Of a stretch of DNA of 64,000 nt, positions 1 to 64,000 are shown in pieces. Source of the DNA: Hymenobacter gelipurpurascens. GTDB taxonomy: Bacteria; Bacteroidota; Bacteroidia; Cytophagales; Hymenobacteraceae. The stretch's first letter is position 1, and every line of letters starts with the position of its first letter. The translations under genes and the position numbers were made by a program. The notes under the pieces were generated by a model. That model was not told the origin of the DNA, made no database searches, and saw nothing but the letters and a program-made list of their open reading frames with translations. The stretch lies in contig NZ_FYEW01000001.1 of assembly GCF_900187375.1 (NCBI RefSeq), positions 310,001 through 374,000 of the forward strand, given 5' to 3'.

Positions 1-1945
1 CGACTTACCCCAGAAAGACCGCGACTGGATTCTGTTCACCGAAGACCAGCCCGTAGTGCCCGTGTACCCCGGCTACTCGCCCCAGGAAACCCAGCGCGCC
101 CTCAAACGCAAGGAGCCACCGAACTACATGGGCACTTTCACGGGGGTAAAGCGGCACGTGCTGCACACCTTCGCTACCACGCACAGCCCCCTCATGAAAA
201 AGCGGGCCCTGCAGTACATGCTCAGCACCGAGTGCCCCCTGTGCCACGGCAAGCGCCTGCGGCCGGAGTCGCTTTCGGTGAAGTTCGCGGGCTTGGATAT
301 TGCCGACCTTTCCAGTCTGCCTCTCAAGCGCGTGGCCACGCTGCTCAAGCCCTACGCCGAGGGTACTGCCGCTAGCCGCAAAAAGCACGATGCCGAGCAC
401 CCCGAGCAGGTTATCGTGGCCCAGCGCATTGCCGCCGACCTGTGCGCCCGGCTGGCGGTGTTGCTCGATCTGGGGCTTGGGTACTTATCCTTGGAACGCA
501 GTACACCCACGCTTTCGCCGGGAGAGCTGCAGCGCCTGCGGCTGGCTACTCAGCTGTACTCCAATCTGTTTGGGGTAGTGTATGTGCTCGATGAGCCCTC
601 GGCCGGCCTGCATCCCTCCGATACGGAGGCGCTGCTGGCGGCCTTGGCCAGTCTCAAAAAGGCGGGAAACTCCTTGTTTGTTGTGGAGCACAACCTCGAT
701 GTGATCCGCAAGGCTGATTGGCTCGTGGACGTAGGGCCGGCCGCCGGGGAACAGGGCGGTGAGGTGCTCTACAGCGGGCCGCCGACTGGCCTAACCAAGG
801 TGGAAACCTCCCAAACCCGCCGTTTTCTATTCACTACCGATGCCGAGCCCGGCGCCGCCCGGACACCCCGCACACCTACCGGCTGGCTGCGGCTGCAGGG
901 CGTCACGCGCAACAACCTGCAGCAACTGGATGTAGAATTTCCGCTGGGCGTGTTCACGACCGTTACGGGCGTGTCGGGCTCTGGCAAGTCAAGCTTGGTA
1001 AGCCAGGTGCTGGTGGAGTTGGTAGCCGAGCACCTAGGTCAGGAGGTGGAGGCCGACACGCCCGAAGGCGACCCGCTGGAGCAGGCGGCCCCACCGGAAA
1101 CCGGCGGCCAGATTGTGAGTGGCCTAGAGCACATCAAGCGCCTGGTGCGCGTCGATCAGAAACCCATTGGCCGTACGCCGCGCTCCAATATGGCTACCTA
1201 CACCGGCCTCTTCGACCACGTGCGGAAGCTGTTCGCGGCTACTCCTGCCGCCCGCAAGCGCCGCTACGATGCCGGCCGCTTCTCGTTCAACGTGGCCAAA
1301 GGGCGCTGCGAAAACTGCCAGGGCGAAGGCTTCGTGATGGTGGAGCTGCTGTTTCTGCCGAGCGTGTACGCACCCTGCCCGGTGTGCCACGGCGCCCGCT
1401 ACAACGCCAAAACCCTCGAAATAACCTACCGCGACAAGAACATTGCCGAGGTGCTGGGCCTTACCGTTGATGCCGCCTGGGAGTTCTTCGATGAAGAGCC
1501 TGCCATTCAGCGTGCCCTCACAGTACTGCGCGAAGTGGGTCTGGGCTACCTCCGCCTGGGCCAGCCCGCTACAGAGCTTTCCGGCGGCGAGGCCCAACGA
1601 ATCAAGCTGGCTACGGAGTTGCAGCGGGCACAGCGCGGCAACTCCCTCTACGTCCTCGATGAGCCTACCACTGGCCTACACCCCGCCGATGTGGAGAAGC
1701 TTCTGGCCCAACTAGATGGCTTGGTGGAAGCCGGCAATACCGTCATCGTAGTAGAACACGATATGCGCGTGGTAGCCAGCAGCGACTGGGTGATGGACAT
1801 CGGGCCCGGTGCCGGTGATGAGGGCGGGCGTGTAGTAGCGGCCGGCACTCCGGCGGCGGTTATAAAGTCAAAAGAAAGCCGTACCGCACCGTATCTGGCG
1901 CGTTTCCTGAACAATACGGAGCAGGCTACAGCACAAACTACCTAA
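1..1945 (+). CDS. UvrA-family ABC ATPase, 5' end outside the window
   Basis: The reading frame is open to the left edge (codons begin at base 2), so the first in-frame GTG at 56 is not the real start. Two ABC halves are visible. The first has the signature LSPGELQRLRLATQL (about 512-556) and the Walker B stretch VYVLDEPSAGLHP. The second has the Walker A GVSGSGKSS (about 967-993), the signature LSGGEAQRIKLATEL (about 1580-1624) and LYVLDEPTTGLHP. Zinc-finger CxxC pairs occur at about 233-250 (CPLC) and 1309-1402 (CENC...CPVC), as in UvrA. UvrA recognises DNA lesions and loads UvrB; a shorter class (UvrA2) lacks the UvrB-binding domain. The N-terminal half is not in view, so canonical UvrA and a UvrA2-type paralogue cannot be separated; the spacing looks more like the paralogue. 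Confidence 0.9.
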   Translation, partial: DLPQKDRDWILFTEDQPVVPVYPGYSPQETQRALKRKEPPNYMGTFTGVKRHVLHTFATTHSPLMKKRALQYMLSTECPLCHGKRLRPESLSVKFAGLDIADLSSLPLKRVATLLKPYAEGTAASRKKHDAEHPEQVIVAQRIAADLCARLAVLLDLGLGYLSLERSTPTLSPGELQRLRLATQLYSNLFGVVYVLDEPSAGLHPSDTEALLAALASLKKAGNSLFVVEHNLDVIRKADWLVDVGPAAGEQGGEVLYSGPPTGLTKVETSQTRRFLFTTDAEPGAARTPRTPTGWLRLQGVTRNNLQQLDVEFPLGVFTTVTGVSGSGKSSLVSQVLVELVAEHLGQEVEADTPEGDPLEQAAPPETGGQIVSGLEHIKRLVRVDQKPIGRTPRSNMATYTGLFDHVRKLFAATPAARKRRYDAGRFSFNVAKGRCENCQGEGFVMVELLFLPSVYAPCPVCHGARYNAKTLEITYRDKNIAEVLGLTVDAAWEFFDEEPAIQRALTVLREVGLGYLRLGQPATELSGGEAQRIKLATELQRAQRGNSLYVLDEPTTGLHPADVEKLLAQLDGLVEAGNTVIVVEHDMRVVASSDWVMDIGPGAGDEGGRVVAAGTPAAVIKSKESRTAPYLARFLNNTEQATAQTT

Positions 1946-1981
1946 GTTGTGCTGTAGCCTGCTTATGCAAGTCAGGAGAGT

Positions 1982-1991
1982 GGCCTAGGCC
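1982..1991. repeat. GGCCTAGGCC highly iterated palindrome (first of 16)
   Basis: This is an exact copy of a 10-bp palindrome. The other exact copies start at 10682, 13663, 14035, 17422, 28649, 36895, 37064, 39435, 42027, 42795, 52461, 57321, 59191, 60988 and 63718. Many copies between genes extend to 14-16 bp palindromes such as CTGGCCTAGGCCAG. Half-sites (TGGCCTA, TAGGCC) are found in most genes, where they usually encode Gly-Leu or Leu-Gly. Confidence 0.95.
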
Positions 1992-4084
1992 TATTCCTTC
2001 ATTACCCGTTGGGTCTGGTTGAGGCCGCGGCCTTTCAGATGGAGCACGTAGATGCCTGGGGCCAGATGGCCGGTATAGCGGTTGAGCTCCGCCTGCAACA
2101 AGCTCACGGAGCCTTGCAGGCGGAGCATGGGCGGGCCCTGGGGCAACAGCACTTCCAGCGTAAGCGGCCCAATGTTTTTGGGCAGGCTGTTGAGCGTGAA
2201 GGCCTGGCCTCCTGCAGCCGGTTTCGGATACACGAACAGGCGCGGCGTGGCCTCATTGGCAGCCGTAATTCCCGAAAAGTTCAGGCCGATGAGAACAGGG
2301 TCGTGGTCGGAGGAGCGGAACGGGTTGCTGACATCGGTGGCGGCGCCCGCTACATCAAACTCCAGAAACAGCGGCTCGCCGGAGTTGATATTCCACTTAT
2401 GCACGTCGATAAAACCCACCATGTTCGACGTGACAATGCAGTGGTCGAGGGAGCCCGTGAGGCCTTTGAACACGTAGGAAGCACTGGTTGGCGGCGTCAC
2501 GACGACAAGGCCCGCGGCCCGCAGAATATCAATGGGGTCTTCCTCGTAATTCGCGTTATAGTCGCCTATGCAGACCACGCGCTTGGTGCCCACCGGTATC
2601 ACGGTGGAGTTTATGAATTGCACCAGCGCCTGCGCCTGGTTGCGCCGCCGGTCGTTGGAGCCGCCCTGGCCATCTTTCTGATCGGCATTTAAGCCAGTGC
2701 CGCTCCCCTTCGACTTAAAATGGTTGACTACCAGCGCCACAGTATCAGGGCGGGCTTTTTGGCGTGTCACGAACAGCTGGGCTAGCGGTGGGCGCTCAAA
2801 AACACCAGCCACGGAGGCCACCAGGGCCGGCCCCACAGGAGCTACTCTGACCGGCTTGTACACAATAGCGCACCGAATTACATCGGTGTTGTTGGGCTGT
2901 TGCGTGGCGCCGCCATCGGCCACAAACGCATACGTACCAGTCCTGGTAGCTTGGTTCAGCCCATTCACCAGGTCCTGAATGGCAGAGGTAGGGCCAGTAC
3001 CATCATTCTCGATTTCCGTGAGGCCGATGATATCCGGATTCATGCGAACTAGGCCTTGTATAATTTTGCTGCGTTGGCGGGCGAAGTCGTCGGGTGTTTT
3101 GGCTCCCCGTGATGTTGGAAAGCCGCCGCCGGCTCCGTCTCCGTTGAAGTAGTTGAGCACGTTGTAGCTGGCCACCTTCAGATCGAGGGGGCCAAAAGCG
3201 GGAACCGGCGGACGAACCGTAGCCAGGGTGGGCGCATCGGGGCCGCTCAGGGGTTGAATACGCCACTTCTCAAACCCGTAGCCCAGAATGCCGCGCAGCT
3301 GCGCCAGGGTGCTACCCACGCGCACCGTATGAAGCGAAGGATCGAGGAACGGAATGGGCGAAGGGTCCTTGGCGGAGCTACCGTCGTCGAGCAGAATGGA
3401 GCGGTCCAGGTTGGCCGCCTCATAGGCTTTGATGGCCGCCAGATTGCTGGTGCCAGTACTGTTGGTGCCCGTAGCGGGGTCGTCGTTGGGGTCTATAAAC
3501 TGCGTGGGCTGGTACACTGGGCCGCCGGTAGTAAGCGTCAGCTCGCCCCGTTGACGCAGATTGTACACATCGGATACGGTAAGCGGCACCGGAAACTGCA
3601 CCCGCATTCCCTCAAACCGCTCCAGTGCTGCGGTGGAATAAGGTGGCAGCGGCAGCGTGATGAAGGCCGGCAGCGCATTGCCACTAGATAGCACCTTAAC
3701 GGTGGCCTCGGTGAGTACGGCCTGGCCAAAAGAAGGGGCTGCCGCGGCTTCCTGCACCACGCCCGTAACTTCCACTTTGTCGCCGACCGTTACTGTGAGG
3801 GTCGGTTGCACTACAAATAGGGCATCGGAAGTAGCTGGGTTTCCATCGGAAGCAGCGCTGGTTTCCTGCACGTAGAAGCCCGCCGGGCTAAGCCCCGGAT
3901 AAACTCCCGTTACGATGGCCTGGACGGTATAAGTACCTGGCCTAGCCGCCGTTTCCTGCCCCTGGATAGCCCCGATTTTAGTGACTCCAGCCTCCTGGCG
4001 TTGCGGAGCAGCTCCAACGGCCGACTGTGTCAGGGAAACGCTGGCCAGCATCAGCAAACATGCGGTAGAAAATCGGGAGTGCAT
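1991..4084 (-). CDS. T9SS-secreted endonuclease/exonuclease/phosphatase-family nuclease
   Basis: A 697-residue exported nuclease. It starts with a signal peptide (hydrophobic core about residues 7-25). An OB-fold-like domain follows at about 35-150 (YTVQAIVTGVYPG...GFYVQET...VEVTGVVQEA), as in ExeM/NucH-type extracellular DNases. The EEP catalytic domain covers about 300-605: LKVASYNVLNYFNGDG, DIIGLTEIEND with the metal-binding Glu, VNHFKSKGSG, and SSDHDPVLIGL with the terminal Asp-His pair. The last 80 residues (PRLFVYPKPAAGGQAFTL...GIYVLHL) are a type A T9SS sorting domain, so the enzyme is probably secreted or anchored on the outer surface. It likely degrades extracellular DNA for nutrient or phosphate gain. 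The substrate is inferred from the family. Confidence 0.88.
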   Translation of the reverse strand: MHSRFSTACLLMLASVSLTQSAVGAAPQRQEAGVTKIGAIQGQETAARPGTYTVQAIVTGVYPGLSPAGFYVQETSAASDGNPATSDALFVVQPTLTVTVGDKVEVTGVVQEAAAAPSFGQAVLTEATVKVLSSGNALPAFITLPLPPYSTAALERFEGMRVQFPVPLTVSDVYNLRQRGELTLTTGGPVYQPTQFIDPNDDPATGTNSTGTSNLAAIKAYEAANLDRSILLDDGSSAKDPSPIPFLDPSLHTVRVGSTLAQLRGILGYGFEKWRIQPLSGPDAPTLATVRPPVPAFGPLDLKVASYNVLNYFNGDGAGGGFPTSRGAKTPDDFARQRSKIIQGLVRMNPDIIGLTEIENDGTGPTSAIQDLVNGLNQATRTGTYAFVADGGATQQPNNTDVIRCAIVYKPVRVAPVGPALVASVAGVFERPPLAQLFVTRQKARPDTVALVVNHFKSKGSGTGLNADQKDGQGGSNDRRRNQAQALVQFINSTVIPVGTKRVVCIGDYNANYEEDPIDILRAAGLVVVTPPTSASYVFKGLTGSLDHCIVTSNMVGFIDVHKWNINSGEPLFLEFDVAGAATDVSNPFRSSDHDPVLIGLNFSGITAANEATPRLFVYPKPAAGGQAFTLNSLPKNIGPLTLEVLLPQGPPMLRLQGSVSLLQAELNRYTGHLAPGIYVLHLKGRGLNQTQRVMKE

Positions 4085-4305
4085 AGCGGGAAGAACACAT
4101 ATAAGTAGTAGGTATAATATTAATACTTAAATAAGAAATAATTGTAAATAATGAGTGTGGGCGAGGCGGTAAGGACGAAGTACTGGTAGCATACATGCCC
4201 GATACAAAAGTGAAAGGCAGGGAAGAACCGGCACCTAGGCCTATCCTTTGGCAAAAGGCCGCCGTACACTTTCAGAGCAATTCCATCTGATCCTACCTAC
4301 CGATT

Positions 4306-4866
4306 ATGCTGCCCTCTTTTCTGGAAGAGTTCTTTCGGAACCCCGCTACCGTTGGCTCTCTGGTGCCCAGTTCTCAGGCTCTGACCGACAAGGTGCTGGA
4401 ACCCATTGACTTTGCCACTGCCCACTGTATTGTAGAATACGGTCCCGGCACGGGTGTTTTTACCGATGTGCTGATGCGGCGGCGCAAGGCCGGAACTGCC
4501 ATTGTGCTGATAGAGGTAAACCGGCGTTTCTACCAGCTGCTGCACCAGCGCTACGCCGGCCACGCCGATGTACATATTGTGCACGGCTCGGCCGATAGAA
4601 CCGGGGAATATCTGCAGAAGCTAGGCCTGCCGCAGCCCGACTATGTAGTGTGTGGGCTGCCGTTTTCGTCGTTGCCGCGGCGTCTGGGCTGGCGGATTTT
4701 GGAGCACACCAAGAACTTGCTAACCCCATCGGGCAAGCTGATTTTGTTTCAGTATTCACTCCGCAATAAGAAGCTGTTCGGGAAGTTCTTCGAGCAGTTC
4801 GCCGAAACCCGAGTTCTGCAGAACGTGCCTCCGGCTTACGTGCTCGAATACAGGCCTACCGTTTAG
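4306..4866 (+). CDS. SAM-dependent methyltransferase, phospholipid N-methyltransferase-like
   Basis: 186 residues with the class I methyltransferase motif I IVEYGPGTGVFTDVLMRR at about residues 44-61, motif II VLIEVNRRFYQLL and the VHGSADR acidic loop. The N-terminus (FLEEFFRNPATVGSLVPSS) is typical of COG3963 enzymes, which are related to phospholipid N-methyltransferase and KsgA-fold rRNA dimethylases. Methylation of phosphatidylethanolamine is therefore likely but not proven, and an rRNA or small-molecule substrate is possible. The stop codon overlaps the end of the convergent SulP gene by 4 bases. Confidence 0.72.
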   Translation: MLPSFLEEFFRNPATVGSLVPSSQALTDKVLEPIDFATAHCIVEYGPGTGVFTDVLMRRRKAGTAIVLIEVNRRFYQLLHQRYAGHADVHIVHGSADRTGEYLQKLGLPQPDYVVCGLPFSSLPRRLGWRILEHTKNLLTPSGKLILFQYSLRNKKLFGKFFEQFAETRVLQNVPPAYVLEYRPTV

Positions 4867-6401
4867 CTGACATCGGTCGCTACGCGGTACTCGGGGTCTT
4901 CCATAATGTTGACCTCGATGAGGGCTGCGGCGTTGTGCAACAGTTGGCGGCAGTCGGGGCTGAGGTGGCGCAGGTGCAGGGTTTTGCCCAGGCGCTGGTA
5001 GCGCTCCGTGAGCTTGTTGAGCGCCTCGATGCCCGACATATCGGCCACCCGGCTATCCTGGAAATCAATAACAACCTCAGCAGGGTCGGCCTGCACATCG
5101 AACTTCTCGGTGAAAGCCTGCACCGAGCCGAAAAAAAGCGGCCCATAGATTTCATAATGCTTGGCCCCACTCTCATCCAGATACGTGCGTGCCCGAATGC
5201 GCTTGGCGTTTTCCCAGGCAAAGGCCAATGCCGATACCACTACGCCCAGCAGTACCGCCAGTGCCAGGTTTTGGGAAATAGCCGTTACCAGCGTCACGAG
5301 GGCCATGACCAGCACATCGGTAAGAGGCATGCGCCGCAGAATCCGGAGGCTGGCCCACTCAAAAGTGCCGATAACGACCATGAACATCACGCCTACCAAG
5401 GCCGCCAGCGGCAGCTGCTCAATGAGGGAAGAGCCCGCTACCACAAACAGGGCCAGCGCCACGGCCGCCACCACACCCGACAACCGCCCGCGCCCCCGAG
5501 ATTCGAGGTTCACCATCGTCTGCCCAATCATGGCACAGCCGCCCATGCCACCAAACAGGCCGGAAGTAATGTTGGCCAGGCCCTGGGCCACGCAGTCCTT
5601 GTTGCTGCGGCCGCGCGTGTCGGTCATTTCATCCACCACAGTAAGCGTCAGGAGGCTTTCGGTGAGGCCTACCAGCGCCATAATTACGGCGTAAGGAAAC
5701 ACGATAACCAGCGTGTGCCACTCCAGCGGCACCTGGGGCAGGTGGAAGGCCGGTAGGCCACCCGCAATAGAAGCAATATCTCCTACCGATTTGGTTTCCA
5801 GCCCGCCCAGAATCACGAGGGCCGAAACCACTACAATGGCCGTGAGGGAAGCTGGCACCGCTTTCGTAAGCTTGGGCATGAAATACACAATGGCCATGGT
5901 AAGCGCCACCAGGCCTAGCATTAGGAGCAGGGGAGTGCCCGTGAGCCAGTGTTCCGCGCCGCCTGCATCGTGCACCTTAAACTGCTCCAGCTGGGCCATG
6001 AAGATGATAAGTGCCAAGCCATTCACGAAGCCAAATACCACCGGCTGCGGCACCAGCCGGATAAACTTGCCAAACCGCAACACCCCAATAGCCACCTGAA
6101 GTATGCCCATCAGGGCCACTGCCGCAAACAGGTACTCCACGCCGTGCTGCACCACCAGGCTCACAATTACCACGGCTACCGAGCCGGCCGCGCCCGAAAT
6201 CATGCCTGGCCGTCCGCCAAACAGGCTGGTGATGAGGCAGATGATAAAGGCCGAGCCGATACCCACCAATGGGCTGATATGGGCCAGCAGCGCGAAAGCC
6301 ACCACCTCGGGCACCAGGGCCAGCGCTGTGGTAAGACCGGCCAGAATTTCGTTTTTGACGTTGACTTTATACTGCTGTAAATAGGGCAGAACCTGTAGCA
6401 T
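4863..6401 (-). CDS. SulP/SLC26-family anion transporter with STAS domain
   Basis: 512 residues, normal length for bacterial SulP carriers. The N-terminal part (about 15-400) has 10 or more hydrophobic segments and the family signature regions AGLTTALALVPEVVAFALLA, MISGAAGSVAVV and GGMGGCAMIGQTMVNLESRGRGRLSG. The C-terminal STAS domain (about 420-505: KFDVQADPAEVVIDFQDSRVADMSGIEAL) regulates transport and ends next to the convergent methyltransferase. The family moves sulfate, bicarbonate or dicarboxylates across the inner membrane with H+ or Na+. The substrate cannot be told from sequence, and there is no neighbouring carbonic anhydrase gene. Confidence 0.9.
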   Translation of the reverse strand: MLQVLPYLQQYKVNVKNEILAGLTTALALVPEVVAFALLAHISPLVGIGSAFIICLITSLFGGRPGMISGAAGSVAVVIVSLVVQHGVEYLFAAVALMGILQVAIGVLRFGKFIRLVPQPVVFGFVNGLALIIFMAQLEQFKVHDAGGAEHWLTGTPLLLMLGLVALTMAIVYFMPKLTKAVPASLTAIVVVSALVILGGLETKSVGDIASIAGGLPAFHLPQVPLEWHTLVIVFPYAVIMALVGLTESLLTLTVVDEMTDTRGRSNKDCVAQGLANITSGLFGGMGGCAMIGQTMVNLESRGRGRLSGVVAAVALALFVVAGSSLIEQLPLAALVGVMFMVVIGTFEWASLRILRRMPLTDVLVMALVTLVTAISQNLALAVLLGVVVSALAFAWENAKRIRARTYLDESGAKHYEIYGPLFFGSVQAFTEKFDVQADPAEVVIDFQDSRVADMSGIEALNKLTERYQRLGKTLHLRHLSPDCRQLLHNAAALIEVNIMEDPEYRVATDVS

Positions 6402-6655
6402 ATCGGCTGAGAAAAGGGCAAAAGAAAAGCCGCACGCTTCCAGTAGAAAGCGGCGGCACCGGGTACTCTAGGCCAGTCCTCAGGGTGGGGTGAGCTTGAA
6501 AATAGACGATGCGAACTGTGGCATAAGCAGCCACAAAGGTAAACGCTCCGCCGAAAGAACCGCGTCGTAGAGTGGCCTAGCAGTCAGCAAAGGCAGCCCA
6601 CGCGGCTCCCGCCCCGAATGGACTTAGCTTTACGCCACCTTACCCGCGCATTGCC

Positions 6656-7090
6656 ATGCACCACAATCCCGATGAACACTTCCTGGCTCACTGCCAGCTG
6701 CTGGCTCAGCAGGCGGCTGCCCAAGGCGAAAGTCCGGTGGGCGCCCTTGTGGTGTGTGACGGCCAGGTGGTAGCCACCGCTACGGAAGCAACCCGCCGGC
6801 AGGGCACGATCACGGCGCACGCCGAGCTGCTGGCCCTGCAAGCGGCGCGGGAACACCTAGGCCACCCAGACTTATCAGGCTGCACGCTCTACTCCACGCA
6901 CGAGCCCTGCGTAATGTGTGCGTATGCCATTCGGTACCACCGGGTGCGGCGCGTAGTGTACAGCCAGCCAAGCGCGTATTTGGGCGGAGCCACAGCCCTG
7001 GGGCCTGTGCTCACGACCACGCAGGTGCCGGCTCATTGGGCACCACCGCCAGAAATACAGGTGGTGCCGCCTTCAGAAAATAACAGCTAG
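6656..7090 (+). CDS. Zinc-dependent nucleoside deaminase
   Basis: 144 residues of the cytidine/deoxycytidylate deaminase fold. The metal-binding motifs are HAELLALQAA (His ligand plus catalytic Glu, about residue 60) and STHEPCVMCAYAI (two Cys ligands, about residue 83). The length and EPCVMC form fit the guanine deaminase/TadA-like branch. A TadA would normally be longer and carry a conserved C-terminal helix, so a purine or nucleoside salvage deaminase is the safer name. ATG at 6656 is well placed after a short AT-poor leader. Confidence 0.82.
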   Translation: MHHNPDEHFLAHCQLLAQQAAAQGESPVGALVVCDGQVVATATEATRRQGTITAHAELLALQAAREHLGHPDLSGCTLYSTHEPCVMCAYAIRYHRVRRVVYSQPSAYLGGATALGPVLTTTQVPAHWAPPPEIQVVPPSENNS

Positions 7091-7149
7091 GCCACTCGTA
7101 GGCCTCATTCTGAATGATTACTTCAAGAAAATAAAGCGTTAGCGGAAAT

Positions 7150-8133
7150 ATGAGTTTTTTGAAAGTTTCGGGTATCAGCCTGCAGGAGCGGGGCAACGAT
7201 GCCCTCCAGGACGTGAGCTTTGCCCTGCAGCAATTCCAGAAAATAGCCATAGCCGGCGAAACCGGTGCGGGCAAAAGCACGCTGCTGCAGGTAGTGGCTG
7301 GTTTGGTTCGGCCCGATGCGGGCCACGTGTATTTTGAAGGGGAGCTGATGAAAGACCCCGCCGAAAAGCTGATTCCGGGTAACCCCGGCATTGCCTACCT
7401 CTCGCAGCAGTTTGAGCTACCCAAGTTTCTGCGGGTAGAGCAGGTGCTGCGCTATGCCAACAAGCTGCCCCAGGCCGAGGCCGATAAGCTATACGAAGTC
7501 TGCCGCATCAGCCACTTGGCCATGCGCCGCACCGATCAGCTTTCGGGCGGGGAGCGGCAGCGCATTGCTCTGGCCCGGCTGCTGCTCTCGTCGCCGAAAC
7601 TGCTACTGCTGGATGAGCCGTTCTCCAACCTCGATAATGCCCACAAAAACATCCTCAAAACCATCATCCGGGAAGTAGGCGAGCAGTTGAATATCACCTG
7701 CATCCTGATTTCGCACGACCCACACGATACGCTTTCCTGGGCCGATGAAATTCTGGTGATGCAGCGCGGCCAGATTGTGCAGCGAGGCACGCCGCCCCAG
7801 ATTTACCGGCAACCCGTGAGCGAGTACGCGGCGGCCCTTTTCGGCGACTACAACCTGCTGGCAGCGCCGCTGGCAGCGGCCTTTACCAAGCAGGCCGGTA
7901 CCCGGAAAAAGAACCGCCCCATGCTAGTGCGTCCCGAGAGCTTTGGGCTACACCCCGAAACCGGCAGCGGGCTTCCTGGCACTGTCAGGAACGTGCGGTT
8001 CTTCGGGAGCTACTCCGAAGTGGAGGTAGCGCTGGCCGGTGGTACTATTCGTGTGAAAACCGCCCAGGCCAGCGTGGCTCCTACTGATGAGGTTAGCGTT
8101 TCCCTCTCCGCCGAAAGCATGTGGTATGTGTAG
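7150..8133 (+). CDS. ABC transporter ATP-binding protein with TOBE-like C-terminus
   Basis: 327 residues. Walker A GETGAGKSTLLQVV at about 36-49, Q-loop YLSQQFELP, signature LSGGERQRIALARLLL at about 135, Walker B LLLLDEPFSNLD and H-loop LISHDPHD. Residues 230-327 form the extra domain found on CysA/PotA/FbpC-type importer ATPases (MLVRPESFGL...VRNVRFFGSYSEVEVAL). No permease or binding-protein gene lies beside it, so the substrate is unknown and its partners must be elsewhere. It begins 59 bases after the deaminase stop. Confidence 0.85.
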   Translation: MSFLKVSGISLQERGNDALQDVSFALQQFQKIAIAGETGAGKSTLLQVVAGLVRPDAGHVYFEGELMKDPAEKLIPGNPGIAYLSQQFELPKFLRVEQVLRYANKLPQAEADKLYEVCRISHLAMRRTDQLSGGERQRIALARLLLSSPKLLLLDEPFSNLDNAHKNILKTIIREVGEQLNITCILISHDPHDTLSWADEILVMQRGQIVQRGTPPQIYRQPVSEYAAALFGDYNLLAAPLAAAFTKQAGTRKKNRPMLVRPESFGLHPETGSGLPGTVRNVRFFGSYSEVEVALAGGTIRVKTAQASVAPTDEVSVSLSAESMWYV

Positions 8134-8314
8134 CCCGTTGCCTCAGCGAGGGTCTGTGGACAGTAGGTGAAAAAGTCATTATGCTTGATCTGGCATCCGC
8201 GTGTCGGAGCTTATCTACCGCTGCTCTAGGCCACCTCCTGATAAAAAAATAGGCAAACCCGCATCAGGAAGGCTGTTCTGGGCGTAAGCACCGAGAAACA
8301 TCCGCACTTCTCGC

Positions 8315-9742
8315 ATGAACGAAGAATTTCAGCTGGTAGAGAGCGAAATGCGCTTTCGGTCGCTATTCAACAACAACCCCGATTCTGTTATTTTTCAGAA
8401 TAAAGCCGGGACCATTCTGGATGCTAATCCGGCGTTTCTGGAGTTGCTGAATGTGCCGCGCGAAGAGGTGCTCAACCGACCATTCTCAGACTTTTTGCCC
8501 GCCGATAAAGTGCTACTGTTTCAGGAGAAACTGGAGGAGGCTTTCAGGGGCACAAAGGTGCAGTTTGAGGTAGAAGTGCAGTTTAATGCGGCCGGCCCCC
8601 GGGTGCTGAGCGTAACCAAGGTGCCACTATGGCTGCAGGAGCAGGTAGCAGGCGTGCATATGGTGGCCCGCGATATCACGGCCATGGCGGCTTCGCAGGC
8701 CATTATTGGTCAACAGGCGCGCCGGCTGAACACCATTTTTGAGAGTATTACGGATGCCTTCTTCTTGCTTGATACCAACTGGGTATTCAGCTCCGTGAAC
8801 TCTGAGGTAGAGCGGCTGCTGCAAGTGAAACGCGAAGAGGTGCTAGGCAAAACCATTTGGGAGGTTTTCCCGGGTGAGGTGATGGGCCCCTTCTATCAGC
8901 AGTACAAGCAGGCCATAACTACTGGTAAGGCCGCGCATTTCGAGGCTTTTTTTGAGCCGCGCCAACTGTGGCTGGAAGTGAAGGCGTTTCCGTCGGAAGC
9001 GGGCGTGTCGGTGTATTTCTCCAACATAACCGACAAAGTGCGGGCGCATCAGGAGCTGTACCAGCAGAACAAGGACTTGCAGCAGTTTGCCTATATCGTG
9101 TCGCATAACTTACGCGCCCCACTCACCAATATGCTGGGGCTGGTAGATATGCTCTCGGGGCTGGACAAAGCGGCTCCCGAGCATGATGAGCTGCTCGCGC
9201 ACCTGCGCCTGAGCACGGAACAGCTGGATACAGTGCTGCGCGATATGAACACGATTCTTACCCTGCGCGACCAGCAGGGAATGGCGGAGCCGGAGCAGGT
9301 GTCCCTTGCCGAGGTGGTGGAGCAGGTAACCCAAAACCTTCAGGATCTGCTGCAGCAATGCAATGCCACTGTGCACGTGTCTGTGCCGCCAACGCTGCAG
9401 GTATCCGGCAACCGTGCCTATTTGTACAGCATCTTCTTTAATCTGCTGACCAACTCCGTAAAATACCGTTCTGCCGAGCGGCCACTGCGTATTGATATTG
9501 AGGCAACGCCCAACAGCCGGAAGCCGGGAGCCCAGGTTACCGTGACGGATAATGGCTCCGGGTTTGATAGGCAGAAAGCGGGCAATGATATATTTAAGCT
9601 TTATAAGCGTTTTCATAGCCGACCCAGTGGCCGAGGTCTGGGTCTCTATCTGGTAAAAACCCACGTAGAGGCAATGGGTGGGCATATTGAGGTTCAGAGC
9701 GAAGTGAACGTAGGCACCCGCTGCACCCTACAGTTATCCTAA
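8315..9742 (+). CDS. Double-PAS sensor histidine kinase
   Basis: 475 residues, no membrane segment, so cytosolic. PAS domain 1 at about 10-120 (RSLFNNNPDSVIFQNKAGTI) and PAS 2 at about 135-240 (NTIFESITDAFFLLDTNW). The dimerisation helix holds the H-box FAYIVSHNLRAPLTNMLG at about 260-277, with the SHNLRAP form common in Bacteroidota. The ATP domain follows: N-box NLLTNSVKYR, G1 DNGSGFD, G2 GRGLGLYLVKTHVEAMGG. It lies 9 bases upstream of a single-domain response regulator, the probable phospho-acceptor. The signal sensed by the PAS domains cannot be told. Confidence 0.92.
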   Translation: MNEEFQLVESEMRFRSLFNNNPDSVIFQNKAGTILDANPAFLELLNVPREEVLNRPFSDFLPADKVLLFQEKLEEAFRGTKVQFEVEVQFNAAGPRVLSVTKVPLWLQEQVAGVHMVARDITAMAASQAIIGQQARRLNTIFESITDAFFLLDTNWVFSSVNSEVERLLQVKREEVLGKTIWEVFPGEVMGPFYQQYKQAITTGKAAHFEAFFEPRQLWLEVKAFPSEAGVSVYFSNITDKVRAHQELYQQNKDLQQFAYIVSHNLRAPLTNMLGLVDMLSGLDKAAPEHDELLAHLRLSTEQLDTVLRDMNTILTLRDQQGMAEPEQVSLAEVVEQVTQNLQDLLQQCNATVHVSVPPTLQVSGNRAYLYSIFFNLLTNSVKYRSAERPLRIDIEATPNSRKPGAQVTVTDNGSGFDRQKAGNDIFKLYKRFHSRPSGRGLGLYLVKTHVEAMGGHIEVQSEVNVGTRCTLQLS

Positions 9743-9751
9743 AAGTTGTTT

Positions 9752-10141
9752 ATGCATACCGTACTTATTGACGACGATTCGACCAGCATTTTTCTGATGA
9801 AGCTGCTGCTGGAACGTGAAAATTTTTCTGAAACAATAACGGCTTTTCAGTCGGCGCAGGAGGCTCTGGAGTACCTGCAGAATGCCCTGCCCGATCAACT
9901 GCCCCATGTAATTCTGCTGGACCTGAACATGCCCGTCATGAATGGGTGGCAGTTTCTGGATGCCCTGCGCCCCGAGGCGCCCGAGCTGCTGGGCAACTGC
10001 CGCATCTATATCCTGACGTCCTCTTTGGCCCACACTGACCGGGCCCGGGCCGAGCAAAATCCGTTAGTTACGCGCCTTATTCATAAGCCGCTGGATAGAA
10101 AGCAGTTGGATGGTATTCGGGAGGATGCCCGGGCCCTGTAG
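9752..10141 (+). CDS. Single-domain response regulator (CheY/Rcp1-like)
   Basis: 129 residues from ATG at 9752; an upstream TTG at 9746 adds only two residues. The receiver fold shows the acidic pair (VLIDDDSTS), the phospho-Asp in VILLDLNMPVMNGWQFLDAL, Ser/Thr in YILTSSLAHTD and the conserved Lys in LIHKPLDRKQL. There is no output domain, which points to a phosphorelay or protein-protein output. It is translated right after the PAS kinase, so the two form an operon. A weak stem (GCCAC...GTGGC, about 10164-10180) followed by TTTATT may end transcription. Confidence 0.92.
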   Translation: MHTVLIDDDSTSIFLMKLLLERENFSETITAFQSAQEALEYLQNALPDQLPHVILLDLNMPVMNGWQFLDALRPEAPELLGNCRIYILTSSLAHTDRARAEQNPLVTRLIHKPLDRKQLDGIREDARAL

Positions 10142-10405
10142 CCGCGCGACTATCACCTGAGAAGCCCGCCACGGAATATGTGGCTTTATTAAACGATATT
10201 TGTAGAGCTACACTGCTCCTGTTGGGTAAGCACTGGCCTAGGGCCGCGCTCTGGCGTGCTGGCCCTGCAAAACCTTATTGCTCCGGCCGCGCTTTACCAC
10301 ACCAGCATACCTGCTGTGCCGACTTCCGGCAGCATGGCTTTGTACGCAAACAGGCGTACCGCGCCGCTTTTCTGGCGGTGTGTTTCTTTCCTTTGGGTCT
10401 CCCTT

Positions 10406-10696
10406 ATGTCTGCTTATTATCAGCCCACTGCCGAGCTTCTGCAGGCATTTGGCTTTGTCCGCTACACGGCTCCGGCCGGCCAGGCACGGTATAGCCGGGC
10501 CAGCGCCTGCGGGCAGGAAACCATTGTGCTCTACGACGACGACGAGCTGACGCTGCTGGAGGCCGTGAACGGGCAAATGCTGTACAGCTTTCAGGGGCGG
10601 GTAGCTTCGGAGGCCGAGTTCCGGGTGTTGCTGCGGCAGGTAAACTGGCCCGCTGAGCTGCCAGATGCTAACGCCTCCAGTGGCCTAGGCCAGTAG
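10406..10696 (+). CDS. Small uncharacterised protein
   Basis: 96 residues from ATG at 10406 (SAYYQPTAELLQAFGFVRY...). The frame is open further upstream to 10256, but that part looks like non-coding read-through. The protein is soluble, with an acidic centre (LYDDDELTLLEAVNGQMLYSF). The end of the frame runs into an exact GGCCTAGGCC copy at 10682. I recognise no family; codon use resembles the neighbours, so it is probably a real gene of unknown function. Confidence 0.5.
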   Translation: MSAYYQPTAELLQAFGFVRYTAPAGQARYSRASACGQETIVLYDDDELTLLEAVNGQMLYSFQGRVASEAEFRVLLRQVNWPAELPDANASSGLGQ

Positions 10697-10767
10697 CACT
10701 CAGGTACCGAATCCGCTAGGTCATTGCCGGTAGGCGAATTAACATATTTCTCTTTTTTAAACTCCTC

Positions 10768-11043
10768 GTGGATCAAGACCTCAAACTCAGCCTGGCCAAC
10801 AACGCCAAAGAATGGCTGGCACTTTCCCTATCCATTTCTTCGGCCGAAAAAGTGGCGTTTAGCAAAATCCACGATGGGTTTTTCACCACGTATGGAGCCC
10901 ACTTTATGGCCCACGTGTACCGCACCACTTTCGAGCAGGCCCTGCAGAATATGCCGGAAGCGGAGCGCAATAAGCTGCTGGTGTATTTCCGCGAAGCCAT
11001 GGACCACGCCATCGACGAGCACTACGCTAATCCGCAAGTCTAG
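10768..11043 (+). CDS. Small uncharacterised helical protein
   Basis: 91 residues, starting at GTG 10768 after an AT-rich stretch (catatttctcttttttaaac). It looks all-helical (DQDLKLSLANNAKEWLALSL...FEQALQNMPEAERNKLLVYFREAMDHAIDEHY) with no signal peptide or membrane segment. No family is recognised. It is followed by a 12-bp inverted repeat, consistent with the end of a transcript. Confidence 0.5.
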   Translation: MDQDLKLSLANNAKEWLALSLSISSAEKVAFSKIHDGFFTTYGAHFMAHVYRTTFEQALQNMPEAERNKLLVYFREAMDHAIDEHYANPQV

Positions 11044-11053
11044 CAGCGCCCCT

Positions 11054-11095
11054 GCAGTGGCCTACCTGCTCAATTTTGGGCGAGTAGGCCACTGC
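11054..11095 (+). terminator. 12-bp inverted repeat built from TAGGCC
   Basis: GCAGTGGCCTAC (11054-11065) is perfectly complementary to GTAGGCCACTGC (11084-11095) across an 18-base loop. It lies just after a stop codon and can fold as a strong RNA hairpin, but no T-run follows. It shows the iterated half-sites acting as stem arms. Confidence 0.45.
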
Positions 11096-11362
11096 TGCTT
11101 CCGGCCCTGTGCGGGTGGCGCAACTGCTTGATAAAGTTGGCTTTGTCGGAGCCCAGAAAAGCCAATGCGTACTCTGGGCCCGAGGCGTAGTTTGAGCCCA
11201 GGATATGCGCCTTGCCCTAACGCCCGTATAAGCGCAAAGTACAGCCGGCCCCGGCACCAAAGAAAAGAGGCCAGTTGCTACTTTTGGAGTGTGTGCCAGG
11301 GGCGGGAAAGCGCAAGCTCATTCGCCTTATATTCCGGCGCATCGGTGTCTTATTCGGTATTA

Positions 11363-12187
11363 ATGGATGCTCTAACACGCAATAACGTCACGGTAACTGG
11401 AGCTGGGCAGCAGGCAATTGTGTTCGTGCACGGCTTCGGCTGCGACCAGCACATGTGGCGGCTGGTGGCGCCGGCCTTTGAGGCACGCTACCAAGTAGTG
11501 ATGCTGGATTTGGTAGGAGCGGGCTTCTCTGATCTGACGGCCTACGACCCCGAGCGCTACAGCACCTTATCGGCCCATGCAGAGGATATACTGGAGGTAA
11601 TTCGGGCCCTGCAGCTGCGCGATGTAGTGCTGGTAGGCCACTCCGTGAGTGCTACCATCAGTATGCTGGCGGCCATTCAGGACCCAGCGCTCATTGGCCG
11701 TCTGGTGCTGGTGGCGCCCTCGCCCCGTTTCCTCAACGATGCCGCTACGGGCTACGTGGGAGGCTTTGAGCAAACCGATATTGAGGAGCTGCTAGACGCC
11801 ATGGATAGCAACTATCTGGGCTGGTCGGGCGCCATTACGCCCGTCATCATGGGCAACCCCGAGCGGCCCGAACTCACGGAGGAGCTCAACAACAGCTTCT
11901 GCCGCACCGATCCGACTATTGCCCGACACTTTGCCCGGGTCACGTTTCTGGGCGACCACCGCGCCGTGCTGCCCCAGGTGCACCAGCCTGCACTTATTTT
12001 GCAGTGTGCCCAGGATACTCTGGCCCCGTTGTCCGTAGGCCAGTATCTGCAGCAACACCTGCTAAACAACCAGCTCGTAGTTATCAAAACCTCCGGCCAC
12101 TGCCCTCACCTAAGTGCTCCGGAGGCTACCATTGCTGCCATCGAATCGTTCTTAGCACCTGCACCCGTTGCCTATGAGCGAGCTTGA
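11363..12187 (+). CDS. RsbQ/KAI2-like alpha/beta hydrolase
   Basis: 274 residues from ATG at 11363 (MDALTRNNVTVTGAG); the frame is open upstream but unlike coding sequence. Features of the RsbQ family: oxyanion region FVHGFGCDQHMWR, nucleophile Ser in LVGHSVSATIS (about residue 97), DLVGAGFSDL, acid Asp in LILQCAQDTLAP and His in KTSGHCPHLSAP. Bacillus RsbQ and the plant KAI2/D14 receptors share this compact hydrolase fold and work by binding or cleaving a small hydrophobic ligand. The end overlaps the next gene, a PAS-domain kinase, by 14 bases. This parallels RsbQ-RsbP, where the hydrolase serves a PAS protein. The ligand is unknown. Confidence 0.85.
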   Translation: MDALTRNNVTVTGAGQQAIVFVHGFGCDQHMWRLVAPAFEARYQVVMLDLVGAGFSDLTAYDPERYSTLSAHAEDILEVIRALQLRDVVLVGHSVSATISMLAAIQDPALIGRLVLVAPSPRFLNDAATGYVGGFEQTDIEELLDAMDSNYLGWSGAITPVIMGNPERPELTEELNNSFCRTDPTIARHFARVTFLGDHRAVLPQVHQPALILQCAQDTLAPLSVGQYLQQHLLNNQLVVIKTSGHCPHLSAPEATIAAIESFLAPAPVAYERA

Positions 12188-13364
12188 GGAAGAGCCTCTG
12201 CCGGCCCTAGACCTGCGGCTGACAGCGGAAAATCTGGAAGACCTGTATGAGTACGCGCCCTGCGGCTATTGCTCCTGCTTGCCCGATGGAACGCTGGTCA
12301 AGCTAAACCAAACGCTGCTGGGCTGGCTGGGGTATTCCCGGGAAGAGCTGGTGGCCCGTCGCTGCCTGCAAGACCTGCTCACGGTGGGAGGGCGCCTGCA
12401 CTATGAAACGTACTGCGCGCCTCTGTTGCTGCTGCAGAATCAGGTAAAGGAAATCAGCTACCAGCTACGCCTGCAGAATGGCTCTACCTTACCGGTGCTC
12501 ATGAATGCGGTACTGCTGCGCGATACCAACGGGCAGCCGCTGGTAGTGCGCGTCACGCTGTTTGATATCACCGACCGGCGTAAGTACGAGCAGGAGCTGC
12601 TGCGGGCCAAGGCCGAAGCGGAGGTGCAAGGCGAGCAGCTAGCCCGCGCCAATGAGTTGCTGACGATCCGCAACGAGCAGCTCACCCGCATCAACGCCGA
12701 GCTCGATAACTTTGTGTACACCGCCTCCCACGACCTCAAGCAGCCGGCCAGCAACATGCTAGGCCTGTTCGAGGAACTGAAGCAAACCATCACCTTCCAC
12801 GACCCGCAGGCCGACAAGATGGTGACCATGTTCGATGAGTCTCTGCATCAAATGCTAAGCACTATTGAGGAGCTTACTATGCTGGTGCAACGCCAACGGC
12901 AGCTGGAGCAGGTGCCGCTGGAGGCCATTGAGCTGCGCCCGTTTGCGGAAGAAATCATTCGGAGCCTGCAGCCGGGAACAACCTCTACCGCCGATTTTAC
13001 GCTGGATTTCGAAGCTGCTCCTACGCTGCGCATCACCCGGACCGGTTTGCACAGTATGCTGTTTAACCTGCTGAGCAATGCCCTCAAATACTCCGAGCCC
13101 GGCCGCCGTCCGCACGTCTGGGTCAGCACCACGCCCGCCGACAAGGAGGTAGTGCTGAGCGTGCGCGACAATGGCCGGGGGCTCGACCTGGAGCGCCACG
13201 GCCACGACCTGTTCCAGCTGTTTCGGCGCTTCCATCCGGAGGTGGTAGGTTCTGGTATTGGCCTCTACCTCGTCAACCGGCTGGTGCATCAGGCCGGCGG
13301 CCGTATTGAGGTAGAAAGCACCGTAGGGGAGGGTACTGCGTTCCACATTCATCTGCCCACCTAA
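12174..13364 (+). CDS. PAS sensor histidine kinase coupled to RsbQ-like hydrolase
   Basis: 396 residues from ATG at 12174 (a TTG at 12168 adds two residues). PAS domain at about 20-140 (LYEYAPCGYCSCLPDGTLVKLN...FDITDRR), a coiled-coil linker about 140-180, and H-box FVYTASHDLKQPASNMLG at about 182-199. ATP-domain motifs are NLLSNALKYS, DNGRGLD and GSGIGLYLVNRLVHQAGG. It has no membrane segment. The start lies inside the hydrolase gene, so translation is probably coupled. By analogy with RsbQ-RsbP, the hydrolase may make or hand over the ligand sensed by the PAS domain. No response regulator is adjacent. Confidence 0.9.
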   Translation: MSELEEEPLPALDLRLTAENLEDLYEYAPCGYCSCLPDGTLVKLNQTLLGWLGYSREELVARRCLQDLLTVGGRLHYETYCAPLLLLQNQVKEISYQLRLQNGSTLPVLMNAVLLRDTNGQPLVVRVTLFDITDRRKYEQELLRAKAEAEVQGEQLARANELLTIRNEQLTRINAELDNFVYTASHDLKQPASNMLGLFEELKQTITFHDPQADKMVTMFDESLHQMLSTIEELTMLVQRQRQLEQVPLEAIELRPFAEEIIRSLQPGTTSTADFTLDFEAAPTLRITRTGLHSMLFNLLSNALKYSEPGRRPHVWVSTTPADKEVVLSVRDNGRGLDLERHGHDLFQLFRRFHPEVVGSGIGLYLVNRLVHQAGGRIEVESTVGEGTAFHIHLPT

Positions 13365-13433
13365 GCTGCGCAGACGCCCGCTGCCTGCCTACACTCCAGC
13401 GCTTTCCAGTGGCGTGTGTTTAGGCACTGTCTG

Positions 13434-13916
13434 CTACCCCCAGTTCTTGAGTAAACGACGCACCAGAATGATTTGGCCGGTGTGGTAGGCCGTATGATCC
13501 GCAATCAGGAGGGCTTCGCGCAACAGCGTTTGGCCGGTGCCGTGGGGCAGCGGAGCCAGCAGGTCTTGGCGCGGGTCATGGAGCAGCTCCAGAAACCGGC
13601 TGCGGTCCTCCTGAATCTGGGCGAGGGTAGCTTGCCAGGTGGCCTCATCCACCGCAGTACCTGGCCTAGGCCAGTAGCCATCGGGCCATGGCGGGGAAAT
13701 GTGTCCGGGGTTCAGGCAGAACTCCACTATATCCCATTGCGCAATGCGGATGTGTTCAGCTAGCTGCCACACGGTATAAGGCAGCTCGGGCACGGGTTTG
13801 TTTAGCAGCTCCACCGGAACATTCGCGCAGGCCGCTTCAAACGGAACATGAGCATTGCCTTGCGTCAGTAAGCTGCTCAGCTCCTCTAAGAGGCCTTTTC
13901 TGGTGTGCTGTTCCAT
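13434..13916 (-). CDS. DinB-fold protein
   Basis: 160 residues when started at the internal Met at 13916 (MEQHTRKGLLEEL); the frame is open to 13952. A four-helix DinB/YfiT-type protein with metal-ligand His residues spaced as usual: one in WQLAEHIRIAQWD and a pair in IADHTAYHTGQII. The family holds thiol-dependent S-transferases and damage-inducible proteins of unknown function. A GGCCTAGGCC copy lies in frame at 13663 and encodes part of YWPRPGT. Confidence 0.75.
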   Translation of the reverse strand: MEQHTRKGLLEELSSLLTQGNAHVPFEAACANVPVELLNKPVPELPYTVWQLAEHIRIAQWDIVEFCLNPGHISPPWPDGYWPRPGTAVDEATWQATLAQIQEDRSRFLELLHDPRQDLLAPLPHGTGQTLLREALLIADHTAYHTGQIILVRRLLKNWG

Positions 13917-14021
13917 ACGAGATAAACGATAGTAACTGAATAAGCGAAACAAGCACTTGTCCGTGCGTGAAGCCTGCTCTGCCTGTTACGCAAAACTGTG
14001 GGTAGCAGTAGTATAAAACCA

Positions 14022-14083
14022 AGCGGCTCCTACTGGCCTAGGCCAGTGGGAGCCGCTACCTGCAGAGTGGTCTAGGCCACTCT
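14022..14083 (-). terminator. Two adjacent palindromic hairpins containing the CTAGGCC motif
   Basis: The first is AGCGGCTCC, one mismatch, ACTGGCC, then TA, with the matching right arm ending at 14057: an 18-base arm centred on GGCCTAGGCC. The second, at 14064-14083, is AGAGTGGTC-TA-GGCCACTCT. They sit just beyond the stop of the universal stress gene (minus strand) and probably end that transcript. The iterated motif forms the centre of both stems. Confidence 0.55.
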
Positions 14084-14931
14084 TAAATATGGAAAGTAAG
14101 CACGGGGGCCTCCGCTTGCACGGCCACAGTTTCCGCGATACTTCCTTGCAAAAAGTGCCATATGCCCGAGTGGCCATGAGTGAGCATCACCACCAAATCG
14201 GCGTGAGCCTGATCTGTGTAGCGCGGAATGCCGGTGCTTACCCGCGGGGCGCTTACTACATCTGGCTCATAAGCGGCTAGCTGGTGCCGGCTGGCAAACG
14301 AATGAATGCGCTCTAGTGCCGCCCCGGAGTTGTGCGCAGTCGTTACCACGTCGAGCAGATGCAGGATGGCTTCGGGGAAGGCAGCGCACAGCTGCCGCAG
14401 GCTGGGTATGGCGCGGTCGGCTTCGGCAGAAAAGTCGGAAGCAAACACAATGGAGTGCACATTGAAATCGGGCGCCGGGCGTTTTACCGTAAGCACAGGG
14501 CAGGGCGCAAGCCGGACCAGGCGCTCAGCATGCGAAATATGCCCGAATACAGAGTGGTCCGGCGCATGCACGTGCGCGCCTATTACTACCAAATCAATGT
14601 GGCGTTCCCGAATGACGTCCAGCACTGCCTCATCAATATCGCCAGTAGCGATGCGGTCCTGCACGGGTACCTCAGGCCTGTCGCTGGCTACTTCGGCCAT
14701 CAGCTCGTGCATCCGGCGCTTAGTACGCTGTAGCAGCTGCACCATAAATACTCCATTCATCGGGGCCGCGCCCGCTGTGCCGCCCGTAGATACTATGCCC
14801 GAAGAACGGGGTGCGTCTACCACATGCAGCAAGGTAATGTGGCCGCCGGTACGAGAGGCCAGCTGCATGGCTACCTCAAAGGCATTGTGCGCCTCCGGCG
14901 AAAAATCGGTGGGAACAAGGATGTTTTGCAT
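14083..14931 (-). CDS. Tandem universal stress protein (UspA-type)
   Basis: 282 residues containing two Usp domains (about 1-145 and 150-282). Domain 1 opens with MQNILVPTDFSPEAHNAFEVA and has LVVIGAHVHAPDHSVFGHISHAERLVRLAPCPVLTVK. Domain 2 has SIVFASDFSAEADRA and ends LVVMLTHGHSGIWHFLQGSIAETVAVQAEAPVLTF. The GxxxxG nucleotide-binding pattern is imperfect in both halves, so ATP binding is uncertain. Tandem Usp proteins are common in Bacteroidota and help survival under starvation or redox stress. The upstream region (14940-15010) is AT-rich and suits a promoter. Confidence 0.88.
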   Translation of the reverse strand: MQNILVPTDFSPEAHNAFEVAMQLASRTGGHITLLHVVDAPRSSGIVSTGGTAGAAPMNGVFMVQLLQRTKRRMHELMAEVASDRPEVPVQDRIATGDIDEAVLDVIRERHIDLVVIGAHVHAPDHSVFGHISHAERLVRLAPCPVLTVKRPAPDFNVHSIVFASDFSAEADRAIPSLRQLCAAFPEAILHLLDVVTTAHNSGAALERIHSFASRHQLAAYEPDVVSAPRVSTGIPRYTDQAHADLVVMLTHGHSGIWHFLQGSIAETVAVQAEAPVLTFHI

Positions 14932-15111
14932 GGCAGGAGGTAGTTATACAAGGGCCTGACTTTTAAGCGATAACGCATATTAATTTATAAAAAACATTGA
15001 AATAAATCAAGCCAACGCATACCTATCTCGCGGCGCATTCCCAGCGGCCAGCATTCCAGCAATATACTTGTATGGAGCAGTTTATGCGTTATGTATTCTA
15101 TGCATACTTAT

Positions 15112-15648
15112 ATGGAGCAGGACCTGACCAACCTACAGTACCCTATTGGGCGCCCGGTGCTGCCGGAAGCACCCCTGACGGCAGCTCAACGAACCGAGTA
15201 CATCGGGCAGCTGGCCGCACTGCCTGCCCAGCTTACGGCCGCGGCGCGCAAAGCCGGGGGCGTGCGCCTGGAAAACGCGTACCGCCCCGGCGGCTGGACG
15301 GGTCGACAGGTTATCCATCATGTAGCCGATGTGCACCTGAATTTCTATATGCGCTTCCGGCTGGCCCTCACGGAAGACAATCCGACGATCCGGCCTTTTG
15401 ATATGAACGCCTGGGCTGCCCTGCCCGATAACGATGCCGTGCCCATCACGGTGTCGTTGGCGCTGCTAGAGGCGTTGCACTCGCGCTGGGTTACGCTGCT
15501 CTGGCACCTCACGGAGCAGCAGTGGCAGCGCACGTTTTACCACCCGCTCTACAACCAGACCTTCACACTCGACCAGGCGCTGGTGCAATACAGCTGGCAC
15601 GGCCGGCACCACCAAGCACATATTGAGCTACTAAGCCAACAGGCCTAG
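15112..15648 (+). CDS. YfiT/DinB-fold putative metal-dependent hydrolase or bacillithiol transferase
   Basis: 178 residues from ATG at 15112 (MEQDLTNLQYPIGRP); in-frame ATGs at 15091 and 15100 are possible. The N-terminal LQYPIGRP and the motif RPGGWTGRQVIHHVADVHLNFYMRFRLALTEDNPTIRPF are diagnostic of YfiT, and YSWHGRHHQAHI supplies the two C-terminal His ligands. YfiT-type enzymes bind Ni or Zn through three His residues. Relatives transfer bacillithiol, but bacillithiol production here is not shown. The start codon lies in a 17-base imperfect direct repeat with 15064-15080. Confidence 0.85.
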   Translation: MEQDLTNLQYPIGRPVLPEAPLTAAQRTEYIGQLAALPAQLTAAARKAGGVRLENAYRPGGWTGRQVIHHVADVHLNFYMRFRLALTEDNPTIRPFDMNAWAALPDNDAVPITVSLALLEALHSRWVTLLWHLTEQQWQRTFYHPLYNQTFTLDQALVQYSWHGRHHQAHIELLSQQA

Positions 15649-15739
15649 CTATGCCCAGACAGGGCAAGACTAGGCCTGTTGGTTTAGTAATAAGTAATGC
15701 TCTTCAGCTCCAATAGCTGTGGCCTCTAGGCCTATGGCG

Positions 15740-17635
15740 CTATACGCCCCAGAGTCGTAGGCTCAGCCAGCCATAGGTGCCCAGGGCCACTATCAGCCAG
15801 CCCAGGGCGCCGTAGGTAAACAGCAGGTACCAGGCCACTGTACGGCTGCGGAAGCGGCTAAAGTAGCGCAACGTCAGGAGCAGGCCGGCCAGGGAAAACA
15901 CGGCGGCCACTATGGGGCTCAGGCTCAGCAAAACGGTTTCGGGGCCCAGGCTACCGGCGTGCCACATGTGCCGGGCCAGACTGGCCAGAGCAGCGAAGGT
16001 GGCTATCAGAGCGGCAGTAGCCAGTAGGGGCAACACGCGGGGCAACACCTGGCTGCGCGGCACCAATCGGCGCACGGCATACACCAGCCATACCAGGCCC
16101 GCTACGCTGGCCGTAACCAGCAGCAGTAGGCTCAGGGCAAACAGGGCCGGCCGCACCCACCACCAGGTAGCGCTGGCCTCCTGCAGATACCCGCCGGAAG
16201 TGACCAGCATACGGTGGCCATCGTGGTCGTGGGTGAGCACCGTGCTGGCCAGCCGCGCCCTGGGCGAGCGAAATGTAAGGCCGCCGGCGGGCACCAGCGT
16301 ATCGGCCTGGCCTAGCAGTGGCTGGAGGAGTAACAGGTTACCGCGCTGCACCAGCTGCTCATCGCCCAGCAGGTAGTCGCTGAGGCCCATGAGTTGGTTG
16401 CGGGGCGATACATTCTGGTAGTGGCCTAGGTAGGGCGCTACGGCTGCCGCATCCAGTGCAGGGGCGGCGGCTGGTGCGGGCGGGGCAGGTGCCTGCCGCA
16501 GCAGAAATTCGCGCACCACTTTATCAATGCTGCTGGTGCTCTGGTCGCCGTTGTTGGAGAGGGCGAAGCCCCGGCCCAGCTCGCGGTTGTAAGCGAAGGT
16601 GGAGCGGAAGCCATCAATGCCTCCGCCGTGGCCCCGGAACAAGGCATTGCCCTTCGTGCTCATGGCCATGTTCGCCAAGCCATAGCCAGCAGCCAGGCCA
16701 GCCCGGGCCTCCAGGGGGCTGTGCGCCGTTTCAATCTCGCGCAGGCTTTCGGGCCGAAGCAGAGGTTTCCCATCGGGGGCCCGGAAATCATGCAGGAAAA
16801 ACCTCACCCACAGGTCCATATCGGCCGCCGAGGCACTCATGGAACCAGCTGGTCCGGCATAGATGGGCAGCAGCTTCAGGCGCTGGTACTGGCCATCCTC
16901 GTACTTGTAGCCTTGGGCCAGCTTTAAGTTGGGGTTGGAGGCAGGGCGTAGCTCGGCAGTGGCATCGGGCATGCCCAGGGGGCGCAGCAGGTGCTGGCTC
17001 AGGTATTGCTCATATGGCATTCCGCTGAGCTTTTCCAACAGGTAGCCCGCCACCTCATACCCGGGGTTGGAGTACGACATTCGCTCACCGGGCCGCCAGC
17101 GACAGCGCAGCTCCTTCCGGAACACCTGCACCGCGGCCGCGCCTCGTGGGTCAGTGGGGGTGGAGTTATAGACGTGGTTGAAATGCATGTCATCGAAGCC
17201 GGCAGTGTGCTCCAGCACGTGCACCACCCGCACCGGGTCGGTGGCTTCCCAGGGGTTATCAATGGGGATTTCGGGAGCCAGCTTGCGCACCTCGTCGTTG
17301 AGGCTGAGCTTGCCTTGCTCTACCAGCTGCATCAGGCCCACGGCCACAAACGTTTTGGTAACGGACCCAATGCGAAACAGCGTGTTGGCCGTTACGGGCG
17401 TCTTGTGCTCCACATCAGAGAGGCCTAGGCCACCCACAAAGCGCTCCGCCGGGTCGGGCGAGACGATGGCCAGCATCAGCCCCGGAATGTGTTCCCGCCG
17501 CATTATGCGCGTAATAGAATCGGTGAGCTGCGGGATGTTGGTGATAGGCCGGGCGGCAGGTTTCGGCCGGGTTGGCTGGGCCGCGCCAGGTGCCAGAGTG
17601 GCCAGCAGCGCCAAGAAAAGTAGTAGTATTTTCAC
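15740..17635 (-). CDS. Exported class C beta-lactamase-fold serine hydrolase with membrane tail
   Basis: 631 residues from GTG at 17635, where a clean signal peptide begins (KILLLFLALLATLAPGAAQP); ATG at 17695 would put 20 residues before it. The catalytic SxxK is in FRIGSVTKTFVAVGL and the YxN in MSYSNPGYEVAGYLLEKL. A GHGGGIDGF segment takes the HxG position. Residues after about 520 hold three or four hydrophobic segments, so the enzyme is anchored in the inner membrane with the hydrolase domain in the periplasm. The family includes PBP4*-like peptidases and esterases. Substrate not determinable. Confidence 0.85.
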   Translation of the reverse strand: MKILLLFLALLATLAPGAAQPTRPKPAARPITNIPQLTDSITRIMRREHIPGLMLAIVSPDPAERFVGGLGLSDVEHKTPVTANTLFRIGSVTKTFVAVGLMQLVEQGKLSLNDEVRKLAPEIPIDNPWEATDPVRVVHVLEHTAGFDDMHFNHVYNSTPTDPRGAAAVQVFRKELRCRWRPGERMSYSNPGYEVAGYLLEKLSGMPYEQYLSQHLLRPLGMPDATAELRPASNPNLKLAQGYKYEDGQYQRLKLLPIYAGPAGSMSASAADMDLWVRFFLHDFRAPDGKPLLRPESLREIETAHSPLEARAGLAAGYGLANMAMSTKGNALFRGHGGGIDGFRSTFAYNRELGRGFALSNNGDQSTSSIDKVVREFLLRQAPAPPAPAAAPALDAAAVAPYLGHYQNVSPRNQLMGLSDYLLGDEQLVQRGNLLLLQPLLGQADTLVPAGGLTFRSPRARLASTVLTHDHDGHRMLVTSGGYLQEASATWWWVRPALFALSLLLLVTASVAGLVWLVYAVRRLVPRSQVLPRVLPLLATAALIATFAALASLARHMWHAGSLGPETVLLSLSPIVAAVFSLAGLLLTLRYFSRFRSRTVAWYLLFTYGALGWLIVALGTYGWLSLRLWGV

Positions 17636-17965
17636 TATAGAGGGTAAGAGGAGAATAGGTGGTTGGAAGATAGAAGATTGTTTGGCAGGTAGCATAGGGT
17701 TTTACTATATAGAAGTTGCGCAGGCACTCGAGAGACTGCTGTGTGGGGTGCCCACGCTAGAGGAAGCAGGCTTTTTGAAGGAGTTTCCGGACAACCTCCG
17801 GCTACACGGCAAGTGTCAGGCCAGAGCAGCTGCCAGTTTATTCGGCGAAGCCATGCAACCGATGGCATGCTGCTGGGCTCTCTCCTGCAGCGGAGGCGGC
17901 AGACTAGTGCGCGGCCGCCGCATTATTAGCTACTCACGGTATCTTTCTGAAACTACCCCTACGCC
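17636..17965. other. Divergent intergenic region
   Basis: About 330 bases between the serine hydrolase (minus) and the small lipoprotein gene (plus). TATCTTTC at 17940-17947 is one base from the Bacteroidota -7 consensus TAnnTTTG and lies 19 bases before the lipoprotein ATG. No RNA gene or repeat is seen. Confidence 0.35.
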
Positions 17966-18130
17966 ATGAAACTATCTCAGGCAATTCTCGGAGCCGTTCT
18001 GGTAGGCCTCACCGCCCAGACCACTGGCTGCATCAAAAAAAGCGACCCGACGCCCAAAGAGGAGCAGGGCAAATCCGGCAAAAAATCCCCCGAAATCCCC
18101 TATAACTGCCCCGGCTGTGGCCTAGGCTAG
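17966..18130 (+). CDS. Small Cys-containing lipoprotein, candidate RiPP precursor for the adjacent MNIO enzyme
   Basis: 54 residues from ATG at 17966, too short for routine gene calling. The first 22 residues are a lipoprotein signal (MKLSQAILGAVLVGLTAQ, then TTGC as lipobox). Next comes a charged, Lys-rich linker (IKKSDPTPKEEQGKSGKKS), and the protein ends PEIPYNCPGCGLG. The stop is only 3 bases before the DUF692/MNIO gene. In MNIO systems such as methanobactin, TglA, bufferins and chryseobasin, a small peptide next to the enzyme is oxidised at Cys. The two Cys in CPGC near the end make this a likely substrate, with the leader doubling as an export signal. Modification is inference. The last residues (CGLG) are encoded by the iterated GGCCTAGG motif. 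Confidence 0.72.
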   Translation: MKLSQAILGAVLVGLTAQTTGCIKKSDPTPKEEQGKSGKKSPEIPYNCPGCGLG

Positions 18131-18133
18131 GTT

Positions 18134-19300
18134 ATGCGCACAGTTGCCCCGCCTGACAATGCCAATGAGCGCGCCATCTACTCCTCCATTGCCTGCAACC
18201 TCGACGCCAACATTCTGACGGCGGCATTTCCGTTGCTGGAGCAGGGGAAGGTAGAGGCACTGGAATGGTCGTTTGATGCGCTGTTTTGGGCTGAGCAAGT
18301 GCCGGATTGGTTTACGGAATTGCTACAGGCCTACAGCGCTCAACATCGGCTGGTGGGGCATGGCGTGTACTTCTCCCTGCTCTCGGGGCGTTGGACGGCA
18401 GAGCAGCAGCAGTGGCTGCAACACCTGAAGGAGCTGACCAGGCGGTTTTCCTTCGACCACGTTACGGAGCACTTTGGCTTCTTTACGGGCCAGAATTTTC
18501 ATGCGGGGGCTCCGCTGCCCATCCCGTATGGCAGCAACACCCTGCGCATTGGGCAAGACCGCCTGCGCCGGATGCAGGAGGCCTGCGGATGTCCCGTAGG
18601 CTTAGAAAACCTGGCCTTTGCTTATAGTTTGGAGGAAGTGAAACGGCACGGCGAGTTTCTGGAACAGCTGGTGGAGCCCGTAAACGGCTTTCTGATTCTG
18701 GACCTGCACAACGTGTTCTGCCAGCTCCACAACTTCTCCGTTCCGTACGAAGAGCTGATGGCACTATATCCGCTGGATCGGGTGCGGGAAATCCATATTT
18801 CGGGCGGCAGCTGGGAGGCATCGGGGCAGGTGCCGGGCCTCCAGATCCGGCGCGATACCCATGATGAGGCCGTGCCAGAAGAGGTGTTTCAGCTCCTGTA
18901 CAACACCATGCCCCGCTGTCCCAACCTGAAATATGTGGTGCTGGAGCAGCTTGGTACTGGCCTACAGACCGAGGACAGCCGTGCCCACTTCCAGTCCGAC
19001 TTTCATCGGATGCAGGCGTTGGTTAACCAACACCGCAGCACCACCAGTATCCGCGCCGTTCAGCCTTTTCTGCCCATCCATTCCGCAGTGGCGGGCCCGG
19101 TAGCAGAAGATGCGCAGCTCCACGAGCAGCAGCAGCAGCTTTCCCACATCCTGGAAACAGCGCCATCCTACGAAGACGCCCAGCGGCAGCTCCAGGCTTC
19201 CGCACTGGCCTACACCGCCTGGAAAGTGGAGGAGTGGGAACCACACATGCTGGAAACCGCCATCAGCATTGCCCAGAAGTGGAAGCCCCAGCCCAGGTAG
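18134..19300 (+). CDS. MNIO (DUF692) multinuclear iron oxidase with C-terminal extension
   Basis: 388 residues. The TIM-barrel part (about 15-300) shows likely metal ligands in the DUF692 order: FDHVTEHFGF (His/Glu), GLENLAF (Glu), LILDLHNVFCQ (Asp/His), REIHISGGSW (His), RRDTHDEAVPEEVF (Asp/His) and YVVLEQLG (Glu). MNIOs use two or three irons to oxidise Cys, Asn or the backbone of ribosomal peptides. Residues after about 305 form an extra helical tail (HEQQQQLSHILETAPSYEDA...KVEEWEPHMLETAISIAQKWK) absent from minimal MNIOs. It may replace the separate partner protein that most such enzymes need. Co-transcribed with the lipoprotein gene 3 bases upstream. Confidence 0.85.
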   Translation: MRTVAPPDNANERAIYSSIACNLDANILTAAFPLLEQGKVEALEWSFDALFWAEQVPDWFTELLQAYSAQHRLVGHGVYFSLLSGRWTAEQQQWLQHLKELTRRFSFDHVTEHFGFFTGQNFHAGAPLPIPYGSNTLRIGQDRLRRMQEACGCPVGLENLAFAYSLEEVKRHGEFLEQLVEPVNGFLILDLHNVFCQLHNFSVPYEELMALYPLDRVREIHISGGSWEASGQVPGLQIRRDTHDEAVPEEVFQLLYNTMPRCPNLKYVVLEQLGTGLQTEDSRAHFQSDFHRMQALVNQHRSTTSIRAVQPFLPIHSAVAGPVAEDAQLHEQQQQLSHILETAPSYEDAQRQLQASALAYTAWKVEEWEPHMLETAISIAQKWKPQPR

Positions 19301-19493
19301 AAGTAGTAAGTGGTCTAGGCCTATAACCAATACCCTTGCACAGGCCTAGTATAGCTCAACAGGCCTGGCGGGTCGTGAGTTTAGCCGCCGGAGCAGGCCG
19401 AGGGCCGCATGTCGTAGGCCACCATTTTAGCCACAATGCCCCCTCACCTGACCAGGAAAGGGGGAATTGTGCTGGGCAACAGATGCCGACCGA

Positions 19494-20372
19494 CTAGTTG
19501 GTTTTGGGCATGCCGCCCGTTACTTCCAGCAGGCTGCCGGTGGAGTAGCTGCCGTCCTGCGAGGCGAAGTACACGTAGGCGGGGGCTAGCTCCTCGGGTT
19601 GTCCGGGGCGGCCGAGCATGGTGGCGTCGCCGAACTTTTTGAGGTCTTCTTTCAGCATGGTGCCCGGGATGAGGGGCGTCCAGATAGGGCCGGGCAGCAC
19701 CGCATTCACCCGAATCTTCTTCTCGCCGAGGTAGGCCGCCAGGCTCTTAGTGAAAGTATGAATAGCGCCTTTGGTGGAGGCATAGTCAACCTGGTGCGGA
19801 TTGCCCACGAGGCCCGCAATGCTGCCGGTATTAATGATAGAGTCGCCTTCCTTCAGGAACGGAATAGCGGCCTGCGCCATAAAAATGTAGCCCTTGATGT
19901 TGGTATCGAAGGTGCGGTGAATGTTTTCCTCAGGAATGGTCTCAAAGTGCTCGTAGCCCATCTGGTAGGCTGCATTATTGACGAGGATATTGAAGCCGCC
20001 CAACTCGGCATAGGTCTGGCGCACGGCCTCCCGGCAGGCGTCGGCGGAGCGCACATCGCACTGAATGGCCAGGAACTTGCGGCCCTGGGCTTCTACGGCC
20101 CGGCCCACCACGGCGGCGTCTTCGGCGTTAGTCTGGTAGATGACGGCTACATCGGCACCTTCCATGGCGTAGGCCAGGGCCACCGCCCGCCCAATGCCGG
20201 AGTCGCCGCCCGTGATGAGGGCCACTTTCCCCTTGAGCTTGCCCGCCGGCTGGTACGACGACATATCCCAGTCGGGCTGCTTCTCCATGTCTTCTTCACT
20301 AGTAGGATAGGAGGTAGGCTTGGGGTTGATTTCGCTATTGGTAGGGCGTGGTTCGTTCTGTTCCGTATGCAT
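19494..20372 (-). CDS. Short-chain dehydrogenase/reductase, YdaD/Gsp39-like
   Basis: 292 residues. An N-terminal polar extension of about 45 residues precedes the Rossmann fold: cofactor motif LITGGDSGIGRAVALAYA, NNAAYQ, catalytic Ser in IINTGSIAGL, YASTKG (Tyr-x-x-x-Lys) and AVLPGPIWTPLIP. It ends SYSTGSLLEVTGGMPKTN. This long-N-terminus subfamily is typical of general stress oxidoreductases, and its substrate is unknown. A second enzyme of the same subfamily follows at 21013, on the other strand and with a Tat signal. Confidence 0.85.
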   Translation of the reverse strand: MHTEQNEPRPTNSEINPKPTSYPTSEEDMEKQPDWDMSSYQPAGKLKGKVALITGGDSGIGRAVALAYAMEGADVAVIYQTNAEDAAVVGRAVEAQGRKFLAIQCDVRSADACREAVRQTYAELGGFNILVNNAAYQMGYEHFETIPEENIHRTFDTNIKGYIFMAQAAIPFLKEGDSIINTGSIAGLVGNPHQVDYASTKGAIHTFTKSLAAYLGEKKIRVNAVLPGPIWTPLIPGTMLKEDLKKFGDATMLGRPGQPEELAPAYVYFASQDGSYSTGSLLEVTGGMPKTN

Positions 20373-20488
20373 AGTCTCTGGGTTAAGTCTGAGAAGAAAT
20401 ACGGAAGTAGTGGCCTAGAGTCAGGGAAGGCCGAAAAGTTGTTGCAGAGGTAGTAGCCGTAGCAGCTCCTGACGACTCCCCAATAAAC

Positions 20489-20861
20489 TTAGAGTACCTG
20501 AATCCATCCCTTGTAAATAGCTCCGGTGGCGGGCTGGCGCAGCTGGTAGTAATACACACCTGGTGCGGCGCCACTACTTTTTGCCTTGGGCATCGAGTTC
20601 CACCACCCAGTCCCAGTATTCAATCACGCCGTACGCTTTTTCGCTGACGTCGCCGCCGGATTCCGGGTCGGTTTGCGCCCCTAGTATATAGCCGCCATCG
20701 GTGGTGGGGCGCATGCGGTTCAATGTGTTTTCACCCGCATTGCCCAGTGGCCGGTCCCATTCGCGCGTGAGCGTTTGGGCATGGGTCAAAGAATTGAAAA
20801 ACAGGTAGCTGTAGGCCAGTATAAGGGTGCCCCAAACTAGTAGGCGGAGAGGTGAAGGCAT
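20489..20861 (-). pseudogene. Remnant of a T9SS cargo protein (internal deletion and frameshift)
   Basis: The 5' part, starting at 20861, encodes a signal peptide (LRLLVWGTLILAYSYLFFNSL) and the start of a delta-60/kelch-like repeat region (TREWDRPLGNAGENTLNRM...DGGYILGAQTDPES), then hits a stop at 20574. In another frame, 20489-20575 encodes GAAPGVYYYQLRQPATGAIYKGW followed by IQVL and a stop, the usual end of a T9SS sorting domain. The two ends of one secreted protein are thus fused with the middle missing. The gene is dead, or its two parts come from related paralogues. Confidence 0.7.
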
Positions 20862-21012
20862 AGAAATGGGTAAGCGGATGGCGGGAAAGTTGGCTAGGTC
20901 ACTTTCAGGCTGCTCAAACGCTCGGCTAGTACTCCTGCTCAGGCAACGGAGGCGACCAGGTAGAATTATGGGGTTGGGTAACCTCCGGCCGCAAGCCTCG
21001 TTGCATGAGAGT

Positions 21013-22020
21013 ATGAAAGATGCTACTAACCTCAGCCGTCGCCAGATAATCAGTGGCCTAGGAGCCAGTTTGGCTGTGGCCGCCGCAGGCCCCATACTAT
21101 CCGCTGAAGCAGCCACCAGCGCCCCCGATGCTGCCCCCGAACCCTTGAAAGACCCGACCACCGCCTACCCCAGACCGCCGTTTAAAAGCCAGACCCAGGC
21201 CTGGCCCGGCCTCGCCAGCAAAATGGAGCCCGTGCCCGACCACGGCGAAAAAACCTACAAAGGCTCGGGACGCCTGAAGGGCCGCAAAGCCCTCATCACG
21301 GGCGGCGACTCCGGCATGGGCCGCGCCGCCGCCATTGCCTATGCCCGCGAAGGCGCCGACGTGGCCATCAACTACCTGCCCTCCGAAGAGGCCGATGCCA
21401 AAGAGGTTATTGCCCTCATTAAAGCCGCCGGCCAGAAAGGCGTAGCCATCCCCGGCGACCTGCGCGACGAAGCCTTCTGCAAGAAGCTCGTAGAGGAAGC
21501 CGTGCGCCAGCTGGGTGGCCTAGATATCGTGGTCAGCAACGCCGCCCGGCAGCAAACCCGCAAGTCCATCCTCGACCTCACTACCGAGGACTTCGACGCG
21601 ACGATGAAAACCAACATCTACGCCCCGTTCTGGATTATTAAGGCCGCGCTGCCCCATCTGAAGCCCGGTTCGGCCATCATCGGGACCACGTCGGAGCAGG
21701 CCACCGACCCCTCCGAAGACCTCTACGACTACGCCCAGACCAAGGCCGCCACTACCAACTACGTCCGCTCCCTAGCGAAACAGCTGGCCCCCAAAGGCAT
21801 CCGGGTAAACGGGGTGGCTCCCGGCCCCATCTGGACGCCCCTGCAGGTGAGCGGCGGCGCCACTCAGGAAAAGCTCGTGAAGTTCGGCGGCGATACGCCC
21901 ATGGCCAGGCCAGGTCAGCCAGCAGAGCTGGCCGGTATTTACGTGCTGCTCGCCGACCCGCTGGCCAGTTACGCCACCGGGCAGGTGTATGGGTCTGCGG
22001 GCGGCAAAGGCTTGCCGTAG
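21013..22020 (+). CDS. Tat-exported short-chain dehydrogenase/reductase
   Basis: 335 residues from ATG at 21013. The N-terminus NLSRRQIISGLGASLAVAAAG is a twin-arginine signal, so this SDR is probably folded with its cofactor and then exported. Rossmann motif ALITGGDSGMGRAAAIAYA, SNAARQQ, Ser in GTTSEQATD, YAQTKAA (Tyr-x-x-x-Lys) and GVAPGPIWTPL. It is the paralogue of the cytosolic SDR at 19494. The frame is open upstream to 20827, but that part is shadow sequence antisense to the pseudogene. Periplasmic SDRs with Tat signals are uncommon, and the substrate is unknown. Confidence 0.85.
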   Translation: MKDATNLSRRQIISGLGASLAVAAAGPILSAEAATSAPDAAPEPLKDPTTAYPRPPFKSQTQAWPGLASKMEPVPDHGEKTYKGSGRLKGRKALITGGDSGMGRAAAIAYAREGADVAINYLPSEEADAKEVIALIKAAGQKGVAIPGDLRDEAFCKKLVEEAVRQLGGLDIVVSNAARQQTRKSILDLTTEDFDATMKTNIYAPFWIIKAALPHLKPGSAIIGTTSEQATDPSEDLYDYAQTKAATTNYVRSLAKQLAPKGIRVNGVAPGPIWTPLQVSGGATQEKLVKFGGDTPMARPGQPAELAGIYVLLADPLASYATGQVYGSAGGKGLP

Positions 22021-22039
22021 CCACTACCAGCCACCGCAC

Positions 22040-22077
22040 AAAAAAGGCCTCGCAATTCCTGTTGCGGGGCCTTTTTG
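22040..22077 (+). terminator. Intrinsic terminator after the Tat SDR
   Basis: AAAAAGGCC-T-CGCA pairs with TGCG-G-GGCCTTTTT, followed by a T-run. It is symmetrical and could also stop transcription from the minus strand. Confidence 0.8.
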
Positions 22078-22144
22078 TGGGATATGAGAGAGGCTTCGGT
22101 GAATAGGCTGTAGGCCAGTACAAGCAGTTGCTTCCAGCACAGCT

Positions 22145-22516
22145 TTACGAAAAATAGGCATAGGTACCACCTATCACAAAGCCAGCTCCACCTACCAGGA
22201 AAATATACGGTATAGCCCGCTGCTGAAGCGTATTCAGGACAAAATCCTGCGGATCATCCGGGTTGTAGTATAGGCTAACCCGTTCGCCGATTTGGTTGAA
22301 TCTGCGGTAGGCGCTTATTGGGGGCTTGACTATAACCGTGGTGTTATCTCCAATGCTGAACTCTACGATAGGGCCATAGTCATGCCCAACTACTACCCCG
22401 GTTGTCAACAAACCCATTTTCTCCAGTCGCCGCCGCTGGCGCCACAGATGCTGGCCCCACCAAAACAGCGCCACCCCTCCCGCAAGTGTAATCAGGTACT
22501 CAACCGGTGATTTCAT
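22145..22516 (-). CDS. DUF3592-like membrane protein
   Basis: 123 residues from Met at 22516 (MKSPVEYLITLAGG); the frame is open to 22534. One hydrophobic segment near the N-terminus, a small beta domain (TTGVVVGHDYGPIVEFSIGD...ISAYRRFNQIGERVSLYYNPDDPQDFVL), and a second hydrophobic segment at the end (IPYIFLVGGAGFVIGGTYAY). The two-helix plus beta layout and the YNPDDP motif fit DUF3592. Two more DUF3592-like proteins occur at 28781 and 34114. Confidence 0.65.
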   Translation of the reverse strand: MKSPVEYLITLAGGVALFWWGQHLWRQRRRLEKMGLLTTGVVVGHDYGPIVEFSIGDNTTVIVKPPISAYRRFNQIGERVSLYYNPDDPQDFVLNTLQQRAIPYIFLVGGAGFVIGGTYAYFS

Positions 22517-22860
22517 GGTAGAGTAATTTACCAATTCTGCAAAGAATCAAATTGGCCCCGAGCATTACTATAGCACGTCATCCTGAGAAAAGCGAAGGAT
22601 CTTCTTACGGTAGCACGAGGCGCTAGGCCAGTTGGTCTTGCATGAGAAAATCCTTAACAAGCTCAGGATGAAGTGTTTTGGGGTTGGCTTACCACTGCAA
22701 CATCAGCTCGCGGGATGTCTGAGCTAGCTCGACATGACGGTCTTCTTAATTGTGAATAGCAACTATTGCTGTCCGCTCATCCTAAAGCGGGGGCATAAGT
22801 GTAAATTTTCAAAAAAGCGCAAAACGTGTACGTGCCCCTCAGCCAGAATAAAACAGCCCT
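22517..22860. repeat. Intergenic region with degenerate REP-like palindrome
   Basis: 344 bases without a convincing gene. GTCATCCTGAG...GCGAAGGATCTT (about 22577-22604) is an inverted match to AAATCCTTAACAAGCTCAGGATGAAG (about 22650-22675). A further CTCGACATGACGGTC arm lies at 22728-22742. The same CATCCTGAG/GAAGGATC family appears well preserved at 28467-28561. Confidence 0.55.
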
Positions 22861-23285
22861 ATGGAAGACCAGAACAACGACGCGGCCCCTACCTCGCCGG
22901 CGGGTGCCCTGCCCCCGAAGGTGACGGGAATAGGTGGGATTTTCTTTGTTTCCGACAACCCGCAGGCCACCCGGGAGTGGTATGCCAACCATATGGGGCT
23001 GGAAACCACCGACTGGGGTGCCACTTTACCTCCCGTAGCGCCGATAACCCCAACGAGGTAACGTCTCTGCAATGGAGCCCTTTCCCCAAGGGCAGCGGCT
23101 ATTTCGCGCCAACTGCCAAGGAGTTTATGATCAACTACCGGGTGCAGAACATCGAAGGATTAGTAAGCCAGCTCGCCGCCAGCGGAGTAACCATCCTGGA
23201 TACCATCACGAGCCACGACTACGGCAAATTCGTCCATGTCCTGGACGCCGACGGCAACAAACTAGAACTGTGGGAGCCCGCTTAA
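22861..23285 (+). pseudogene. Glyoxalase/bleomycin-resistance-fold protein, frameshifted
   Basis: Frame 1 (22861-23061) encodes the first half: TGIGGIFFVSDNPQATREWYANHMGLETTDWG. Frame 2 (to 23285) continues with HFTSRSADNPNEVTSLQWSPF...FMINYRVQNIEGLVSQLAASG...GKFVHVLDADGNKLELWEP, the usual VOC ending with the metal-site Glu. The frames join at the GGGG run at 23014-23017; one added G restores a single protein of about 141 residues. This is either a real inactivating deletion or a homopolymer sequencing error. Confidence 0.8.
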
Positions 23286-23287
23286 CC

Positions 23288-23324
23288 ACGCAGCCCCGCC
23301 ACTTTTCGGGTGGTGGGGCTGCGT
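23288..23324 (+). terminator. Strong hairpin after the glyoxalase gene
   Basis: ACGCAGCCCCGCCAC (23288-23302) pairs over 15 bases, including one G-U, with GTGGTGGGGCTGCGT (23310-23324). No T-run follows. It lies directly after the stop codon. Confidence 0.55.
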
Positions 23325-23499
23325 AGCCTAGATACCGGTGAGCTTGCCGTTGCGGCGGTAACACTGGCCCGGGACAGATACAGAAGGTCTGCCTTCGTCA
23401 GGTGCCAGTGCTGGCCTAGGTCCGATTTGCTGCATAAGGCGGGTACTTATTGCAGATCTTCGTCGTCAGGTTGACTGAGGCAAGATCAGACGTGGGCCT

Positions 23500-24750
23500 C
23501 TAGATGGTGTCCAGCCCCGGCAACCTGAGTAGTTCAGCGGCGCGCCGCGCTACGGTTTTGACACTGGCGATATCCGGGCCGGTGATGGTCAGGTGGCCCA
23601 TCTTGCGGCCTACTCGCGCTTCCGACTTGCCGTACAGGTGCAGATGCGTACCCGGCAGGCTCAACACGGCCTGCCAATTCGGCTCCTGGAGTTGACCGCT
23701 GGCGTCAAACCACACATCGCCCAGCAGGTTGAGCATGATGGCCGGGGAATGCTGGCGCGGCTTCGGCAAAGGCAAGCCCGCCATGGCATGCACCTGCATG
23801 TCAAACTGCGACGCGTCACAGGCATCGAGGGTGTAGTGGCCGCTGTTGTGCGGGCGCGGGGCCATTTCATTGACTACCAGGCCGCCGTGCGTGCTGCCAT
23901 CGTCCACCACAAAAAACTCGACGCACAGCACCCCCACATAACCGAGATGCTGCGCGATAGCAACGGCCGCGTCGCGGGCATTAGTCGCTAGAGCGGGCGG
24001 CATGTTGCCTTCGTACGCGTGGGTCACGGCCAAAATGCCCTCGACGTGCACGTTGCTCTGCGGGGCGAAGCTGACGACTTGCCCGTCCCAGCCGCGCGCC
24101 ACCAGCACCGAACACTCGGCGGTGAGCGGCAGCATCTTTTCCAGCACGCAAGCGACGCCGCCCAGTTCCGCCCAGGCTGCGGCCAGTTCACTAGTGGTCT
24201 TGACGCGAATCTGACCCTTGCCATCGTAGCCCATGCGCGCGGTTTTCAGGATGCCGGGCATCAAATCGGTTCTTCCTTCCAGGGCGGCCTGCAACTGGGC
24301 TGGCGTTTCAATCACGGCATAGGGCGCGCAGGTCACCCCCGATATATCAGCGCAGGCGGCAAAGTGGGCTTTTTCCTCGATGCGGTTTTGGGCAATGCCC
24401 ACGACGGTCGCGCCCGGTGCTACGGGCCGGGTCTGGGCCAGCTTTTGCAGGGCCTGGGAGGGCACGTTTTCAAACTCGGTGGTGATGGCCTGGCACAGGT
24501 CGGCAAGTTGCGCCAGCCCGGCCGGGTCGCTGTAGTCGCTCTGGATATGGTGGTGACTCACCAGTCCGGCCGGGCTTTTCGCGTCAGGGTCCAGCACCGC
24601 GGTGAAGTATCCCAGGCGCTGGGCAGCATGCACAAACATCCGGCCTAGCTGGCCGCCTCCCATCACTCCCAGGGTGGCCCTCCGGCCCGCGGCGTCTTTG
24701 CTGCCCGGAAAAATTGGGGTCATTGCCCCGGCGTTGCTAGTGTCGTTCAT
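23500..24750 (-). CDS. purK: 5-(carboxyamino)imidazole ribonucleotide synthase
   Basis: 416 residues of ATP-grasp fold. PurK converts AIR, ATP and bicarbonate to N5-CAIR in purine synthesis. Motifs: LGVMGGGQLGRMFVHAAQRLG, TTEFENVP, ILKTARMGYDGKGQ (ATP-binding), VEFFVVDDG, VNEMAPRPHNSGHYT and HLYGKSEARVGRKMGHLT. It starts inside the end of purE (ATGA overlap, 4 bases), so the two are one operon and translationally coupled. The wording of these motifs (FVHAAQRLGYFTAVLDPDAKSPAG, HHHIQSDYSD) looks more like Burkholderiales PurK than typical Bacteroidota PurK, suggesting transfer. That is a judgement by eye. Confidence 0.95.
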   Translation of the reverse strand: MNDTSNAGAMTPIFPGSKDAAGRRATLGVMGGGQLGRMFVHAAQRLGYFTAVLDPDAKSPAGLVSHHHIQSDYSDPAGLAQLADLCQAITTEFENVPSQALQKLAQTRPVAPGATVVGIAQNRIEEKAHFAACADISGVTCAPYAVIETPAQLQAALEGRTDLMPGILKTARMGYDGKGQIRVKTTSELAAAWAELGGVACVLEKMLPLTAECSVLVARGWDGQVVSFAPQSNVHVEGILAVTHAYEGNMPPALATNARDAAVAIAQHLGYVGVLCVEFFVVDDGSTHGGLVVNEMAPRPHNSGHYTLDACDASQFDMQVHAMAGLPLPKPRQHSPAIMLNLLGDVWFDASGQLQEPNWQAVLSLPGTHLHLYGKSEARVGRKMGHLTITGPDIASVKTVARRAAELLRLPGLDTI

Positions 24751-25298
24751 ACGGGCAACGTCATAGCGCGAGCGGCTTCGGTTTGTTCGGCGCGAAACGC
24801 CTGCAGCTTGGTCGCCAGGGCTGGGTCGTGTAGGGCTAGCATGCTCACGGCGAACAAAGCCGCATTAGCCGCCCCGGCATTGCCAATCGCAAACGTGGCC
24901 ACGGGCACCCCTTTGGGCATTTGCACGATGCTGTGCAAGGAGTCGACCCCCTGCAAATGGCGACTGGCCACGGGCACCCCCAGCACGGGCACCGTGGTTT
25001 TGGCGGCAATCATACCCGGCAGGTGGGCGGCCCCACCCGCGCCGGCGATGATGGCTTGCAAGCAGCGCGGGCCGGCTTGCTCGGCGTAAGCAAACAAGTC
25101 GTCGGGCATGCGGTGAGCTGATACCACGCGCGCTTCGTGGGCCACGCCAAACTGCGTGAGAATCTGCACGGCATGCTGCATGGTGTCCCAGTCGCTGCTG
25201 GAGCCCATGACCACGCCGATCAGTGGTTTGTCCGGAGGGGTGCTAAGGTTGGGGGTGTCGGAAGTGGGATGAGTATTGCTCAATTGAGTACGGGTCAA
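24747..25298 (-). CDS. purE: N5-carboxyaminoimidazole ribonucleotide mutase
   Basis: 183 residues. PurE rearranges N5-CAIR to CAIR, the step after PurK. The core begins at about residue 26 with IGVVMGSSSDWDTMQHA and includes VVSAHRMPDDLFAYAE, IIAGAGGAAHLPGM, TVPVLGVPV and IVQMPKGVPVATFAIG. The first 25 residues are a polar tail not found in most PurE proteins; a later start is possible but no Met lies nearby. Overlaps purK by 4 bases. Upstream is a palindromic repeat at 25350-25443. Confidence 0.95.
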   Translation of the reverse strand: MTRTQLSNTHPTSDTPNLSTPPDKPLIGVVMGSSSDWDTMQHAVQILTQFGVAHEARVVSAHRMPDDLFAYAEQAGPRCLQAIIAGAGGAAHLPGMIAAKTTVPVLGVPVASRHLQGVDSLHSIVQMPKGVPVATFAIGNAGAANAALFAVSMLALHDPALATKLQAFRAEQTEAARAMTLPV

Positions 25299-25349
25299 AA
25301 GTTAACGGAAATGGGAGGCGCTAAGCCTGTCCTAAACCACTAAAAAAGA

Positions 25350-25443
25350 CCGTCATGCTGAGCTTGTCAAAGCATCTCTACTTCTGGCTAACTAACTGGC
25401 CTAGAGAAGCGGTAGAGATGCTTCGACAAGCTCAGCATGACGT
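25350..25443. repeat. REP/MITE-like palindrome between purE and pyrC
   Basis: Left arm CGTCATGCTGAGCTTGTC followed by AAAGCATCTCTAC; right arm GTAGAGATGCTTCG followed by ACAAGCTCAGCATGACG. The 31-base arms differ at one position and flank a 30-base centre containing TGGCCTAGAG. It can form a long cruciform or RNA hairpin. It stands between the convergent-reading ends of two same-strand transcripts (pyrC then purE), so it may act as a terminator or transcript-end stabiliser. Confidence 0.8.
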
Positions 25444-25477
25444 TTTTATTAGGTGCGTTTTTGAATTCAACGAACGG

Positions 25478-26755
25478 CTAGCGCTCCAGCAGGATTTCGG
25501 TGCCTAAAACCACCAGGTCCACGCTGCCTTTCAACGTCTGGTCGATGAAGGGGGTGTTCTGGGATTTAGATTTCATGAATTCCCGCGTAAAGGTGGTTTC
25601 CGCTTCGGTATCGAACAAGACGCAGTTGGCTTCCTGGCCTACCTCGATGGTGGGCGCCGGCAGGCCCATCAGGCGGCGGGGCTCCGCCGAGTAGCGCTTT
25701 ACTACCAGGTCCCACCCGAATTTTCCGGGCTCCACGAAGAAGTGATAGAGCGACACCAGGGCCGTATCTAGGCCAGTGATGCCGTTGGGGGCGCTGATGA
25801 AATCCTGGGCTTTTTCAAACGGCGTGTGCGGGGCGTGGTCGGTGGCAATGAGGTCGAAGACGCCTTCCTTGAGCCCTTCGAGCAGGGCATCACAATCGGC
25901 CTGGGTCCGCAGCGGCGGGTTCATTTTATAGTTCGTGTCGTAGTCGCCGATGTGCTCGTCGGTGAACAGCAGGTGGTGGGGAGCCACTTCTGCCGTCACC
26001 TTCACATCGCCCCTGGACTTCCACCAGCGGATGGTTTCCATGCCCTCCTTGCTGGAAACGTGCTGGATGTGCACGTGCGCGCCCGCCGCCCGGGCCAGCC
26101 GGATGTCGCGGTCGATGATGATTTCCTCCGCGCATGCCGGTGAGCCCTTGATACCGAGCCGGTAGCTCATTACCCCTTCGTTCAGGGCACGTGGCCCGGC
26201 CAGCTCCGGCACCTCGCAGTGGCTGGCGAAAAACATCCCGAACTCGGTGGCGTACTGCATGGCCCGCAGCAGCACCGCCGGGTCGCTGGTGGTGTCGCCG
26301 TCGTCGGTGAGCATTTTCACCCCGAGCTGACGCATACCTTCGATTTCGGCCAGCTCCTTGCCCTCGCGGTTTTTGGTGACGCAGCCGGAGGTGTACACCG
26401 GAATGCGCGAACGATGCCTGGCATTTTCCAGCACAGTGTCCACGGCGGTTGCCGAGTCGAGGGCGGGGCGGGTGTTCGGCATCATCACCACGCCGGTAAT
26501 GCCGCCGTTAATGGCTGCTTCGCTCCCTGTGGTGATGGTTTCCTTGTTTTCAAACCCGGGGGCGCGGAAATGGACGTGGGCATCAAACATGGCCGGCATC
26601 AGCACCCGACCGCGCGCATCGATGACGCGGGCGCCCTCGGGAATGGCCAGGTTGCTGCCGATTTCCTGGATTTTTCCTTCGACAATCAAGACGTCGCCTT
26701 CGAGCAGTTGGGGAGAGTTTTCGGAGGCGATGCGGGCGTTTTGAAGGAGAAGCAT
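25478..26755 (-). CDS. pyrC: Dihydroorotase
   Basis: 425 residues from Met at 26755 (MLLLQNARIASENSP); the frame is open to 26782. Class I dihydroorotase of the amidohydrolase superfamily: DAHVHFRAPGFENKETI (metal-binding HxH), MLTDDGDTT, SHCEVPELA, VHIQHVSSKEGM, ATDHAPHTPFEKA (metal-binding Asp) and NGITGLDTAL. It closes the dihydroorotate ring in pyrimidine synthesis. It follows pyrB by 96 bases on the same strand, so the pathway's second and third steps are made together. Confidence 0.93.
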   Translation of the reverse strand: MLLLQNARIASENSPQLLEGDVLIVEGKIQEIGSNLAIPEGARVIDARGRVLMPAMFDAHVHFRAPGFENKETITTGSEAAINGGITGVVMMPNTRPALDSATAVDTVLENARHRSRIPVYTSGCVTKNREGKELAEIEGMRQLGVKMLTDDGDTTSDPAVLLRAMQYATEFGMFFASHCEVPELAGPRALNEGVMSYRLGIKGSPACAEEIIIDRDIRLARAAGAHVHIQHVSSKEGMETIRWWKSRGDVKVTAEVAPHHLLFTDEHIGDYDTNYKMNPPLRTQADCDALLEGLKEGVFDLIATDHAPHTPFEKAQDFISAPNGITGLDTALVSLYHFFVEPGKFGWDLVVKRYSAEPRRLMGLPAPTIEVGQEANCVLFDTEAETTFTREFMKSKSQNTPFIDQTLKGSVDLVVLGTEILLER

Positions 26756-26851
26756 GGATGGTTGAGGGCTGTAAACTGGCAAGTGGGAAGGAGATATGCT
26801 GGCTGTTGAACAGGAAAATGCACGGGCGGACCCAGCCGCCTCGTCCGGTAG

Positions 26852-27832
26852 TTAGGGCTGCATTACGGGCGAGCTGGCTCGCTGCGGTGCGGCATACGCT
26901 TGCTGGCGCGGAAATTCGCCGCCCGGCGTGAGCCAGTCGAGCACGGCCATGCGAACGGAAATGCCGTTTTCGACCTGGTTGGTAATCAGGCTGCGCTCAT
27001 AGTCCATAACAGCGTCGCAGAGCTCTACCCCCCGGTTCACGGGGCCGGGGTGCATGATGTAAAGGCCCCGGTCGCGGATTTCCGCCAGCCGGGCGGTGGT
27101 GATGCCATAAACCCGGTGGTACTCGCGGACGCTGGGGAAAAACTGCACGTCCTGGCGCTCCAGCTGCACCCGCAGCAGGTACACCACATCGGGCGTCCAG
27201 GCCATGGCCGCCTCATAGTCGGTGAAGCGGCGGATGCTTTCCGGCGCGTACTTCGGCACCAGCGAGCCCGGGCCCAGGTAGGCCACCTCGACGCCCAGCT
27301 TTTGCAGCAGCGTGCTGGTGGAGCGCGCCACACGGGAGTGGAGGATGTCGCCGATGATGAGGACTTTCTTACCCCGAGGGTCGGGAAATTTCTCCTTGAT
27401 GGTGAAGGCATCCAGCAGGGCCTGGGTGGGGTGCTCGTGGGCCCCGTCGCCGGCATTAATGACCGAGGCCGTGGTTTGGCGGGCAATCATGCCGGGCAGG
27501 CCGGGGTGGCTGTGGCGGACGACGATATAGTCGGTGCGCATGGCCTGGAGCGTCTCAATCGTCTCGCGCACCGACTCGCCCTTCGTGATGGAGGAGTGGG
27601 CGACGTCGAAATTCGTTACCTCCGCCGAGAGGCGCCGGGCCGCAACCTCGAAGGAAGAGTGCGTCCGGGTGCTGGCCTCATAGAACAGCATGAGCACGGA
27701 CTTGCCTTCGAGGGCAGGAATTTTCTTAACCGAGTGGCTGAACAGTTTTTTAAAGGACGTGGATTGGTCGAGCAGGAACTCGATTTCCTCACGGTGAAGG
27801 GATGCGATGTCGATCAGGTCTTTACGTGCCAT
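26852..27832 (-). CDS. pyrB: Aspartate carbamoyltransferase catalytic subunit
   Basis: 326 residues. Carbamoyl-phosphate site YEASTRTHSSFEVAARRL (STRT), then the aspartate-side loop SSITKGESVRETIETL, HPTQALLDAFTI (HPxQ) and a late YIMHPGPVNRGVEL. It makes carbamoyl-aspartate, the committed step of pyrimidine synthesis. No pyrI regulatory subunit is nearby, so allosteric control of the E. coli type is not expected. A 400-base leader upstream contains a perfect intrinsic terminator at 28055-28083, pointing to attenuation control of pyrB-pyrC. Confidence 0.95.
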   Translation of the reverse strand: MARKDLIDIASLHREEIEFLLDQSTSFKKLFSHSVKKIPALEGKSVLMLFYEASTRTHSSFEVAARRLSAEVTNFDVAHSSITKGESVRETIETLQAMRTDYIVVRHSHPGLPGMIARQTTASVINAGDGAHEHPTQALLDAFTIKEKFPDPRGKKVLIIGDILHSRVARSTSTLLQKLGVEVAYLGPGSLVPKYAPESIRRFTDYEAAMAWTPDVVYLLRVQLERQDVQFFPSVREYHRVYGITTARLAEIRDRGLYIMHPGPVNRGVELCDAVMDYERSLITNQVENGISVRMAVLDWLTPGGEFPRQQAYAAPQRASSPVMQP

Positions 27833-27839
27833 ACCGGAG

Positions 27840-28227
27840 TTGAGGAAAGGTGAGTTCGTCTAGCTAAAAAGGACAAGGTGAAGTCTTATGTACCACTCCC
27901 CATGCCGGAGAAACCGGCTACCGGTGTGGGCCGAGGCGATGGTCGCCACCACGATTCGGGGGAGGTGTTGGCTGCCTTGGTATATACCGGTCTGGGTACA
28001 GCGGTTGAGGTATGAATCGGCGGCGGGGTAGTAGCCGACGAACTCAACGGACATAAAAAAACCGTTTCGGAATCCGAAACGGTGGCGGGGCAATACCCAG
28101 AATAAAAAACGGAAATAACAGAGGCAAAATCGGGAGAACCAATGGCGGCGTAGGCCTTCCGGCCCACGCGCGGTTCCTTGCCAAGCAGGGTTCCACGCTT
28201 CATCAACAAGTTTTTTGGTTGAAGCAT
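27840..28227 (-). promoter_or_regulatory. pyrB leader with candidate UTP-type attenuator
   Basis: Reading toward pyrB (minus strand): overlapping reading frames begin near 28227-28234; a U-rich tract (runs of T at 28100-28131) comes next; then a perfect terminator stem CCGTTTCGG-ATT-CCGAAACGG followed by seven U. A 113-codon frame (28227 to 27886, MLQPKNLLMKRGTLLG...) runs straight through the terminator. This is the arrangement of the E. coli pyrBI leader, where slow transcription at low UTP lets ribosomes melt the terminator. No PyrR-box-like sequence was noticed. The mechanism is inferred. Confidence 0.5.
28055..28083 (-). terminator. Intrinsic terminator/attenuator in the pyrB leader
   Basis: On the minus strand ACCGTTTCGG-AT-TCCGAAACGGT is followed by seven U. 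It lies about 220 bases upstream of the pyrB start and on the same strand, so it would stop leader transcripts unless relieved. Confidence 0.75.
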
Positions 28228-28231
28228 GCTG

Positions 28232-28239
28232 CAAAACTA
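28232..28239 (-). promoter_or_regulatory. Candidate -7 element for the pyrB leader
   Basis: TAGTTTTG on the minus strand matches the Bacteroidota -7 consensus TAnnTTTG. A convincing -33 TTTG is not seen. Position is consistent with a transcript that includes the attenuator. Confidence 0.3.
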
Positions 28240-28780
28240 CGGCATTGTTCCGGTTCCTTTAACCATGTCAGGCAAAAAAATCCAGTGAGGCCACCCTGGG
28301 TATCGCGAACAAACGAGCAAAGGCCCTGCGGTTTAATGCACTAGGCAGAAGCGTTTCGGGCCGGCTAAGTGGCCTAGGCTGTGTAAACTGTAAGTGCAAT
28401 CAGCTATAACACCTAACAGCCATCCCGAGCGCCGTCGAGGAATCTCGCGTGCTTATTCAAGTACGTCATCCCGAGTTTGCGAAGGATCTTATCACGCACA
28501 AACGAGTGGCCTAGCACCCCGTACTATCATGACAAGATCCTTCGCAAGCTCAGGATGACGTGGTTTTATAGTGAGTTAGCACTACAACCTCAGCACGCGA
28601 GATTCCTCGACGGCCCTCAGAATGATGTTTTTTAGTCGCTGTTCACACGGCCTAGGCCACCCTTACAAGCAGGGCCTTACCGACAAGTGGACTAGCCTAG
28701 ATACCGGTGGGCTTGCCGTCGAGGCTGCGGGTGTTGCGGTTGTGTCAACAGGGTGTCGGGGTAGGAACTGCTTGGGCTTG
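28240..28780. repeat. Gene-free stretch with nested REP-like palindromes
   Basis: About 540 bases without a gene. Inner arms: GTCATCCCGAGTTTGCGAAG with GATCTT (about 28467-28492) against AAGATCCTTCGCAAGCTCAG with GATGACG (about 28535-28561). Outer arms: GTCGAGGAATCTCGCGTGC (about 28434-28452) against GCACGCGAGATTCCTCGACG (about 28594-28613). The centre carries TGGCCTAG. Downstream are a GGCCTAGGCC copy at 28649 and a gene-end remnant at about 28695-28735. Confidence 0.75.
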
Positions 28781-29137
28781 TCACAATAGAAAATCGAAGC
28801 CCGATACCACAATGAAGTACTCAGGAAACATCGGTAAAAACCGGACTTCTACTTTCTGACCTTTCTTGTAGCCAGGGCCTCGGGTGCTCTCCCGGCAGGT
28901 GAGCGTAAGCAACTGACCCTGGGGTGTTTTGAATCGGACGACTGGAAACTGGTCGAAGAGACGAAGCCCTTCGGTTTCCACGCCTACGATAGTCCCTTCT
29001 ACTGGAATACCCTGTCTTATTACCGAGAGTCTACCTGGCACTTTAGGCGCTTTAAGGATAGGTTTATCCGTCTTTTGAAAATAAAGGATAACAAGTAGCA
29101 GAATGACACACAGGCTACCACAAAATAGCTCAAGCAA
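28781..29137 (-). CDS. DUF3592-like membrane-anchored protein
   Basis: 118 residues. One N-terminal membrane segment (LFCGSLCVILLLVILYF), then a beta domain: IPVEGTIVGVETEGLRLFDQFPVVRFKTPQG, KGQKVEVRFLPMFPEYFIVV. The GxxVEGxIVxVE...PVVxFxTPxGxxxxL pattern fits DUF3592. The start is 27 bases after the stop of the large AAA ATPase on the same strand, so it may belong to the same transcript as the flotillin-PspA cluster. Function unknown. Confidence 0.65.
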   Translation of the reverse strand: MLELFCGSLCVILLLVILYFQKTDKPILKAPKVPGRLSVIRQGIPVEGTIVGVETEGLRLFDQFPVVRFKTPQGQLLTLTCRESTRGPGYKKGQKVEVRFLPMFPEYFIVVSGFDFLL

Positions 29138-29163
29138 GATCTTATTGGTTGTTAATTTGAAAA

Positions 29164-32100
29164 CTACTCCCGCTTCAGCGCTTCCCGAATACCGCTCAGC
29201 CCGCCGGCAATATTCTCCAGCTTATCCAGCATTTGCAGGAGCTGGCCGGCGCCGGAGTTGCGCAGGTTGTCGAGGTAGGTTTGCTTGATTTGCCGCCAGC
29301 GGGCGGCTTGCTCGGGGGTGAGCCAGCCCAGCAGCTCGCGCAGCTTGAGCAGGTTAGCCTCAGTGGCGCTGGTCAGGGTTTGGGCTTCGCTTTCGTAGTG
29401 GGCGGCCAGGAGCTGCTCAATTTCCTGGTCGTTCATCACGGGGCGCACTTTCTCGGCCAGCTTGTTCATGTTGCGGTAGGAGCCCTGCAGCTTAAACGGC
29501 GGCTCGGTGCGGTAGGCGTCGGCCTGGGCGGCGCTGGCAATGTAAGCCGCATTCACGCGGGCCACCACGTCGCGCAGGCGCAGCAGCTTTTGCAGCACCG
29601 CCACGTACTCGTTCAGCTCCTCGGGCGTGTGGTTGCCCTCGAAGCTGAGGCCGTCCTGCTGCCCGGTCTCGGCGAGGCGGATAAGGGCGGGCACGTCCTG
29701 GGGGCTTTGGGTGGCGAGGCGGGCCAGGGCGCTGTTGCTGGTGAGGGCGTTTTCGAGGTAGGAGAGGCGGAAGGCGTCTTCGGAACCGGCCGTGAGGATG
29801 TCGCCGAGGTTGTAGATGTCGGCGCGGTTGGCCAGCATGTCGGGCAGCTGGAATACGTCGCCGCTTTCGGTGTAAGGGTTGCCGGCCATTACCACGCACA
29901 CCTTGCGGCCCCGGAAGTCGTAGGTGCGGGGGCGGCCCTGGTAAACGCCCTCAATCTTGCGCTGGGCGTCGCAGAGCGAGATGAACTTCTGCAGAAACTC
30001 GGGGTTGCAGTGCTGAATATCATCCACGTAAATCATCACGTTGTCGCCCATCTCGAAGGCCAGGTTCAGCTTCTCCAGCTCCTGCCGCGCCCCGGCGTTG
30101 GGGGCCTGGGCGGGGTCGACGCTGGTCACGGCGTGCCCGATGGCCGGCCCGTTGATTTTCATGAAGATGAGGCCTAGCCGGTTGGCCACGTACTCCATGA
30201 GCGTGGTTTTGCCGTAGCCGGGCGGCGAGATAAGCAGCAGCAAGCCCATGAGGTCGGTGCGCTTGCCCTCACCCGCCGTCCCGATTTGCTTGGCTAGGTT
30301 GGCCCCGATGATGGGCAGGTAAACTTGGTCGATGAGGCGGTTGCGCACGAACGACGTGAGCACGCGGGGCCGGAAATCTTCCAGGCGCATGTCCTCGGCG
30401 GCCCGGGCCAGCAGCAGCTTCTTCACCTCCTGAAACGCCTCGTACTGTGCCACCGTGGCGCGGTCGTAGTGCAGCAGACGGCGGCGGAAATCGGGGAAGT
30501 CAAGCTGGTAGGTGCGGTCGTCGGCGAGGCGGGCGTGAGTGCCCTGGAAGTCGGCCAGCGTTTCGCGCAAGGGTGTGTGTACCACCCGCGCCGAATCGTA
30601 AGTGCCTGTCAGCAACAGTACGGCGCACTCGTTGCAGAAATCGGAGAGGGTAGCAGCGGCTGGCGCCTGGCGCAGGTAGGCCTGTAGCCACTGCCGAATG
30701 AGGGGCAGTTGGGCCGCGGGCTGGTCCTGTAGGCCAGTCACCGACTGCTGAAACAGCTCCGTGGCCTGGCGCTCCTGCAGCTGCTTCTGGAACTGCTGGT
30801 ACAGCTCGGCGGCTTCGGCGGCAATGATGAAGGTACCGGTGTGGGTCAGCTCATGGAAAAGGTAGTCGCCGGCTTCCGCTACCTGGGCGGGGGTGAAGAG
30901 GCCGGTTTGCTCCGCGAAGTGGTCCACTGCCGTTTGCAACTCAGTTTTCAGCTCATCGAACTCCTGCGAATCGGGGAAGACCTGGAGCAGCACCCCGATG
31001 CCTTGTAGCTGCCGCTCCCAGTGGGCGCGCTGGTCGGGGTTGGCGAAGCGCAGCCAGTAGAGGGCCGCGGCGGCGCGGGTGTCTGCCGGGTAGCGGAGCA
31101 GGTCGGCTGTGCGGGTAAGGCGCACCAGGGCCGTGAGCAGCAGGGCCGCATCGTGGTCGTGCACGCCTTTGAGGTAGCCTTCTTGGTAGCGTGCGGCCAT
31201 AAACTGCTGCACGTAGGCCAGTAGCTCGGCGGGGCTGAGGTGGCCTAGCTCGGTAACCGACAGCACCGCGGCGCGGCCCGCTTCTGGGTTGGCTGGCGCG
31301 GGATGCTGGGCGGCTTGCAGAATGCGCCAAGCCAGGAATTCGGCCCGATACACGTCCTGGTTTTCTGACACCACGGTTTGCTCCCAGACTGGCCTAGAAG
31401 CCAGCATGGCGGGGTCGGTTATCTTCTGGAAGAAGTTGGTGCCAGTGAGGTGGTAATGCAGGTCGCCGTCGCGCAGCACCACGGTCAGCTCCAGTGGCTG
31501 GGTGTTCACCGTGAAAGCGTGCGGGCCGAACTTGAGCGTTTGGCCGCCGTCGGCGAAGAGGTCGGCCCGGTCGCGGAGCTGGCGCACGGCGTCTTCGCGC
31601 AGGGTTTTCAGCCGGCTCTGCACGTCATCCGACTTCACCGAGTCGCCGAGGTTAATCAGCTCCTGGGCGGTTTGGCGCACCTTCTCCACCATCACGTCGG
31701 CGGCGAAGTACCCGTTGATATCCGCCACAGATTCCAAGCGGGTGAGGCGGCTTTGCACCGCTTTCAGCAGCCGCTCGGCGCTTTGCAGCAACGCCGTGGC
31801 GCGCTGGTTTCGGGCAGATACCAAGGCCGTTTTCTTCGACTCGAAGGCTTCTACTACCTGCTCGCGGCGGGTGGTGAGCTGCTCGATAAACTGGTCGAAA
31901 TCGGGAAACTTGCCTTCCAGCTCTTCGAGCTGCACCATGAGCTTGGTTAGGTATTCGTCGCACTTGGCGGGGGTGTCGGCCAGGTCGAGGTAGTTGGTGA
32001 GGGCTTGCTCCAGCAGCTTGAGCTGGGCGGTAAACTCGGCCTGGGCCTCGGTGCCAGCCAGCGCCTGCCGCCGCCGTTTCAGCGCCGCCCGAATCTGGTT

Positions 32101-34083
32101 GAAGCGGGCGTACACCGTCGAGATGTTGTCGATGATGGCCGTGGTCTGAGTGGGGTCGGGGATGGGCAGGTTGCTGACTACCTCAATCAGCAGCTCCAGC
32201 TCCTGGGCCACAGCGGCCGTTTCCTGCTCGCGCTGATCGGCCTCTATGGTTTTCTGCACCTGCTCCACGCAGTCGGCAATGGCCTGCACGCGTTGGGAAT
32301 AGGGGGCCAGGGCATCGGGCCGGAGCAGGAAATCCACGGTTTGCAGGGCCACTTCCTTGCTCAGCTCCTCTAGGCCAGTGGCATGCTGTTCCACGGCGGG
32401 CAGCTCCACGTAGCGCAGTTCCTTCAAGGAAATTACCTCGCCCCGCACCCCACGCAGCTCGCCCAGCAGCTGCACAAACTCCGTGACGGTATCGGGCGCC
32501 GAGCGGCGGATACGGCCGGTCAGCTCGTCGGCTTTCTGAAACACCGCCGCCGTTTGCTGAGCGGTATTTTTGCGAATGGTCTGCACCTTCTCGAACTCCT
32601 CCACGGCCGCCGTAGCGGTCTGCCGGATTTCGCCCAGGGGCTCGGCCAGGGCCTGAGCCGCGGGCTCGCGCAGCCAGTGGTAGGCGTCAGTCAGGCTGGT
32701 CGTTTGGCGGATCAGGTCGAGGTAGAGGCCGGCGTAGGAATCGTCCTTGCCGGTCAGCGTCAGGACTTCCTGCACCTCGCTCATGGCCCGCACGATTTCC
32801 TTGTTGCCTAGCTTGTAGAGGTAGGAATCGGAGGTGACGGGCAGCTGGAAATCCGGGGCGGTGTAGGGCGTCTGCCAGATCTGCACGGCGTGGTGCTTCT
32901 TGGGCTCATCGTCGGCGCGGAAGTAGCATAGTTCCCCGTTTTCGAACAGGGCGTAGCCGTGGCACACAATGGGGTTGTCCACGCGCTGGGCAACGCGGTT
33001 GTAGCTCAGCAGCAGGTAAGTGCCGTGGTCCTTGTTGAAGAACACGTACAGGAAATTCTCCCCGTTGGGCGACACGACGCGCTTCTCAAACAGCATCTCG
33101 CGCAGGCCGTTGTCGAAGAGCTTGTTGTCGCCGGTTTGCAGGTAAAAGCCGTGCGGGAAAATCAGGCCCTGCCCATCGGGCAGCAGCACGCAGGCATCGG
33201 CCAGGGCATCAAGGCGCTGGGCAGTTTTTAGCTTGTGGTTGAAGATAAAATAGCGGTACTCCTGCTCCTGGTAGGGCCGGATCTTCAGCAGAATCAGGTT
33301 GCCGACCACCGCATAATAGATTTCCGAGTCGTCCAGGGTCTGGTCCTTGTCGTCGACTGGCTCGCTCAGAATACCCTGCCCGGTGCTGGTGTTGTCCTCG
33401 ACTTTGATGGTCAAGTCGCCACCAATCGTCTCCACGAACACCTTATCCTCGATGCTGATGTGCGGATGCTTGCCGCCGCGCTGCATGTCGCGGGTGGCGC
33501 GCTTCCACTGGAACTCGTGCTGGGGCGGGAAGGTGTACTCGTGGTCGGAGCGGTTATCGATGTAGCTCAGCGTGTCGCCCTGCATCAGCCACTTGAACGT
33601 CTTCACATCGGAAGCACTCTTGCCCACCCGAAACACCATGAACATGTGCACGCCAATGACGGCGAACTTCACGAACTGGGTGTTCTTGTAGTAGCGGTAC
33701 AGGTTGCGGAACTCCTCCAGAAACTGCGGGTGCTGCAACAGTTCCAGTTCCAGCGGCCGGAAATCGTGCTCGGCATACTCGTACACCCCAAACACGTCGG
33801 CCAAGTCCGGCTCCGCCTTCAGCCCGAGCACCACATTATACCCAAAGATGAACCGCCTCCCCACCGGCACCATGTCCCAGGGCACGCAGTTGTTTTCGGT
33901 GGTAATGCGGCCCGTACCAATCAGACGCGTATCCACGGCTCCGAACACCTGCTTGCGCTCAGTGTTCAGCTTATCCAGCCGCTGGCGCAAGTCGGTGCTG
34001 CTCTTGAGCAGGCGGTTGCGCAGGATTTCGTAGGTGCCAGTTTCGAGTTGGGTAGCTTGAGCTTCCATAGGAGGGCAAGGCAC
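29164..34083 (-). CDS. Giant AAA ATPase ('DNA repair ATPase'-type) of an envelope-maintenance cluster
   Basis: 1639 residues. Three regions are visible. About 1-450 is beta-rich, probably a propeller-like domain (VPVGRRFIFGYNVVLGLKA, FAVIGVHMFMVFRVGKSA). About 470-870 is helical and coiled-coil (runs of Glu, Gln and Leu). The C-terminal AAA domain has Walker A ISPPGYGKTTLMEYVANRL near residue 1291, Walker B NVMIYVDDIQHCNPEFLQKF near 1352, and KVCVVMAGNPYTESGD as a sensor segment. Database entries often call such proteins DNA repair ATPases, with little evidence. Here it is followed upstream by flotillin, PH, YqiJ-like, PspA and chaperone genes on the same strand. A membrane-remodelling ATPase role is a better guess from context. 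Confidence 0.75.
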   Translation of the reverse strand: MPCPPMEAQATQLETGTYEILRNRLLKSSTDLRQRLDKLNTERKQVFGAVDTRLIGTGRITTENNCVPWDMVPVGRRFIFGYNVVLGLKAEPDLADVFGVYEYAEHDFRPLELELLQHPQFLEEFRNLYRYYKNTQFVKFAVIGVHMFMVFRVGKSASDVKTFKWLMQGDTLSYIDNRSDHEYTFPPQHEFQWKRATRDMQRGGKHPHISIEDKVFVETIGGDLTIKVEDNTSTGQGILSEPVDDKDQTLDDSEIYYAVVGNLILLKIRPYQEQEYRYFIFNHKLKTAQRLDALADACVLLPDGQGLIFPHGFYLQTGDNKLFDNGLREMLFEKRVVSPNGENFLYVFFNKDHGTYLLLSYNRVAQRVDNPIVCHGYALFENGELCYFRADDEPKKHHAVQIWQTPYTAPDFQLPVTSDSYLYKLGNKEIVRAMSEVQEVLTLTGKDDSYAGLYLDLIRQTTSLTDAYHWLREPAAQALAEPLGEIRQTATAAVEEFEKVQTIRKNTAQQTAAVFQKADELTGRIRRSAPDTVTEFVQLLGELRGVRGEVISLKELRYVELPAVEQHATGLEELSKEVALQTVDFLLRPDALAPYSQRVQAIADCVEQVQKTIEADQREQETAAVAQELELLIEVVSNLPIPDPTQTTAIIDNISTVYARFNQIRAALKRRRQALAGTEAQAEFTAQLKLLEQALTNYLDLADTPAKCDEYLTKLMVQLEELEGKFPDFDQFIEQLTTRREQVVEAFESKKTALVSARNQRATALLQSAERLLKAVQSRLTRLESVADINGYFAADVMVEKVRQTAQELINLGDSVKSDDVQSRLKTLREDAVRQLRDRADLFADGGQTLKFGPHAFTVNTQPLELTVVLRDGDLHYHLTGTNFFQKITDPAMLASRPVWEQTVVSENQDVYRAEFLAWRILQAAQHPAPANPEAGRAAVLSVTELGHLSPAELLAYVQQFMAARYQEGYLKGVHDHDAALLLTALVRLTRTADLLRYPADTRAAAALYWLRFANPDQRAHWERQLQGIGVLLQVFPDSQEFDELKTELQTAVDHFAEQTGLFTPAQVAEAGDYLFHELTHTGTFIIAAEAAELYQQFQKQLQERQATELFQQSVTGLQDQPAAQLPLIRQWLQAYLRQAPAAATLSDFCNECAVLLLTGTYDSARVVHTPLRETLADFQGTHARLADDRTYQLDFPDFRRRLLHYDRATVAQYEAFQEVKKLLLARAAEDMRLEDFRPRVLTSFVRNRLIDQVYLPIIGANLAKQIGTAGEGKRTDLMGLLLLISPPGYGKTTLMEYVANRLGLIFMKINGPAIGHAVTSVDPAQAPNAGARQELEKLNLAFEMGDNVMIYVDDIQHCNPEFLQKFISLCDAQRKIEGVYQGRPRTYDFRGRKVCVVMAGNPYTESGDVFQLPDMLANRADIYNLGDILTAGSEDAFRLSYLENALTSNSALARLATQSPQDVPALIRLAETGQQDGLSFEGNHTPEELNEYVAVLQKLLRLRDVVARVNAAYIASAAQADAYRTEPPFKLQGSYRNMNKLAEKVRPVMNDQEIEQLLAAHYESEAQTLTSATEANLLKLRELLGWLTPEQAARWRQIKQTYLDNLRNSGAGQLLQMLDKLENIAGGLSGIREALKRE

Positions 34084-34113
34084 AAACCCTTGCCAGGAGA
34101 AAAGAACTGCTGA

Positions 34114-34494
34114 TTACTTGGTTGAGGGCCGCAACTTGGCCCTCAGGATAGCACTAGATGGATCGGCTCTAGAATAGATGACGGTGGTAGTGTCGCCTTT
34201 TTTGTGGGTGTGCAAAAAGACGGCGGGTACCCTCGTTCTGAGGGAATATTGCTTGCCGGCCACGGTATACTGCACCGATATGCGTTTGCCCTTAAATCTT
34301 CTTACCCGGGTAATGATGCCCGTAGCATACCCTGGGTTTTTCAGGATCAACTCCCGCTCCTCAGCAGTTTTCGTTATGACGAAGTAGATGATACCAGCTG
34401 CGACTGCAAAACAGAAAACCAGCCCAAGGACGATGCCGATTACTTGCCGGGTGGTAGTCGGGGAAGGGGTAGAATCGGAGGCTTGCATGGGCAT
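34114..34494 (-). CDS. Small membrane protein, DUF3592-like
   Basis: 126 residues from Met at 34494 (MPMQASDSTPSPTT); the frame is open to 34521. A Ser/Thr/Pro-rich N-terminus, one membrane segment (VIGIVLGLVFCFAVAAGIIYFVI) and a beta domain (YATGIITRVRRFKGKRISVQY...KKGDTTTVIYSRADPSSAI). It sits between flotillin and the giant ATPase on the same strand, 30 bases before the latter. Third DUF3592-like protein in the window. Confidence 0.6.
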   Translation of the reverse strand: MPMQASDSTPSPTTTRQVIGIVLGLVFCFAVAAGIIYFVITKTAEERELILKNPGYATGIITRVRRFKGKRISVQYTVAGKQYSLRTRVPAVFLHTHKKGDTTTVIYSRADPSSAILRAKLRPSTK

Positions 34495-34513
34495 GTAGCC
34501 AGAGCTAAAAACT

Positions 34514-34660
34514 AGCTCCACTCCTCATCTGAGGAGTGGCTAGTGGTGGTTGACTAATCGTTGAACAGGTTTTAGAATCTAGCTCTAATAGTTGTTCTGG
34601 TGTTTCAACCACCCCCAACCCCTCCTCATCTGAGGAGGGGAGCTAGTTTCTAACTCTAGC
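34514..34660. repeat. Twin palindromes between flotillin and the small membrane protein
   Basis: Two copies of a palindrome with the same core: CCACTCCTCA-TC-TGAGGAGTGG (about 34520-34541) and CCCCTCCTCA-TC-TGAGGAGGGG (about 34618-34639). Around them GTGGTGGTTGA and TCAACCACC form a further inverted pair. The pair is likely to fold in RNA and separates the flotillin gene from the downstream part of the cluster. It may be a mobile repeat or a processing or termination site. Confidence 0.6.
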
Positions 34661-34674
34661 TAGGGTAATCAACC

Positions 34675-36843
34675 TTACTTCAGCTCCAGCACCCGGGCGG
34701 GTTTATCTCCAATACCCAGGGCCGTGGCCGTGCTGGCCAGCTCCGTAATGGTGTTGCGGGTCGTGTCGTCGCCGGCTTTGTGCATCATCTTCAGCAGCAG
34801 GGCCGATACGCTCAGGTTCTTCATTTCTTCGGCCGAGAAGCCGAACTGGTCCACGAAGCGGCGCAGGTTGGTTTTAAAGTCACCACCGCCGTCTAGAGAG
34901 AAGAAGGCGTCTTTCACGGTGCCCAGCACTTCGGAGTTGTGCACGGTGCGGTCAACCATTTTGCCTTTCGTGATGGAGCCGATAATCTGGTCGAAGAACA
35001 TGGTTTCGCCACCCACGATATCAATTTTGGCGGCTTTGAGGGCCTCGCCGATAACGTCAGCTTGCGAGGCAGCAATGTCCTTCTGGATGCTGATCTGGGC
35101 CAGCTCCACTGACTTCTCTTTGTCGAGGCGCAGCTTGAACTCCTCGTGGTCTTTGCCCACACCGTCGAGCTTTTTCATGGCGTCGGCCTTGGCTTCGATA
35201 CCCTTGGCTTCTACGGCGAACTTTTGCTCCGATACGGCAGCTTCGGCGAGGCCTTTCTTCTGGTCGGCGTCGGCGCGGGCCTCAATGATAGAGGCGTCGG
35301 CGAGGCCTTTTTCACGGTTGATTTTGGCAGCAACCAGGCCTAGCTTCTCGTCGGCTTCGGCCTGGGCTCCAGCTTTCGACTGGATGGCCTGGGCTTCGGC
35401 AGCAGCGGTGAGCTGGAGCACATTGGCTTCGGTTTCGCCTTCCTTCTGGCGGGCAGTGGCTTTGGCCTGCATCACCTGCGCTTCGGCTAGGCCTACGGCG
35501 GTGGCTTTGCTGGCTTCGGCTTCGGCTAGAATACGAATAGCCTGACCTTTGAACTCGGCGCTGGCTTTTTCGGCTTCGGCATCAATGAGGGCTTGCTTGG
35601 CGCGGAATTCGGCCGCCTGCTTTTCCGTATTGGCGGTGCCTACCGCCGCAATGGTGGTTGTTTCGTTTTGTTGCTGAGCGGCCGTCACGGCTACCAGCTT
35701 TTCACGGTCGGCGAGGGCCTGGGCGCGGGTGTCCTTGATCTTCTCCTCTTCTACCACCGTGGCTTTTTCCACAGTGATTCTTTCGCGGATGATGGTCTGG
35801 ATGTTCTTTTTCTCTTCTTCCAAAGCCTTCTCCTTTTCAATCTGGGCCAGGGCTACAATCCGCTCACGCTCATTGACTTCCAGGGCTTTGGCCTGAGCCA
35901 CACGTTCCGTTTCCACGGCATCGGTGCGCTGCTTGTTGCGCTCCGCTACCAGCACCTGCCGGTCGCGGTTCTGCTCGGCAATGCCGACTTCCTCCTCGGT
36001 AGCAATACGCGCCTTCTCCGATTTCAGGGTTTCTTCCTGCTGCACTTTGGCAGCTTCGGCCACCTCGCGGGCCCGGATGTTGGCTACTTCGCGCTTCTGC
36101 TTTTCCTGGTTTTCAATCAGCTGCTTTTCGAGCTGCAGGATGGTTTCCTGGGCCTCTACGTCCTGCTTCTTGATGGTTTTCTGCTGCTCCCGCTGAATGG
36201 AGTTGGCCTGAATCTTCTGCTCCGAGGTCAGGGCAATGATTTTCTTGATACCCTCGGCGTCGAGAATGTTGTCCTGGTTCAGGGCCGTGAGCGGGGTTTG
36301 CTCCAGGTAATCAATAGCGCAGTCGTCGAGTACGTAGCCGTTCAGGTCGGTGCCGATGATGGTCAGGATTTGCTGCTTGAACTGCTCACGGGAGTTGTAG
36401 AGCTCAATGAAATCAAAGTGCTTACCAACCGTCTTCAACGCTTCCGAGAACTTGGCGTCGAAGAGGCTTTCCAGGGCGGCGGGGTCGGAGGCGCGGTGGG
36501 CACCAATGCTCTGGGCCACGTTCACCACATCCTGGCTCGTCTTGTTGACGCGCACGAAGAAGTTCACCTTCACATCGGCGCGCATGTTGTCCTTGCAGAC
36601 CAGCCCCTCGGAGCCGGCGCGGGAAATAACGATGGTTTTGAGCTTGATGTCCATCACCTCCAGCTTGTGGAGAATAGGCACCACAAAAATGCCGCTAAAC
36701 GAGACCTGCGTATCGCCCATACCAGTGCGCACCAGGGCCTCGCCCTGTACGGCCTTTTGGTACATGCGGGCCACAATGGCGAGAAAGCCCAATAGGAGGA
36801 CAGCGACGATGATAATCACCGCCAGGGAAAGTTGTTCTAACAT
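34675..36843 (-). CDS. Flotillin-like SPFH protein (YqiK type)
   Basis: 722 residues from Met at 36843 (MLEQLSLAVIIIVAVLLLGF); the frame is open to 36870. One N-terminal membrane segment, an SPFH/Band 7 domain about 30-230 (KAVQGEALVRTGMGDTQVSFSG...EVMDIKLKTIVISRAG...DAKFSEALKTVGKHFDFIELY), then a very long Glu/Ala/Lys coiled coil (about 230-610) and a C-terminal oligomerisation part. Flotillins organise fluid membrane domains. In E. coli, YqiK is encoded with YqiJ, and a YqiJ-like gene lies 800 bases upstream here. Part of a minus-strand cluster with PspA. Confidence 0.9.
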   Translation of the reverse strand: MLEQLSLAVIIIVAVLLLGFLAIVARMYQKAVQGEALVRTGMGDTQVSFSGIFVVPILHKLEVMDIKLKTIVISRAGSEGLVCKDNMRADVKVNFFVRVNKTSQDVVNVAQSIGAHRASDPAALESLFDAKFSEALKTVGKHFDFIELYNSREQFKQQILTIIGTDLNGYVLDDCAIDYLEQTPLTALNQDNILDAEGIKKIIALTSEQKIQANSIQREQQKTIKKQDVEAQETILQLEKQLIENQEKQKREVANIRAREVAEAAKVQQEETLKSEKARIATEEEVGIAEQNRDRQVLVAERNKQRTDAVETERVAQAKALEVNERERIVALAQIEKEKALEEEKKNIQTIIRERITVEKATVVEEEKIKDTRAQALADREKLVAVTAAQQQNETTTIAAVGTANTEKQAAEFRAKQALIDAEAEKASAEFKGQAIRILAEAEASKATAVGLAEAQVMQAKATARQKEGETEANVLQLTAAAEAQAIQSKAGAQAEADEKLGLVAAKINREKGLADASIIEARADADQKKGLAEAAVSEQKFAVEAKGIEAKADAMKKLDGVGKDHEEFKLRLDKEKSVELAQISIQKDIAASQADVIGEALKAAKIDIVGGETMFFDQIIGSITKGKMVDRTVHNSEVLGTVKDAFFSLDGGGDFKTNLRRFVDQFGFSAEEMKNLSVSALLLKMMHKAGDDTTRNTITELASTATALGIGDKPARVLELK

Positions 36844-37188
36844 GGAAGTAGGAAGTAGGAGTACAGTCAATCAGGAGGAAAAAATGGGCAGAGAGGCCTA
36901 GGCCTGGGCTCAGAAAAGCAGGCGCATTAGGAGAAAGCTGGCAAGTGGAAATGCAGCGTGAAGCTACCTATAACTATAGGGATACGAGTAGGATAATTCA
37001 GGATTTTAATAAGGAAAAACGACTTATATATAACCGCAAGCGCCTGCTGTATTGGATAAAAGTGGCCTAGGCCAGTGGCAGCTTAGGGAAATAGCAGGTC
37101 GGCTAACTTGTCGAATAGCTCTGCCAGTGCCCCATCAAACAGGAACTGGCCTAGCCAATGCAGGAACACTTTGAGTTTCAGCAGCAGA

Positions 37189-37590
37189 TCAATCATGGCG
37201 CAATGCGGGGATGAGTTGATGCAGGGCGGTGAGGAAGCCGGCTTTATCGGCCGGGGATATCAGCACCGAGTCAAACTTGCCGTAGCGAATTTCCAGTCGA
37301 TCAAGCGACAGGGCCGGGGAACTGATCGGGTTGTGCGAAGGCGTAATGGTCGTGATGCTGGCCAACGGTACCCGCTTCCGAATCGGGCCAGACTCAATTA
37401 ACAGCTCCTGTGAGGTGATAGTATAGCGCGTGCTCACTAGTAGATAGAGGATAAAAGTGCCCGCCAGGAGCACCAGCCCCGCCGCCAACCAGCGGTGCTG
37501 CACGAAAGATAGCAGTAAAAAGAATCCTAGGCCACTCAGGATGGGGGCAAACATCCACCAGCTTATCTTGGAGTTGAAGGTTTGGGACAT
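37189..37590 (-). CDS. Membrane protein with bacterial PH-like domain
   Basis: 133 residues from Met at 37590 (MSQTFNSKISWWMFAP). Two membrane segments at about 13-55 and a bPH-type beta domain (TRYTITSQELLIESGPIRKRVPLASITTITPSHNP...LDRLEIRYGKFDSVLISPADKAGFLTAL), the pattern of YdbS/YdbT-like proteins. It lies between YqiJ-like and flotillin genes. bPH proteins of this kind often act at membranes, consistent with the cluster's likely role. Confidence 0.7.
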   Translation of the reverse strand: MSQTFNSKISWWMFAPILSGLGFFLLLSFVQHRWLAAGLVLLAGTFILYLLVSTRYTITSQELLIESGPIRKRVPLASITTITPSHNPISSPALSLDRLEIRYGKFDSVLISPADKAGFLTALHQLIPALRHD

Positions 37591-37636
37591 AGCAGTGGTA
37601 AATATATGAATTATGTAATACAGGGGGCCGAGTGGC

Positions 37637-38299
37637 CTAGAGCATTTCGTAAGCCTCAATCAGGTAGCATTGGCGCTCTGCATCAAAGTCAATAACCAGT
37701 GCGGTGTCGCCTTTGCGAAGCTCGGCGGTAGGGGAGGCGGCGCGTACGTTCAGCATAAGCGGGGCGCCATTGAGGGGCTGCACGCTGGCTTGGCCCAGGC
37801 GGTAGGCCGTGGTAGGCAGCAGCACGGTGCACACCTTGCCCAAGGGCTGGGCGCCACCGTCCGTTTCCTTTTCCATGGCGGCAAACAGTTGCACAAAGGG
37901 CAACGTGAGAACTTTAGCCACCAACAGGCTGCCTAGCAGCAGCGGCACCAGCAACACCATGCCCAGCAGCCCCGACTCGTTGTGCAGATAATAGTTGAGT
38001 AGCAGGCTGCTTATCCACCACGCTAGGGCCACAAAGCTCAGGAACACCATTAGCGGTATGCGGCCCAGGTTGAAGAACGCCAGTGCGTGGTTCAGCCAGC
38101 TAATGCCGGGGGCCTCGGGGTGGCCTATAGAAGCGTGGTGGCCCAAGTGCACATCGTGGTGCGTATCGATGTCGAGGTCCACGGTCTTCAGATCGAGCAC
38201 TCCCACAATTACCGTCAGCCAATACAGCAGCACAAACACCAACAGGGCCGTGGGGGCGAGGTTGGGCGGCGAAACCGCGGCGTGTAGAAGTTCATTCAT
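37637..38299 (-). CDS. YqiJ-like OB-fold membrane protein
   Basis: 220 residues. Four hydrophobic segments (about 17-38, 70-100, 113-130), a His/Asp-rich cytosolic or periplasmic loop (DLDIDTHHDVHLGHHASIGHPE), and a C-terminal OB-fold (GKVCTVLLPTTAYRLGQASVQPLNGAPLMLNVRAAS...RKGDTALVIDFDAERQCYLIE). The order matches YqiJ/DUF1449, the NfeD-like partner of flotillin. Partner gene: flotillin at 34675. Confidence 0.75.
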   Translation of the reverse strand: MNELLHAAVSPPNLAPTALLVFVLLYWLTVIVGVLDLKTVDLDIDTHHDVHLGHHASIGHPEAPGISWLNHALAFFNLGRIPLMVFLSFVALAWWISSLLLNYYLHNESGLLGMVLLVPLLLGSLLVAKVLTLPFVQLFAAMEKETDGGAQPLGKVCTVLLPTTAYRLGQASVQPLNGAPLMLNVRAASPTAELRKGDTALVIDFDAERQCYLIEAYEML

Positions 38300-38389
38300 G
38301 GAAGTAGATTGCTAACCGGTGAGAGGCAATGCCGGGCGCCGTTTTGCCGTAGCAAGAACAGGAAAATCGGTGGAGAAACCTCAACCGTA

Positions 38390-38608
38390 TTACAGTTCTT
38401 GGCGTTGCTCCAGGCGCTGCCGTAATTCCTGGTTTTCAGTTTGCAAACGGCGCGCATAGCGTGAGTAAGCTACCACGGCCAGCGCGAAGCCAAAGGTGGA
38501 TATCGTGCGACTAGTAGATTGATCGAGTACATGGGAAATCTGGAGGGCTAGACCTCCAAATATGCCCAGCATAGCACAGATTCTGATGATACTTTCTTCG
38601 GTATTCAT
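38390..38608 (-). CDS. Small membrane protein with C-terminal coiled coil
   Basis: 72 residues: one hydrophobic segment (IRICAMLGIFGGLALQISHVL), a second weaker one, then a short basic coiled coil (YARRLQTENQELRQRLEQRQ). Resembles a PspB/PspC-like layout only in a general way. It is in line with pspA (51 bases away), so it is a candidate small partner of PspA. Confidence 0.55.
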   Translation of the reverse strand: MNTEESIIRICAMLGIFGGLALQISHVLDQSTSRTISTFGFALAVVAYSRYARRLQTENQELRQRLEQRQEL

Positions 38609-38659
38609 GCTGTAGGGTATTACTTAATAAGTAGATGTGTCATGAAGTCGCGCGCTTGC

Positions 38660-39364
38660 TTACTCCAGCCCCAGCTTAGCCTTTAGTGCTTGCAAGTCTT
38701 GCGTGGCTTTGCTCTGTCCCGACTGGCCTAGTGCTTTGTCAATCTCCTGGTCGATGGTCTTGTTCTCGTTGGCAATCTGCCCGTATGATTCCGCCAGGGC
38801 TTCCTCCACGGCTACCTTTTCCTTCATGCGCTCCAGCAGTGCCACCGTCCCGGAGGAATCGAGTTGGGCCAGCTGCTGGTTGATAGTTTTGGTGGCCGTG
38901 CTCACCGTCACGCGAGCCTTCAGCGTTTTCAGCTCGTTGTCCCACTGGCTGATGGTGGATTTGAGCTGCTGCACGTTCTGATCGAGCTGGCTGGCCGACT
39001 GCTCAAACTTCTCCTGCTCCGAAGTGGCGCGGGCGGCGTGGGCTTCGTTTTCGGCCTTTTTCACCAATGCCTCGCTGGCCAGGCGGTCGGCTTCGCCGGA
39101 GGGCAGGTCGCCGCTGTGGGCACGCTGGAGCAGCAGCACTGCTTTGTTCTCATAGTCGAGCGCTTTGGCCTGGGCCGCCGAGGCCTCGTTGCGCGCCCGG
39201 ATAGCCATGGCCTTCACCTCGGCCAGGGCCTGCAGGCTCTTGTCGAGGTCCAGGCGGAGGTCGCGCAGGCCTTGCTCAGTCATTTTGATGGGGTCTTCGA
39301 GCTGATTGACGGCGGAATGCGCTTCGGCCTGCCCAATTTTGAAGATGCGGTTGAAGATGTTCAT
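38660..39364 (-). CDS. pspA: PspA/IM30 (ESCRT-III-like) protein
   Basis: 234 residues, almost wholly helical. It starts MNIFNRIFKIGQAEAHSAVNQLEDPIKMTEQGLRDL, the usual amphipathic helix plus QLEDPIK of PspA. Long coiled coils follow (KSLQALAEVKAMAIRARNEAS...TSEQEKFEQSASQLDQNVQQLKSTISQW), ending with SKATQDLQALKAKLGLE. PspA polymerises on damaged inner membrane to keep the proton gradient. No PspF-type activator is present; a divergent XRE-S24 regulator lies 700 bases upstream. Confidence 0.93.
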   Translation of the reverse strand: MNIFNRIFKIGQAEAHSAVNQLEDPIKMTEQGLRDLRLDLDKSLQALAEVKAMAIRARNEASAAQAKALDYENKAVLLLQRAHSGDLPSGEADRLASEALVKKAENEAHAARATSEQEKFEQSASQLDQNVQQLKSTISQWDNELKTLKARVTVSTATKTINQQLAQLDSSGTVALLERMKEKVAVEEALAESYGQIANENKTIDQEIDKALGQSGQSKATQDLQALKAKLGLE

Positions 39365-39461
39365 GGCTTTATAAGGCTTAGTTGTAAAGAGATTCTGGCT
39401 TATGGAATCAAGACTGAATGGGCTGCTTGCTACTGGCCTAGGCCAGGGTAAGCGTGCTTGG

Positions 39462-39881
39462 TCAGGCCTTCACCACCCCAAGCTCTCCTTTAGAAAAGGC
39501 AATTAATTCATCACTGAATTCGCTCAGCAGCAGGCTCAGAGAGTTGAACACGGCTTCCAGCTCCGGGCGGTCGAGGTGTTCAAGCTGCAGGGTATCGCGG
39601 TAGATGACCTTGCGGCCCGTATCATCCAGCACGAAAGCACCGTGGATGATGTCGCGGTTCTTCTGGAGCAGTTGCTGATACACTTCGCAGCTGGGGTTGG
39701 GCAAGTCCAGCAGGTGCTGCTCCAGTATCAGCAGGGGCTCGCCGCAGCCTATCACGAGGTGCTCAATGCCCAGCTCCGGCTTGCTGACCACCAGCAGGTT
39801 GGTGGCTTCCTCCTGGTGCCGGATATCGAAGCCCAGCTCCAGGAGGTACGTTTTGATCTTAAAGAAGTAATGATTGGCCAT
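39462..39881 (-). CDS. YbjN/CesT-like chaperone-fold protein
   Basis: 139 residues. ANHYFFKIKTYLLELGFDIRHQEEATNLLVVSKPELGIEHLVIGCGEPLLILEQHLLDL, and RKVIYRDTLQLEHLDRPELEAVFNSLSLLLSEF near the end, follow the alpha/beta layout of Tir-chaperone (CesT) and YbjN proteins. Such proteins occur beside PspA in several phyla (established pattern for phage-shock neighbourhoods). Here it is the first gene of the minus-strand cluster, upstream of pspA. Confidence 0.65.
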   Translation of the reverse strand: MANHYFFKIKTYLLELGFDIRHQEEATNLLVVSKPELGIEHLVIGCGEPLLILEQHLLDLPNPSCEVYQQLLQKNRDIIHGAFVLDDTGRKVIYRDTLQLEHLDRPELEAVFNSLSLLLSEFSDELIAFSKGELGVVKA

Positions 39882-40036
39882 TGCAGATAAATGAAGTCGG
39901 AGCGAAAAGGTAAGGAAAAGCGCAACTGGCTCAGTGGAGTAGCAAACTGTCGGTGCTCAAAAAAATAGAGGTAGATGCAGGCGCTTGCGCTGATTATGGT
40001 AGCTTTACGATGCAATTGTAAGTAAAGTTTGCATGA

Positions 40037-40053
40037 TGCTCAAGGTTTGAGCA
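40037..40053. promoter_or_regulatory. Candidate operator upstream of the XRE-S24 regulator
   Basis: TGCTCAA-ggt-TTGAGCA is a perfect 7-bp inverted repeat, ending 17 bases before the regulator's ATG and inside the divergent gap to the PspA cluster. It suits autoregulation and control of the cluster. Binding is not shown. Confidence 0.45.
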
Positions 40054-40070
40054 GAAAATATTTTTACCGT

Positions 40071-40844
40071 ATGTCGAACGTAGGGAAGAACATTCGTAAG
40101 CTAAGAACTGTCAAGAAGCTGAGTCAGGCGGCTTTTGCTGAATTATTTGGCTTGGCCAGGCCTAGCGTTGGAGCCTATGAAGAAGGACGCTCAGAGCCAA
40201 AAATGGAAACCCTGATCCAGATTGCTCAGCATTTTGGCTTATCGGTAGACTTGCTACTTACAAAAGAGCTAACGGTAAATGAGCTCTATAACTTTGACCT
40301 GTATCAGCAAAAAACGACTAGTGAAGCATCCGTACCGCTAGCCGAGGCCGACCGCCAGCCACACCTGACGCCCTACGTGCCCGCCGCCCGGATGCTGGAG
40401 TACATTGTGCAGCACCACGACACCAGCTTTATCGATGGCCTCCAGTCTCTGACCTTTCCGCATAAGCTAGGCCCCGCCACCCGCGCTTTCGAGATAAATG
40501 GGGCAGATATGCAGCCCACGCTCCGCCATCAGGACGTGGTCTTGTGTTGTCAGGTGGATAAAGCCGCGCCCCGTTTTCATGTAGGCCGTCTGTACGCTTT
40601 CGTAACGCAGAGTCGCTTGCTGGTACGTCGCCTCAGCGAGCAGGAACCCGGTGGAGTGCTCAAACTACGAGCCGATAACCCCGACTACCCCGTGCAGACG
40701 CTGCTGCTGACCGACGCACTCGAAATCTGGGAGGTGCACGGCAGCTTCAGCACGCACCTGCGGGCTCCCGCGCTGCTGGAAGAGCGTGTAGCGCAGCTGG
40801 AGCGGCAGTTAGAGGAGGTAATGCAACGCCTGAACAAGCAGTAA
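40071..40844 (+). CDS. XRE-family regulator with S24-like C-terminal domain
   Basis: 257 residues from ATG at 40071 (SNVGKNIRKLRTVKKLSQ). HTH at about 5-60 (LSQAAFAELFGLARPSVGAYEEGRSEPKMETL). The C-terminal half (about 150-250) is LexA/CI-like: FEINGADMQPTLRHQDVVLCCQ...GRLYAFVTQSRLLVRRL. The Ser of the usual GxSMxP is Asp here (GADMQP) and the catalytic Lys position holds Arg (VRRL), so self-cleavage is not expected and the fold may serve for dimerisation. A short C-terminal coiled coil follows. Divergent from the PspA cluster; probable regulator of it. Confidence 0.85.
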   Translation: MSNVGKNIRKLRTVKKLSQAAFAELFGLARPSVGAYEEGRSEPKMETLIQIAQHFGLSVDLLLTKELTVNELYNFDLYQQKTTSEASVPLAEADRQPHLTPYVPAARMLEYIVQHHDTSFIDGLQSLTFPHKLGPATRAFEINGADMQPTLRHQDVVLCCQVDKAAPRFHVGRLYAFVTQSRLLVRRLSEQEPGGVLKLRADNPDYPVQTLLLTDALEIWEVHGSFSTHLRAPALLEERVAQLERQLEEVMQRLNKQ

Positions 40845-41163
40845 TACCGCGAAATTGTGCCCGGAGATACACTCCGCCGGATATCCAGCTGCCGGCTGTA
40901 CCGACGCTGGCTTACTTCCGCCGCCTATCCAAAAAGTATCAATGCGGATAGGCGGAGGAAGGACCTAGTAGTAAAGCAACCTTGCTCCGCTAAGAGTGAA
41001 GATCGTTAGAGCGGTTTCGGAGTCAGTAGACGTTGTAGAGACACACTATTTTGCGTCTCATCGTTGCACGAAATCGGTGTTATGGCGCGATCGGCGAGAC
41101 GCAAAATAGTGCGTCACAACTGCGCACAAGGTGTGCTAGCCCCGAAACCGCTCTAATAACGGG
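40845..41163. repeat. Gene-free region with large palindromic element (41006-41156)
   Basis: Outer arms TTAGAGCGGTTTCGG (41006-41020) and CCGAAACCGCTCTAA (41142-41156) are perfect. Inside, GTTGTAGAGACACACTATTT with TGCGTCTC (41032-41059) is a near match to GAGACGCAAAATAGTGCGTC with ACAAC (41096-41120). A 151-base MITE/REP-like unit with no coding capacity. The inner GAGACGCAAAATA sequence is of a type I associate with Bacteroidota repeats. Confidence 0.75.
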
Positions 41164-41634
41164 TTAGCGCGTAGTGCTGACGGCGCTGTCCTGCGCATAG
41201 GGCCACTCAGAAAGTAGGGCCGCCAGCACGGGAGGATGGTCGCCAATCAGCCAATCGGCAGCTTCGTGGGTGCTGGAAAAAAACTGAATATCGTAGCTCA
41301 TGAAGTGCCGGCCGGTGCGCACTAGGCCTTCTACTACCAGCTGGTTGTACATGTTGCGAGTAGGCAAAACCAGCGCTACGCGTTGTACGGCGCCTTTGGC
41401 CACGCGCGGCAGCCACGTAGAGGCCACCCAAAACTGATCATCAAGGCTCAGGCTCGGCAGCCCGTTCATATCCACCAGCGTCTGGCGGACTCCGTTCTGC
41501 TCAATCACCTGAGCTACTGATTCCATACCCTTCCTAAACCCGTGTAGGCCAGTTTGAGAGGTATTCCACTGAAAGCGAAGAAGAGAGGTACTGGCAAAAA
41601 ACTGTGCACGTATGGCGGGTAGAGTAAGAATCAT
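41164..41634 (-). CDS. SpoIIAA/STAS-like small protein
   Basis: 156 residues with the mixed alpha/beta pattern of SpoIIAA-like proteins: SLLRFQWNTSQTGLHGFRKGMESVAQVIEQNGVRQTLVDMNGLPSLSLDDQFWVASTWLP...RVALVLPTRNMYNQLVVEGLVRTG...IQFFSSTHEAADWLIG. Soluble; no signal peptide. Such proteins are common in Hymenobacter-like genomes with unknown role, perhaps in signalling. Confidence 0.55.
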   Translation of the reverse strand: MILTLPAIRAQFFASTSLLRFQWNTSQTGLHGFRKGMESVAQVIEQNGVRQTLVDMNGLPSLSLDDQFWVASTWLPRVAKGAVQRVALVLPTRNMYNQLVVEGLVRTGRHFMSYDIQFFSSTHEAADWLIGDHPPVLAALLSEWPYAQDSAVSTTR

Positions 41635-41981
41635 GCAATAGGAAACAGATCAGATGGGGTGTATCAAGGTACGGAGATATAGTGCGGTTTGGATTAAGCT
41701 TTCCGGAAGATTGTTGGATTTTGCATCGAAGAAAATAGCTGCAGGACTATCAAGGATATATTGGCTGATGGTAGAGTGCAATTTGGAGTATTAGTATTTG
41801 ATTGATAATCAGGTTGGTTGAAAGGCTGATTTGCAACGAGTAGTGTCTTAATGCAGTTAGATGCACTAGTCGGAATGGCGGGCTGTGTTGTTAGGTAGCC
41901 TTCAGCTGTGCGCGTTTCCGGGCGCTGGCTACACCTGCATCTGCCCGGTCCTAGCGTACAATAGCCGATATTTGCCCTCAC
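41635..41981. other. Intergenic region, AT-rich, no feature recognised
   Basis: About 350 bases between divergent genes. No RNA gene, repeat or convincing small ORF. Promoters for both neighbours are expected here. Confidence 0.4.
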
Positions 41982-42863
41982 ATGTCAACTACTGCTACTG
42001 CTTCAGCGCCTACCCAATTGCCACCAGGCCTAGGCCTGCTTCGTCTTAAGTTTAGGCTGCTTGCGGCCGTGTCTACGGAGCTGGCGTTTGGGGCTGCCTG
42101 GCGACTCTTTACCACGCCCCGGCGCCTGCCGCAAAAGCAGTGGGAGGCGGCCGCCATTGCGGAAGCCCGGCAGTTTGAAGTAAGTACCCCGCGCGGCTCT
42201 GTAGTGGCCTACGAGTGGAACTCTGAGGGTGCGCAAACCGTGCTGTTGGTGCACGGCTGGGAACATCGGGCCAGCTTCTGGGGCGTGATGGCGCGGGGCC
42301 TGACGGCGGCGGGTTTCCGCGTTATCGCCCTCGATGGCCCCGCCCACGGCGCCTCGGCTGGCAGCCGCACCACTTTGCCCGCGTTTGCCCGAGGCGTGCA
42401 GGCCGTAGCCGATGCAGTAGGAGCAATTGATGCCGTTGTTGCCCACTCGTTGGGGGCCGCCGCCACTGCCGGAATTCCCGTGAAATTCAACACTGCCACT
42501 ACAGGCGCACTGGCTAAGCTGGTATTGTTGGCGGCTCCCGGTAGCACCTCGGCCGTGGCCCAACGCTTCGCTGAGCTGCTGCAGCTGCCCGAGGCGGTGG
42601 TGCAACGTATGCGGCGCTACATTCAGGAGCAGCACGGCCGCGACGCCGAGAGTTTCAGCCTTATCCAAACGGGGCACACGCTGCCCGTAGGTCAGGCCAT
42701 GCTGTTCCATGACTTGGCCGATGAAAGTATTCCGTTTGCCGAAGCCGAGGAAATTGCGGCCAGTTGGCCTACGCTGGATTTTCGGCCCACCACTGGCCTA
42801 GGCCACAATGGGGTGATGCGCGATGCGGGCGTTATCCGAGAGATTGTAGAATTTCTGAGGTAG
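41982..42863 (+). CDS. Alpha/beta hydrolase
   Basis: 293 residues. VLLVHGWEHRASFWG (oxyanion region), DGPAHGASAG, nucleophile Ser in DAVVAHSLGAAATAG (about residue 158) and His in GLGHNGVMRD. The N-terminal stretch (about 1-70) with LRLKFRLLAAVSTELAFGAAWRLF is amphipathic and may touch the membrane. Substrate unknown. Two GGCCTAGGCC copies (42027, 42795) lie in the gene and encode GLGL/GLGH, the second next to the putative catalytic His. Confidence 0.85.
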   Translation: MSTTATASAPTQLPPGLGLLRLKFRLLAAVSTELAFGAAWRLFTTPRRLPQKQWEAAAIAEARQFEVSTPRGSVVAYEWNSEGAQTVLLVHGWEHRASFWGVMARGLTAAGFRVIALDGPAHGASAGSRTTLPAFARGVQAVADAVGAIDAVVAHSLGAAATAGIPVKFNTATTGALAKLVLLAAPGSTSAVAQRFAELLQLPEAVVQRMRRYIQEQHGRDAESFSLIQTGHTLPVGQAMLFHDLADESIPFAEAEEIAASWPTLDFRPTTGLGHNGVMRDAGVIREIVEFLR

Positions 42864-43003
42864 TCCGATGCCAGCCGGGCAATTAGCTGCAGCCAGTACA
42901 ACAGCGTACTGGCTTACCTAAACAGGTGGACTCTGTGGTTCTAAGTGCCCGTTATTGTTGTATTCTTGGGTAGGATAAATACGCTACCTCTGAATAAGGT
43001 GAT

Positions 43004-44458
43004 ATGAGCAAACCGGAGTATGATGCCGTAGTTGTGGGCTCGGGGCCGAATGGGCTGGCAGCCGCCATTGTGTTGCAGCAGGCGGGCCTTTCGGTGTTGC
43101 TGCTCGAAGGCAAAGACACAATTGGAGGTGGCCTACGCACGGCCGAGCTCACGTTGCCCGGCTTTCGCCACGATATCTGTTCGGCTATTCACCCGCTGGC
43201 GGTGGCCTCGCCCTATTTTCAGACACTGCCGCTCGCCCAATACGGCCTGGAATACCTTACGCCGCCCGTAGCCGCCGCCCATCCTTTTGATGATGGCACG
43301 GCGGCCCTGGCCCTGAACTCCTTAACCGAAACGGCCCGGCAGCTAGGTCCCGATGCCGCCTCGTATCAGCAGTTATTTGAGCCGTTGGTGGCACAGTGGC
43401 CGGGTATAGCCGCCGATGTGCTGGCGCCCTTGCACTTCCCGAAGCACCCGCTGGATATGGCGCAGTTTGGCTTGTCGGCGCTGCTGCCTGCTACCACGCT
43501 GGCAAAACGCTTTCAGGGACAAGCGGCGCGCGGGCTTTTTGCCGGTATGGCCGCCCACTCCATTCAGCCGCTCACCAACGTCACGACGGCAGCCATTGGG
43601 CTGGTATTGCTGATTGCCGCCCACCGCAAAGGCTGGCCATTGCCCAAGGGCGGCTCACAGTCGATTGCCGATGCATTGGCGGCGCACTTTGTTGCGCTAG
43701 GCGGACGTATCGAAACCGGTACCTACATACAGGCCATGTCGCAGCTACCTTCGGCCCGGGCGGTGCTGTTTGATGTGACGCCGGCCCAGCTGCTCCAGAT
43801 TGCGGGGCACCGGTTGTCGTCCATCTATCAAAGCCAGCTGCGACGCTACCGCTACGGCTGGGGCGTGTTCAAAATCGATTGGGCGCTCAATGGGCCCATT
43901 CCGTGGGCCGCCCCCGAATGTGCCCAGGCTGGCACGGTGCATCTAGGCAATACGCTGGAAGAAATTACCGCCAGTGAGCATGCCATAGGCCAGGGGCACC
44001 ACCCCGAGAAGCCCTTCGTTCTGCTGGCCCAGCAAAGCCTTTTTGATACTACTCGCGCCCCCGCCGGCAAACACACCGCCTGGGCCTACTGCCACGTTCC
44101 CAATGGCTCGTGGGTAGACATGACCGACACCATTGAGCGGCAGGTAGAGCGTTTCGCCCCCGGCTTCCGCGACCAGATAATCGGCCGCCACACCTTTGAT
44201 ACGGCTGCTATGGAGGCGCACAACCCCAACTACGTGGGCGGCGACATCAACGGCGGCATGCTCGACCTAGGCCAGTTGTTCACGCGTCCGGCGCTGCGCG
44301 CCTCACCCTACCGCACCTCGGCGGCCGGCTTGTATCTGTGCTCTTCTTCCACGCCGCCCGGTGGGGGCGTGCACGGCATGTGCGGCTACCACGCCGCCAG
44401 CCGCACCCTGCGCGACGTGTTTAAGCTACCCGTGCCGCCGCTGTATCAGGATGCTTAG
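43004..44458 (+). CDS. FAD-dependent oxidoreductase, phytoene desaturase-like
   Basis: 484 residues. FAD-binding Rossmann motif YDAVVVGSGPNGLAAAIVLQQAGLSVLLLEGKDTIGGG at about 4-42, and a C-terminal AGLYLCSSSTPPGGGVHGMCGYHAA that closes the flavin site. This belongs to the CrtI-related NAD(P)/FAD oxidoreductases common in Bacteroidota and actinobacteria; most have no proven substrate. No other carotenoid gene (crtB, crtY) is adjacent, so a carotenoid role is uncertain. Confidence 0.82.
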   Translation: MSKPEYDAVVVGSGPNGLAAAIVLQQAGLSVLLLEGKDTIGGGLRTAELTLPGFRHDICSAIHPLAVASPYFQTLPLAQYGLEYLTPPVAAAHPFDDGTAALALNSLTETARQLGPDAASYQQLFEPLVAQWPGIAADVLAPLHFPKHPLDMAQFGLSALLPATTLAKRFQGQAARGLFAGMAAHSIQPLTNVTTAAIGLVLLIAAHRKGWPLPKGGSQSIADALAAHFVALGGRIETGTYIQAMSQLPSARAVLFDVTPAQLLQIAGHRLSSIYQSQLRRYRYGWGVFKIDWALNGPIPWAAPECAQAGTVHLGNTLEEITASEHAIGQGHHPEKPFVLLAQQSLFDTTRAPAGKHTAWAYCHVPNGSWVDMTDTIERQVERFAPGFRDQIIGRHTFDTAAMEAHNPNYVGGDINGGMLDLGQLFTRPALRASPYRTSAAGLYLCSSSTPPGGGVHGMCGYHAASRTLRDVFKLPVPPLYQDA

Positions 44459-44460
44459 GC

Positions 44461-45483
44461 CTAGATCGTCTCGTGCCCTTCCGCAGCCAGTTCCCGCAAT
44501 ACTTCGCGAAGGCCAATCGGCTCCTGAATTAGCTGAAAGATGTGCTCCAGATACTCGGCTTCGGCACGAAGGTGGCGCTTGAGGTGGCGTATTTCCTGCT
44601 CCCGCTTTTTGCCGCTGCTGCCGGAGAAGCCGTTTTCGCCGTATTTGAGCGTATTGAGTTGCTGCTTAAGCTCCGTTTGCTGCTGGTGCAGGGCCTGGGT
44701 GTAGCGCAGCAGCACGGTATCATCGGCCTGTGAGGCGGGGGCTGATTCGGAGAGAAGCTGGAGCAGCGTGTAGAGGTCGTTGGCTTCGTAGGCCTCCGTG
44801 ATGCGCTGCATGAGCTGGGTTTTTTGCTGCTGGGCGGCGGGGTCACGCTCCAGGTCGGGGTGGTGGGTGCGGGCGAGTTGGCGGTAGAGGGTTTTGGTGT
44901 TGGAAAGCAGACTTTGCTGCTCCTCGCGAGCTGCTTGCTCAGCGGCATCCTGGGCTTTCTGCGCTTTGGTTTTGCGCCGGGCGCGGGCCGCAGCGGCGGC
45001 TTGCTCGTGCGGCGGTAACGTGGGGTCATTATCGGGCGGAGACGTGGGTTCCGCAGTTGGAGCCGTTTCCTCCTCGTCGTCCAGATCGGCGCGGCGGAGT
45101 GGGGAATATTTGCGCAGAAGATCCGCTGCATCTTCCCCAAACCGGTCTTGCAGGGAGCGGGCATTGCCCAGAATTACGGCCGTAATCTGGTGTTCCTCGG
45201 CACGGCTGAAGAAGCCCAGCAGCAAGGCTTCTTCTAACGGCCCGAAAAGCTTCTGCCGCACTTTCACCACGGCTTCCGCCACCGGGCCTACCTGTTGCCA
45301 GTAGCGCCGCCGGGCCTCAGCCTGCTCTATTTTGAGCTCCCGCAGGCGCTGGCGCAACCCTTCCACCTGTGCTACGGCCTCCCGGAACGCCTGCTGCGCT
45401 GGGGTGCCGGGTGCTTCGGCAGGGGCCAGTGTGGGCAAAGATTTGGCGGCGGGCAAGTCGGTGGCAGGGTTGTGCAGATTCAT
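44461..45483 (-). CDS. J-domain protein with degenerate context
   Basis: 340 residues from Met at 45483 (MNLHNPATDLPAAK). A long coiled-coil first half, an Asp/Glu/Pro-rich linker (DDEEETAPTAEPTSPPDNDPTLPPHE), then a J-domain-like segment LYRQLARTHHPDLERDPAAQQQKTQLMQRITEAYEANDLYTLLQLL with an intact HPD. A basic coiled coil ends the protein. It has no G/F or zinc region, so it is a class C J-protein that could recruit DnaK to an unknown client. Confidence 0.7.
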   Translation of the reverse strand: MNLHNPATDLPAAKSLPTLAPAEAPGTPAQQAFREAVAQVEGLRQRLRELKIEQAEARRRYWQQVGPVAEAVVKVRQKLFGPLEEALLLGFFSRAEEHQITAVILGNARSLQDRFGEDAADLLRKYSPLRRADLDDEEETAPTAEPTSPPDNDPTLPPHEQAAAAARARRKTKAQKAQDAAEQAAREEQQSLLSNTKTLYRQLARTHHPDLERDPAAQQQKTQLMQRITEAYEANDLYTLLQLLSESAPASQADDTVLLRYTQALHQQQTELKQQLNTLKYGENGFSGSSGKKREQEIRHLKRHLRAEAEYLEHIFQLIQEPIGLREVLRELAAEGHETI

Positions 45484-45538
45484 GGGGCAAAGGTAAGCGG
45501 CTGGCAGATGGGGGCTTCCAGTAGAACAAGGTAAACCT

Positions 45539-46441
45539 CTACCCGAACACCTCGTAGGCCACCCGAAACGTGTTACAGTGGGCATCTACAATATCAGAGA
45601 TGCGCTCAGAGTAGCCGCCGCCCATACTCACGGCTACAGGAATCTGGTGCTGGTGGCAAAGGCCTAGCACCAGCTCGTCGCGCTGGCAGCAGCCTTCCTG
45701 GGTGAGGGCCAGCTTGCCCAACTTATCGGTGGCCAGTACATCTACGCCGGCCTGGAAGAAAATGAAATCGGGCTGCACCTGGCCTAGCAACTGTGGTAAG
45801 GTGTCGCGCAGAACCTGCAGGTAGGCCGCATCTTCCAGACCTAGGTCCAGCGGAATATCAAGGTCGGACTTTTCCTTGCGCAACGGATAGTTGGCGCCGG
45901 CGTGCATCGAAAACGTGAAAACGCGCGGCTCCTTCTCAAAAATGCTGGCCGTGCCGTCGCCCTGGTGCACGTCCAGGTCCACGACCAAAATCTGGCGGGC
46001 CTCGCCGTGGTAGAGCAACCGGGCAGCTGCCACAGCAATATCGTTCAGCACGCAAAAGCCCTCACCTCGGTCGCGGAAGGCGTGGTGGGTGCCGCCGGCC
46101 AGGCTCATCCCGATACCGTCGCGCAGGGCGCGGATCGACGACTGTACCGTTCCGGCCACACTACTCAGGGAGCGGCGTACCAGCTCGGGGCTTTGTGGCA
46201 GGCCTAGCCGGCGCACTTCGGCAGCGGTCAGCTGTATGTCGCGCACGCGGTGCCAGTACTCCGTGGAATGCACGCGCAGGATGTCTTCTTCGGAGGCTAG
46301 GCCAGGGTCGTAAATATCACTTGGCGGCGCAATGCCCTGCCAGAGTAGCTGCTCCCGAATCAACTCATACTTGGCAATGGGAAATCGGTGGCCGTTAGGA
46401 AGCGAGATACTGTAGCGTTCCGAAGAAGCAAGACAAGGCAT
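45539..46441 (-). CDS. Histone-deacetylase-family (AcuC/APAH-like) deacylase
   Basis: 300 residues from Met at 46441 (MPCLASSERYSISLPNGHRF); the frame is open to 46528. Zinc-site motifs GMSLAGGTHHAFRDRGEGFCVLNDIAVAA and ILVVDLDVHQGDGTASIF, later FFQAGVDVLATDKLGKLALT and MGGGYSERISDIVDAHC. The family removes acetyl groups from lysines, polyamines or acetylated small molecules. No acetyltransferase or acs gene is next to it, so the target is open. Confidence 0.9.
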   Translation of the reverse strand: MPCLASSERYSISLPNGHRFPIAKYELIREQLLWQGIAPPSDIYDPGLASEEDILRVHSTEYWHRVRDIQLTAAEVRRLGLPQSPELVRRSLSSVAGTVQSSIRALRDGIGMSLAGGTHHAFRDRGEGFCVLNDIAVAAARLLYHGEARQILVVDLDVHQGDGTASIFEKEPRVFTFSMHAGANYPLRKEKSDLDIPLDLGLEDAAYLQVLRDTLPQLLGQVQPDFIFFQAGVDVLATDKLGKLALTQEGCCQRDELVLGLCHQHQIPVAVSMGGGYSERISDIVDAHCNTFRVAYEVFG

Positions 46442-46767
46442 GGGAGGAAGAGCATGGGAAAAGGCGCTGCAAGATAACGTACGGCAGTCAGGCGAAATAA
46501 GCCAGGACAGCCCGCCTTCTTGCCGCACCCGAACGCGTGGTGCTGAAGTTACAGTGGCGTTGTGATTGCGAGCCGGAGGCGAAGCAATCTTTCCTTTTAC
46601 GTACGCAAGCTATTGGCCTATGCAAAAGCCCTTACTTCCACAAAGGAGGTAAGGGCCTTGAGTTTATGAAAGCTTCGGATTACCAAAGGGAAGGATTGCT
46701 TCGTCCTTCGTCCTCGCAATGACAACGCCGTGTAGGTTACTGGAACGGCAAACTCGCCCCTTCACCA
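46442..46767. repeat. MITE/REP-like palindromic element (about 46550-46735)
   Basis: Left arm GGCGTTGTGATTGCGAGCCG with GAGGCGAAGCAATC (from about 46556); right arm GATTGCTTCGTCCTTCGTCC with TCGCAATGACAACGCC (to about 46730). The arms match with few differences. A second hairpin GCCCTTACTTCC-acaaa-GGAGGTAAGGGC sits inside (about 46627-46655). The ATTGCGAG...GAAGCAATC arms resemble widespread bacterial repeats. No gene is seen. Confidence 0.75.
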
Positions 46768-47496
46768 CTAATGCATATTCCTTTCTTCAATCAGCTTGTG
46801 AAAGGCATCGGAGTAGGAGTCGCCGACGGGGATGATGGCGTCGCCGAGGTAGATGCGGTTTTTGCGGATAGAGTCAATCCAGCTCAGGGCCACTATATAG
46901 GAACGGTGCACGCGCACGAAATCCTGGGAAGGCAGGCGGTCCTCAAAGGCCTTGAGCGAGTTGAGCGTGAGCACTGGCTTGCCCCCCGTGAAGATCTTGA
47001 TGTAATCCTTAAGGCCTTCCAGATACCGGATATCGCGCAGGTTGATGCGCTGGGTGTGGTAATCGGCTTTTACAAAGATGAAATCGTCGGCGGAAGCGGG
47101 TGGGGCGGGTGGGGCAGGGGCGGCTGCCTCGGTAGGTTTGGGCGAGAGCCGGTCCTGGGCTCTTTGGGCCGCTTGCACAAACCGGTCGAAAGCAATGGGC
47201 TTCACCAGGTAATCCACGGCATTGAGGTTGAAGCCTTCCAGCGCGTAGGCCTCGTAGGCCGTCGTGAAAATCACGAGAGCCTCGGGGCGCAGCGTCCGCA
47301 CGAACTCCACGCCCGTGAGGTCGGGCATTTGGATATCCAGAAACATTACGTCCACTTGCTCGCGCTGCAGCACCGTCATGGCTTCGAGGGCGCTGCGGCA
47401 GGTGCCCACCAGCTCCAGAAAGGGCACGCGCTCTACGTAGCTCGTCAGCAGGCGCAGCGCCAGGGGTTCATCATCAACTAACAGGCAACGGAGCAT
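46768..47496 (-). CDS. LytTR-family response regulator
   Basis: 242 residues. Receiver domain 1-120: CLLVDDEPLALRLL, phospho-Asp in VDVMFLDIQMPDLTGVEFV, VIFTTAYEAYALEGFNLNAVDYLVKPI. A Pro/Ala linker (about 125-140) and a LytTR DNA-binding domain (about 142-242: DDFIFVKADYHTQRINLRDIRYLEGLKDYIKIF...FVRVHRSYIVALSWIDSI...IPVGDSYSDAFHKLIE). Overlaps the cognate LytS-like kinase by 23 bases: one operon, one pathway. Confidence 0.93.
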   Translation of the reverse strand: MLRCLLVDDEPLALRLLTSYVERVPFLELVGTCRSALEAMTVLQREQVDVMFLDIQMPDLTGVEFVRTLRPEALVIFTTAYEAYALEGFNLNAVDYLVKPIAFDRFVQAAQRAQDRLSPKPTEAAAPAPPAPPASADDFIFVKADYHTQRINLRDIRYLEGLKDYIKIFTGGKPVLTLNSLKAFEDRLPSQDFVRVHRSYIVALSWIDSIRKNRIYLGDAIIPVGDSYSDAFHKLIEERNMH

Positions 47497-48616
47497 AGGC
47501 CATCGTGAGGGTTAAATCCACGCAGTATTCGGTGGGCGTTTGATCTAATTGGAGCTGGTAACGGTCGGGGTAGAGCAGGGCCAGGCGCTGCTGTACGTTG
47601 GGCAGCCCGATGCCCGAGTTGGGGTCGTGGTCGGCGGCTGTATTCGGGAAGCGCGTGTTGCGCACCGCAAAGTGCAGCTGAGTGCCATCTACGGCCAGTT
47701 CCACCGCAATGCGTGAAGGATGCTGGGAGCTAATGCCGTGCTTGAAGGCATTCTCCACGAACGGAATCAGGAGCATCGGCTCAATCAGACAGCCGCCAAG
47801 GTTTCCGGCCACCGTAAAGCTGATTTCGGCCTGCTCCGGGTCGAGGCGCAGGCGCTGCAGATCCATGTAGTTGCGGATATAGGCCACCTCCCGCTCCAGC
47901 GGTACCCGCGCCGCCTCCGACTCATAAAGCATATAGCGCATCAGGTGCGAGAGCTGCAGAATGGCTTCGGGGGCCTCATCGGCTTTCATCTGGGCCAGGG
48001 AGTAGATGTTGTTGAGCGTATTGAACAGGAAGTGCGGGCTCACCTGCGACTTCAGAAACGCCAGCTCGGCCGTGAGGTGGTTGTTTTGTAGTTCCCGCCG
48101 GGCGCGCTCCGTTTCAAACCACTCATTGGTAATGCGTAGGCCACTGCTGATAATCCAGACCAGAATCCCGATCATCCAGAGGCCCTGCGGTGGTCTGGAC
48201 CGCGGCGGCATATTCGGGAAACCCGACGTGCCACCCCGGCTGGTGTGCCACTGCCCGGGGGCGGTTTGGCCAGACGCAGAAGGGGGCATACGGCCTTCTG
48301 CGTCTGGCGGCCGTGGTGGCCGCTTCTTGATGCCGGTTTCGCGCAAGATGAACGGCGCGTAGAACAGGCCTAGCAGCACCAACACCACTCCAAAATAGGC
48401 CAGAAACTGCTTTTTGGCGAAAAAGCGCGGAATCAGGACGTAGTAGTTCAGGTAGAAAAAGCCTGCCAGCAGCGCCGGATGAACCAGCATATGCCACTGA
48501 AAAGGCGGCGGGTTGTCAGACAGCAGGCGCGGAATGCACGCCACGCCAACCCAGCAAGCCACGTGAATAATCACGCGCAACACACGTTGCCAGGTAGTTT
48601 TTTCCTTTGTTATCAT
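47474..48616 (-). CDS. LytS-like sensor kinase (His_kinase family)
   Basis: 380 residues. Four membrane segments within the first 170 residues, broken by a Pro/Arg-rich loop (KRPPRPPDAEGRMPPSASGQ) between segments 3 and 4. The His_kinase phospho-acceptor is in LKSQVSPHFLFNTLNNIYSLAQMK (about residue 200-223), and the ATP-domain motif in LIPFVENAFKHGISS. Signals to the LytTR regulator encoded just downstream. The sensed cue is unknown. Confidence 0.93.
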   Translation of the reverse strand: MITKEKTTWQRVLRVIIHVACWVGVACIPRLLSDNPPPFQWHMLVHPALLAGFFYLNYYVLIPRFFAKKQFLAYFGVVLVLLGLFYAPFILRETGIKKRPPRPPDAEGRMPPSASGQTAPGQWHTSRGGTSGFPNMPPRSRPPQGLWMIGILVWIISSGLRITNEWFETERARRELQNNHLTAELAFLKSQVSPHFLFNTLNNIYSLAQMKADEAPEAILQLSHLMRYMLYESEAARVPLEREVAYIRNYMDLQRLRLDPEQAEISFTVAGNLGGCLIEPMLLIPFVENAFKHGISSQHPSRIAVELAVDGTQLHFAVRNTRFPNTAADHDPNSGIGLPNVQQRLALLYPDRYQLQLDQTPTEYCVDLTLTMAYAPLPVS

Positions 48617-49159
48617 GGTATAAGTGCTACCAATACGGGGCTGAAAGTAAGGTGGTCTGTATTGGGTAGAGAAAGATGGTGAAGCCTGCTACGCAGGCTA
48701 ACAGTTCACAAACCTACCGGCCCAAGCCGGCCTCGGAAACTATCATCTACTAACCCGCCTAAAACCTCGACAATGTGCTGTTTTCTGCCCGTGCAGTAGG
48801 AGTGGTAGTTCTCTAGGCCAGTCGTTTCGGCCACATGACACAGCGCCTTCAGGCCCCAGCGCGCGAAACCCCTCGACCAGCGCGGTACGACTGTTCCATA
48901 GGCTGGAAATTGTTCTTGTTCTGTGTGCGCGGTTACAAGGGATAAAAAGGAAAACGTGTAAGAGTAGTAAAAAATTTATTTAATAACGATCTAAATAGTC
49001 ATGTAAAAAAAGCTTTCATTGAGTTTGAATGAAGGATTGGTAATTGATGTTGTCTTTAATTGCCGTTCAATTAAAAAAAAATATTTGAAATATTTTGAAC
49101 GAAAGTTTGGTGACTTCGAAAACTCCTTTCATATTTGTCACACCAAACAACAAAACGCC
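48617..49159. other. Intergenic region, AT-rich toward 49.0 kb
   Basis: About 540 bases with no convincing gene. The stretch 48950-49140 is much richer in A and T than the rest of the window (for example aaaaaatatttgaaat), and could hold promoters or be imported DNA. A TTG-started frame here continues into the small ORF at 49160, but has no other support. Confidence 0.35.
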
Positions 49160-49237
49160 ATGCTACGCCACCAGAATTATTCCTTCAGCCAAGTCGATAT
49201 GAAACCGTGGGTTTCATGCGTGGTTCGGTATAGCTAA
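49160..49237 (+). CDS. Tiny ORF with its own terminator
   Basis: 25 residues (MLRHQNYSFSQVDMKPWVSC, then VVRYS). Followed 28 bases later by a strong intrinsic terminator (49266-49302), so this is a short independent transcription unit: a small protein or a small RNA. No family recognised. Confidence 0.35.
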   Translation: MLRHQNYSFSQVDMKPWVSCVVRYS

Positions 49238-49265
49238 GTAGCAGTAGGCCTCCTCTGACACTTCT

Positions 49266-49302
49266 GCGACCCGAGCCTCCTAGGTTCGGGTCGCTTCTTT
49301 TT
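49266..49302 (+). terminator. Intrinsic terminator
   Basis: GCGACCCGA (49266-49274) pairs perfectly with TCGGGTCGC (49286-49294), with an inner CC/GG, then TTCTTTTTC. Canonical form. Confidence 0.85.
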
Positions 49303-49325
49303 CACCCCACACCATCCCCACGGTC

Positions 49326-49436
49326 ATGCAGTCACATCTGAATTGCACTTTATGCCAGCCCCAGGATAAACGGCCCATTAGCCGCGAGGGGAAGTGGTGC
49401 GACCGGGATTTTTCGTTGGACAATTCACGTAGGTAA
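49326..49436 (+). CDS. Tiny Cys-containing ORF with its own terminator
   Basis: 36 residues: QSHLNCTLCQPQDKRPISRE in the first part, then GKWCDRDFSLDNSRR. CxxC followed by a third Cys suggests metal binding or a disulfide. A terminator follows at 49458-49494. Second of two tandem mini-units before the Ro60 gene. May instead be a small RNA; no family recognised. Confidence 0.35.
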   Translation: MQSHLNCTLCQPQDKRPISREGKWCDRDFSLDNSRR

Positions 49437-49457
49437 ATACCTAGTGATGTATCCTTG

Positions 49458-49494
49458 AAAAAAGCCCGGCTCTCCATATGAGTCGGGCTTTTTT
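49458..49494 (+). terminator. Intrinsic terminator
   Basis: AAAAAAGCCCGGCT (49458-49471) pairs with AGTCGGGCTTTTTT (49481-49494). The stem ends in a T-run on both strands. Confidence 0.85.
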
Positions 49495-49595
49495 CATATC
49501 CGTTATTCGAATAAATAATTAATTTATTCGGACAGGAATTGCTGTGTCTTTACGGTAAATTATTAATTAAAAAATAACGCCTAATCTCAGAAATC

Positions 49596-49661
49596 ATGTA
49601 CGATCTGTTTCGCCTTTCTGAATACGAAACGGCCATCGACTGGCCTACAGAAGAAGAGTAG
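49596..49661 (+). CDS. Possible leader peptide upstream of the Ro60 gene
   Basis: 21 residues (MYDLFRLSEYETAIDWPTEE plus E), acidic, ending 35 bases before the Ro60 ATG. Preceded by an AT-rich promoter-like stretch (49500-49590) with TATTCGAATA. Could be a leader peptide or chance. Confidence 0.3.
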   Translation: MYDLFRLSEYETAIDWPTEEE

Positions 49662-49696
49662 CCTTCTACAAAATTCTAGCTTTTTATTTACTGATT

Positions 49697-51265
49697 ATGC
49701 GCTTTAATTCTACCCTTCGCAATCCTCAACCCGATACTATTAACCACGAAGGCGCGGCCGCTTACACGCTCACGCCTGCTCTGGAACTGTATGCGGCTGT
49801 AGCTACGGCTGCTTTACAGGACCAGTTCTATGAGAAAGCCGATGCCCGCCTGACGCGCTTGCGCGAGCTGGTAGCGAAAAACGATGCCTTGTTCGTGGCC
49901 CGGCTGGCCGTGTATGCCCGCGAACAGCTCCATCTGCGCTCCGTGCCGCTGGTGCTGTGCGTGGAACTGGCCAAGCTGCACCGCGGCGACAACCTCGTGA
50001 GCCGCCTGGTGGCCCGCGTGGTGCAGCGCGCCGATGAAATCACGGAGCTACTGGCCTACTACGCCCAGGCTAACAAGCGGAGCGGGACGAAAACCCTCAA
50101 CCGTCTCTCGAAGCAGCTGCAGAAAGGCCTGGCCCAGAGCTTCAACCGCTTCGATGGCTACCAACTGGCCAAATACGACCGGGCCGGGGCCGTGCGCCTC
50201 CGCGACGCGCTGTTTCTGGTGCACCCTACGCCCCAGAATGAGGCCCAGCAAGCCCTGTTCAACCAATTGGTGTCCGGTACGTTGCCCACGCCCTACACTT
50301 GGGAAACGGAACTGTCGGCGCTGGGGCAGGCAGAGTATGCCACGCCCGAGGCCCGCACTGCGGCCTTCCGCCAGAAGTGGGAGGAGCTGATTGGCAGCGG
50401 CAAAGTGGGCTACATGGCCTTGCTACGGAACCTGCGCAACATCCTGGAAGCAGGAGTAGCCCCGGAGCTGGTGGCGCGGGCCTGTGCTACTCTCTCCGAT
50501 GAGCGAGCTGTGGCACATAGTAAGCAGCTGCCGTTTCGCTTCTTGGCCGCTTACCGCGAGGTGAAAGCGCTGCAAACGGGCGTGGTGCCTACGTTGCTGG
50601 GTATGCTCAGCCTCCGCCCCAACCCGGTGGTAGATGTGCTGGCGGCTCTGGAAACTGCCATTGGCTACAGCGCGGCCAACCTGCGCGGTTTCGGCCCCGA
50701 AACCCGCGTGGTGGTAGCCTGCGACGTGTCGGGCTCTATGCAGCATCCTATTTCGGCGCGCAGCAAAGTGCTGCACTACGATGTAGGCCTGGTACTGGGC
50801 ATGTTGCTGCAGAGTCGATGCCAAAATGTGGTAGCGGGCATGTTCGGCAACACCTGGAAGCGCCTGAACCTGCCCCGCGGGCCGGTGCTGCGCAACGTAG
50901 AAGAGTTCTACAAGCGCGAAGGCGAAGTAGGCTACAGCACTAACGGCTACCTCGTTATAGAGGACCTGCGGCGCCGCCGTGAGATGGTAGATAAGGTGAT
51001 GCTATTCACCGACTGCCAGCTCTGGAACAGCCACTTCAATGGCACCAGCATCGATAAGGAATGGGCTGAGTACCGCCGCACGGTGGCACCCAACGCCCGC
51101 CTCTACCTCTTCGACCTGGCCGGCCACAGCACCTCGCCGCTGCAGGTACACCCCGAGCACGGCGTGGCCCTGATAGCAGGCTGGTCGGATAAAATATTCG
51201 ACGTGTTGGCCGCCCTGGAAAGCGGGGGCTCAGCCCTCACCGCCATCGAAGCAATAGAGGTGTAA
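49697..51265 (+). CDS. rsr: Ro60-like TROVE-domain RNA-binding protein
   Basis: 522 residues, normal for bacterial Ro/Rsr. The N-terminal HEAT-repeat TROVE ring (about 15-330) starts NHEGAAAYTLTPALELYAAVATAALQDQFYEKA and has the repeated RLRELVAKNDALFVARLAVYARE. The C-terminal vWA domain (about 340-522) has an intact MIDAS: VVACDVSGSMQHPISARSK (DxSxS) and MLFTDCQLWNS. Ro60 is a ring that holds misfolded RNA ends in its channel and Y RNA on its surface; in bacteria it works with exoribonucleases in stress RNA maturation and decay. It stands just upstream of a tandem array of Y-RNA-like units and rtcB, on the same strand. Confidence 0.95.
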   Translation: MRFNSTLRNPQPDTINHEGAAAYTLTPALELYAAVATAALQDQFYEKADARLTRLRELVAKNDALFVARLAVYAREQLHLRSVPLVLCVELAKLHRGDNLVSRLVARVVQRADEITELLAYYAQANKRSGTKTLNRLSKQLQKGLAQSFNRFDGYQLAKYDRAGAVRLRDALFLVHPTPQNEAQQALFNQLVSGTLPTPYTWETELSALGQAEYATPEARTAAFRQKWEELIGSGKVGYMALLRNLRNILEAGVAPELVARACATLSDERAVAHSKQLPFRFLAAYREVKALQTGVVPTLLGMLSLRPNPVVDVLAALETAIGYSAANLRGFGPETRVVVACDVSGSMQHPISARSKVLHYDVGLVLGMLLQSRCQNVVAGMFGNTWKRLNLPRGPVLRNVEEFYKREGEVGYSTNGYLVIEDLRRRREMVDKVMLFTDCQLWNSHFNGTSIDKEWAEYRRTVAPNARLYLFDLAGHSTSPLQVHPEHGVALIAGWSDKIFDVLAALESGGSALTAIEAIEV

Positions 51266-51279
51266 CCTATTAAAGCGGC

Positions 51280-51325
51280 CCCGGAAGTGGCCTAGACACC
51301 AAGAAAAGCTTCTGCCACTTCCGGG
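51280..51325 (+). terminator. 12-bp inverted repeat after the Ro60 gene
   Basis: CCCGGAAGTGGC (51280-51291) is perfectly complementary to GCCACTTCCGGG (51314-51325). No T-run follows, so it may be a processing or pausing element between the Ro60 message and the RNA array rather than a full stop. Bases 51326-51434 hold nothing else that I recognise except a short inverted pair CAATATC/GATATTG. Confidence 0.5.
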
Positions 51326-51434
51326 TTACTGCCCGAAACCAAGAATAGGTAAAACAACCTCCGCAGTATCCAAACGCATATTTCTACCATCATTCACTCA
51401 ATATCCATGTACAGCTTTTCGTTTAGATATTGGG

Positions 51435-51500
51435 AAGGCGGCTGACCATACTGGCAGCCGTCGGCCGGAACGGTACACAGCCGGAGCCTCGTTGCTTCGG
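51435..51500 (+). ncRNA. Y-RNA-like unit 0, no tRNA mimic (weak)
   Basis: AGGCGGCTGACCATACTGGC at the start is a diverged form of the unit block (GGTGYCGTAG...TACTTCG). CGGCTG/CAGCCG (51439-51460) forms a hairpin. The end GAGCCTCGTTGCTTCGG matches the array's 3' block CCTGTTGCC, and its GCCT can pair with the initial AGGC. In place of the tRNA-like part only short hairpins are present. The 3' block could alternatively pair with the start of unit A. Lowest confidence of the array. Confidence 0.35.
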
Positions 51501-51532
51501 CCCCCGTTCCAACCCCGGCTGACTCACCATCT

Positions 51533-51648
51533 CAGGTGCCGTAGGTGGGCGATACTTCGCTTGGTTGAAGCAAAACAACTGTTTTGCTAGGGTTCGATTC
51601 CCCTTCCGTGGCCTTGGCTGCGGATGACACGCCTGCCGCCTGTCGCCC
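51533..51648 (+). ncRNA. Y-RNA-like unit A with partial tRNA mimic
   Basis: Start block CAGGTG-CCGTAG (51533-51544) and TACTTCG (51553-51559). Hairpin GCAAAAC-aact-GTTTTGC (51570-51587) sits where a tRNA variable arm would be. T arm with loop TTCGATT (51593-51599). Acceptor stem TCCGTGG/CTGCGGA (51605-51611 with 51618-51624, 7 bp including G-U) closed by a 6-base loop. The D arm is not recognisable. The end CGCCTG (51637-51642) pairs with the starting CAGGTG and continues TCGCCC. Confidence 0.6.
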
Positions 51649-51683
51649 TGAATCGGTGAGTTCAGCCGGAAAAATTACCCTGC

Positions 51684-51816
51684 TGGGTGCCGTCGCGTAG
51701 CGTTACTTCGGGTCATACGTTCGATTCGTATCAGGACTGCTTTCTTCATCCACCTTGTCCTGTAGCTCAGTTGGTAGAGCAGAAAGGCTTCGGCCACCGC
51801 TTGCACCTGTTGCCCC
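51684..51816 (+). ncRNA. Y-RNA-like unit B with permuted tRNA mimic (Ala/Val-like D arm)
   Basis: Start block TGGGTGCCGTCGCG (51684-51697) and TACTTCG (51704-51710). Perfect T arm ATACG-TTCGATT-CGTAT (51715-51731). Acceptor CAGGAC (51732-51737) pairs with GTCCTG (51757-51762) across a 19-base loop, in permuted order. Then TA and the D arm GCTCAGTTGGTAGAGC (51765-51780), identical to real tRNAs. GGC-TTCG-GCC hairpin at 51786-51795. The end GCACCTG (51803-51809) pairs 7 bp with the start, followed by TTGCC. Confidence 0.72.
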
Positions 51817-51865
51817 GGCATTTATTATTACTACTATAGCATCCTTTTAACCATTCTACCTTAAG

Positions 51866-51992
51866 CAGGTGTCGTAGGCCAGTGCTACTTCGGTATAGTG
51901 CCCGTTGTGGGCGTGCAGGTTTAAATCCTGTCGGGTGGCCTAAGCCATCGGTGGCGAAATAGTAGACGCGCTATAGTCACGCACCAGCCGCT
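51866..51992 (+). ncRNA. Y-RNA-like unit C with permuted tRNA mimic (Leu-like D arm)
   Basis: Start block CAGGTGTCGTAG (51866-51877) and TACTTCG (51886-51892). Variable-arm-like hairpin GCCC-gttgt-GGGC (51900-51912). T arm GCAGG-TTTAAAT-CCTGT (51915-51931). Acceptor CGGGTGGC/GCCATCGG (51932-51939 with 51944-51951, one mismatch) closed by the tetraloop CTAA. The D arm TGGCGAAATAGTAGACGCG is that of a tRNA-Leu. The end GCACC (51981-51985) pairs with the starting GGTGT, followed by AGCCGC. Confidence 0.7.
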
Positions 51993-52018
51993 TATTACCC
52001 TGATACTTATGTAGCTGT

Positions 52019-52150
52019 ATGAGTGCCGTAGCTGGGCCTTACTTCGCACTTTTAATGCCCAGGTCGTGGGTTCAAATCCCACCGACTGCTGCTCTGGCGG
52101 CAGCTGTAGCTCAGTTGGTAGAGCAGGACTGGCCTAGCGTGTGTTGCCTC
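52019..52150 (+). ncRNA. Y-RNA-like unit D with permuted tRNA mimic (Ala/Val-like D arm)
   Basis: Start block ATGAGTGCCGTAG (52019-52031) and TACTTCG (52040-52046). T arm GTGGG-TTCAAAT-CCCAC (52066-52082), perfect. Acceptor CGACTGCTGC/GCGGCAGCTG (52083-52092 with 52097-52106, one mismatch) closed by TCTG. The spacing after the T stem and before T-A is exactly that of a tRNA, but permuted. D arm GCTCAGTTGGTAGAGC (52109-52124). The end GCGTGTGT (52137-52144) pairs with the start over 7 of 8 positions, followed by TGCC. Confidence 0.72.
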
Positions 52151-52174
52151 ATACAGTTATCTGTTTTTACCTAA

Positions 52175-52297
52175 CGGGTGTCGTAGCGAAGCCATACTTC
52201 GTCTGATACGGTGGGGTCGTGGGTTCGAGTCCCACCTGCCGCATGGGCAGTAGCTCAGTTGGTTAGAGCACATTTGGGGGCTTCGCGCCTGTTGCCT
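52175..52297 (+). ncRNA. Y-RNA-like unit E with permuted tRNA mimic
   Basis: Start block CGGGTGTCGTAG (52175-52186) and TACTTCG (52195-52201). T arm GTGGG-TTCGAGT-CCCAC (52219-52235), perfect consensus. Short acceptor CTGCC/GGCAG (52236-52240 with 52246-52250) with loop GCATG. D arm GCTCAGTTGGTTAGAGC (52253-52269). GGC-TTCGC-GCC hairpin follows the D arm, as in unit B. The end GCGCCTG (52285-52291) pairs with the start over 7 positions, followed by TTGCC. Confidence 0.72.
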
Positions 52298-52325
52298 TGT
52301 TAGGTAAAATATCGGTGGGGTCCGG

Positions 52326-52420
52326 AAGGTGTCGTAGAGCCGCCTTACTTCGCCTGAAAAACCTCCTGGCGGTTCGTTTTTCACCCCTCCAGATTCCTGG
52401 ATGCGGCCTGTATTACACTA
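52326..52420 (+). ncRNA. Y-RNA-like unit F, tRNA mimic replaced by a plain hairpin
   Basis: Start block AAGGTGTCGTAG (52326-52337) and TACTTCG (52346-52352) are as good as in the other units. Instead of T, acceptor and D arms there is GAAAAAC (52356-52362) pairing with GTTTTTC (52376-52382). A possible 3' block GCCTGTATT is at 52407-52415; CACC at 52382-52385 could instead pair with the initial GGTG. Reads as a Y RNA without the tRNA-like module, or a decayed unit. Confidence 0.45.
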
Positions 52421-52604
52421 TTAACTGCTTCATACACTATCTACTATTTCTTCACCAGCTGGCCTAGGCCAGTAATTACGCATCCGTTAGCATGTCCCGA
52501 AAACCTACTTCCACCACTATCCGGCGCAGCAAATAGCGCCCGGCAATTCACTTTATCGGCAGCCAGCACCTATAGGCCTGTCTGCTGGCTTCAATTCCCC
52601 AATT
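52421..52604 (+). promoter_or_regulatory. Spacer before rtcB with a leader hairpin
   Basis: Contains a GGCCTAGGCC copy within ACTGGCC-like flanks (52461), a 14-residue basic mini-ORF at 52491 (MSRKPTSTTIRRSK, doubtful), and AGCCAGCA (52561-52568) paired perfectly with TGCTGGCT (52583-52590). That hairpin ends 14 bases before the rtcB ATG and could affect translation or mark an RNA-processing site. Confidence 0.4.
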
Positions 52605-54008
52605 ATGGCTTCTCAATTACGCGGCAACGACCTTCGGCAGCTTGGCTTCCCCGAAGGACGTGCCATCGGGCTCGCGCTGGCTCAACTGCAGCGCAAGCAC
52701 CTCAAAAGACTCTCCCAAACCGACCAGTTCACCTTGCTGAAGACGTTGCTGGCGGGCCCTTCTAACTTCTTAACCGACCTCGACTGGAGCCACACGGCCG
52801 CCGCTTTGCTGCCCGCGCCCAGTCGCCACATCCAGCTCACGGAGCGCAAGCCCTACGCGGTCTTCGGTCCCGAGTACATTGAGCATGGGGCTATCCATCA
52901 GATGGAAACGGCCATGAAGCTGCCCATCACGGTAGCCGGCGCCCTCATGCCCGATGCCCACCACGGCTATGGCCTGCCCATTGGCGGGGTGCTGGCTACT
53001 GATAACGCCGTGATTCCCTATGCAGTAGGCGTTGACATTGGCTGCCGGATGGCGCTGTCCATATTTGCACTGCCGCCCAAGCACCTGGAGCAGCGCGTAC
53101 AGGAAATGCGCAAGCTCCTGCTCGATAACACCCGTTTTGGCAACCGCCAAGGTTTCCAGCGAGGTACTAAGCTCGACCATACCGTGCTCGAACGCGACGA
53201 ATTCCGCGACATCGGCTTTCTGCGCAACAAACAAGCTACGGCCGCCGAGCAGATTGGTACTTCCGGCTCCGGCAACCACTTCGTGGAATGGGGCATTGTG
53301 GATATTATCGACCCCGCTAATGAGCTGGGCGTGCCCCTAGGCCAGTATGTAGGCCTGCTTTCACACTCCGGCTCCCGGGGGCTGGGCGCCAGCGTGGCTA
53401 ACCACTACACCAAGCTGGCCAAGGACGTGTGCCAGTTGCCCGCCGAAGCTCAGCACCTTGCTTGGCTTTCCCTGGAAAGCGAAGCCGGCCAACAATACTG
53501 GGCGGCCATGAACCTGGCTGGCGACTACGCCTCCGCGTGTCACCACCAGATTCATCAGCGCCTGGCCAAAGCCCTCGGTGAGCGGCCCCTGGCGAAAGTG
53601 GAAAACCACCACAACTTCGCATGGAAAGAACGTTTGGCCGATGGCCGCGAGGTGGTGGTGCACCGGAAAGGCGCCACCCCGGCCGGCGCGGGCGTGCTGG
53701 GTATTATCCCCGGTTCCATGACGGCCCCCGGCTTTATTGTGCGGGGCCGCGGCAATGCCGATTCGTTGGCTTCGGCCTCGCACGGGGCCGGCCGGGCCAT
53801 GTCCCGGACCCGCGCCAAGCAAGAACTGGGCGAGGCCGAAGTGCGGCGCTACCTGCAGCAGCACGGCATCGAACTGATTGGGGGCGGCGTGGATGAGGCA
53901 CCCCAGGCCTACAAGGACATTCATGCCGTGATGCAGAGCCAGCAGGAGCTGGTAGATGTGCTGGGCTCCTTCACGCCCCGCATTGTACGCATGGACGGGG
54001 CCTCCTAG
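52605..54008 (+). CDS. rtcB: RNA ligase RtcB
   Basis: 467 residues. RtcB joins RNA ends carrying 2',3'-cyclic or 3'-phosphate to 5'-OH using GTP and Mn2+. Active-site motifs: DAHHGYGLPIGGVLAT, VGVDIGCRM (metal Cys), GTSGSGNHFVEWG, HSGSRGLGA, VENHHNFAWKE, HRKGATPAG and the guanylylated His in SASHGAGRAMSRTRAKQ. The end follows the usual EAPQAYKDIHAVMQSQQELV. No archease, RtcA or RtcR gene is nearby. It comes after the Ro60 gene and Y-RNA array in the same direction, so its targets may include the array RNAs or RNAs held by Ro60. Confidence 0.96.
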   Translation: MASQLRGNDLRQLGFPEGRAIGLALAQLQRKHLKRLSQTDQFTLLKTLLAGPSNFLTDLDWSHTAAALLPAPSRHIQLTERKPYAVFGPEYIEHGAIHQMETAMKLPITVAGALMPDAHHGYGLPIGGVLATDNAVIPYAVGVDIGCRMALSIFALPPKHLEQRVQEMRKLLLDNTRFGNRQGFQRGTKLDHTVLERDEFRDIGFLRNKQATAAEQIGTSGSGNHFVEWGIVDIIDPANELGVPLGQYVGLLSHSGSRGLGASVANHYTKLAKDVCQLPAEAQHLAWLSLESEAGQQYWAAMNLAGDYASACHHQIHQRLAKALGERPLAKVENHHNFAWKERLADGREVVVHRKGATPAGAGVLGIIPGSMTAPGFIVRGRGNADSLASASHGAGRAMSRTRAKQELGEAEVRRYLQQHGIELIGGGVDEAPQAYKDIHAVMQSQQELVDVLGSFTPRIVRMDGAS

Positions 54009-54026
54009 GCCACTTGTTCGTGTAAT

Positions 54027-54061
54027 AAAAAGGAGCCTGATAAAACGTCAGGCTCCTTTTT
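54027..54061 (+). terminator. Intrinsic terminator after rtcB
   Basis: AAAAAGGAGCCTGA (54027-54040) pairs perfectly with TCAGGCTCCTTTTT (54048-54061). It marks the end of the Ro60-Y RNA-rtcB unit. Confidence 0.9.
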
Positions 54062-54176
54062 GCGTGCAGAAGGAATGCAAGGGAAGGAGGGCTGCAAGGC
54101 ACGTTTGGCAGAAAGACATATTTGTGGGCTTCAGGAGGTGGCCTCCGGAAAATAACTGGCTGCGGCCAATCTGTGC

Positions 54177-54184
54177 TACTTTTG
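54177..54184 (+). promoter_or_regulatory. Candidate -7 element for the DUF2490 gene
   Basis: TACTTTTG matches TAnnTTTG and lies 47 bases before the ATG at 54232. A matching -33 TTTG is not clear. Confidence 0.4.
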
Positions 54185-54231
54185 CTGCCGGTGGGGCCGG
54201 CGCACATACTTGGCTTACCGCACGCTATCTG

Positions 54232-55029
54232 ATGAAAAACAGGGTCTTTACCGCCGGCTTAAGCTGTTTTCTGCTGGTTGCCAGCCACCTCACCACGCAG
54301 GCACAGACACCAATAAACCCTACCCAGCCTTGGGGAAGCTGGTTTATCGGGACGGTACAGCTGCCGGGCACACCGGAAAACAAATGGGGCGGCTTTGCGG
54401 AGGTGCAGGTGCGCACCAACGATATTTTTCGGCACTATTTCTATCATGAGCTGAAGGCAGGCCTGAGCTACGATGTGGTAAAGGACTTTACCGCAACGCT
54501 GGCTGGTGGCCGCTATTCTACTTCCGATTATAAAGCCCTAAAGGAAGGACCACTGAACCGGGAAATGCGTTTGTGGGAGCAGCTGGTCATGAATCAGTAT
54601 GTGGGGCCGGTGCGGTTTGAGCACCGGTATCGGGTGGAGCAGCGCTGGTTTTCGTATCGCGGCGACAGCACCTCGTTCCGAAACCGGCTACGCTACCGGT
54701 TGAACGCGTTCCTGCCCCTGAACGCCAAAACTATTACCGCTAAAACCCTCTTCCTATCAACCTACGACGAGATATTTATCAACCCGAAAGGGCCAGTATT
54801 CGAGCGAAACAGGTTGTATGCCGGCTTAGGCTACCAGTTCAACAAGCACCTGACGGTGCAGGCAGGGTGGGTAAATCAAATCAACTACAACCTGCCCACC
54901 CTGAAGCAGGGACAGTTTATCCCGCAGATCACTTCCGCCAAGAATAATATTGTACTGGCAGTGGCCTACCGGCTGGCGCACAAGTCCGCCGATCATACCC
55001 AGGAAACCCTGCCCTCACAGCAGGACTAA
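54232..55029 (+). CDS. DUF2490 outer-membrane protein
   Basis: 265 residues from ATG at 54232 (MKNRVFTAGLSCFLLVASHL); the frame is open upstream but that is leader sequence. Signal peptide cut after TTQAQ, then alternating aromatic beta strands (SWFIGTVQLPG, GGFAEVQVRTNDIFRHYFYHELKAGLSY, FEHRYRVEQRWF, FRNRLRYRLNAFLP, NRLYAGLGYQFNKHLTVQAGWVNQ) typical of DUF2490 beta-barrels of Bacteroidota. It is expected in the outer membrane; cargo unknown. Confidence 0.85.
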   Translation: MKNRVFTAGLSCFLLVASHLTTQAQTPINPTQPWGSWFIGTVQLPGTPENKWGGFAEVQVRTNDIFRHYFYHELKAGLSYDVVKDFTATLAGGRYSTSDYKALKEGPLNREMRLWEQLVMNQYVGPVRFEHRYRVEQRWFSYRGDSTSFRNRLRYRLNAFLPLNAKTITAKTLFLSTYDEIFINPKGPVFERNRLYAGLGYQFNKHLTVQAGWVNQINYNLPTLKQGQFIPQITSAKNNIVLAVAYRLAHKSADHTQETLPSQQD

Positions 55030-55055
55030 CAGGCTGCTAGGCCAACCTGGTGAAA

Positions 55056-55099
55056 ACCCAACGCGGGGTGCTTCAGACTGGAGGCACCCCGCGTTGGGT
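55056..55099 (+). terminator. 16-bp perfect hairpin after DUF2490
   Basis: ACCCAACGCGGGGTGC (55056-55071) pairs perfectly with GCACCCCGCGTTGGGT (55084-55099). No T-run; probably a transcript end or stabiliser. Confidence 0.6.
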
Positions 55100-55795
55100 A
55101 AAGAAGGCACCGCATGAGGTGAAGCGCTACGGACGGTGGCGGCGGTGGCGGAAGCTGGAGACCAGGTGGCCGGAGCCAGCGCGGGCTAGCTTCAGCTGGC
55201 GTTTCAGAATAGAGAAAGAGGCGAAGCTGGGTAGTGCGAACAGGTCGCCAGTGAGTAGCAGCAACGCCAGAGCAGTAGCTGGCAGAGAGGAAGAAGTGGG
55301 CAATTGCGGTTCCATACGAATCTGTTGTTCGTGCGTGATAAACACTAATTGGAACCTGGGCTAGGTGCAGGCCTCAGGAAAAAAGAGGGAGCGAGAGCAG
55401 CTTCTTCGGGCAACTGAGCATGTTTTGCTCCTTTGCTCCTTTGCTTCGGGAAACACTATGCCTTACCTACGTAATGGGAAAAGTATATGGTTTTAAGAAT
55501 GTATAATAAATTCATGAAAAAGTCAGCTTAAACTTTATAATCAATTGATGTGCAGTGATATGCGAATAGTGATATGCGATAAGAAAAATATCAAATAAAA
55601 GCTGGTTTTATCAGGTGCACAGGGCGTGTGTGGTCCACCCAGAGCAGTTTCTGGGCCTTCTAGAAGGAACTTGTACAAAACGAAAGACGCTGGATATTAC
55701 CGTTGGTTTTACGGCACGCTATTGCGATACTTGCACCTAAGCATATGCCTTGCAACCCGTATACATTCTCATTATTTATTCACTAGCGTAATTCT
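55100..55795. other. Long intergenic region, no clear gene
   Basis: About 700 bases. A minus-strand frame (55127-55315) could encode a short hydrophobic, then basic peptide, but has no family or other support. Bases 55480-55610 are AT-rich (for example aatatcaaataaaagc) and may hold the promoter of the OsmC gene. Nothing else recognised. Confidence 0.4.
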
Positions 55796-56227
55796 ATGTC
55801 ACTACTTCGCAATGCTACGGCCCATTGGTATGGTCGGGGTTCAGACGGGCTAGGCCAGCTGGATACCGGTAGCGCCGTGCTGCAGCACACGCCCTATTCC
55901 TACACAACCCGCTTTGCCGAAGGAGTAGGTACCAACCCCGAAGAGCTGATTGCCGCTGCTCACGCGGGCTGCTTGTCCATGAAGCTAGCCTTCAACCTGC
56001 AGGTAGCCGGCTACACGGCCACTCATATCAACACTCGTTGCGAAGTGGCCATGCGCGAAGGAATGGTAACCGAGTCGGCCCTGACGGTGGAAGCACTAGT
56101 GCCCGGCCTTTCCCCGGAGCGTTTTCAGGAACTGGTGGCCGATGCGCAGCAGAATTGCGCGGTGTCTAAGCTGCTGAATGCGGCCATCCGGTGCGAGGCT
56201 ACACTGCTACCCTCGGTAGTGGCTTAG
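55796..56227 (+). CDS. OsmC-family thiol peroxidase
   Basis: 143 residues. RNATAHWYGRGSDGLGQLDTGSAVLQHTPYSYTTRF at the start, and the reactive Cys in EELIAAAHAGCLSMKLAF (about residue 60) with the second in ELVADAQQNCAVSKLL (about 120). OsmC enzymes reduce organic hydroperoxides. Length and Cys spacing are normal, and both Cys are present. Stand-alone gene. Confidence 0.93.
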   Translation: MSLLRNATAHWYGRGSDGLGQLDTGSAVLQHTPYSYTTRFAEGVGTNPEELIAAAHAGCLSMKLAFNLQVAGYTATHINTRCEVAMREGMVTESALTVEALVPGLSPERFQELVADAQQNCAVSKLLNAAIRCEATLLPSVVA

Positions 56228-56251
56228 GCTAGTAAGGGTGTTAGAGCCGCG

Positions 56252-56773
56252 CTATTCGGCCGTTGTCACGCGTACTTCGTCGCCCACCCGGATGAGGCCG
56301 CCCGCAATAATGCGCGCCGTGAGTCCTCCGTGGCCGCGCATGGCGTTGTAGCCACCGGGGCCCAGTTCTTCTTCCATGCGCGAGCATGGGTGGCACTCTC
56401 CCGAGATTTCCAGCACCACCTCGGGGCCAATGGCTATGCGTTTGTTTTTCAGGGCCAGCAGGTTGAGGCCGCTCACCGCCAGGTTCCGGCGCAACCGCCC
56501 CGGCGCAACGGGTTCGGACAGGCCTAGGAAACCTGACACCGCCGCCAGGTGCTCCTGCTGAATCAGGGTGATTTGGCGTTTGCCGCCGGCCTTGGGTCGG
56601 GCATGGTCGCCGGCCAAATGACGGTCGGTTTCTACGGTTGCTTCCTCCACCGAGAGCATGGCTTCCCGGCGCGCCGGGCGTAGGCCTATCCACTCCAGCC
56701 GACCAGTTTGTGGAAGCGTGTTGAGCAGTTGGGCAATAGTCGATTTGTCGTCGCCGAAAAAGGGGAAAGGCAT
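56252..56773 (-). CDS. MOSC-domain protein
   Basis: 173 residues. GRLEWIGLRPARREAMLSVEEATVETDRHLAGDHARP...KRQITLIQQEHLAAVSGFLG...GRLRRNLAVSGLNLLALKNKRIAIGPEVVLEISGECHPCSRMEEELGPGGYNAMRGHGGLTARIIAGG. This holds the MOSC beta-strands with the conserved Cys in the CHPC motif that binds molybdenum cofactor or carries sulfur. A stand-alone MOSC as in YiiM. It may detoxify N-hydroxylated compounds; partner unknown. Confidence 0.88.
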   Translation of the reverse strand: MPFPFFGDDKSTIAQLLNTLPQTGRLEWIGLRPARREAMLSVEEATVETDRHLAGDHARPKAGGKRQITLIQQEHLAAVSGFLGLSEPVAPGRLRRNLAVSGLNLLALKNKRIAIGPEVVLEISGECHPCSRMEEELGPGGYNAMRGHGGLTARIIAGGLIRVGDEVRVTTAE

Positions 56774-56817
56774 AGAAAAAGGAGTGTAGCAGTAAGAAGT
56801 GTAGTGCCGCCCGCAGG

Positions 56818-57282
56818 CTACCGTTCAGTCGGCCGGGCAGCCGGTACCACATAGCCGGCGCGGGCCTCCGGATGGCTAATCTGTCCACCCAAATTTCCGG
56901 CGCGGGCCAGCAGGCCAAAACTAAGTACGGCTCCGGCCACGGTAAGGCGGATCATCAGCCGTTCTCGTTGCGGCAGGAGCAGGGCCAACATAGCCAATAC
57001 CCCCGTGAGCTCCAGCGCCCAGAAACCCAGCTCAGCAGCTTCTTCGTGGGCGTGCACTAGCGCCTTCGAGATGCCGGTAGTTCCCGCCAGCACTTCTTCG
57101 GCGCCTTCGCCAGTAAGCTGCGTAGGCAGGCAGAGCGCCGCCGCCACCAGCAAAGCCACTAGGCCTGTCCGGACGACGGCAGTGTTGGATTTACCAAGCC
57201 CTATTCCTAACACAATCAAACCAAATAAGCACCCCAGAATAGGGGTGTGGTTGAGGAGTAAGTGCAAATGCGCTTCGTTCAT
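56818..57282 (-). CDS. DUF2231-like integral membrane protein
   Basis: 154 residues, four membrane segments (about 10-30, 35-52, 82-102, 108-128). The first helix has HLHLLLNHTPILGCLFGL, and HAHEEAAELGFWALEL carries further His residues, the pattern of DUF2231 proteins, which may bind haem. It lies 44 bases upstream of the MOSC gene on the same strand, possibly one transcript. Confidence 0.7.
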   Translation of the reverse strand: MNEAHLHLLLNHTPILGCLFGLIVLGIGLGKSNTAVVRTGLVALLVAAALCLPTQLTGEGAEEVLAGTTGISKALVHAHEEAAELGFWALELTGVLAMLALLLPQRERLMIRLTVAGAVLSFGLLARAGNLGGQISHPEARAGYVVPAARPTER

Positions 57283-57547
57283 GAGGCTGCCTGAAAGCTC
57301 AGTAAAAGTTGGTAGGTAGTGGCCTAGGCCACTGCCGTAGGTGGTTTATTGAGTCTGCGGGCTTACCACATCGTCGGGCCGCCCGGTAGCTCCGCTGTAT
57401 CGCTTCGCCAGGAAATAACCGCGTTGGCCTATAAAAGTAAGGCCAGATAGGGCAATAGGCTAACCTGAGCGCTTAGGCTACGTATGAATTTGCAGCTTGC
57501 CACTTATATCGGTGGCATATCCGAACGTATACCTTCCCTTTCCGATC

Positions 57548-58228
57548 ATGGCTAAGACCACCACCAAAAATACGGCCGTAGCGGCAAAAGCTGCGGCTCC
57601 TAAGAAAGCGGCAGCGCCCAAAGCAAACAACCAGGCTTCCTCTAACGGAACCAAAGGCCCCAGCGTACAGCCGGTCCTGAATCAGCAGTTTAATGCACCA
57701 GCTCCGCTCCAGAAGTATGGCACTGTTTCTCAGCGCCTGCCCATCGGGCTGGATGCTCCTACGCGCCAGGAAAGCGTGGAAATGCTCAACCAGATGCTCG
57801 CCGATACCTGCTCTATCCGCGACATGTACAAAAAGCACCATTGGCAGGTAGTAGGCCCTACTTTTTACCAGCTGCACTTGCTCTACGATAAGCACTACGA
57901 AGAGCAGGATGCCCTTATTGATATGATTGCCGAGCGCATTCAGATTTTGGGGGGTGTAGCCGTAGCCATGGCCGCCGACATTGCAGAGGTAACCAGCATT
58001 CCGCGTCCGCCCCGCGACCGGGAAGAGGCGCCCGTACAGGTGTCGCGCCTGCTGGAAGCGCACCAGATTATCCTCAAAAACTGCCACGACTACGCCAAAC
58101 GGGCCGACGATTCGGGCGATGATGGCACCAACGACCTCATTGTGAGCAATGTGATGCGCACCAACGAGATGCAGGTGTGGTTCATGTCGGAGCACGTAGT
58201 GGATACGCCGCTGGCCCGCGCTGAGTAA
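57548..58228 (+). CDS. dps: Dps ferritin-like protein with Lys/Ala-rich tail
   Basis: 226 residues from ATG at 57548; the frame is open to 57497. The ferritin core (about 75-226) has the ferroxidase ligands of Dps: KKHHWQVVGPTFYQLHLLYDKHYEEQDALIDMIAERIQILGG. The N-terminal tail of about 45 residues is histone-H1-like (KTTTKNTAVAAKAAAPKKAA, then APKANNQ). Dps stores iron and guards DNA from peroxide; the basic tail should bind DNA strongly. Ends before a bidirectional terminator. Confidence 0.92.
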   Translation: MAKTTTKNTAVAAKAAAPKKAAAPKANNQASSNGTKGPSVQPVLNQQFNAPAPLQKYGTVSQRLPIGLDAPTRQESVEMLNQMLADTCSIRDMYKKHHWQVVGPTFYQLHLLYDKHYEEQDALIDMIAERIQILGGVAVAMAADIAEVTSIPRPPRDREEAPVQVSRLLEAHQIILKNCHDYAKRADDSGDDGTNDLIVSNVMRTNEMQVWFMSEHVVDTPLARAE

Positions 58229-58243
58229 GCACTCCAGCTACCA

Positions 58244-58282
58244 GAAAAAAAGGGGCTCTCCAGATTGGAGAGCCCCTTTTTT
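58244..58282. terminator. Bidirectional intrinsic terminator
   Basis: AAAAAAAGGGGCTCTCC (58244-58260) pairs with GGAGAGCCCCTTTTTT (58266-58281). Serves the convergent dps and iron-permease genes. Confidence 0.9.
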
Positions 58283-58283
58283 A

Positions 58284-58748
58284 TTAGCGCCTGTAGCGTA
58301 CCCGCTTTTTCTCCTGATGGTTTTCTTCGGCTTCCTCTATGGAATGCGTGCGGCCCAGATCATGGTCCCGCTTAGCCATATCCGACAGCCGGCAGAAGTA
58401 CTGGTGCAATAGCTCAATTTCCTCTTCTGTGAAATCCTGAGCATTTATCAGGCGGTTGCTGGCTCCTCTGTGGGCCGCCAACAGCTCATTTAGCTTCAGG
58501 TGAAGCACCAGGGAGTCTTTGTTCTGCGCCCGCTGAATAAGAAATACCATCAGGAAAGTGATGATGGTAGTTCCTGTATTGATGAACAGCTGCCACGTTT
58601 CAGAATAATGGAACAACGGCCCAGTAGCAGCCCACACCAACACGATTCCCATAGCAATGGAAAAAGCCGGCGTAGAGCCCGACCAAGCCGTAACGCGTCC
58701 AGCAAAGCGGCCGAAAAAATTAGACTTCTTAACAGCGGGGGAAGGCAT
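58284..58748 (-). CDS. Low-affinity iron permease family membrane protein
   Basis: 154 residues from Met at 58748 (MPSPAVKKSNFFGRFAGRVT); the frame is open to 58883. Two membrane segments (FSIAMGIVLVWAATGPLF and WQLFINTGTTIITFLMVFLI), then QRAQNKDSLVLHLKLNELLAAHRGASNRLI, a family hallmark, and a charged C-terminus. Named after yeast Fet4, but iron transport by the bacterial form is unproven. Convergent with dps. Confidence 0.8.
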   Translation of the reverse strand: MPSPAVKKSNFFGRFAGRVTAWSGSTPAFSIAMGIVLVWAATGPLFHYSETWQLFINTGTTIITFLMVFLIQRAQNKDSLVLHLKLNELLAAHRGASNRLINAQDFTEEEIELLHQYFCRLSDMAKRDHDLGRTHSIEEAEENHQEKKRVRYRR

Positions 58749-59042
58749 ACCAGTAAAGGGTAAATAGATGAAACGCTCAGCTAAAAGCCCCCGCAGAGAT
58801 GATTGCCAACGAGGAAACGTAAATTTATTTGCTCTTGTATGAAGCGCATGTGAACCAGCTTGCTGCTGATACTGAGTGCTCAACGCGAATCGTGGCAGCG
58901 GCCAGTAAGCTAAAGCTAGAAAAAATACGCGTTTGGGCTTGCACCGAACCTAGGAGGCACCTACTTTTGTCCACGATTCGTCTCCTCAGCGAATCCGAAA
59001 GCCTCGGTTTTCGTCCTTTTTCTAGAGTGCTTGCCTTTATCT

Positions 59043-59124
59043 GCGCACGTGGTGAAACTGGTAGACACGCCATCTTGAGGGGGTGGTGCCTTCGGGTGTG
59101 GGAGTTCGAATCTCCCCGCGCGCA
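59043..59124 (+). tRNA. tRNA-Leu (anticodon GAG)
   Basis: Class II tRNA. Acceptor GCGCACG/CGCGCGC (6 of 7 pairs), D arm TGGTGAAACTGGTAGACAC, anticodon stem CCATC/GGTGG with loop TTGAGGG, long variable arm TGCCTTCGGGTG region, T arm GGGAG-TTCGAAT-CTCCC, discriminator A. CCA is not encoded. It is the only ordinary tRNA in the window, and a useful contrast with the permuted mimics at 51.5-52.3 kb. Confidence 0.95.
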
Positions 59125-59131
59125 CTCAGAC

Positions 59132-59167
59132 AAAAAGCCCGCTTCGGTTATCCGGAGCGGGCTTTTT
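59132..59167 (+). terminator. Intrinsic terminator after tRNA-Leu
   Basis: AAAAAGCCCGCT (59132-59143) pairs with AGCGGGCTTTTT (59156-59167). Directly follows the tRNA. Confidence 0.9.
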
Positions 59168-59199
59168 GTTTGCCATAGCTGTTTGAGCGTGGCCTAGGC

Positions 59200-60771
59200 C
59201 TATCCGCCGTTGCGCTCAAACGGGTTGGCGGGCACCACCAGCAATACGTTTTCGCGCTCCACTACTACTTGTCCGGCAATAGCGCCTTTGGGTTTGCGCA
59301 CAAACTTTTTGGGCGTGTAAGTAACCGGACAGAGGGAATCGTTTTTGCGGCGCGAGTACCAGGCGGCCAACTGTGCCGCCCGTTCCAGCACGGGTTCTGG
59401 CACGGAATGCCCGGCCCGGTGCCGGATAACCACATGTGAGCCCGTAACGTCCTTGGCATGCAGCCATAGGTCGTCTTTGTGAGCGTAGCGCTGCGTCAGG
59501 AGGTCGTTGTTTTGCGCGTTGCGCCCCACCAGAATCGTGAAGCCACTATCCTCAAACACCTTAAAGGGCAGCTCCTGCACGGCTTTAGCCACGGCGGCAG
59601 GGTCTAGGCCATGTTGCTTGCGCCACTGCCGGAGCGTGCGAAGCTCGCCGGCGGGCAGGGCCTCCAGCTCCTCCAGCCGCTCCAGGCACCATAGGGCTTC
59701 AGTTTCGCGGCGCTCGGCGCGGGCACTAAGCTCCCGGGTTTCCAGCTGCTGGTTTTTGGCTTTGCGGTACAGGTTCTGGGCCGTGCGCTGGGGAGTTTCG
59801 GCCGGCTTCAGTTTGATGATGCGCGGCTGATTATCCTGATAGAAATCTACTACTTCTACCTGGGCCGCACCGGCTGGTATCTGGCTGAGGTGGGCCATAA
59901 TCAGGTCGGCGGTTTGGCGGTAGCCCACGGTGTTTTCCAGGGAGTGCAGGCGCCTACAGGCATGCTGGGCGATGGTAGCGGCTTCGTCGGCGCGCTTCTC
60001 CAGCGCCTGCCGCACCTGCCGCAGCTCGGCTTCGTAGGCTCGCCGGTTGAGCAGCATCGGTACAAAGCGGCGCAGTGCCCCAATGGGGTCAGAAGCGGGT
60101 AGCATGAGCTCTACCTCGCCTGCGGTGAGCAAGCTGAGGCGCGTGCGCCCATCCAGCCGGATGATATAGAAGGCCGATGGCTGCTCTAGCTCAGCTACCA
60201 CTTTCTGTACCAGTTGCCACTTTGCGTCCAGCGGTGCCGTGTCGTAGTCTTGCGTACGCAGGTAGGCCAGGCCCAGGTCGCCGAGGCTGGGGTAGGCTTT
60301 GAGCGGATTAGCAGGTAGCTCCGCTGGCTCTGTGGCAGGGAGAGGAGGCTGCAGGTCCGCATCGGCCGTGTAGCGCTGATGGAACAGCTCCGCCGGGGCA
60401 TCCGCACTGGCTCTGAAAACGGCATTGGGCCGCGTACTGTACAACTTATAGAGCAGCGTAGCACCGCTCCGGAAAGTAAACTGCAACACCCGGTCGTGAG
60501 GCCAGGCGGCTACGGATTCCACTACCTGGCCTAGCAGCTCCGGCAGCAGATCGACGGAGTTCTGGCGGGCCCGATGGAACGATTCCGGTAAGGCCAGCAT
60601 GGGGCCAGCCGCGGCCAAGTGGGCTTTCAGCCAGAATTCCTGCGCACCATCCGTTAGGCCAATCACCAACTCATCCTTCTCCTGCGAAAAGCATGTAACC
60701 ACGCGGTAACCCGCTAGCTGGCGGGTGAGGGCTGGGGCGAGCTGACGCAGAAAGTAGTAATTGGTATGCAT
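59200..60771 (-). CDS. rqcH: NFACT protein RqcH (Rqc2 homologue)
   Basis: 523 residues. NFACT-N domain about 1-200 with the diagnostic Asp-Arg pair (PHDRVLQFTFRSG, D93-R94) and LYKLYSTRPNAVFR; long coiled coil about 210-370 (KAKNQQLETRELSARAERRE); NFACT-R domain about 400-523 (FTILVGRNAQNNDLLTQRYA, DLWLHAKDVTGSHVVIRH). RqcH binds the obstructed 50S subunit and adds alanine tails for degradation. The intact DR pair supports tail-adding activity. A GGCCTAGGCC copy overlaps the stop. Confidence 0.92.
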   Translation of the reverse strand: MHTNYYFLRQLAPALTRQLAGYRVVTCFSQEKDELVIGLTDGAQEFWLKAHLAAAGPMLALPESFHRARQNSVDLLPELLGQVVESVAAWPHDRVLQFTFRSGATLLYKLYSTRPNAVFRASADAPAELFHQRYTADADLQPPLPATEPAELPANPLKAYPSLGDLGLAYLRTQDYDTAPLDAKWQLVQKVVAELEQPSAFYIIRLDGRTRLSLLTAGEVELMLPASDPIGALRRFVPMLLNRRAYEAELRQVRQALEKRADEAATIAQHACRRLHSLENTVGYRQTADLIMAHLSQIPAGAAQVEVVDFYQDNQPRIIKLKPAETPQRTAQNLYRKAKNQQLETRELSARAERRETEALWCLERLEELEALPAGELRTLRQWRKQHGLDPAAVAKAVQELPFKVFEDSGFTILVGRNAQNNDLLTQRYAHKDDLWLHAKDVTGSHVVIRHRAGHSVPEPVLERAAQLAAWYSRRKNDSLCPVTYTPKKFVRKPKGAIAGQVVVERENVLLVVPANPFERNGG

Positions 60772-60957
60772 GTAGAAAATGATGGTGAATAGTGCCGATA
60801 AGCTTCCGTACGTAACAAGTAAATGGCCCTATCGGAGTCTCGTATTGCCTTGGCTAAATTTACCAGCCGGTGTGCAACCTGTTGCGCCGGTATGATGCTC
60901 TTCCGAGCAAATGGCGCTTTGAACCCGAGTATCCGAGCCCCACTACTGGCGTATCCC

Positions 60958-61422
60958 ATGAAAATAGCTGTACTCCTTTTACTTACTGGCCTAGGCCTGG
61001 GCGGATGCCAGAAGTTCGAAGTCGGGCCAGATCTGCCGCCCGCTGATATTGCCGCAGCCTTCGACAGTGAGTTCACGCTGTATTACCAACAACAGGCTTA
61101 CTTACCCGCACCGGCCCAACCCGAGCTAGCGGTGCGGGTAGAAGAGGTGGCCTACACCTACTGCCCGCCGGGCGTGATGTGTTTTGTGGGTACTGCAGCC
61201 TGGCCTACGCTACGCATTACCGATGCCCAGGGCCAGATTCAGCTACTTCCCGAGGCTCCGCGCAAAGTGCTGATACAGGGCGATACACTCAGTGTGCGGG
61301 CCAATGGGCGCCGCTACCTGCTCCAGTATGTGCAATGGGAACTGGATGAAAAGCTGAAGTCGGATGAGTATCCAACCAAGCAACAGTTTGCTCTGAAATT
61401 CCGCCTGACCAAGCCCAACTAA
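60958..61422 (+). CDS. Uncharacterised lipoprotein
   Basis: 154 residues from ATG at 60958 (MKIAVLLLLTGLGLGGCQKF); the frame is open to 60823. Clear lipobox (LGGC, Cys about residue 17), so it is lipid-anchored after export. The mature part is beta-rich (FTLYYQQQAYLP, ELAVRVEEVAYTYCPPGVMCFVG, VLIQGDTLSVRANGRRYLLQYVQWEL) with two Cys near each other. No family recognised. GLGLGG in the signal is encoded by a GGCCTAGGCC copy. Confidence 0.75.
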   Translation: MKIAVLLLLTGLGLGGCQKFEVGPDLPPADIAAAFDSEFTLYYQQQAYLPAPAQPELAVRVEEVAYTYCPPGVMCFVGTAAWPTLRITDAQGQIQLLPEAPRKVLIQGDTLSVRANGRRYLLQYVQWELDEKLKSDEYPTKQQFALKFRLTKPN

Positions 61423-61438
61423 GTGGCCTACGGAGCGA

Positions 61439-62206
61439 CTACATCTTCACCCGCAGGCCATCGTAGGCCAGTCGGATGAAGTCGGACAGCTCGGCTTCGG
61501 TTTCGCGGTGGCGCCCCAGCTGGTGGCTGATATGGGTGAGGTAGGCGCGGCCAGGAGCTAGGTCTTCCAGAATAGCTATGGCCTCCTGCAGGTTGAAATG
61601 CGAAATGTGCTTTTCGTGGCGGAGCGCATTCAGGACAATCACCTCGGAGCCGCGCATTTGCTCCAAGGCCTCCGGCGAGAGATAGTTTGCGTCGGTCAGG
61701 TATGTGAAGTTCCCGACCCTAAACCCGAGCACCGGCAGCTTATAGTGCAGTGCCCGAATGGGCTGAAACTCGATGCCTTCTACCCAAAACCGGTCGGTTT
61801 CGCTCAGAATGGGGTGCATCTGAACCTGCGGAATGCCGGGGTATTTGTGCTCCGCAAATATGTAGGCATACTCCCGCTTGAGCTGCTCCAACACGCGCGG
61901 CTCGGCGTAGAGCGGCATATCCTGCTGCTGCCGAAAATTGTAAGCCCTGATGTCATCTAGGCCACCTGTGTGGTCTTTGTGCTCGTGGGTGAACACCAGC
62001 GCATCGAGGTGGTCAATCCGCTCCCGCAAGGCCTGCTGCCGGAAATCCGGGCCCGAGTCGATGATGATGCTCTTACCCTGCACCTGCAAATGCACCGATA
62101 CCCGCAGCCGCTTGTCGCGATAGTCTACGGAGCGGCAAACCGCGCATGTACAGCCAATGACGGGCACGCCCTGCGACGTGCCCGTGCCAAGGAAAGTTAT
62201 TTCCAT
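61439..62206 (-). CDS. MBL-fold metallohydrolase, PhnP-like
   Basis: 255 residues. Starts MEITFLGTGTSQGVPVIGC followed by TCAVCRS (an added Cys site as in PhnP). Metal motif VFTHEHKDHTGGLDDI (HxHxDH), second-shell GNFTYLTDANYLS, and late YLTHISHQLGRHRETE. PhnP cleaves cyclic phosphodiesters; related enzymes act on other phosphodiesters. No phn genes are here, so a general cyclic-phosphodiester or nucleotide hydrolase is a fair guess. Confidence 0.9.
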   Translation of the reverse strand: MEITFLGTGTSQGVPVIGCTCAVCRSVDYRDKRLRVSVHLQVQGKSIIIDSGPDFRQQALRERIDHLDALVFTHEHKDHTGGLDDIRAYNFRQQQDMPLYAEPRVLEQLKREYAYIFAEHKYPGIPQVQMHPILSETDRFWVEGIEFQPIRALHYKLPVLGFRVGNFTYLTDANYLSPEALEQMRGSEVIVLNALRHEKHISHFNLQEAIAILEDLAPGRAYLTHISHQLGRHRETEAELSDFIRLAYDGLRVKM

Positions 62207-62313
62207 GTAAAGGAGCTAGGAGCTAGAAGGGAGAAGCTGGAAGTGAGCGAATCCTGGCATCAAAAGATGCCATAATATTCTGCCTTCTGGCTCCCCACTT
62301 CTAGCTTCAATAA

Positions 62314-62691
62314 TTACCCAATGTACTGCTTCACTACGCGCACCAATGCATCGAAATCAAGCGGCTTGGGCAGGTAGTCGGTTACGCCGGCTTCACGGAA
62401 TTGCTCCATGGAGTAATTATTGGCGTTGCCGGTGATGGCAATAACCGGAATGCGGGCAATACGCGGGTCAGAGTGCTTGCGGATTTCGCGGGTGCACTCC
62501 ATGCCGTCTTTCACGGGAATATTAATATCCATCAGTACGCAGTCGATAGGCTGGCTTTCCACCTGCTTCATGACCTCGCCGCCATTCTTAGCCGATACAA
62601 TGCGATACTTCTGGAGCTCGAGAATTTTCTTAGTTAGGTTCAGGATAACGGAGCTATCCTCCGCAATTAAAATCGTTTTAGAATCAGCCAT
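62314..62691 (-). CDS. Stand-alone response regulator
   Basis: 125 residues: one receiver domain. SKTILIAEDSSVILNLTKKI (acidic pocket), phospho-Asp in DCVLMDINIPVKDGMECTREI, Thr in VIAITGNAN, Lys in DYLPKPLDFDALV. No output domain. It lies 70 bases downstream of the hybrid kinase on the same strand and is its probable relay partner. Confidence 0.93.
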   Translation of the reverse strand: MADSKTILIAEDSSVILNLTKKILELQKYRIVSAKNGGEVMKQVESQPIDCVLMDINIPVKDGMECTREIRKHSDPRIARIPVIAITGNANNYSMEQFREAGVTDYLPKPLDFDALVRVVKQYIG

Positions 62692-62761
62692 GATAAAGAG
62701 CAGTTGGAGTTTTGGGGTGAGGGAGAGCTAAATAAGTGTAGGAATGTACGGCTATACGTGA

Positions 62762-64000
62762 CTAAGGAGCCTGAGTGACGGCCGGGTACGTGGCAACAAA
62801 CTGTTCAAAGTACTGCTGTAGGGTTTTAAAGTCCTGCTCGGCAGTTGAGGAATGGCCATTTTTCAGATCATGCTCCATCTTTTTGGTCCATTCAGCCATC
62901 GTATTAATGCCCAACGTAAATCCGGTTCCCTTTAGCTGATGCAAATGTGGTAAAATCTGGGCGTATTGACCGCTAGCTACAAATTCGGCGGCCTCCGAAA
63001 GTACCTGGCCGGCCTCTTGCTCGAAATCGGCATACAGCTGCGCGGCAAATTCTCCTCCGCCCAGCTGGCGCAGCTGCTCAATCGTATCGGGGTCGATGAT
63101 GACGGCCGCCGGCTCTTGCGTAGCTGGCGTCTCGGGGCTGGCCTCGGCGGCTTCGCTGGCTAAGCGGGCCGCAGACCACCGACGCATCACGGTGTACAGG
63201 TCCTGGGTTTTCACGGGCTTCGAGACGTAGTCGTCCATGCCCTGCTGCACAAACCGCTCGGCGTCTTCCTTCATGGAATAGGCCGTCATGGCCACCACGG
63301 GCGGGCACGCTTGGCCTAGGCGCCTCCGGATTTCGAGCATGGCCGTTACGCCATCCATTTCGGGCATCTGAATGTCCATGAAAATCAGCTCGTACTGGTG
63401 GCGTGGGTCAGTAGCTTTGCTGATGGCCTCGAAACCATCGTGGGCCACATCCACATCACAGCCGAGCTTGTCCAGCAGGCGTGAGGCTACCTGCTGGTTG
63501 ATGGGGTTGTCATCTACCAGCAGCACGCGAGGCGTAGTATCGAAGCGCACCACTTCCTGGGCTTTTTCGCGGGCCGTCACGCGCTCCTGCACAATCTCTT
63601 CCTCGTTGCGCGCTACCAAGCACTGAATGGTAAACCAGAAAGTAGAGCCTTCGCCGATGTTGGAAATAACGCCAATCTCGCCGCCCAGCAACTCGGCCAG
63701 CTGCTTGCTGATGGCCAGGCCTAGGCCAGTACCACCGAAGGCTTTGGTGGGCGTGGTATCGAGCTGGGTAAAGTTGGTGAAGAGCAGCTTCTCGTTGTCA
63801 TCGGAAATACCAATGCCGGAGTCCGTAACGGCAAAGCGCAGCGTGTGTTCCTCGCCATCTGTCACCACCGACGATACCTCGATGCTGACCTTGCCCTGGG
63901 CCGTAAACTTGATGGCGTTGGAGGTCAGGTTGCTCAGAATCTGCAGTAGGCGCGTTTCGTCCGTAATGATGAAGCGGGGTGTGTGCGGTGTGATGTGGTA
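62762..64000 (-). CDS. Hybrid sensor histidine kinase with HPt domain, 5' end outside the window
   Basis: At least 412 residues; the frame stays open through the right edge, so the Met at 63868 is not the start. From the edge: HATPase with LQILSNLTSNAIKFTAQGKV (N-box), VTDSGIGI and FGGTGLGLAISKQLAELLGG; a receiver domain (VLLVDDNPINQQVASRLL, phospho-Asp in LIFMDIQMPEMDGVTAML, DYVSKPVKTQDL); an Ala/Pro linker; and an HPt domain with the phospho-His in ILPHLHQLKGTGFTLGINTM. The sensing part lies beyond the window. Full relay: kinase, receiver, HPt, then the stand-alone regulator. Confidence 0.95.
   Translation of the reverse strand, partial: YHITPHTPRFIITDETRLLQILSNLTSNAIKFTAQGKVSIEVSSVVTDGEEHTLRFAVTDSGIGISDDNEKLLFTNFTQLDTTPTKAFGGTGLGLAISKQLAELLGGEIGVISNIGEGSTFWFTIQCLVARNEEEIVQERVTAREKAQEVVRFDTTPRVLLVDDNPINQQVASRLLDKLGCDVDVAHDGFEAISKATDPRHQYELIFMDIQMPEMDGVTAMLEIRRRLGQACPPVVAMTAYSMKEDAERFVQQGMDDYVSKPVKTQDLYTVMRRWSAARLASEAAEASPETPATQEPAAVIIDPDTIEQLRQLGGGEFAAQLYADFEQEAGQVLSEAAEFVASGQYAQILPHLHQLKGTGFTLGINTMAEWTKKMEHDLKNGHSSTAEQDFKTLQQYFEQFVATYPAVTQAP

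What the first reader, a model, noticed from the sequence alone, without database searches (positions are those of the whole stretch)
49697..54061. Ro60 - tandem Y-RNA-like array - RtcB: a candidate RNA-repair unit
Seen: a TROVE/vWA Ro60 gene, about 1.0 kb without a protein gene, then rtcB and a perfect terminator, all on one strand. The gap has at least six, perhaps seven, units. Each begins GGTGYCGTAG...TACTTCG and ends with a strand complementary to its start plus GTTGCC-like sequence. Known: bacterial Ro60 binds Y RNAs; YrlA-type Y RNAs mimic tRNA; Rsr, Y RNAs and tRNA-like RNAs are linked to RtcB in some bacteria. Inference: an expanded, diversified set of Ro60 ligands acting with an RNA ligase is, to my knowledge, not described for this lineage and could repair or sort cleaved tRNAs.
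Basis: partly seen in the sequence, partly recalled or inferred. Interest (0 to 1): 0.95.

Follow-up and report, generated by a model that had tools for sequence, protein, structure and literature searches.

The report
Ro60 array of varied tRNA mimics
Between the genes for a Ro60 ring protein and an RNA ligase, this Hymenobacter-like genome carries six predicted small RNA genes, four of them with tRNA parts in a rearranged order and one of these resembling a leucine tRNA; they likely dock on Ro60 and would let it borrow the cell's tRNA-handling enzymes, an expanded version of the known bacterial Y RNAs.

Summary
A Ro60 gene (49697-51265), six RNA units (51530-52391) and rtcB (52605-54008) lie on one strand. 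Forty-eight units (46 from relatives) show strong covariation. Units have the Y RNA (YrlA) plan: a basal stem with a conserved motif, then a tRNA in circularly permuted order (T arm, closed acceptor stem, D arm). New here: (1) tRNA core positions 15 and 48 covary (G-C 179, A-U 28, G-U 0 of 226), so a true tRNA core is predicted; (2) units of one array can resemble different tRNAs, including Leu and Ser types; (3) in 200 genomes of the family, strong array matches occur in 101 of 101 with a strong Ro60 match and 0 of 93 without Ro60, while 10 of 11 genomes with this RtcB but no strong Ro60 match lack them. So the array follows Ro60, not RtcB. No unit in the window or 11 further loci reaches Rfam's YrlA threshold. 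The Ro60-Y RNA-RtcB linkage and tRNA mimicry by Y RNAs are already known; tRNA-type-diversified arrays across Bacteroidota are a variant I did not find in print. Most likely each RNA tethers Ro60 and presents a tRNA elbow to a partner enzyme; expression, Ro60 binding and any tRNA-repair role are untested.

The parts
49697..51265 (+). ro60 (rsr-like) gene, TROVE ring plus vWA domain
   Evidence: ORF; Pfam TROVE E 8.3e-27; model matches 9kop, 9l5y, 1yvp, 2nvo
51280..51325 (+). 12-bp perfect hairpin just after ro60; single copy in the genome by the strict pattern; possible processing site (function inferred)
   Evidence: strict pattern found between ro60 and rtcB in 13 of 101 loci with A-T to G-C covariation at one position; perfect inverted repeats of 9 bp or more within 160 nt after ro60 in 52 of 101 loci against 4 after shuffling
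51530..51653 (+). unit 1: Y stem, hairpin plus T arm and closed acceptor-like stem, no D arm
   Evidence: R1 E 8.7e-11; class
51681..51820 (+). unit 2: permuted tRNA-like module, T arm soon after the TACTTCG motif, class I D arm
   Evidence: R1 E 1.2e-16; Rfam YrlA 37.4 bits, below the gathering score 69
51863..52005 (+). unit 3: tRNA-Leu-like module (D arm nearest to own tRNA-Leu CAG)
   Evidence: R1 E 3.4e-14; D-half nearest-tRNA scores (its T half alone scores nearest to tRNA-Pro)
52017..52154 (+). unit 4: permuted class I tRNA-like module
   Evidence: R1 E 2.7e-31 (a row of the model); YrlA 28.5 bits
52172..52302 (+). unit 5: permuted class I tRNA-like module
   Evidence: R1 E 2.1e-33 (a row of the model); YrlA 42.6 bits
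52323..52391 (+). unit 6: short Y RNA with basal stem and conserved motifs but no tRNA-like module
   Evidence: R1 E 1.6e-9
52605..54008 (+). rtcB, RNA ligase family gene
   Evidence: PF01139 E 3.5e-85; alignment to 1uc2 keeps the Cys and His positions that I recall as its metal site
54027..54061 (+). intrinsic terminator after rtcB
   Evidence: sequence

Best explanation
The gap between ro60 and rtcB holds a tandem array of six predicted Y RNAs, four of which carry a circularly permuted tRNA module, likely bound by Ro60 and likely used to present tRNA-like elbows to partner enzymes. Anatomy (shown by covariation and conservation): an outer stem, the motif GYCGUAG facing GUUGCC, an inner 8-bp stem, a conserved UACUUCG, then T arm, an acceptor stem closed by a loop, and D arm; the ends lie where the anticodon arm would be. 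Core positions 15 and 48 covary as in real tRNAs. Inferred: the basal stem binds the Ro60 ring, as in known Ro60-Y RNA complexes; the elbow recruits a tRNA-elbow-binding enzyme, most likely polynucleotide phosphorylase as in the RYPER machine, or tRNA-modifying enzymes such as DusA and TruB; and the array supplies several differently shaped adaptors, so that one Ro60 can serve several clients. RtcB, co-oriented downstream in the Hymenobacter lineage, would mend broken RNAs that this system handles but is not needed for the array to be kept.
For: Six units found by model R1 and nothing else in the window below E 0.08. Covariation on 48 units: 96.6% of cells paired, 25 of 31 pairs with changes on both sides, 338 double-change cells against 94 in shuffles, score 0.650 against 0.185 (rows were chosen for pairing in the outer and inner stems, not for T, acceptor and D stems, which are 100%, 93.3% and 99.5% paired). 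Positions 15-48: G-C 179, A-U 28, A-C 7, G-U 0, other 12 of 226 units with a D arm; Fisher p 7e-29 by unit and 2.8e-5 over distinct cluster-combinations. Ro60 and array: 101 of 101 genomes with a strong Ro60 match against 0 of 93 without and 1 of 6 with only fragments; 41 of the 101 gave rows to the model and match by construction, the other 60 did not. Outside the family, 34 of 38 Ro60 genomes of the order have a strong array match, and the other four have weaker units beside Ro60; 29 of 30 named loci outside Hymenobacter have matches. Different tRNA types in one array: Leu/Ser-type D arms go with long variable arms in 13 of 16 clusters against 5 of 24 for class I (p 2.7e-4) and with longer junctions (p 3.5e-5). 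Tether role of YrlA on Ro60/PNPase and its DusA/TruB modification: passages of PMC8394870.
Against: No expression or binding data. Nearest-tRNA labels are weak for many units: 164 of 426 units and 40 of 80 clusters could not be assigned to either type, and a sequence-only comparison of variable arms gave no difference for Leu plus Ser against class I clusters (p 0.40). Window units 2 and 4 share an identical 23-nt D-arm stretch (D6), so the window itself shows clearly only class I and Leu types; for unit 3 the D half is Leu-like but the T half scores nearest to Pro. 200 of 426 T-loop units lack a D arm by my strict criterion. No unit in the window or in 11 loci passes Rfam's YrlA threshold. 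Weak R1 matches can be ordinary tRNA genes (L285, L307). A PNPase link in this lineage is inferred only from other species.
Confidence: 0.6

Rival explanations
1. Decoy library: the units are Ro60-stabilised bait for enzymes or toxins that attack particular tRNAs; different units bait different attackers, and RtcB mends what is still cut.
For: Different tRNA types in one array and varied unit sets (81 unit clusters with fewer than 4 members); RtcB downstream in 89 of 101 loci. The authors of PMC7790460 propose YrlA as a possible competitive inhibitor of an anticodon nuclease (section read).
Against: The anticodon arm, the target of anticodon nucleases, is what the units lack; the acceptor stem is closed and variable; the array is kept in genera without this RtcB orthologue.
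Confidence: 0.2
2. Co-acting RNA-repair unit: array, Ro60 and RtcB form one pathway that repairs or sorts cleaved tRNAs.
For: Same strand and order Ro60-array-RtcB in the 89 loci of 101 in which RtcB lies downstream within the fetched stretch; the Salmonella operon is induced by tRNA fragments (PMC7790460 passages); a PARG-type gene sits between ro60 and rtcB in 34 loci.
Against: Array presence follows Ro60, not RtcB: 10 of 11 genomes with this RtcB but no strong Ro60 match lack a strong array match, and 11 genomes have the array without this RtcB.
Confidence: 0.17
3. Decayed tRNA gene cluster or other non-functional repeats.
For: Strong tRNA similarity; real tRNA genes lie within or beside some arrays (L302, L303, L312, L315, L307).
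Against: Permuted order in unit after unit, compensatory changes in every helix, position 15-48 covariation, absence of the array where Ro60 is absent.
Confidence: 0.03

Closest known systems
YrlA-type bacterial Y RNA (Rfam RF02553; Salmonella YrlA, PDB 6CU1 as cited in PMC11472068)
   Same: Basal stem plus T arm - closed acceptor stem - D arm in circularly permuted order; encoded beside Ro60; same order of helices as in the Rfam alignment
   Different: Three weak matches in the window, 28.5-42.6 bits against a gathering score of 69, none over threshold in 11 loci; conserved UACUUCG after the inner stem; many units per locus; Leu, Ser and Gln-like D arms
rsr-yrlBA-rtcBA RNA-repair operon of Salmonella (PMC7790460, passages and one section)
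   Same: Ro60 orthologue, Y RNAs and RtcB in one co-oriented unit
   Different: Two Y RNAs (YrlA, YrlB) there; six here and 3-9 model matches per strong-array genome of the family; rtcA and the RtcR activator were not searched for here
RYPER: Rsr - Y RNA - PNPase (PMC8394870 and PMC7790460 passages)
   Same: Proposed use of the Y RNA as a tether between Ro60 and a partner enzyme
   Different: No partner shown here; array of differently shaped units
Bacteroides thetaiotaomicron Ro60 RNP with Y RNAs (PMC11277228 passage citing Greiling et al. 2018)
   Same: Bacteroidota Ro60 with Y RNAs recovered experimentally
   Different: Array structure and tRNA types not stated in the passage seen

Membership tests
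Ro60/Rsr protein | TROVE ring with vWA domain, fold of solved Ro60/Rsr | tested here: met
   TROVE E 8.3e-27; vWA_Ro60 just below its cut-off (25.7 of 27.7 bits); the 13 PDB fold matches with E <= 0.001 are Ro60/TROVE. NCBIfam Rsr equivalog only 29.5 of 900 bits
Bacterial Y RNA (YrlA kind) | Encoded beside Ro60 | tested here: met
Bacterial Y RNA (YrlA kind) | Long basal stem from pairing 5' and 3' ends | tested here: met
   (465 of 552 inner helices with at least 7 of 8 pairs; control 86)
Bacterial Y RNA (YrlA kind) | Permuted tRNA-like domain: T arm, acceptor, D arm | tested here: met
   met by window units 2-5, partly by unit 1 (no D arm), not by unit 6
Bacterial Y RNA (YrlA kind) | Rfam RF02553 gathering score 69 bits | tested here: not met
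   best 42.6 bits; no unit in 11 loci
Bacterial Y RNA (YrlA kind) | Binding to Ro60; D and pseudouridine modification | not testable with these tools
   needs pull-down and modification mapping
RtcB RNA ligase | RtcB domain with metal-site Cys/His residues | tested here: met
   PF01139 E 3.5e-85; Cys and His positions of 1uc2 (metal-site role recalled) are kept in the alignment. Ligase activity not tested
RNA-repair operon with activator RtcR and RtcA | rtcR and rtcA adjacent | not tested
   no search was made for either
tRNA genes | Cloverleaf with anticodon arm | tested here: not met
   ARAGORN finds none in the window's array; in three Prevotella-type loci (L302, L303, L306) it does call one unit a tRNA-Leu

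The most novel reading that the evidence does not exclude
Bacteroidota carry an evolving library of Ro60-bound RNAs in which members imitate different tRNAs down to their tertiary core and variable arm, so Ro60 becomes a switchable platform that recruits or baits tRNA-specific enzymes one tRNA type at a time.
Probability: 0.3. Interest if true: 0.85.

Novelty: new variant of a known kind. Interest (0 to 1): 0.62.

Why it matters
The function of bacterial Y RNAs is unsettled. A natural series of tRNA-type-diversified Y RNAs, present in every genome of the family sample with a strong Ro60 match, gives a direct test of what the tRNA-like part is for: if it recruits particular tRNA enzymes, partners should differ unit by unit. 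The 15-48 covariation is genetic evidence that the mimicry reaches tertiary structure. The PARG-type gene in 34 loci adds a testable link: 3'-ADP-ribosylated RNA is not ligated by E. coli RtcB, and human PARG can remove ADP-ribose from RNA (PMC9458441 passages).

Tried and rejected
Single-sequence folding: uninformative for most units. A seventh unit in the window: not found by the model. Bacteroidota promoter consensus (recalled) upstream of ro60: 10 of 101 loci against 5.4 expected by shuffling, 2 loci between ro60 and the array; not informative. Variable-arm sequence similarity as a test of Leu/Ser mimicry: negative at cluster level for Leu plus Ser (p 0.40), although the mean for Leu-type units is higher (9.2 against 5.9 for class I); hairpin and junction-length tests were positive; all three are reported. 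The hairpin detector misses some real variable arms (own tRNA-Leu CAG and Ser GCT) and calls some class I junctions long because they pair with the TACTTCG strand. Thr_leader and MicC Rfam matches at 49424-49566 lie on a terminator-like hairpin. Thresholds for 'strong' (Ro60 E < 1e-80, array E < 1e-15 in the family, E < 1e-12 in the order) were set after seeing the values; in the family no Ro60 value lies between 4.3e-37 and 1.4e-89 and no array value between 1.1e-9 and 1.7e-22. The RtcB orthologue set was read by hand from the listed matches (74% identity or more, plus G190, whose gene is split in L128). The 2014 paper on tRNA mimicry by bacterial Y RNAs is not held. I searched the held library 8 times and saw no description of tRNA-type-diversified Y RNA arrays; the main primary papers are not held, so novelty is not proven.
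Full report
What is there. The region reads ro60 (49697-51265), a 12-bp hairpin (51280-51325), six RNA units (51530-52391), rtcB (52605-54008) and a terminator, all on the + strand. The nearest named relatives by Ro60 are Hymenobacter fodinae and H. wooponensis at 91% (records very near the window may be left out there). The AlphaFold model of Ro60 (mean pLDDT 81) has 13 PDB matches at E <= 0.001, all Ro60/TROVE structures. RtcB aligns with Pyrococcus RtcB including the Cys and His positions that I recall as its metal site.

Units. With the window this makes 101 loci; in 89 of them rtcB lies downstream within the fetched stretch, always on the same strand, gap 800-4465 nt. A pattern scan gave 607 hits, 573 were clustered and 552 scored for pairing: inner helix at least 7 of 8 pairs in 465, against 86 when strands were swapped between classes; 175 distinct 5' strands. 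An alignment of 48 class I units from 41 genomes shows 25 of 31 pairs with changes on both sides, covariation score 0.650 against 0.185. These rows had been chosen for good outer and inner stems, so the independent part of that result is the T (100%), acceptor (93.3%) and D (99.5%) helices.

tRNA mimicry. The order T arm - acceptor - D arm is a circular permutation of tRNA, as published for YrlA (PMC11472068, passages seen). The acceptor stem is closed by a loop (a UUCG or GNRA loop in 174 of 426 units by a simple scan; CCA at the end of the T half in 10). Of 226 units with a recognisable D arm, positions 15 and 48 (the Levitt pair, a name I recall) are G-C in 179 and A-U in 28, with A-C 7, G-U 0 and 12 other; p 7e-29 by unit, 2.8e-5 over distinct cluster-combinations; own tRNAs show G-C 21, A-U 5, A-C 1. 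Units of one array can resemble different tRNAs: 48 of 100 loci hold both class I and Leu/Ser-type D arms. Leu/Ser-type D arms co-occur with long variable arms (13 of 16 clusters against 5 of 24) and longer junctions, but not with variable-arm sequence similarity when Leu and Ser are pooled. By nearest own tRNA, other Bacteroidota show a Gln-like D arm (L292, Flavobacterium, score 17 against 13), a Ser-like one (L332, unnamed member of the order, 17) and, weakly, a Pro-like one (L290, Taibaiella, 15 against 14) and Glu/Gln-like ones (L291, Chitinophaga, 11).

Link to Ro60. Among 200 genomes of the family (own genome included), 101 have a strong Ro60 match (E < 1e-80; a few of these are split, partial or hold in-frame stops), and all 101 have strong array matches (E < 1e-15), 3-9 per genome; 60 of them gave no row to the model. 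Of 93 without Ro60 none has, though 40 show weak matches (best E 1.1e-9, G191), some of which may be ordinary tRNA genes; of 6 with only Ro60 fragments one has (G150, where matches cover only the two ends of Ro60). The orthologue of this RtcB occurs without a strong Ro60 match in 11 genomes, 10 of them without a strong array match; 11 genomes have Ro60 and the array but no RtcB orthologue of this kind. In the order, 38 genomes outside the family have Ro60; 34 have strong array matches, four weaker ones beside Ro60. One genome (G301) has units at a contig end and no Ro60 found. Of 30 named loci outside Hymenobacter, 29 have matches; the exception, L314, begins inside Ro60. L346, the Ro60 contig of G330, has none; the match of that genome lies on another contig. 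In the phylum sample 28 of 395 genomes have a TROVE match.

Interpretation. The best reading is an expanded set of Y RNAs that Ro60 likely binds. The tether role is taken from work in other bacteria (PMC8394870, PMC7790460: passages and one section read). A direct tRNA-repair role with RtcB stays open; the co-occurrence data make RtcB an optional neighbour. Expression, binding and partners are untested.

Known and new. Known: Y RNAs beside Ro60, tRNA mimicry, circular permutation, linkage to RtcB, Y RNAs in a Bacteroidota Ro60 RNP. I did not find in print (8 searches of the held library; main primary papers not held): arrays with units of different tRNA types, the 15-48 covariation in Y RNAs, and the presence-absence link across a family.

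Noticed in passing
34 relatives, for example L034, L103 (between ro60 and the array): A microbial-type PARG gene (PF10021 E 1.4e-44, TIGR02452; L034 copy tested) lies on the same strand; not in the window. It could unblock ADP-ribosylated RNA ends for RtcB (inference)..
   Followed up: partly
9 relatives, for example L099 (between the array and rtcB): A PcfJ-like gene (PF14284 E 2.5e-10; L099 copy tested) lies between array and rtcB..
   Followed up: partly
L302, L303, L312, L315 (Prevotella/Bacteroidaceae) and L307: tRNA-Met genes sit within the array beside Ro60 in four loci; L307 has 23 tRNA calls around its array. ARAGORN also calls one unit each in L302, L303 and L306 a tRNA-Leu.
   Followed up: partly
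window 51280-51325: Conserved 12-bp hairpin after ro60, one copy in the genome by the strict pattern, with A-T to G-C covariation in relatives; possible processing site.
   Followed up: partly
own genome C1:299025-300410: A second RtcB (66% identical) about 10 kb before the window; 27 of 89 loci have a second rtcB within the fetched stretch.
   Followed up: no
window 49596-49661: A 21-codon ATG reading frame just upstream of ro60; possible leader.
   Followed up: no
window 59043-59125: tRNA-Leu (GAG), the only tRNA that ARAGORN finds in the window, 5 kb after rtcB.
   Followed up: no
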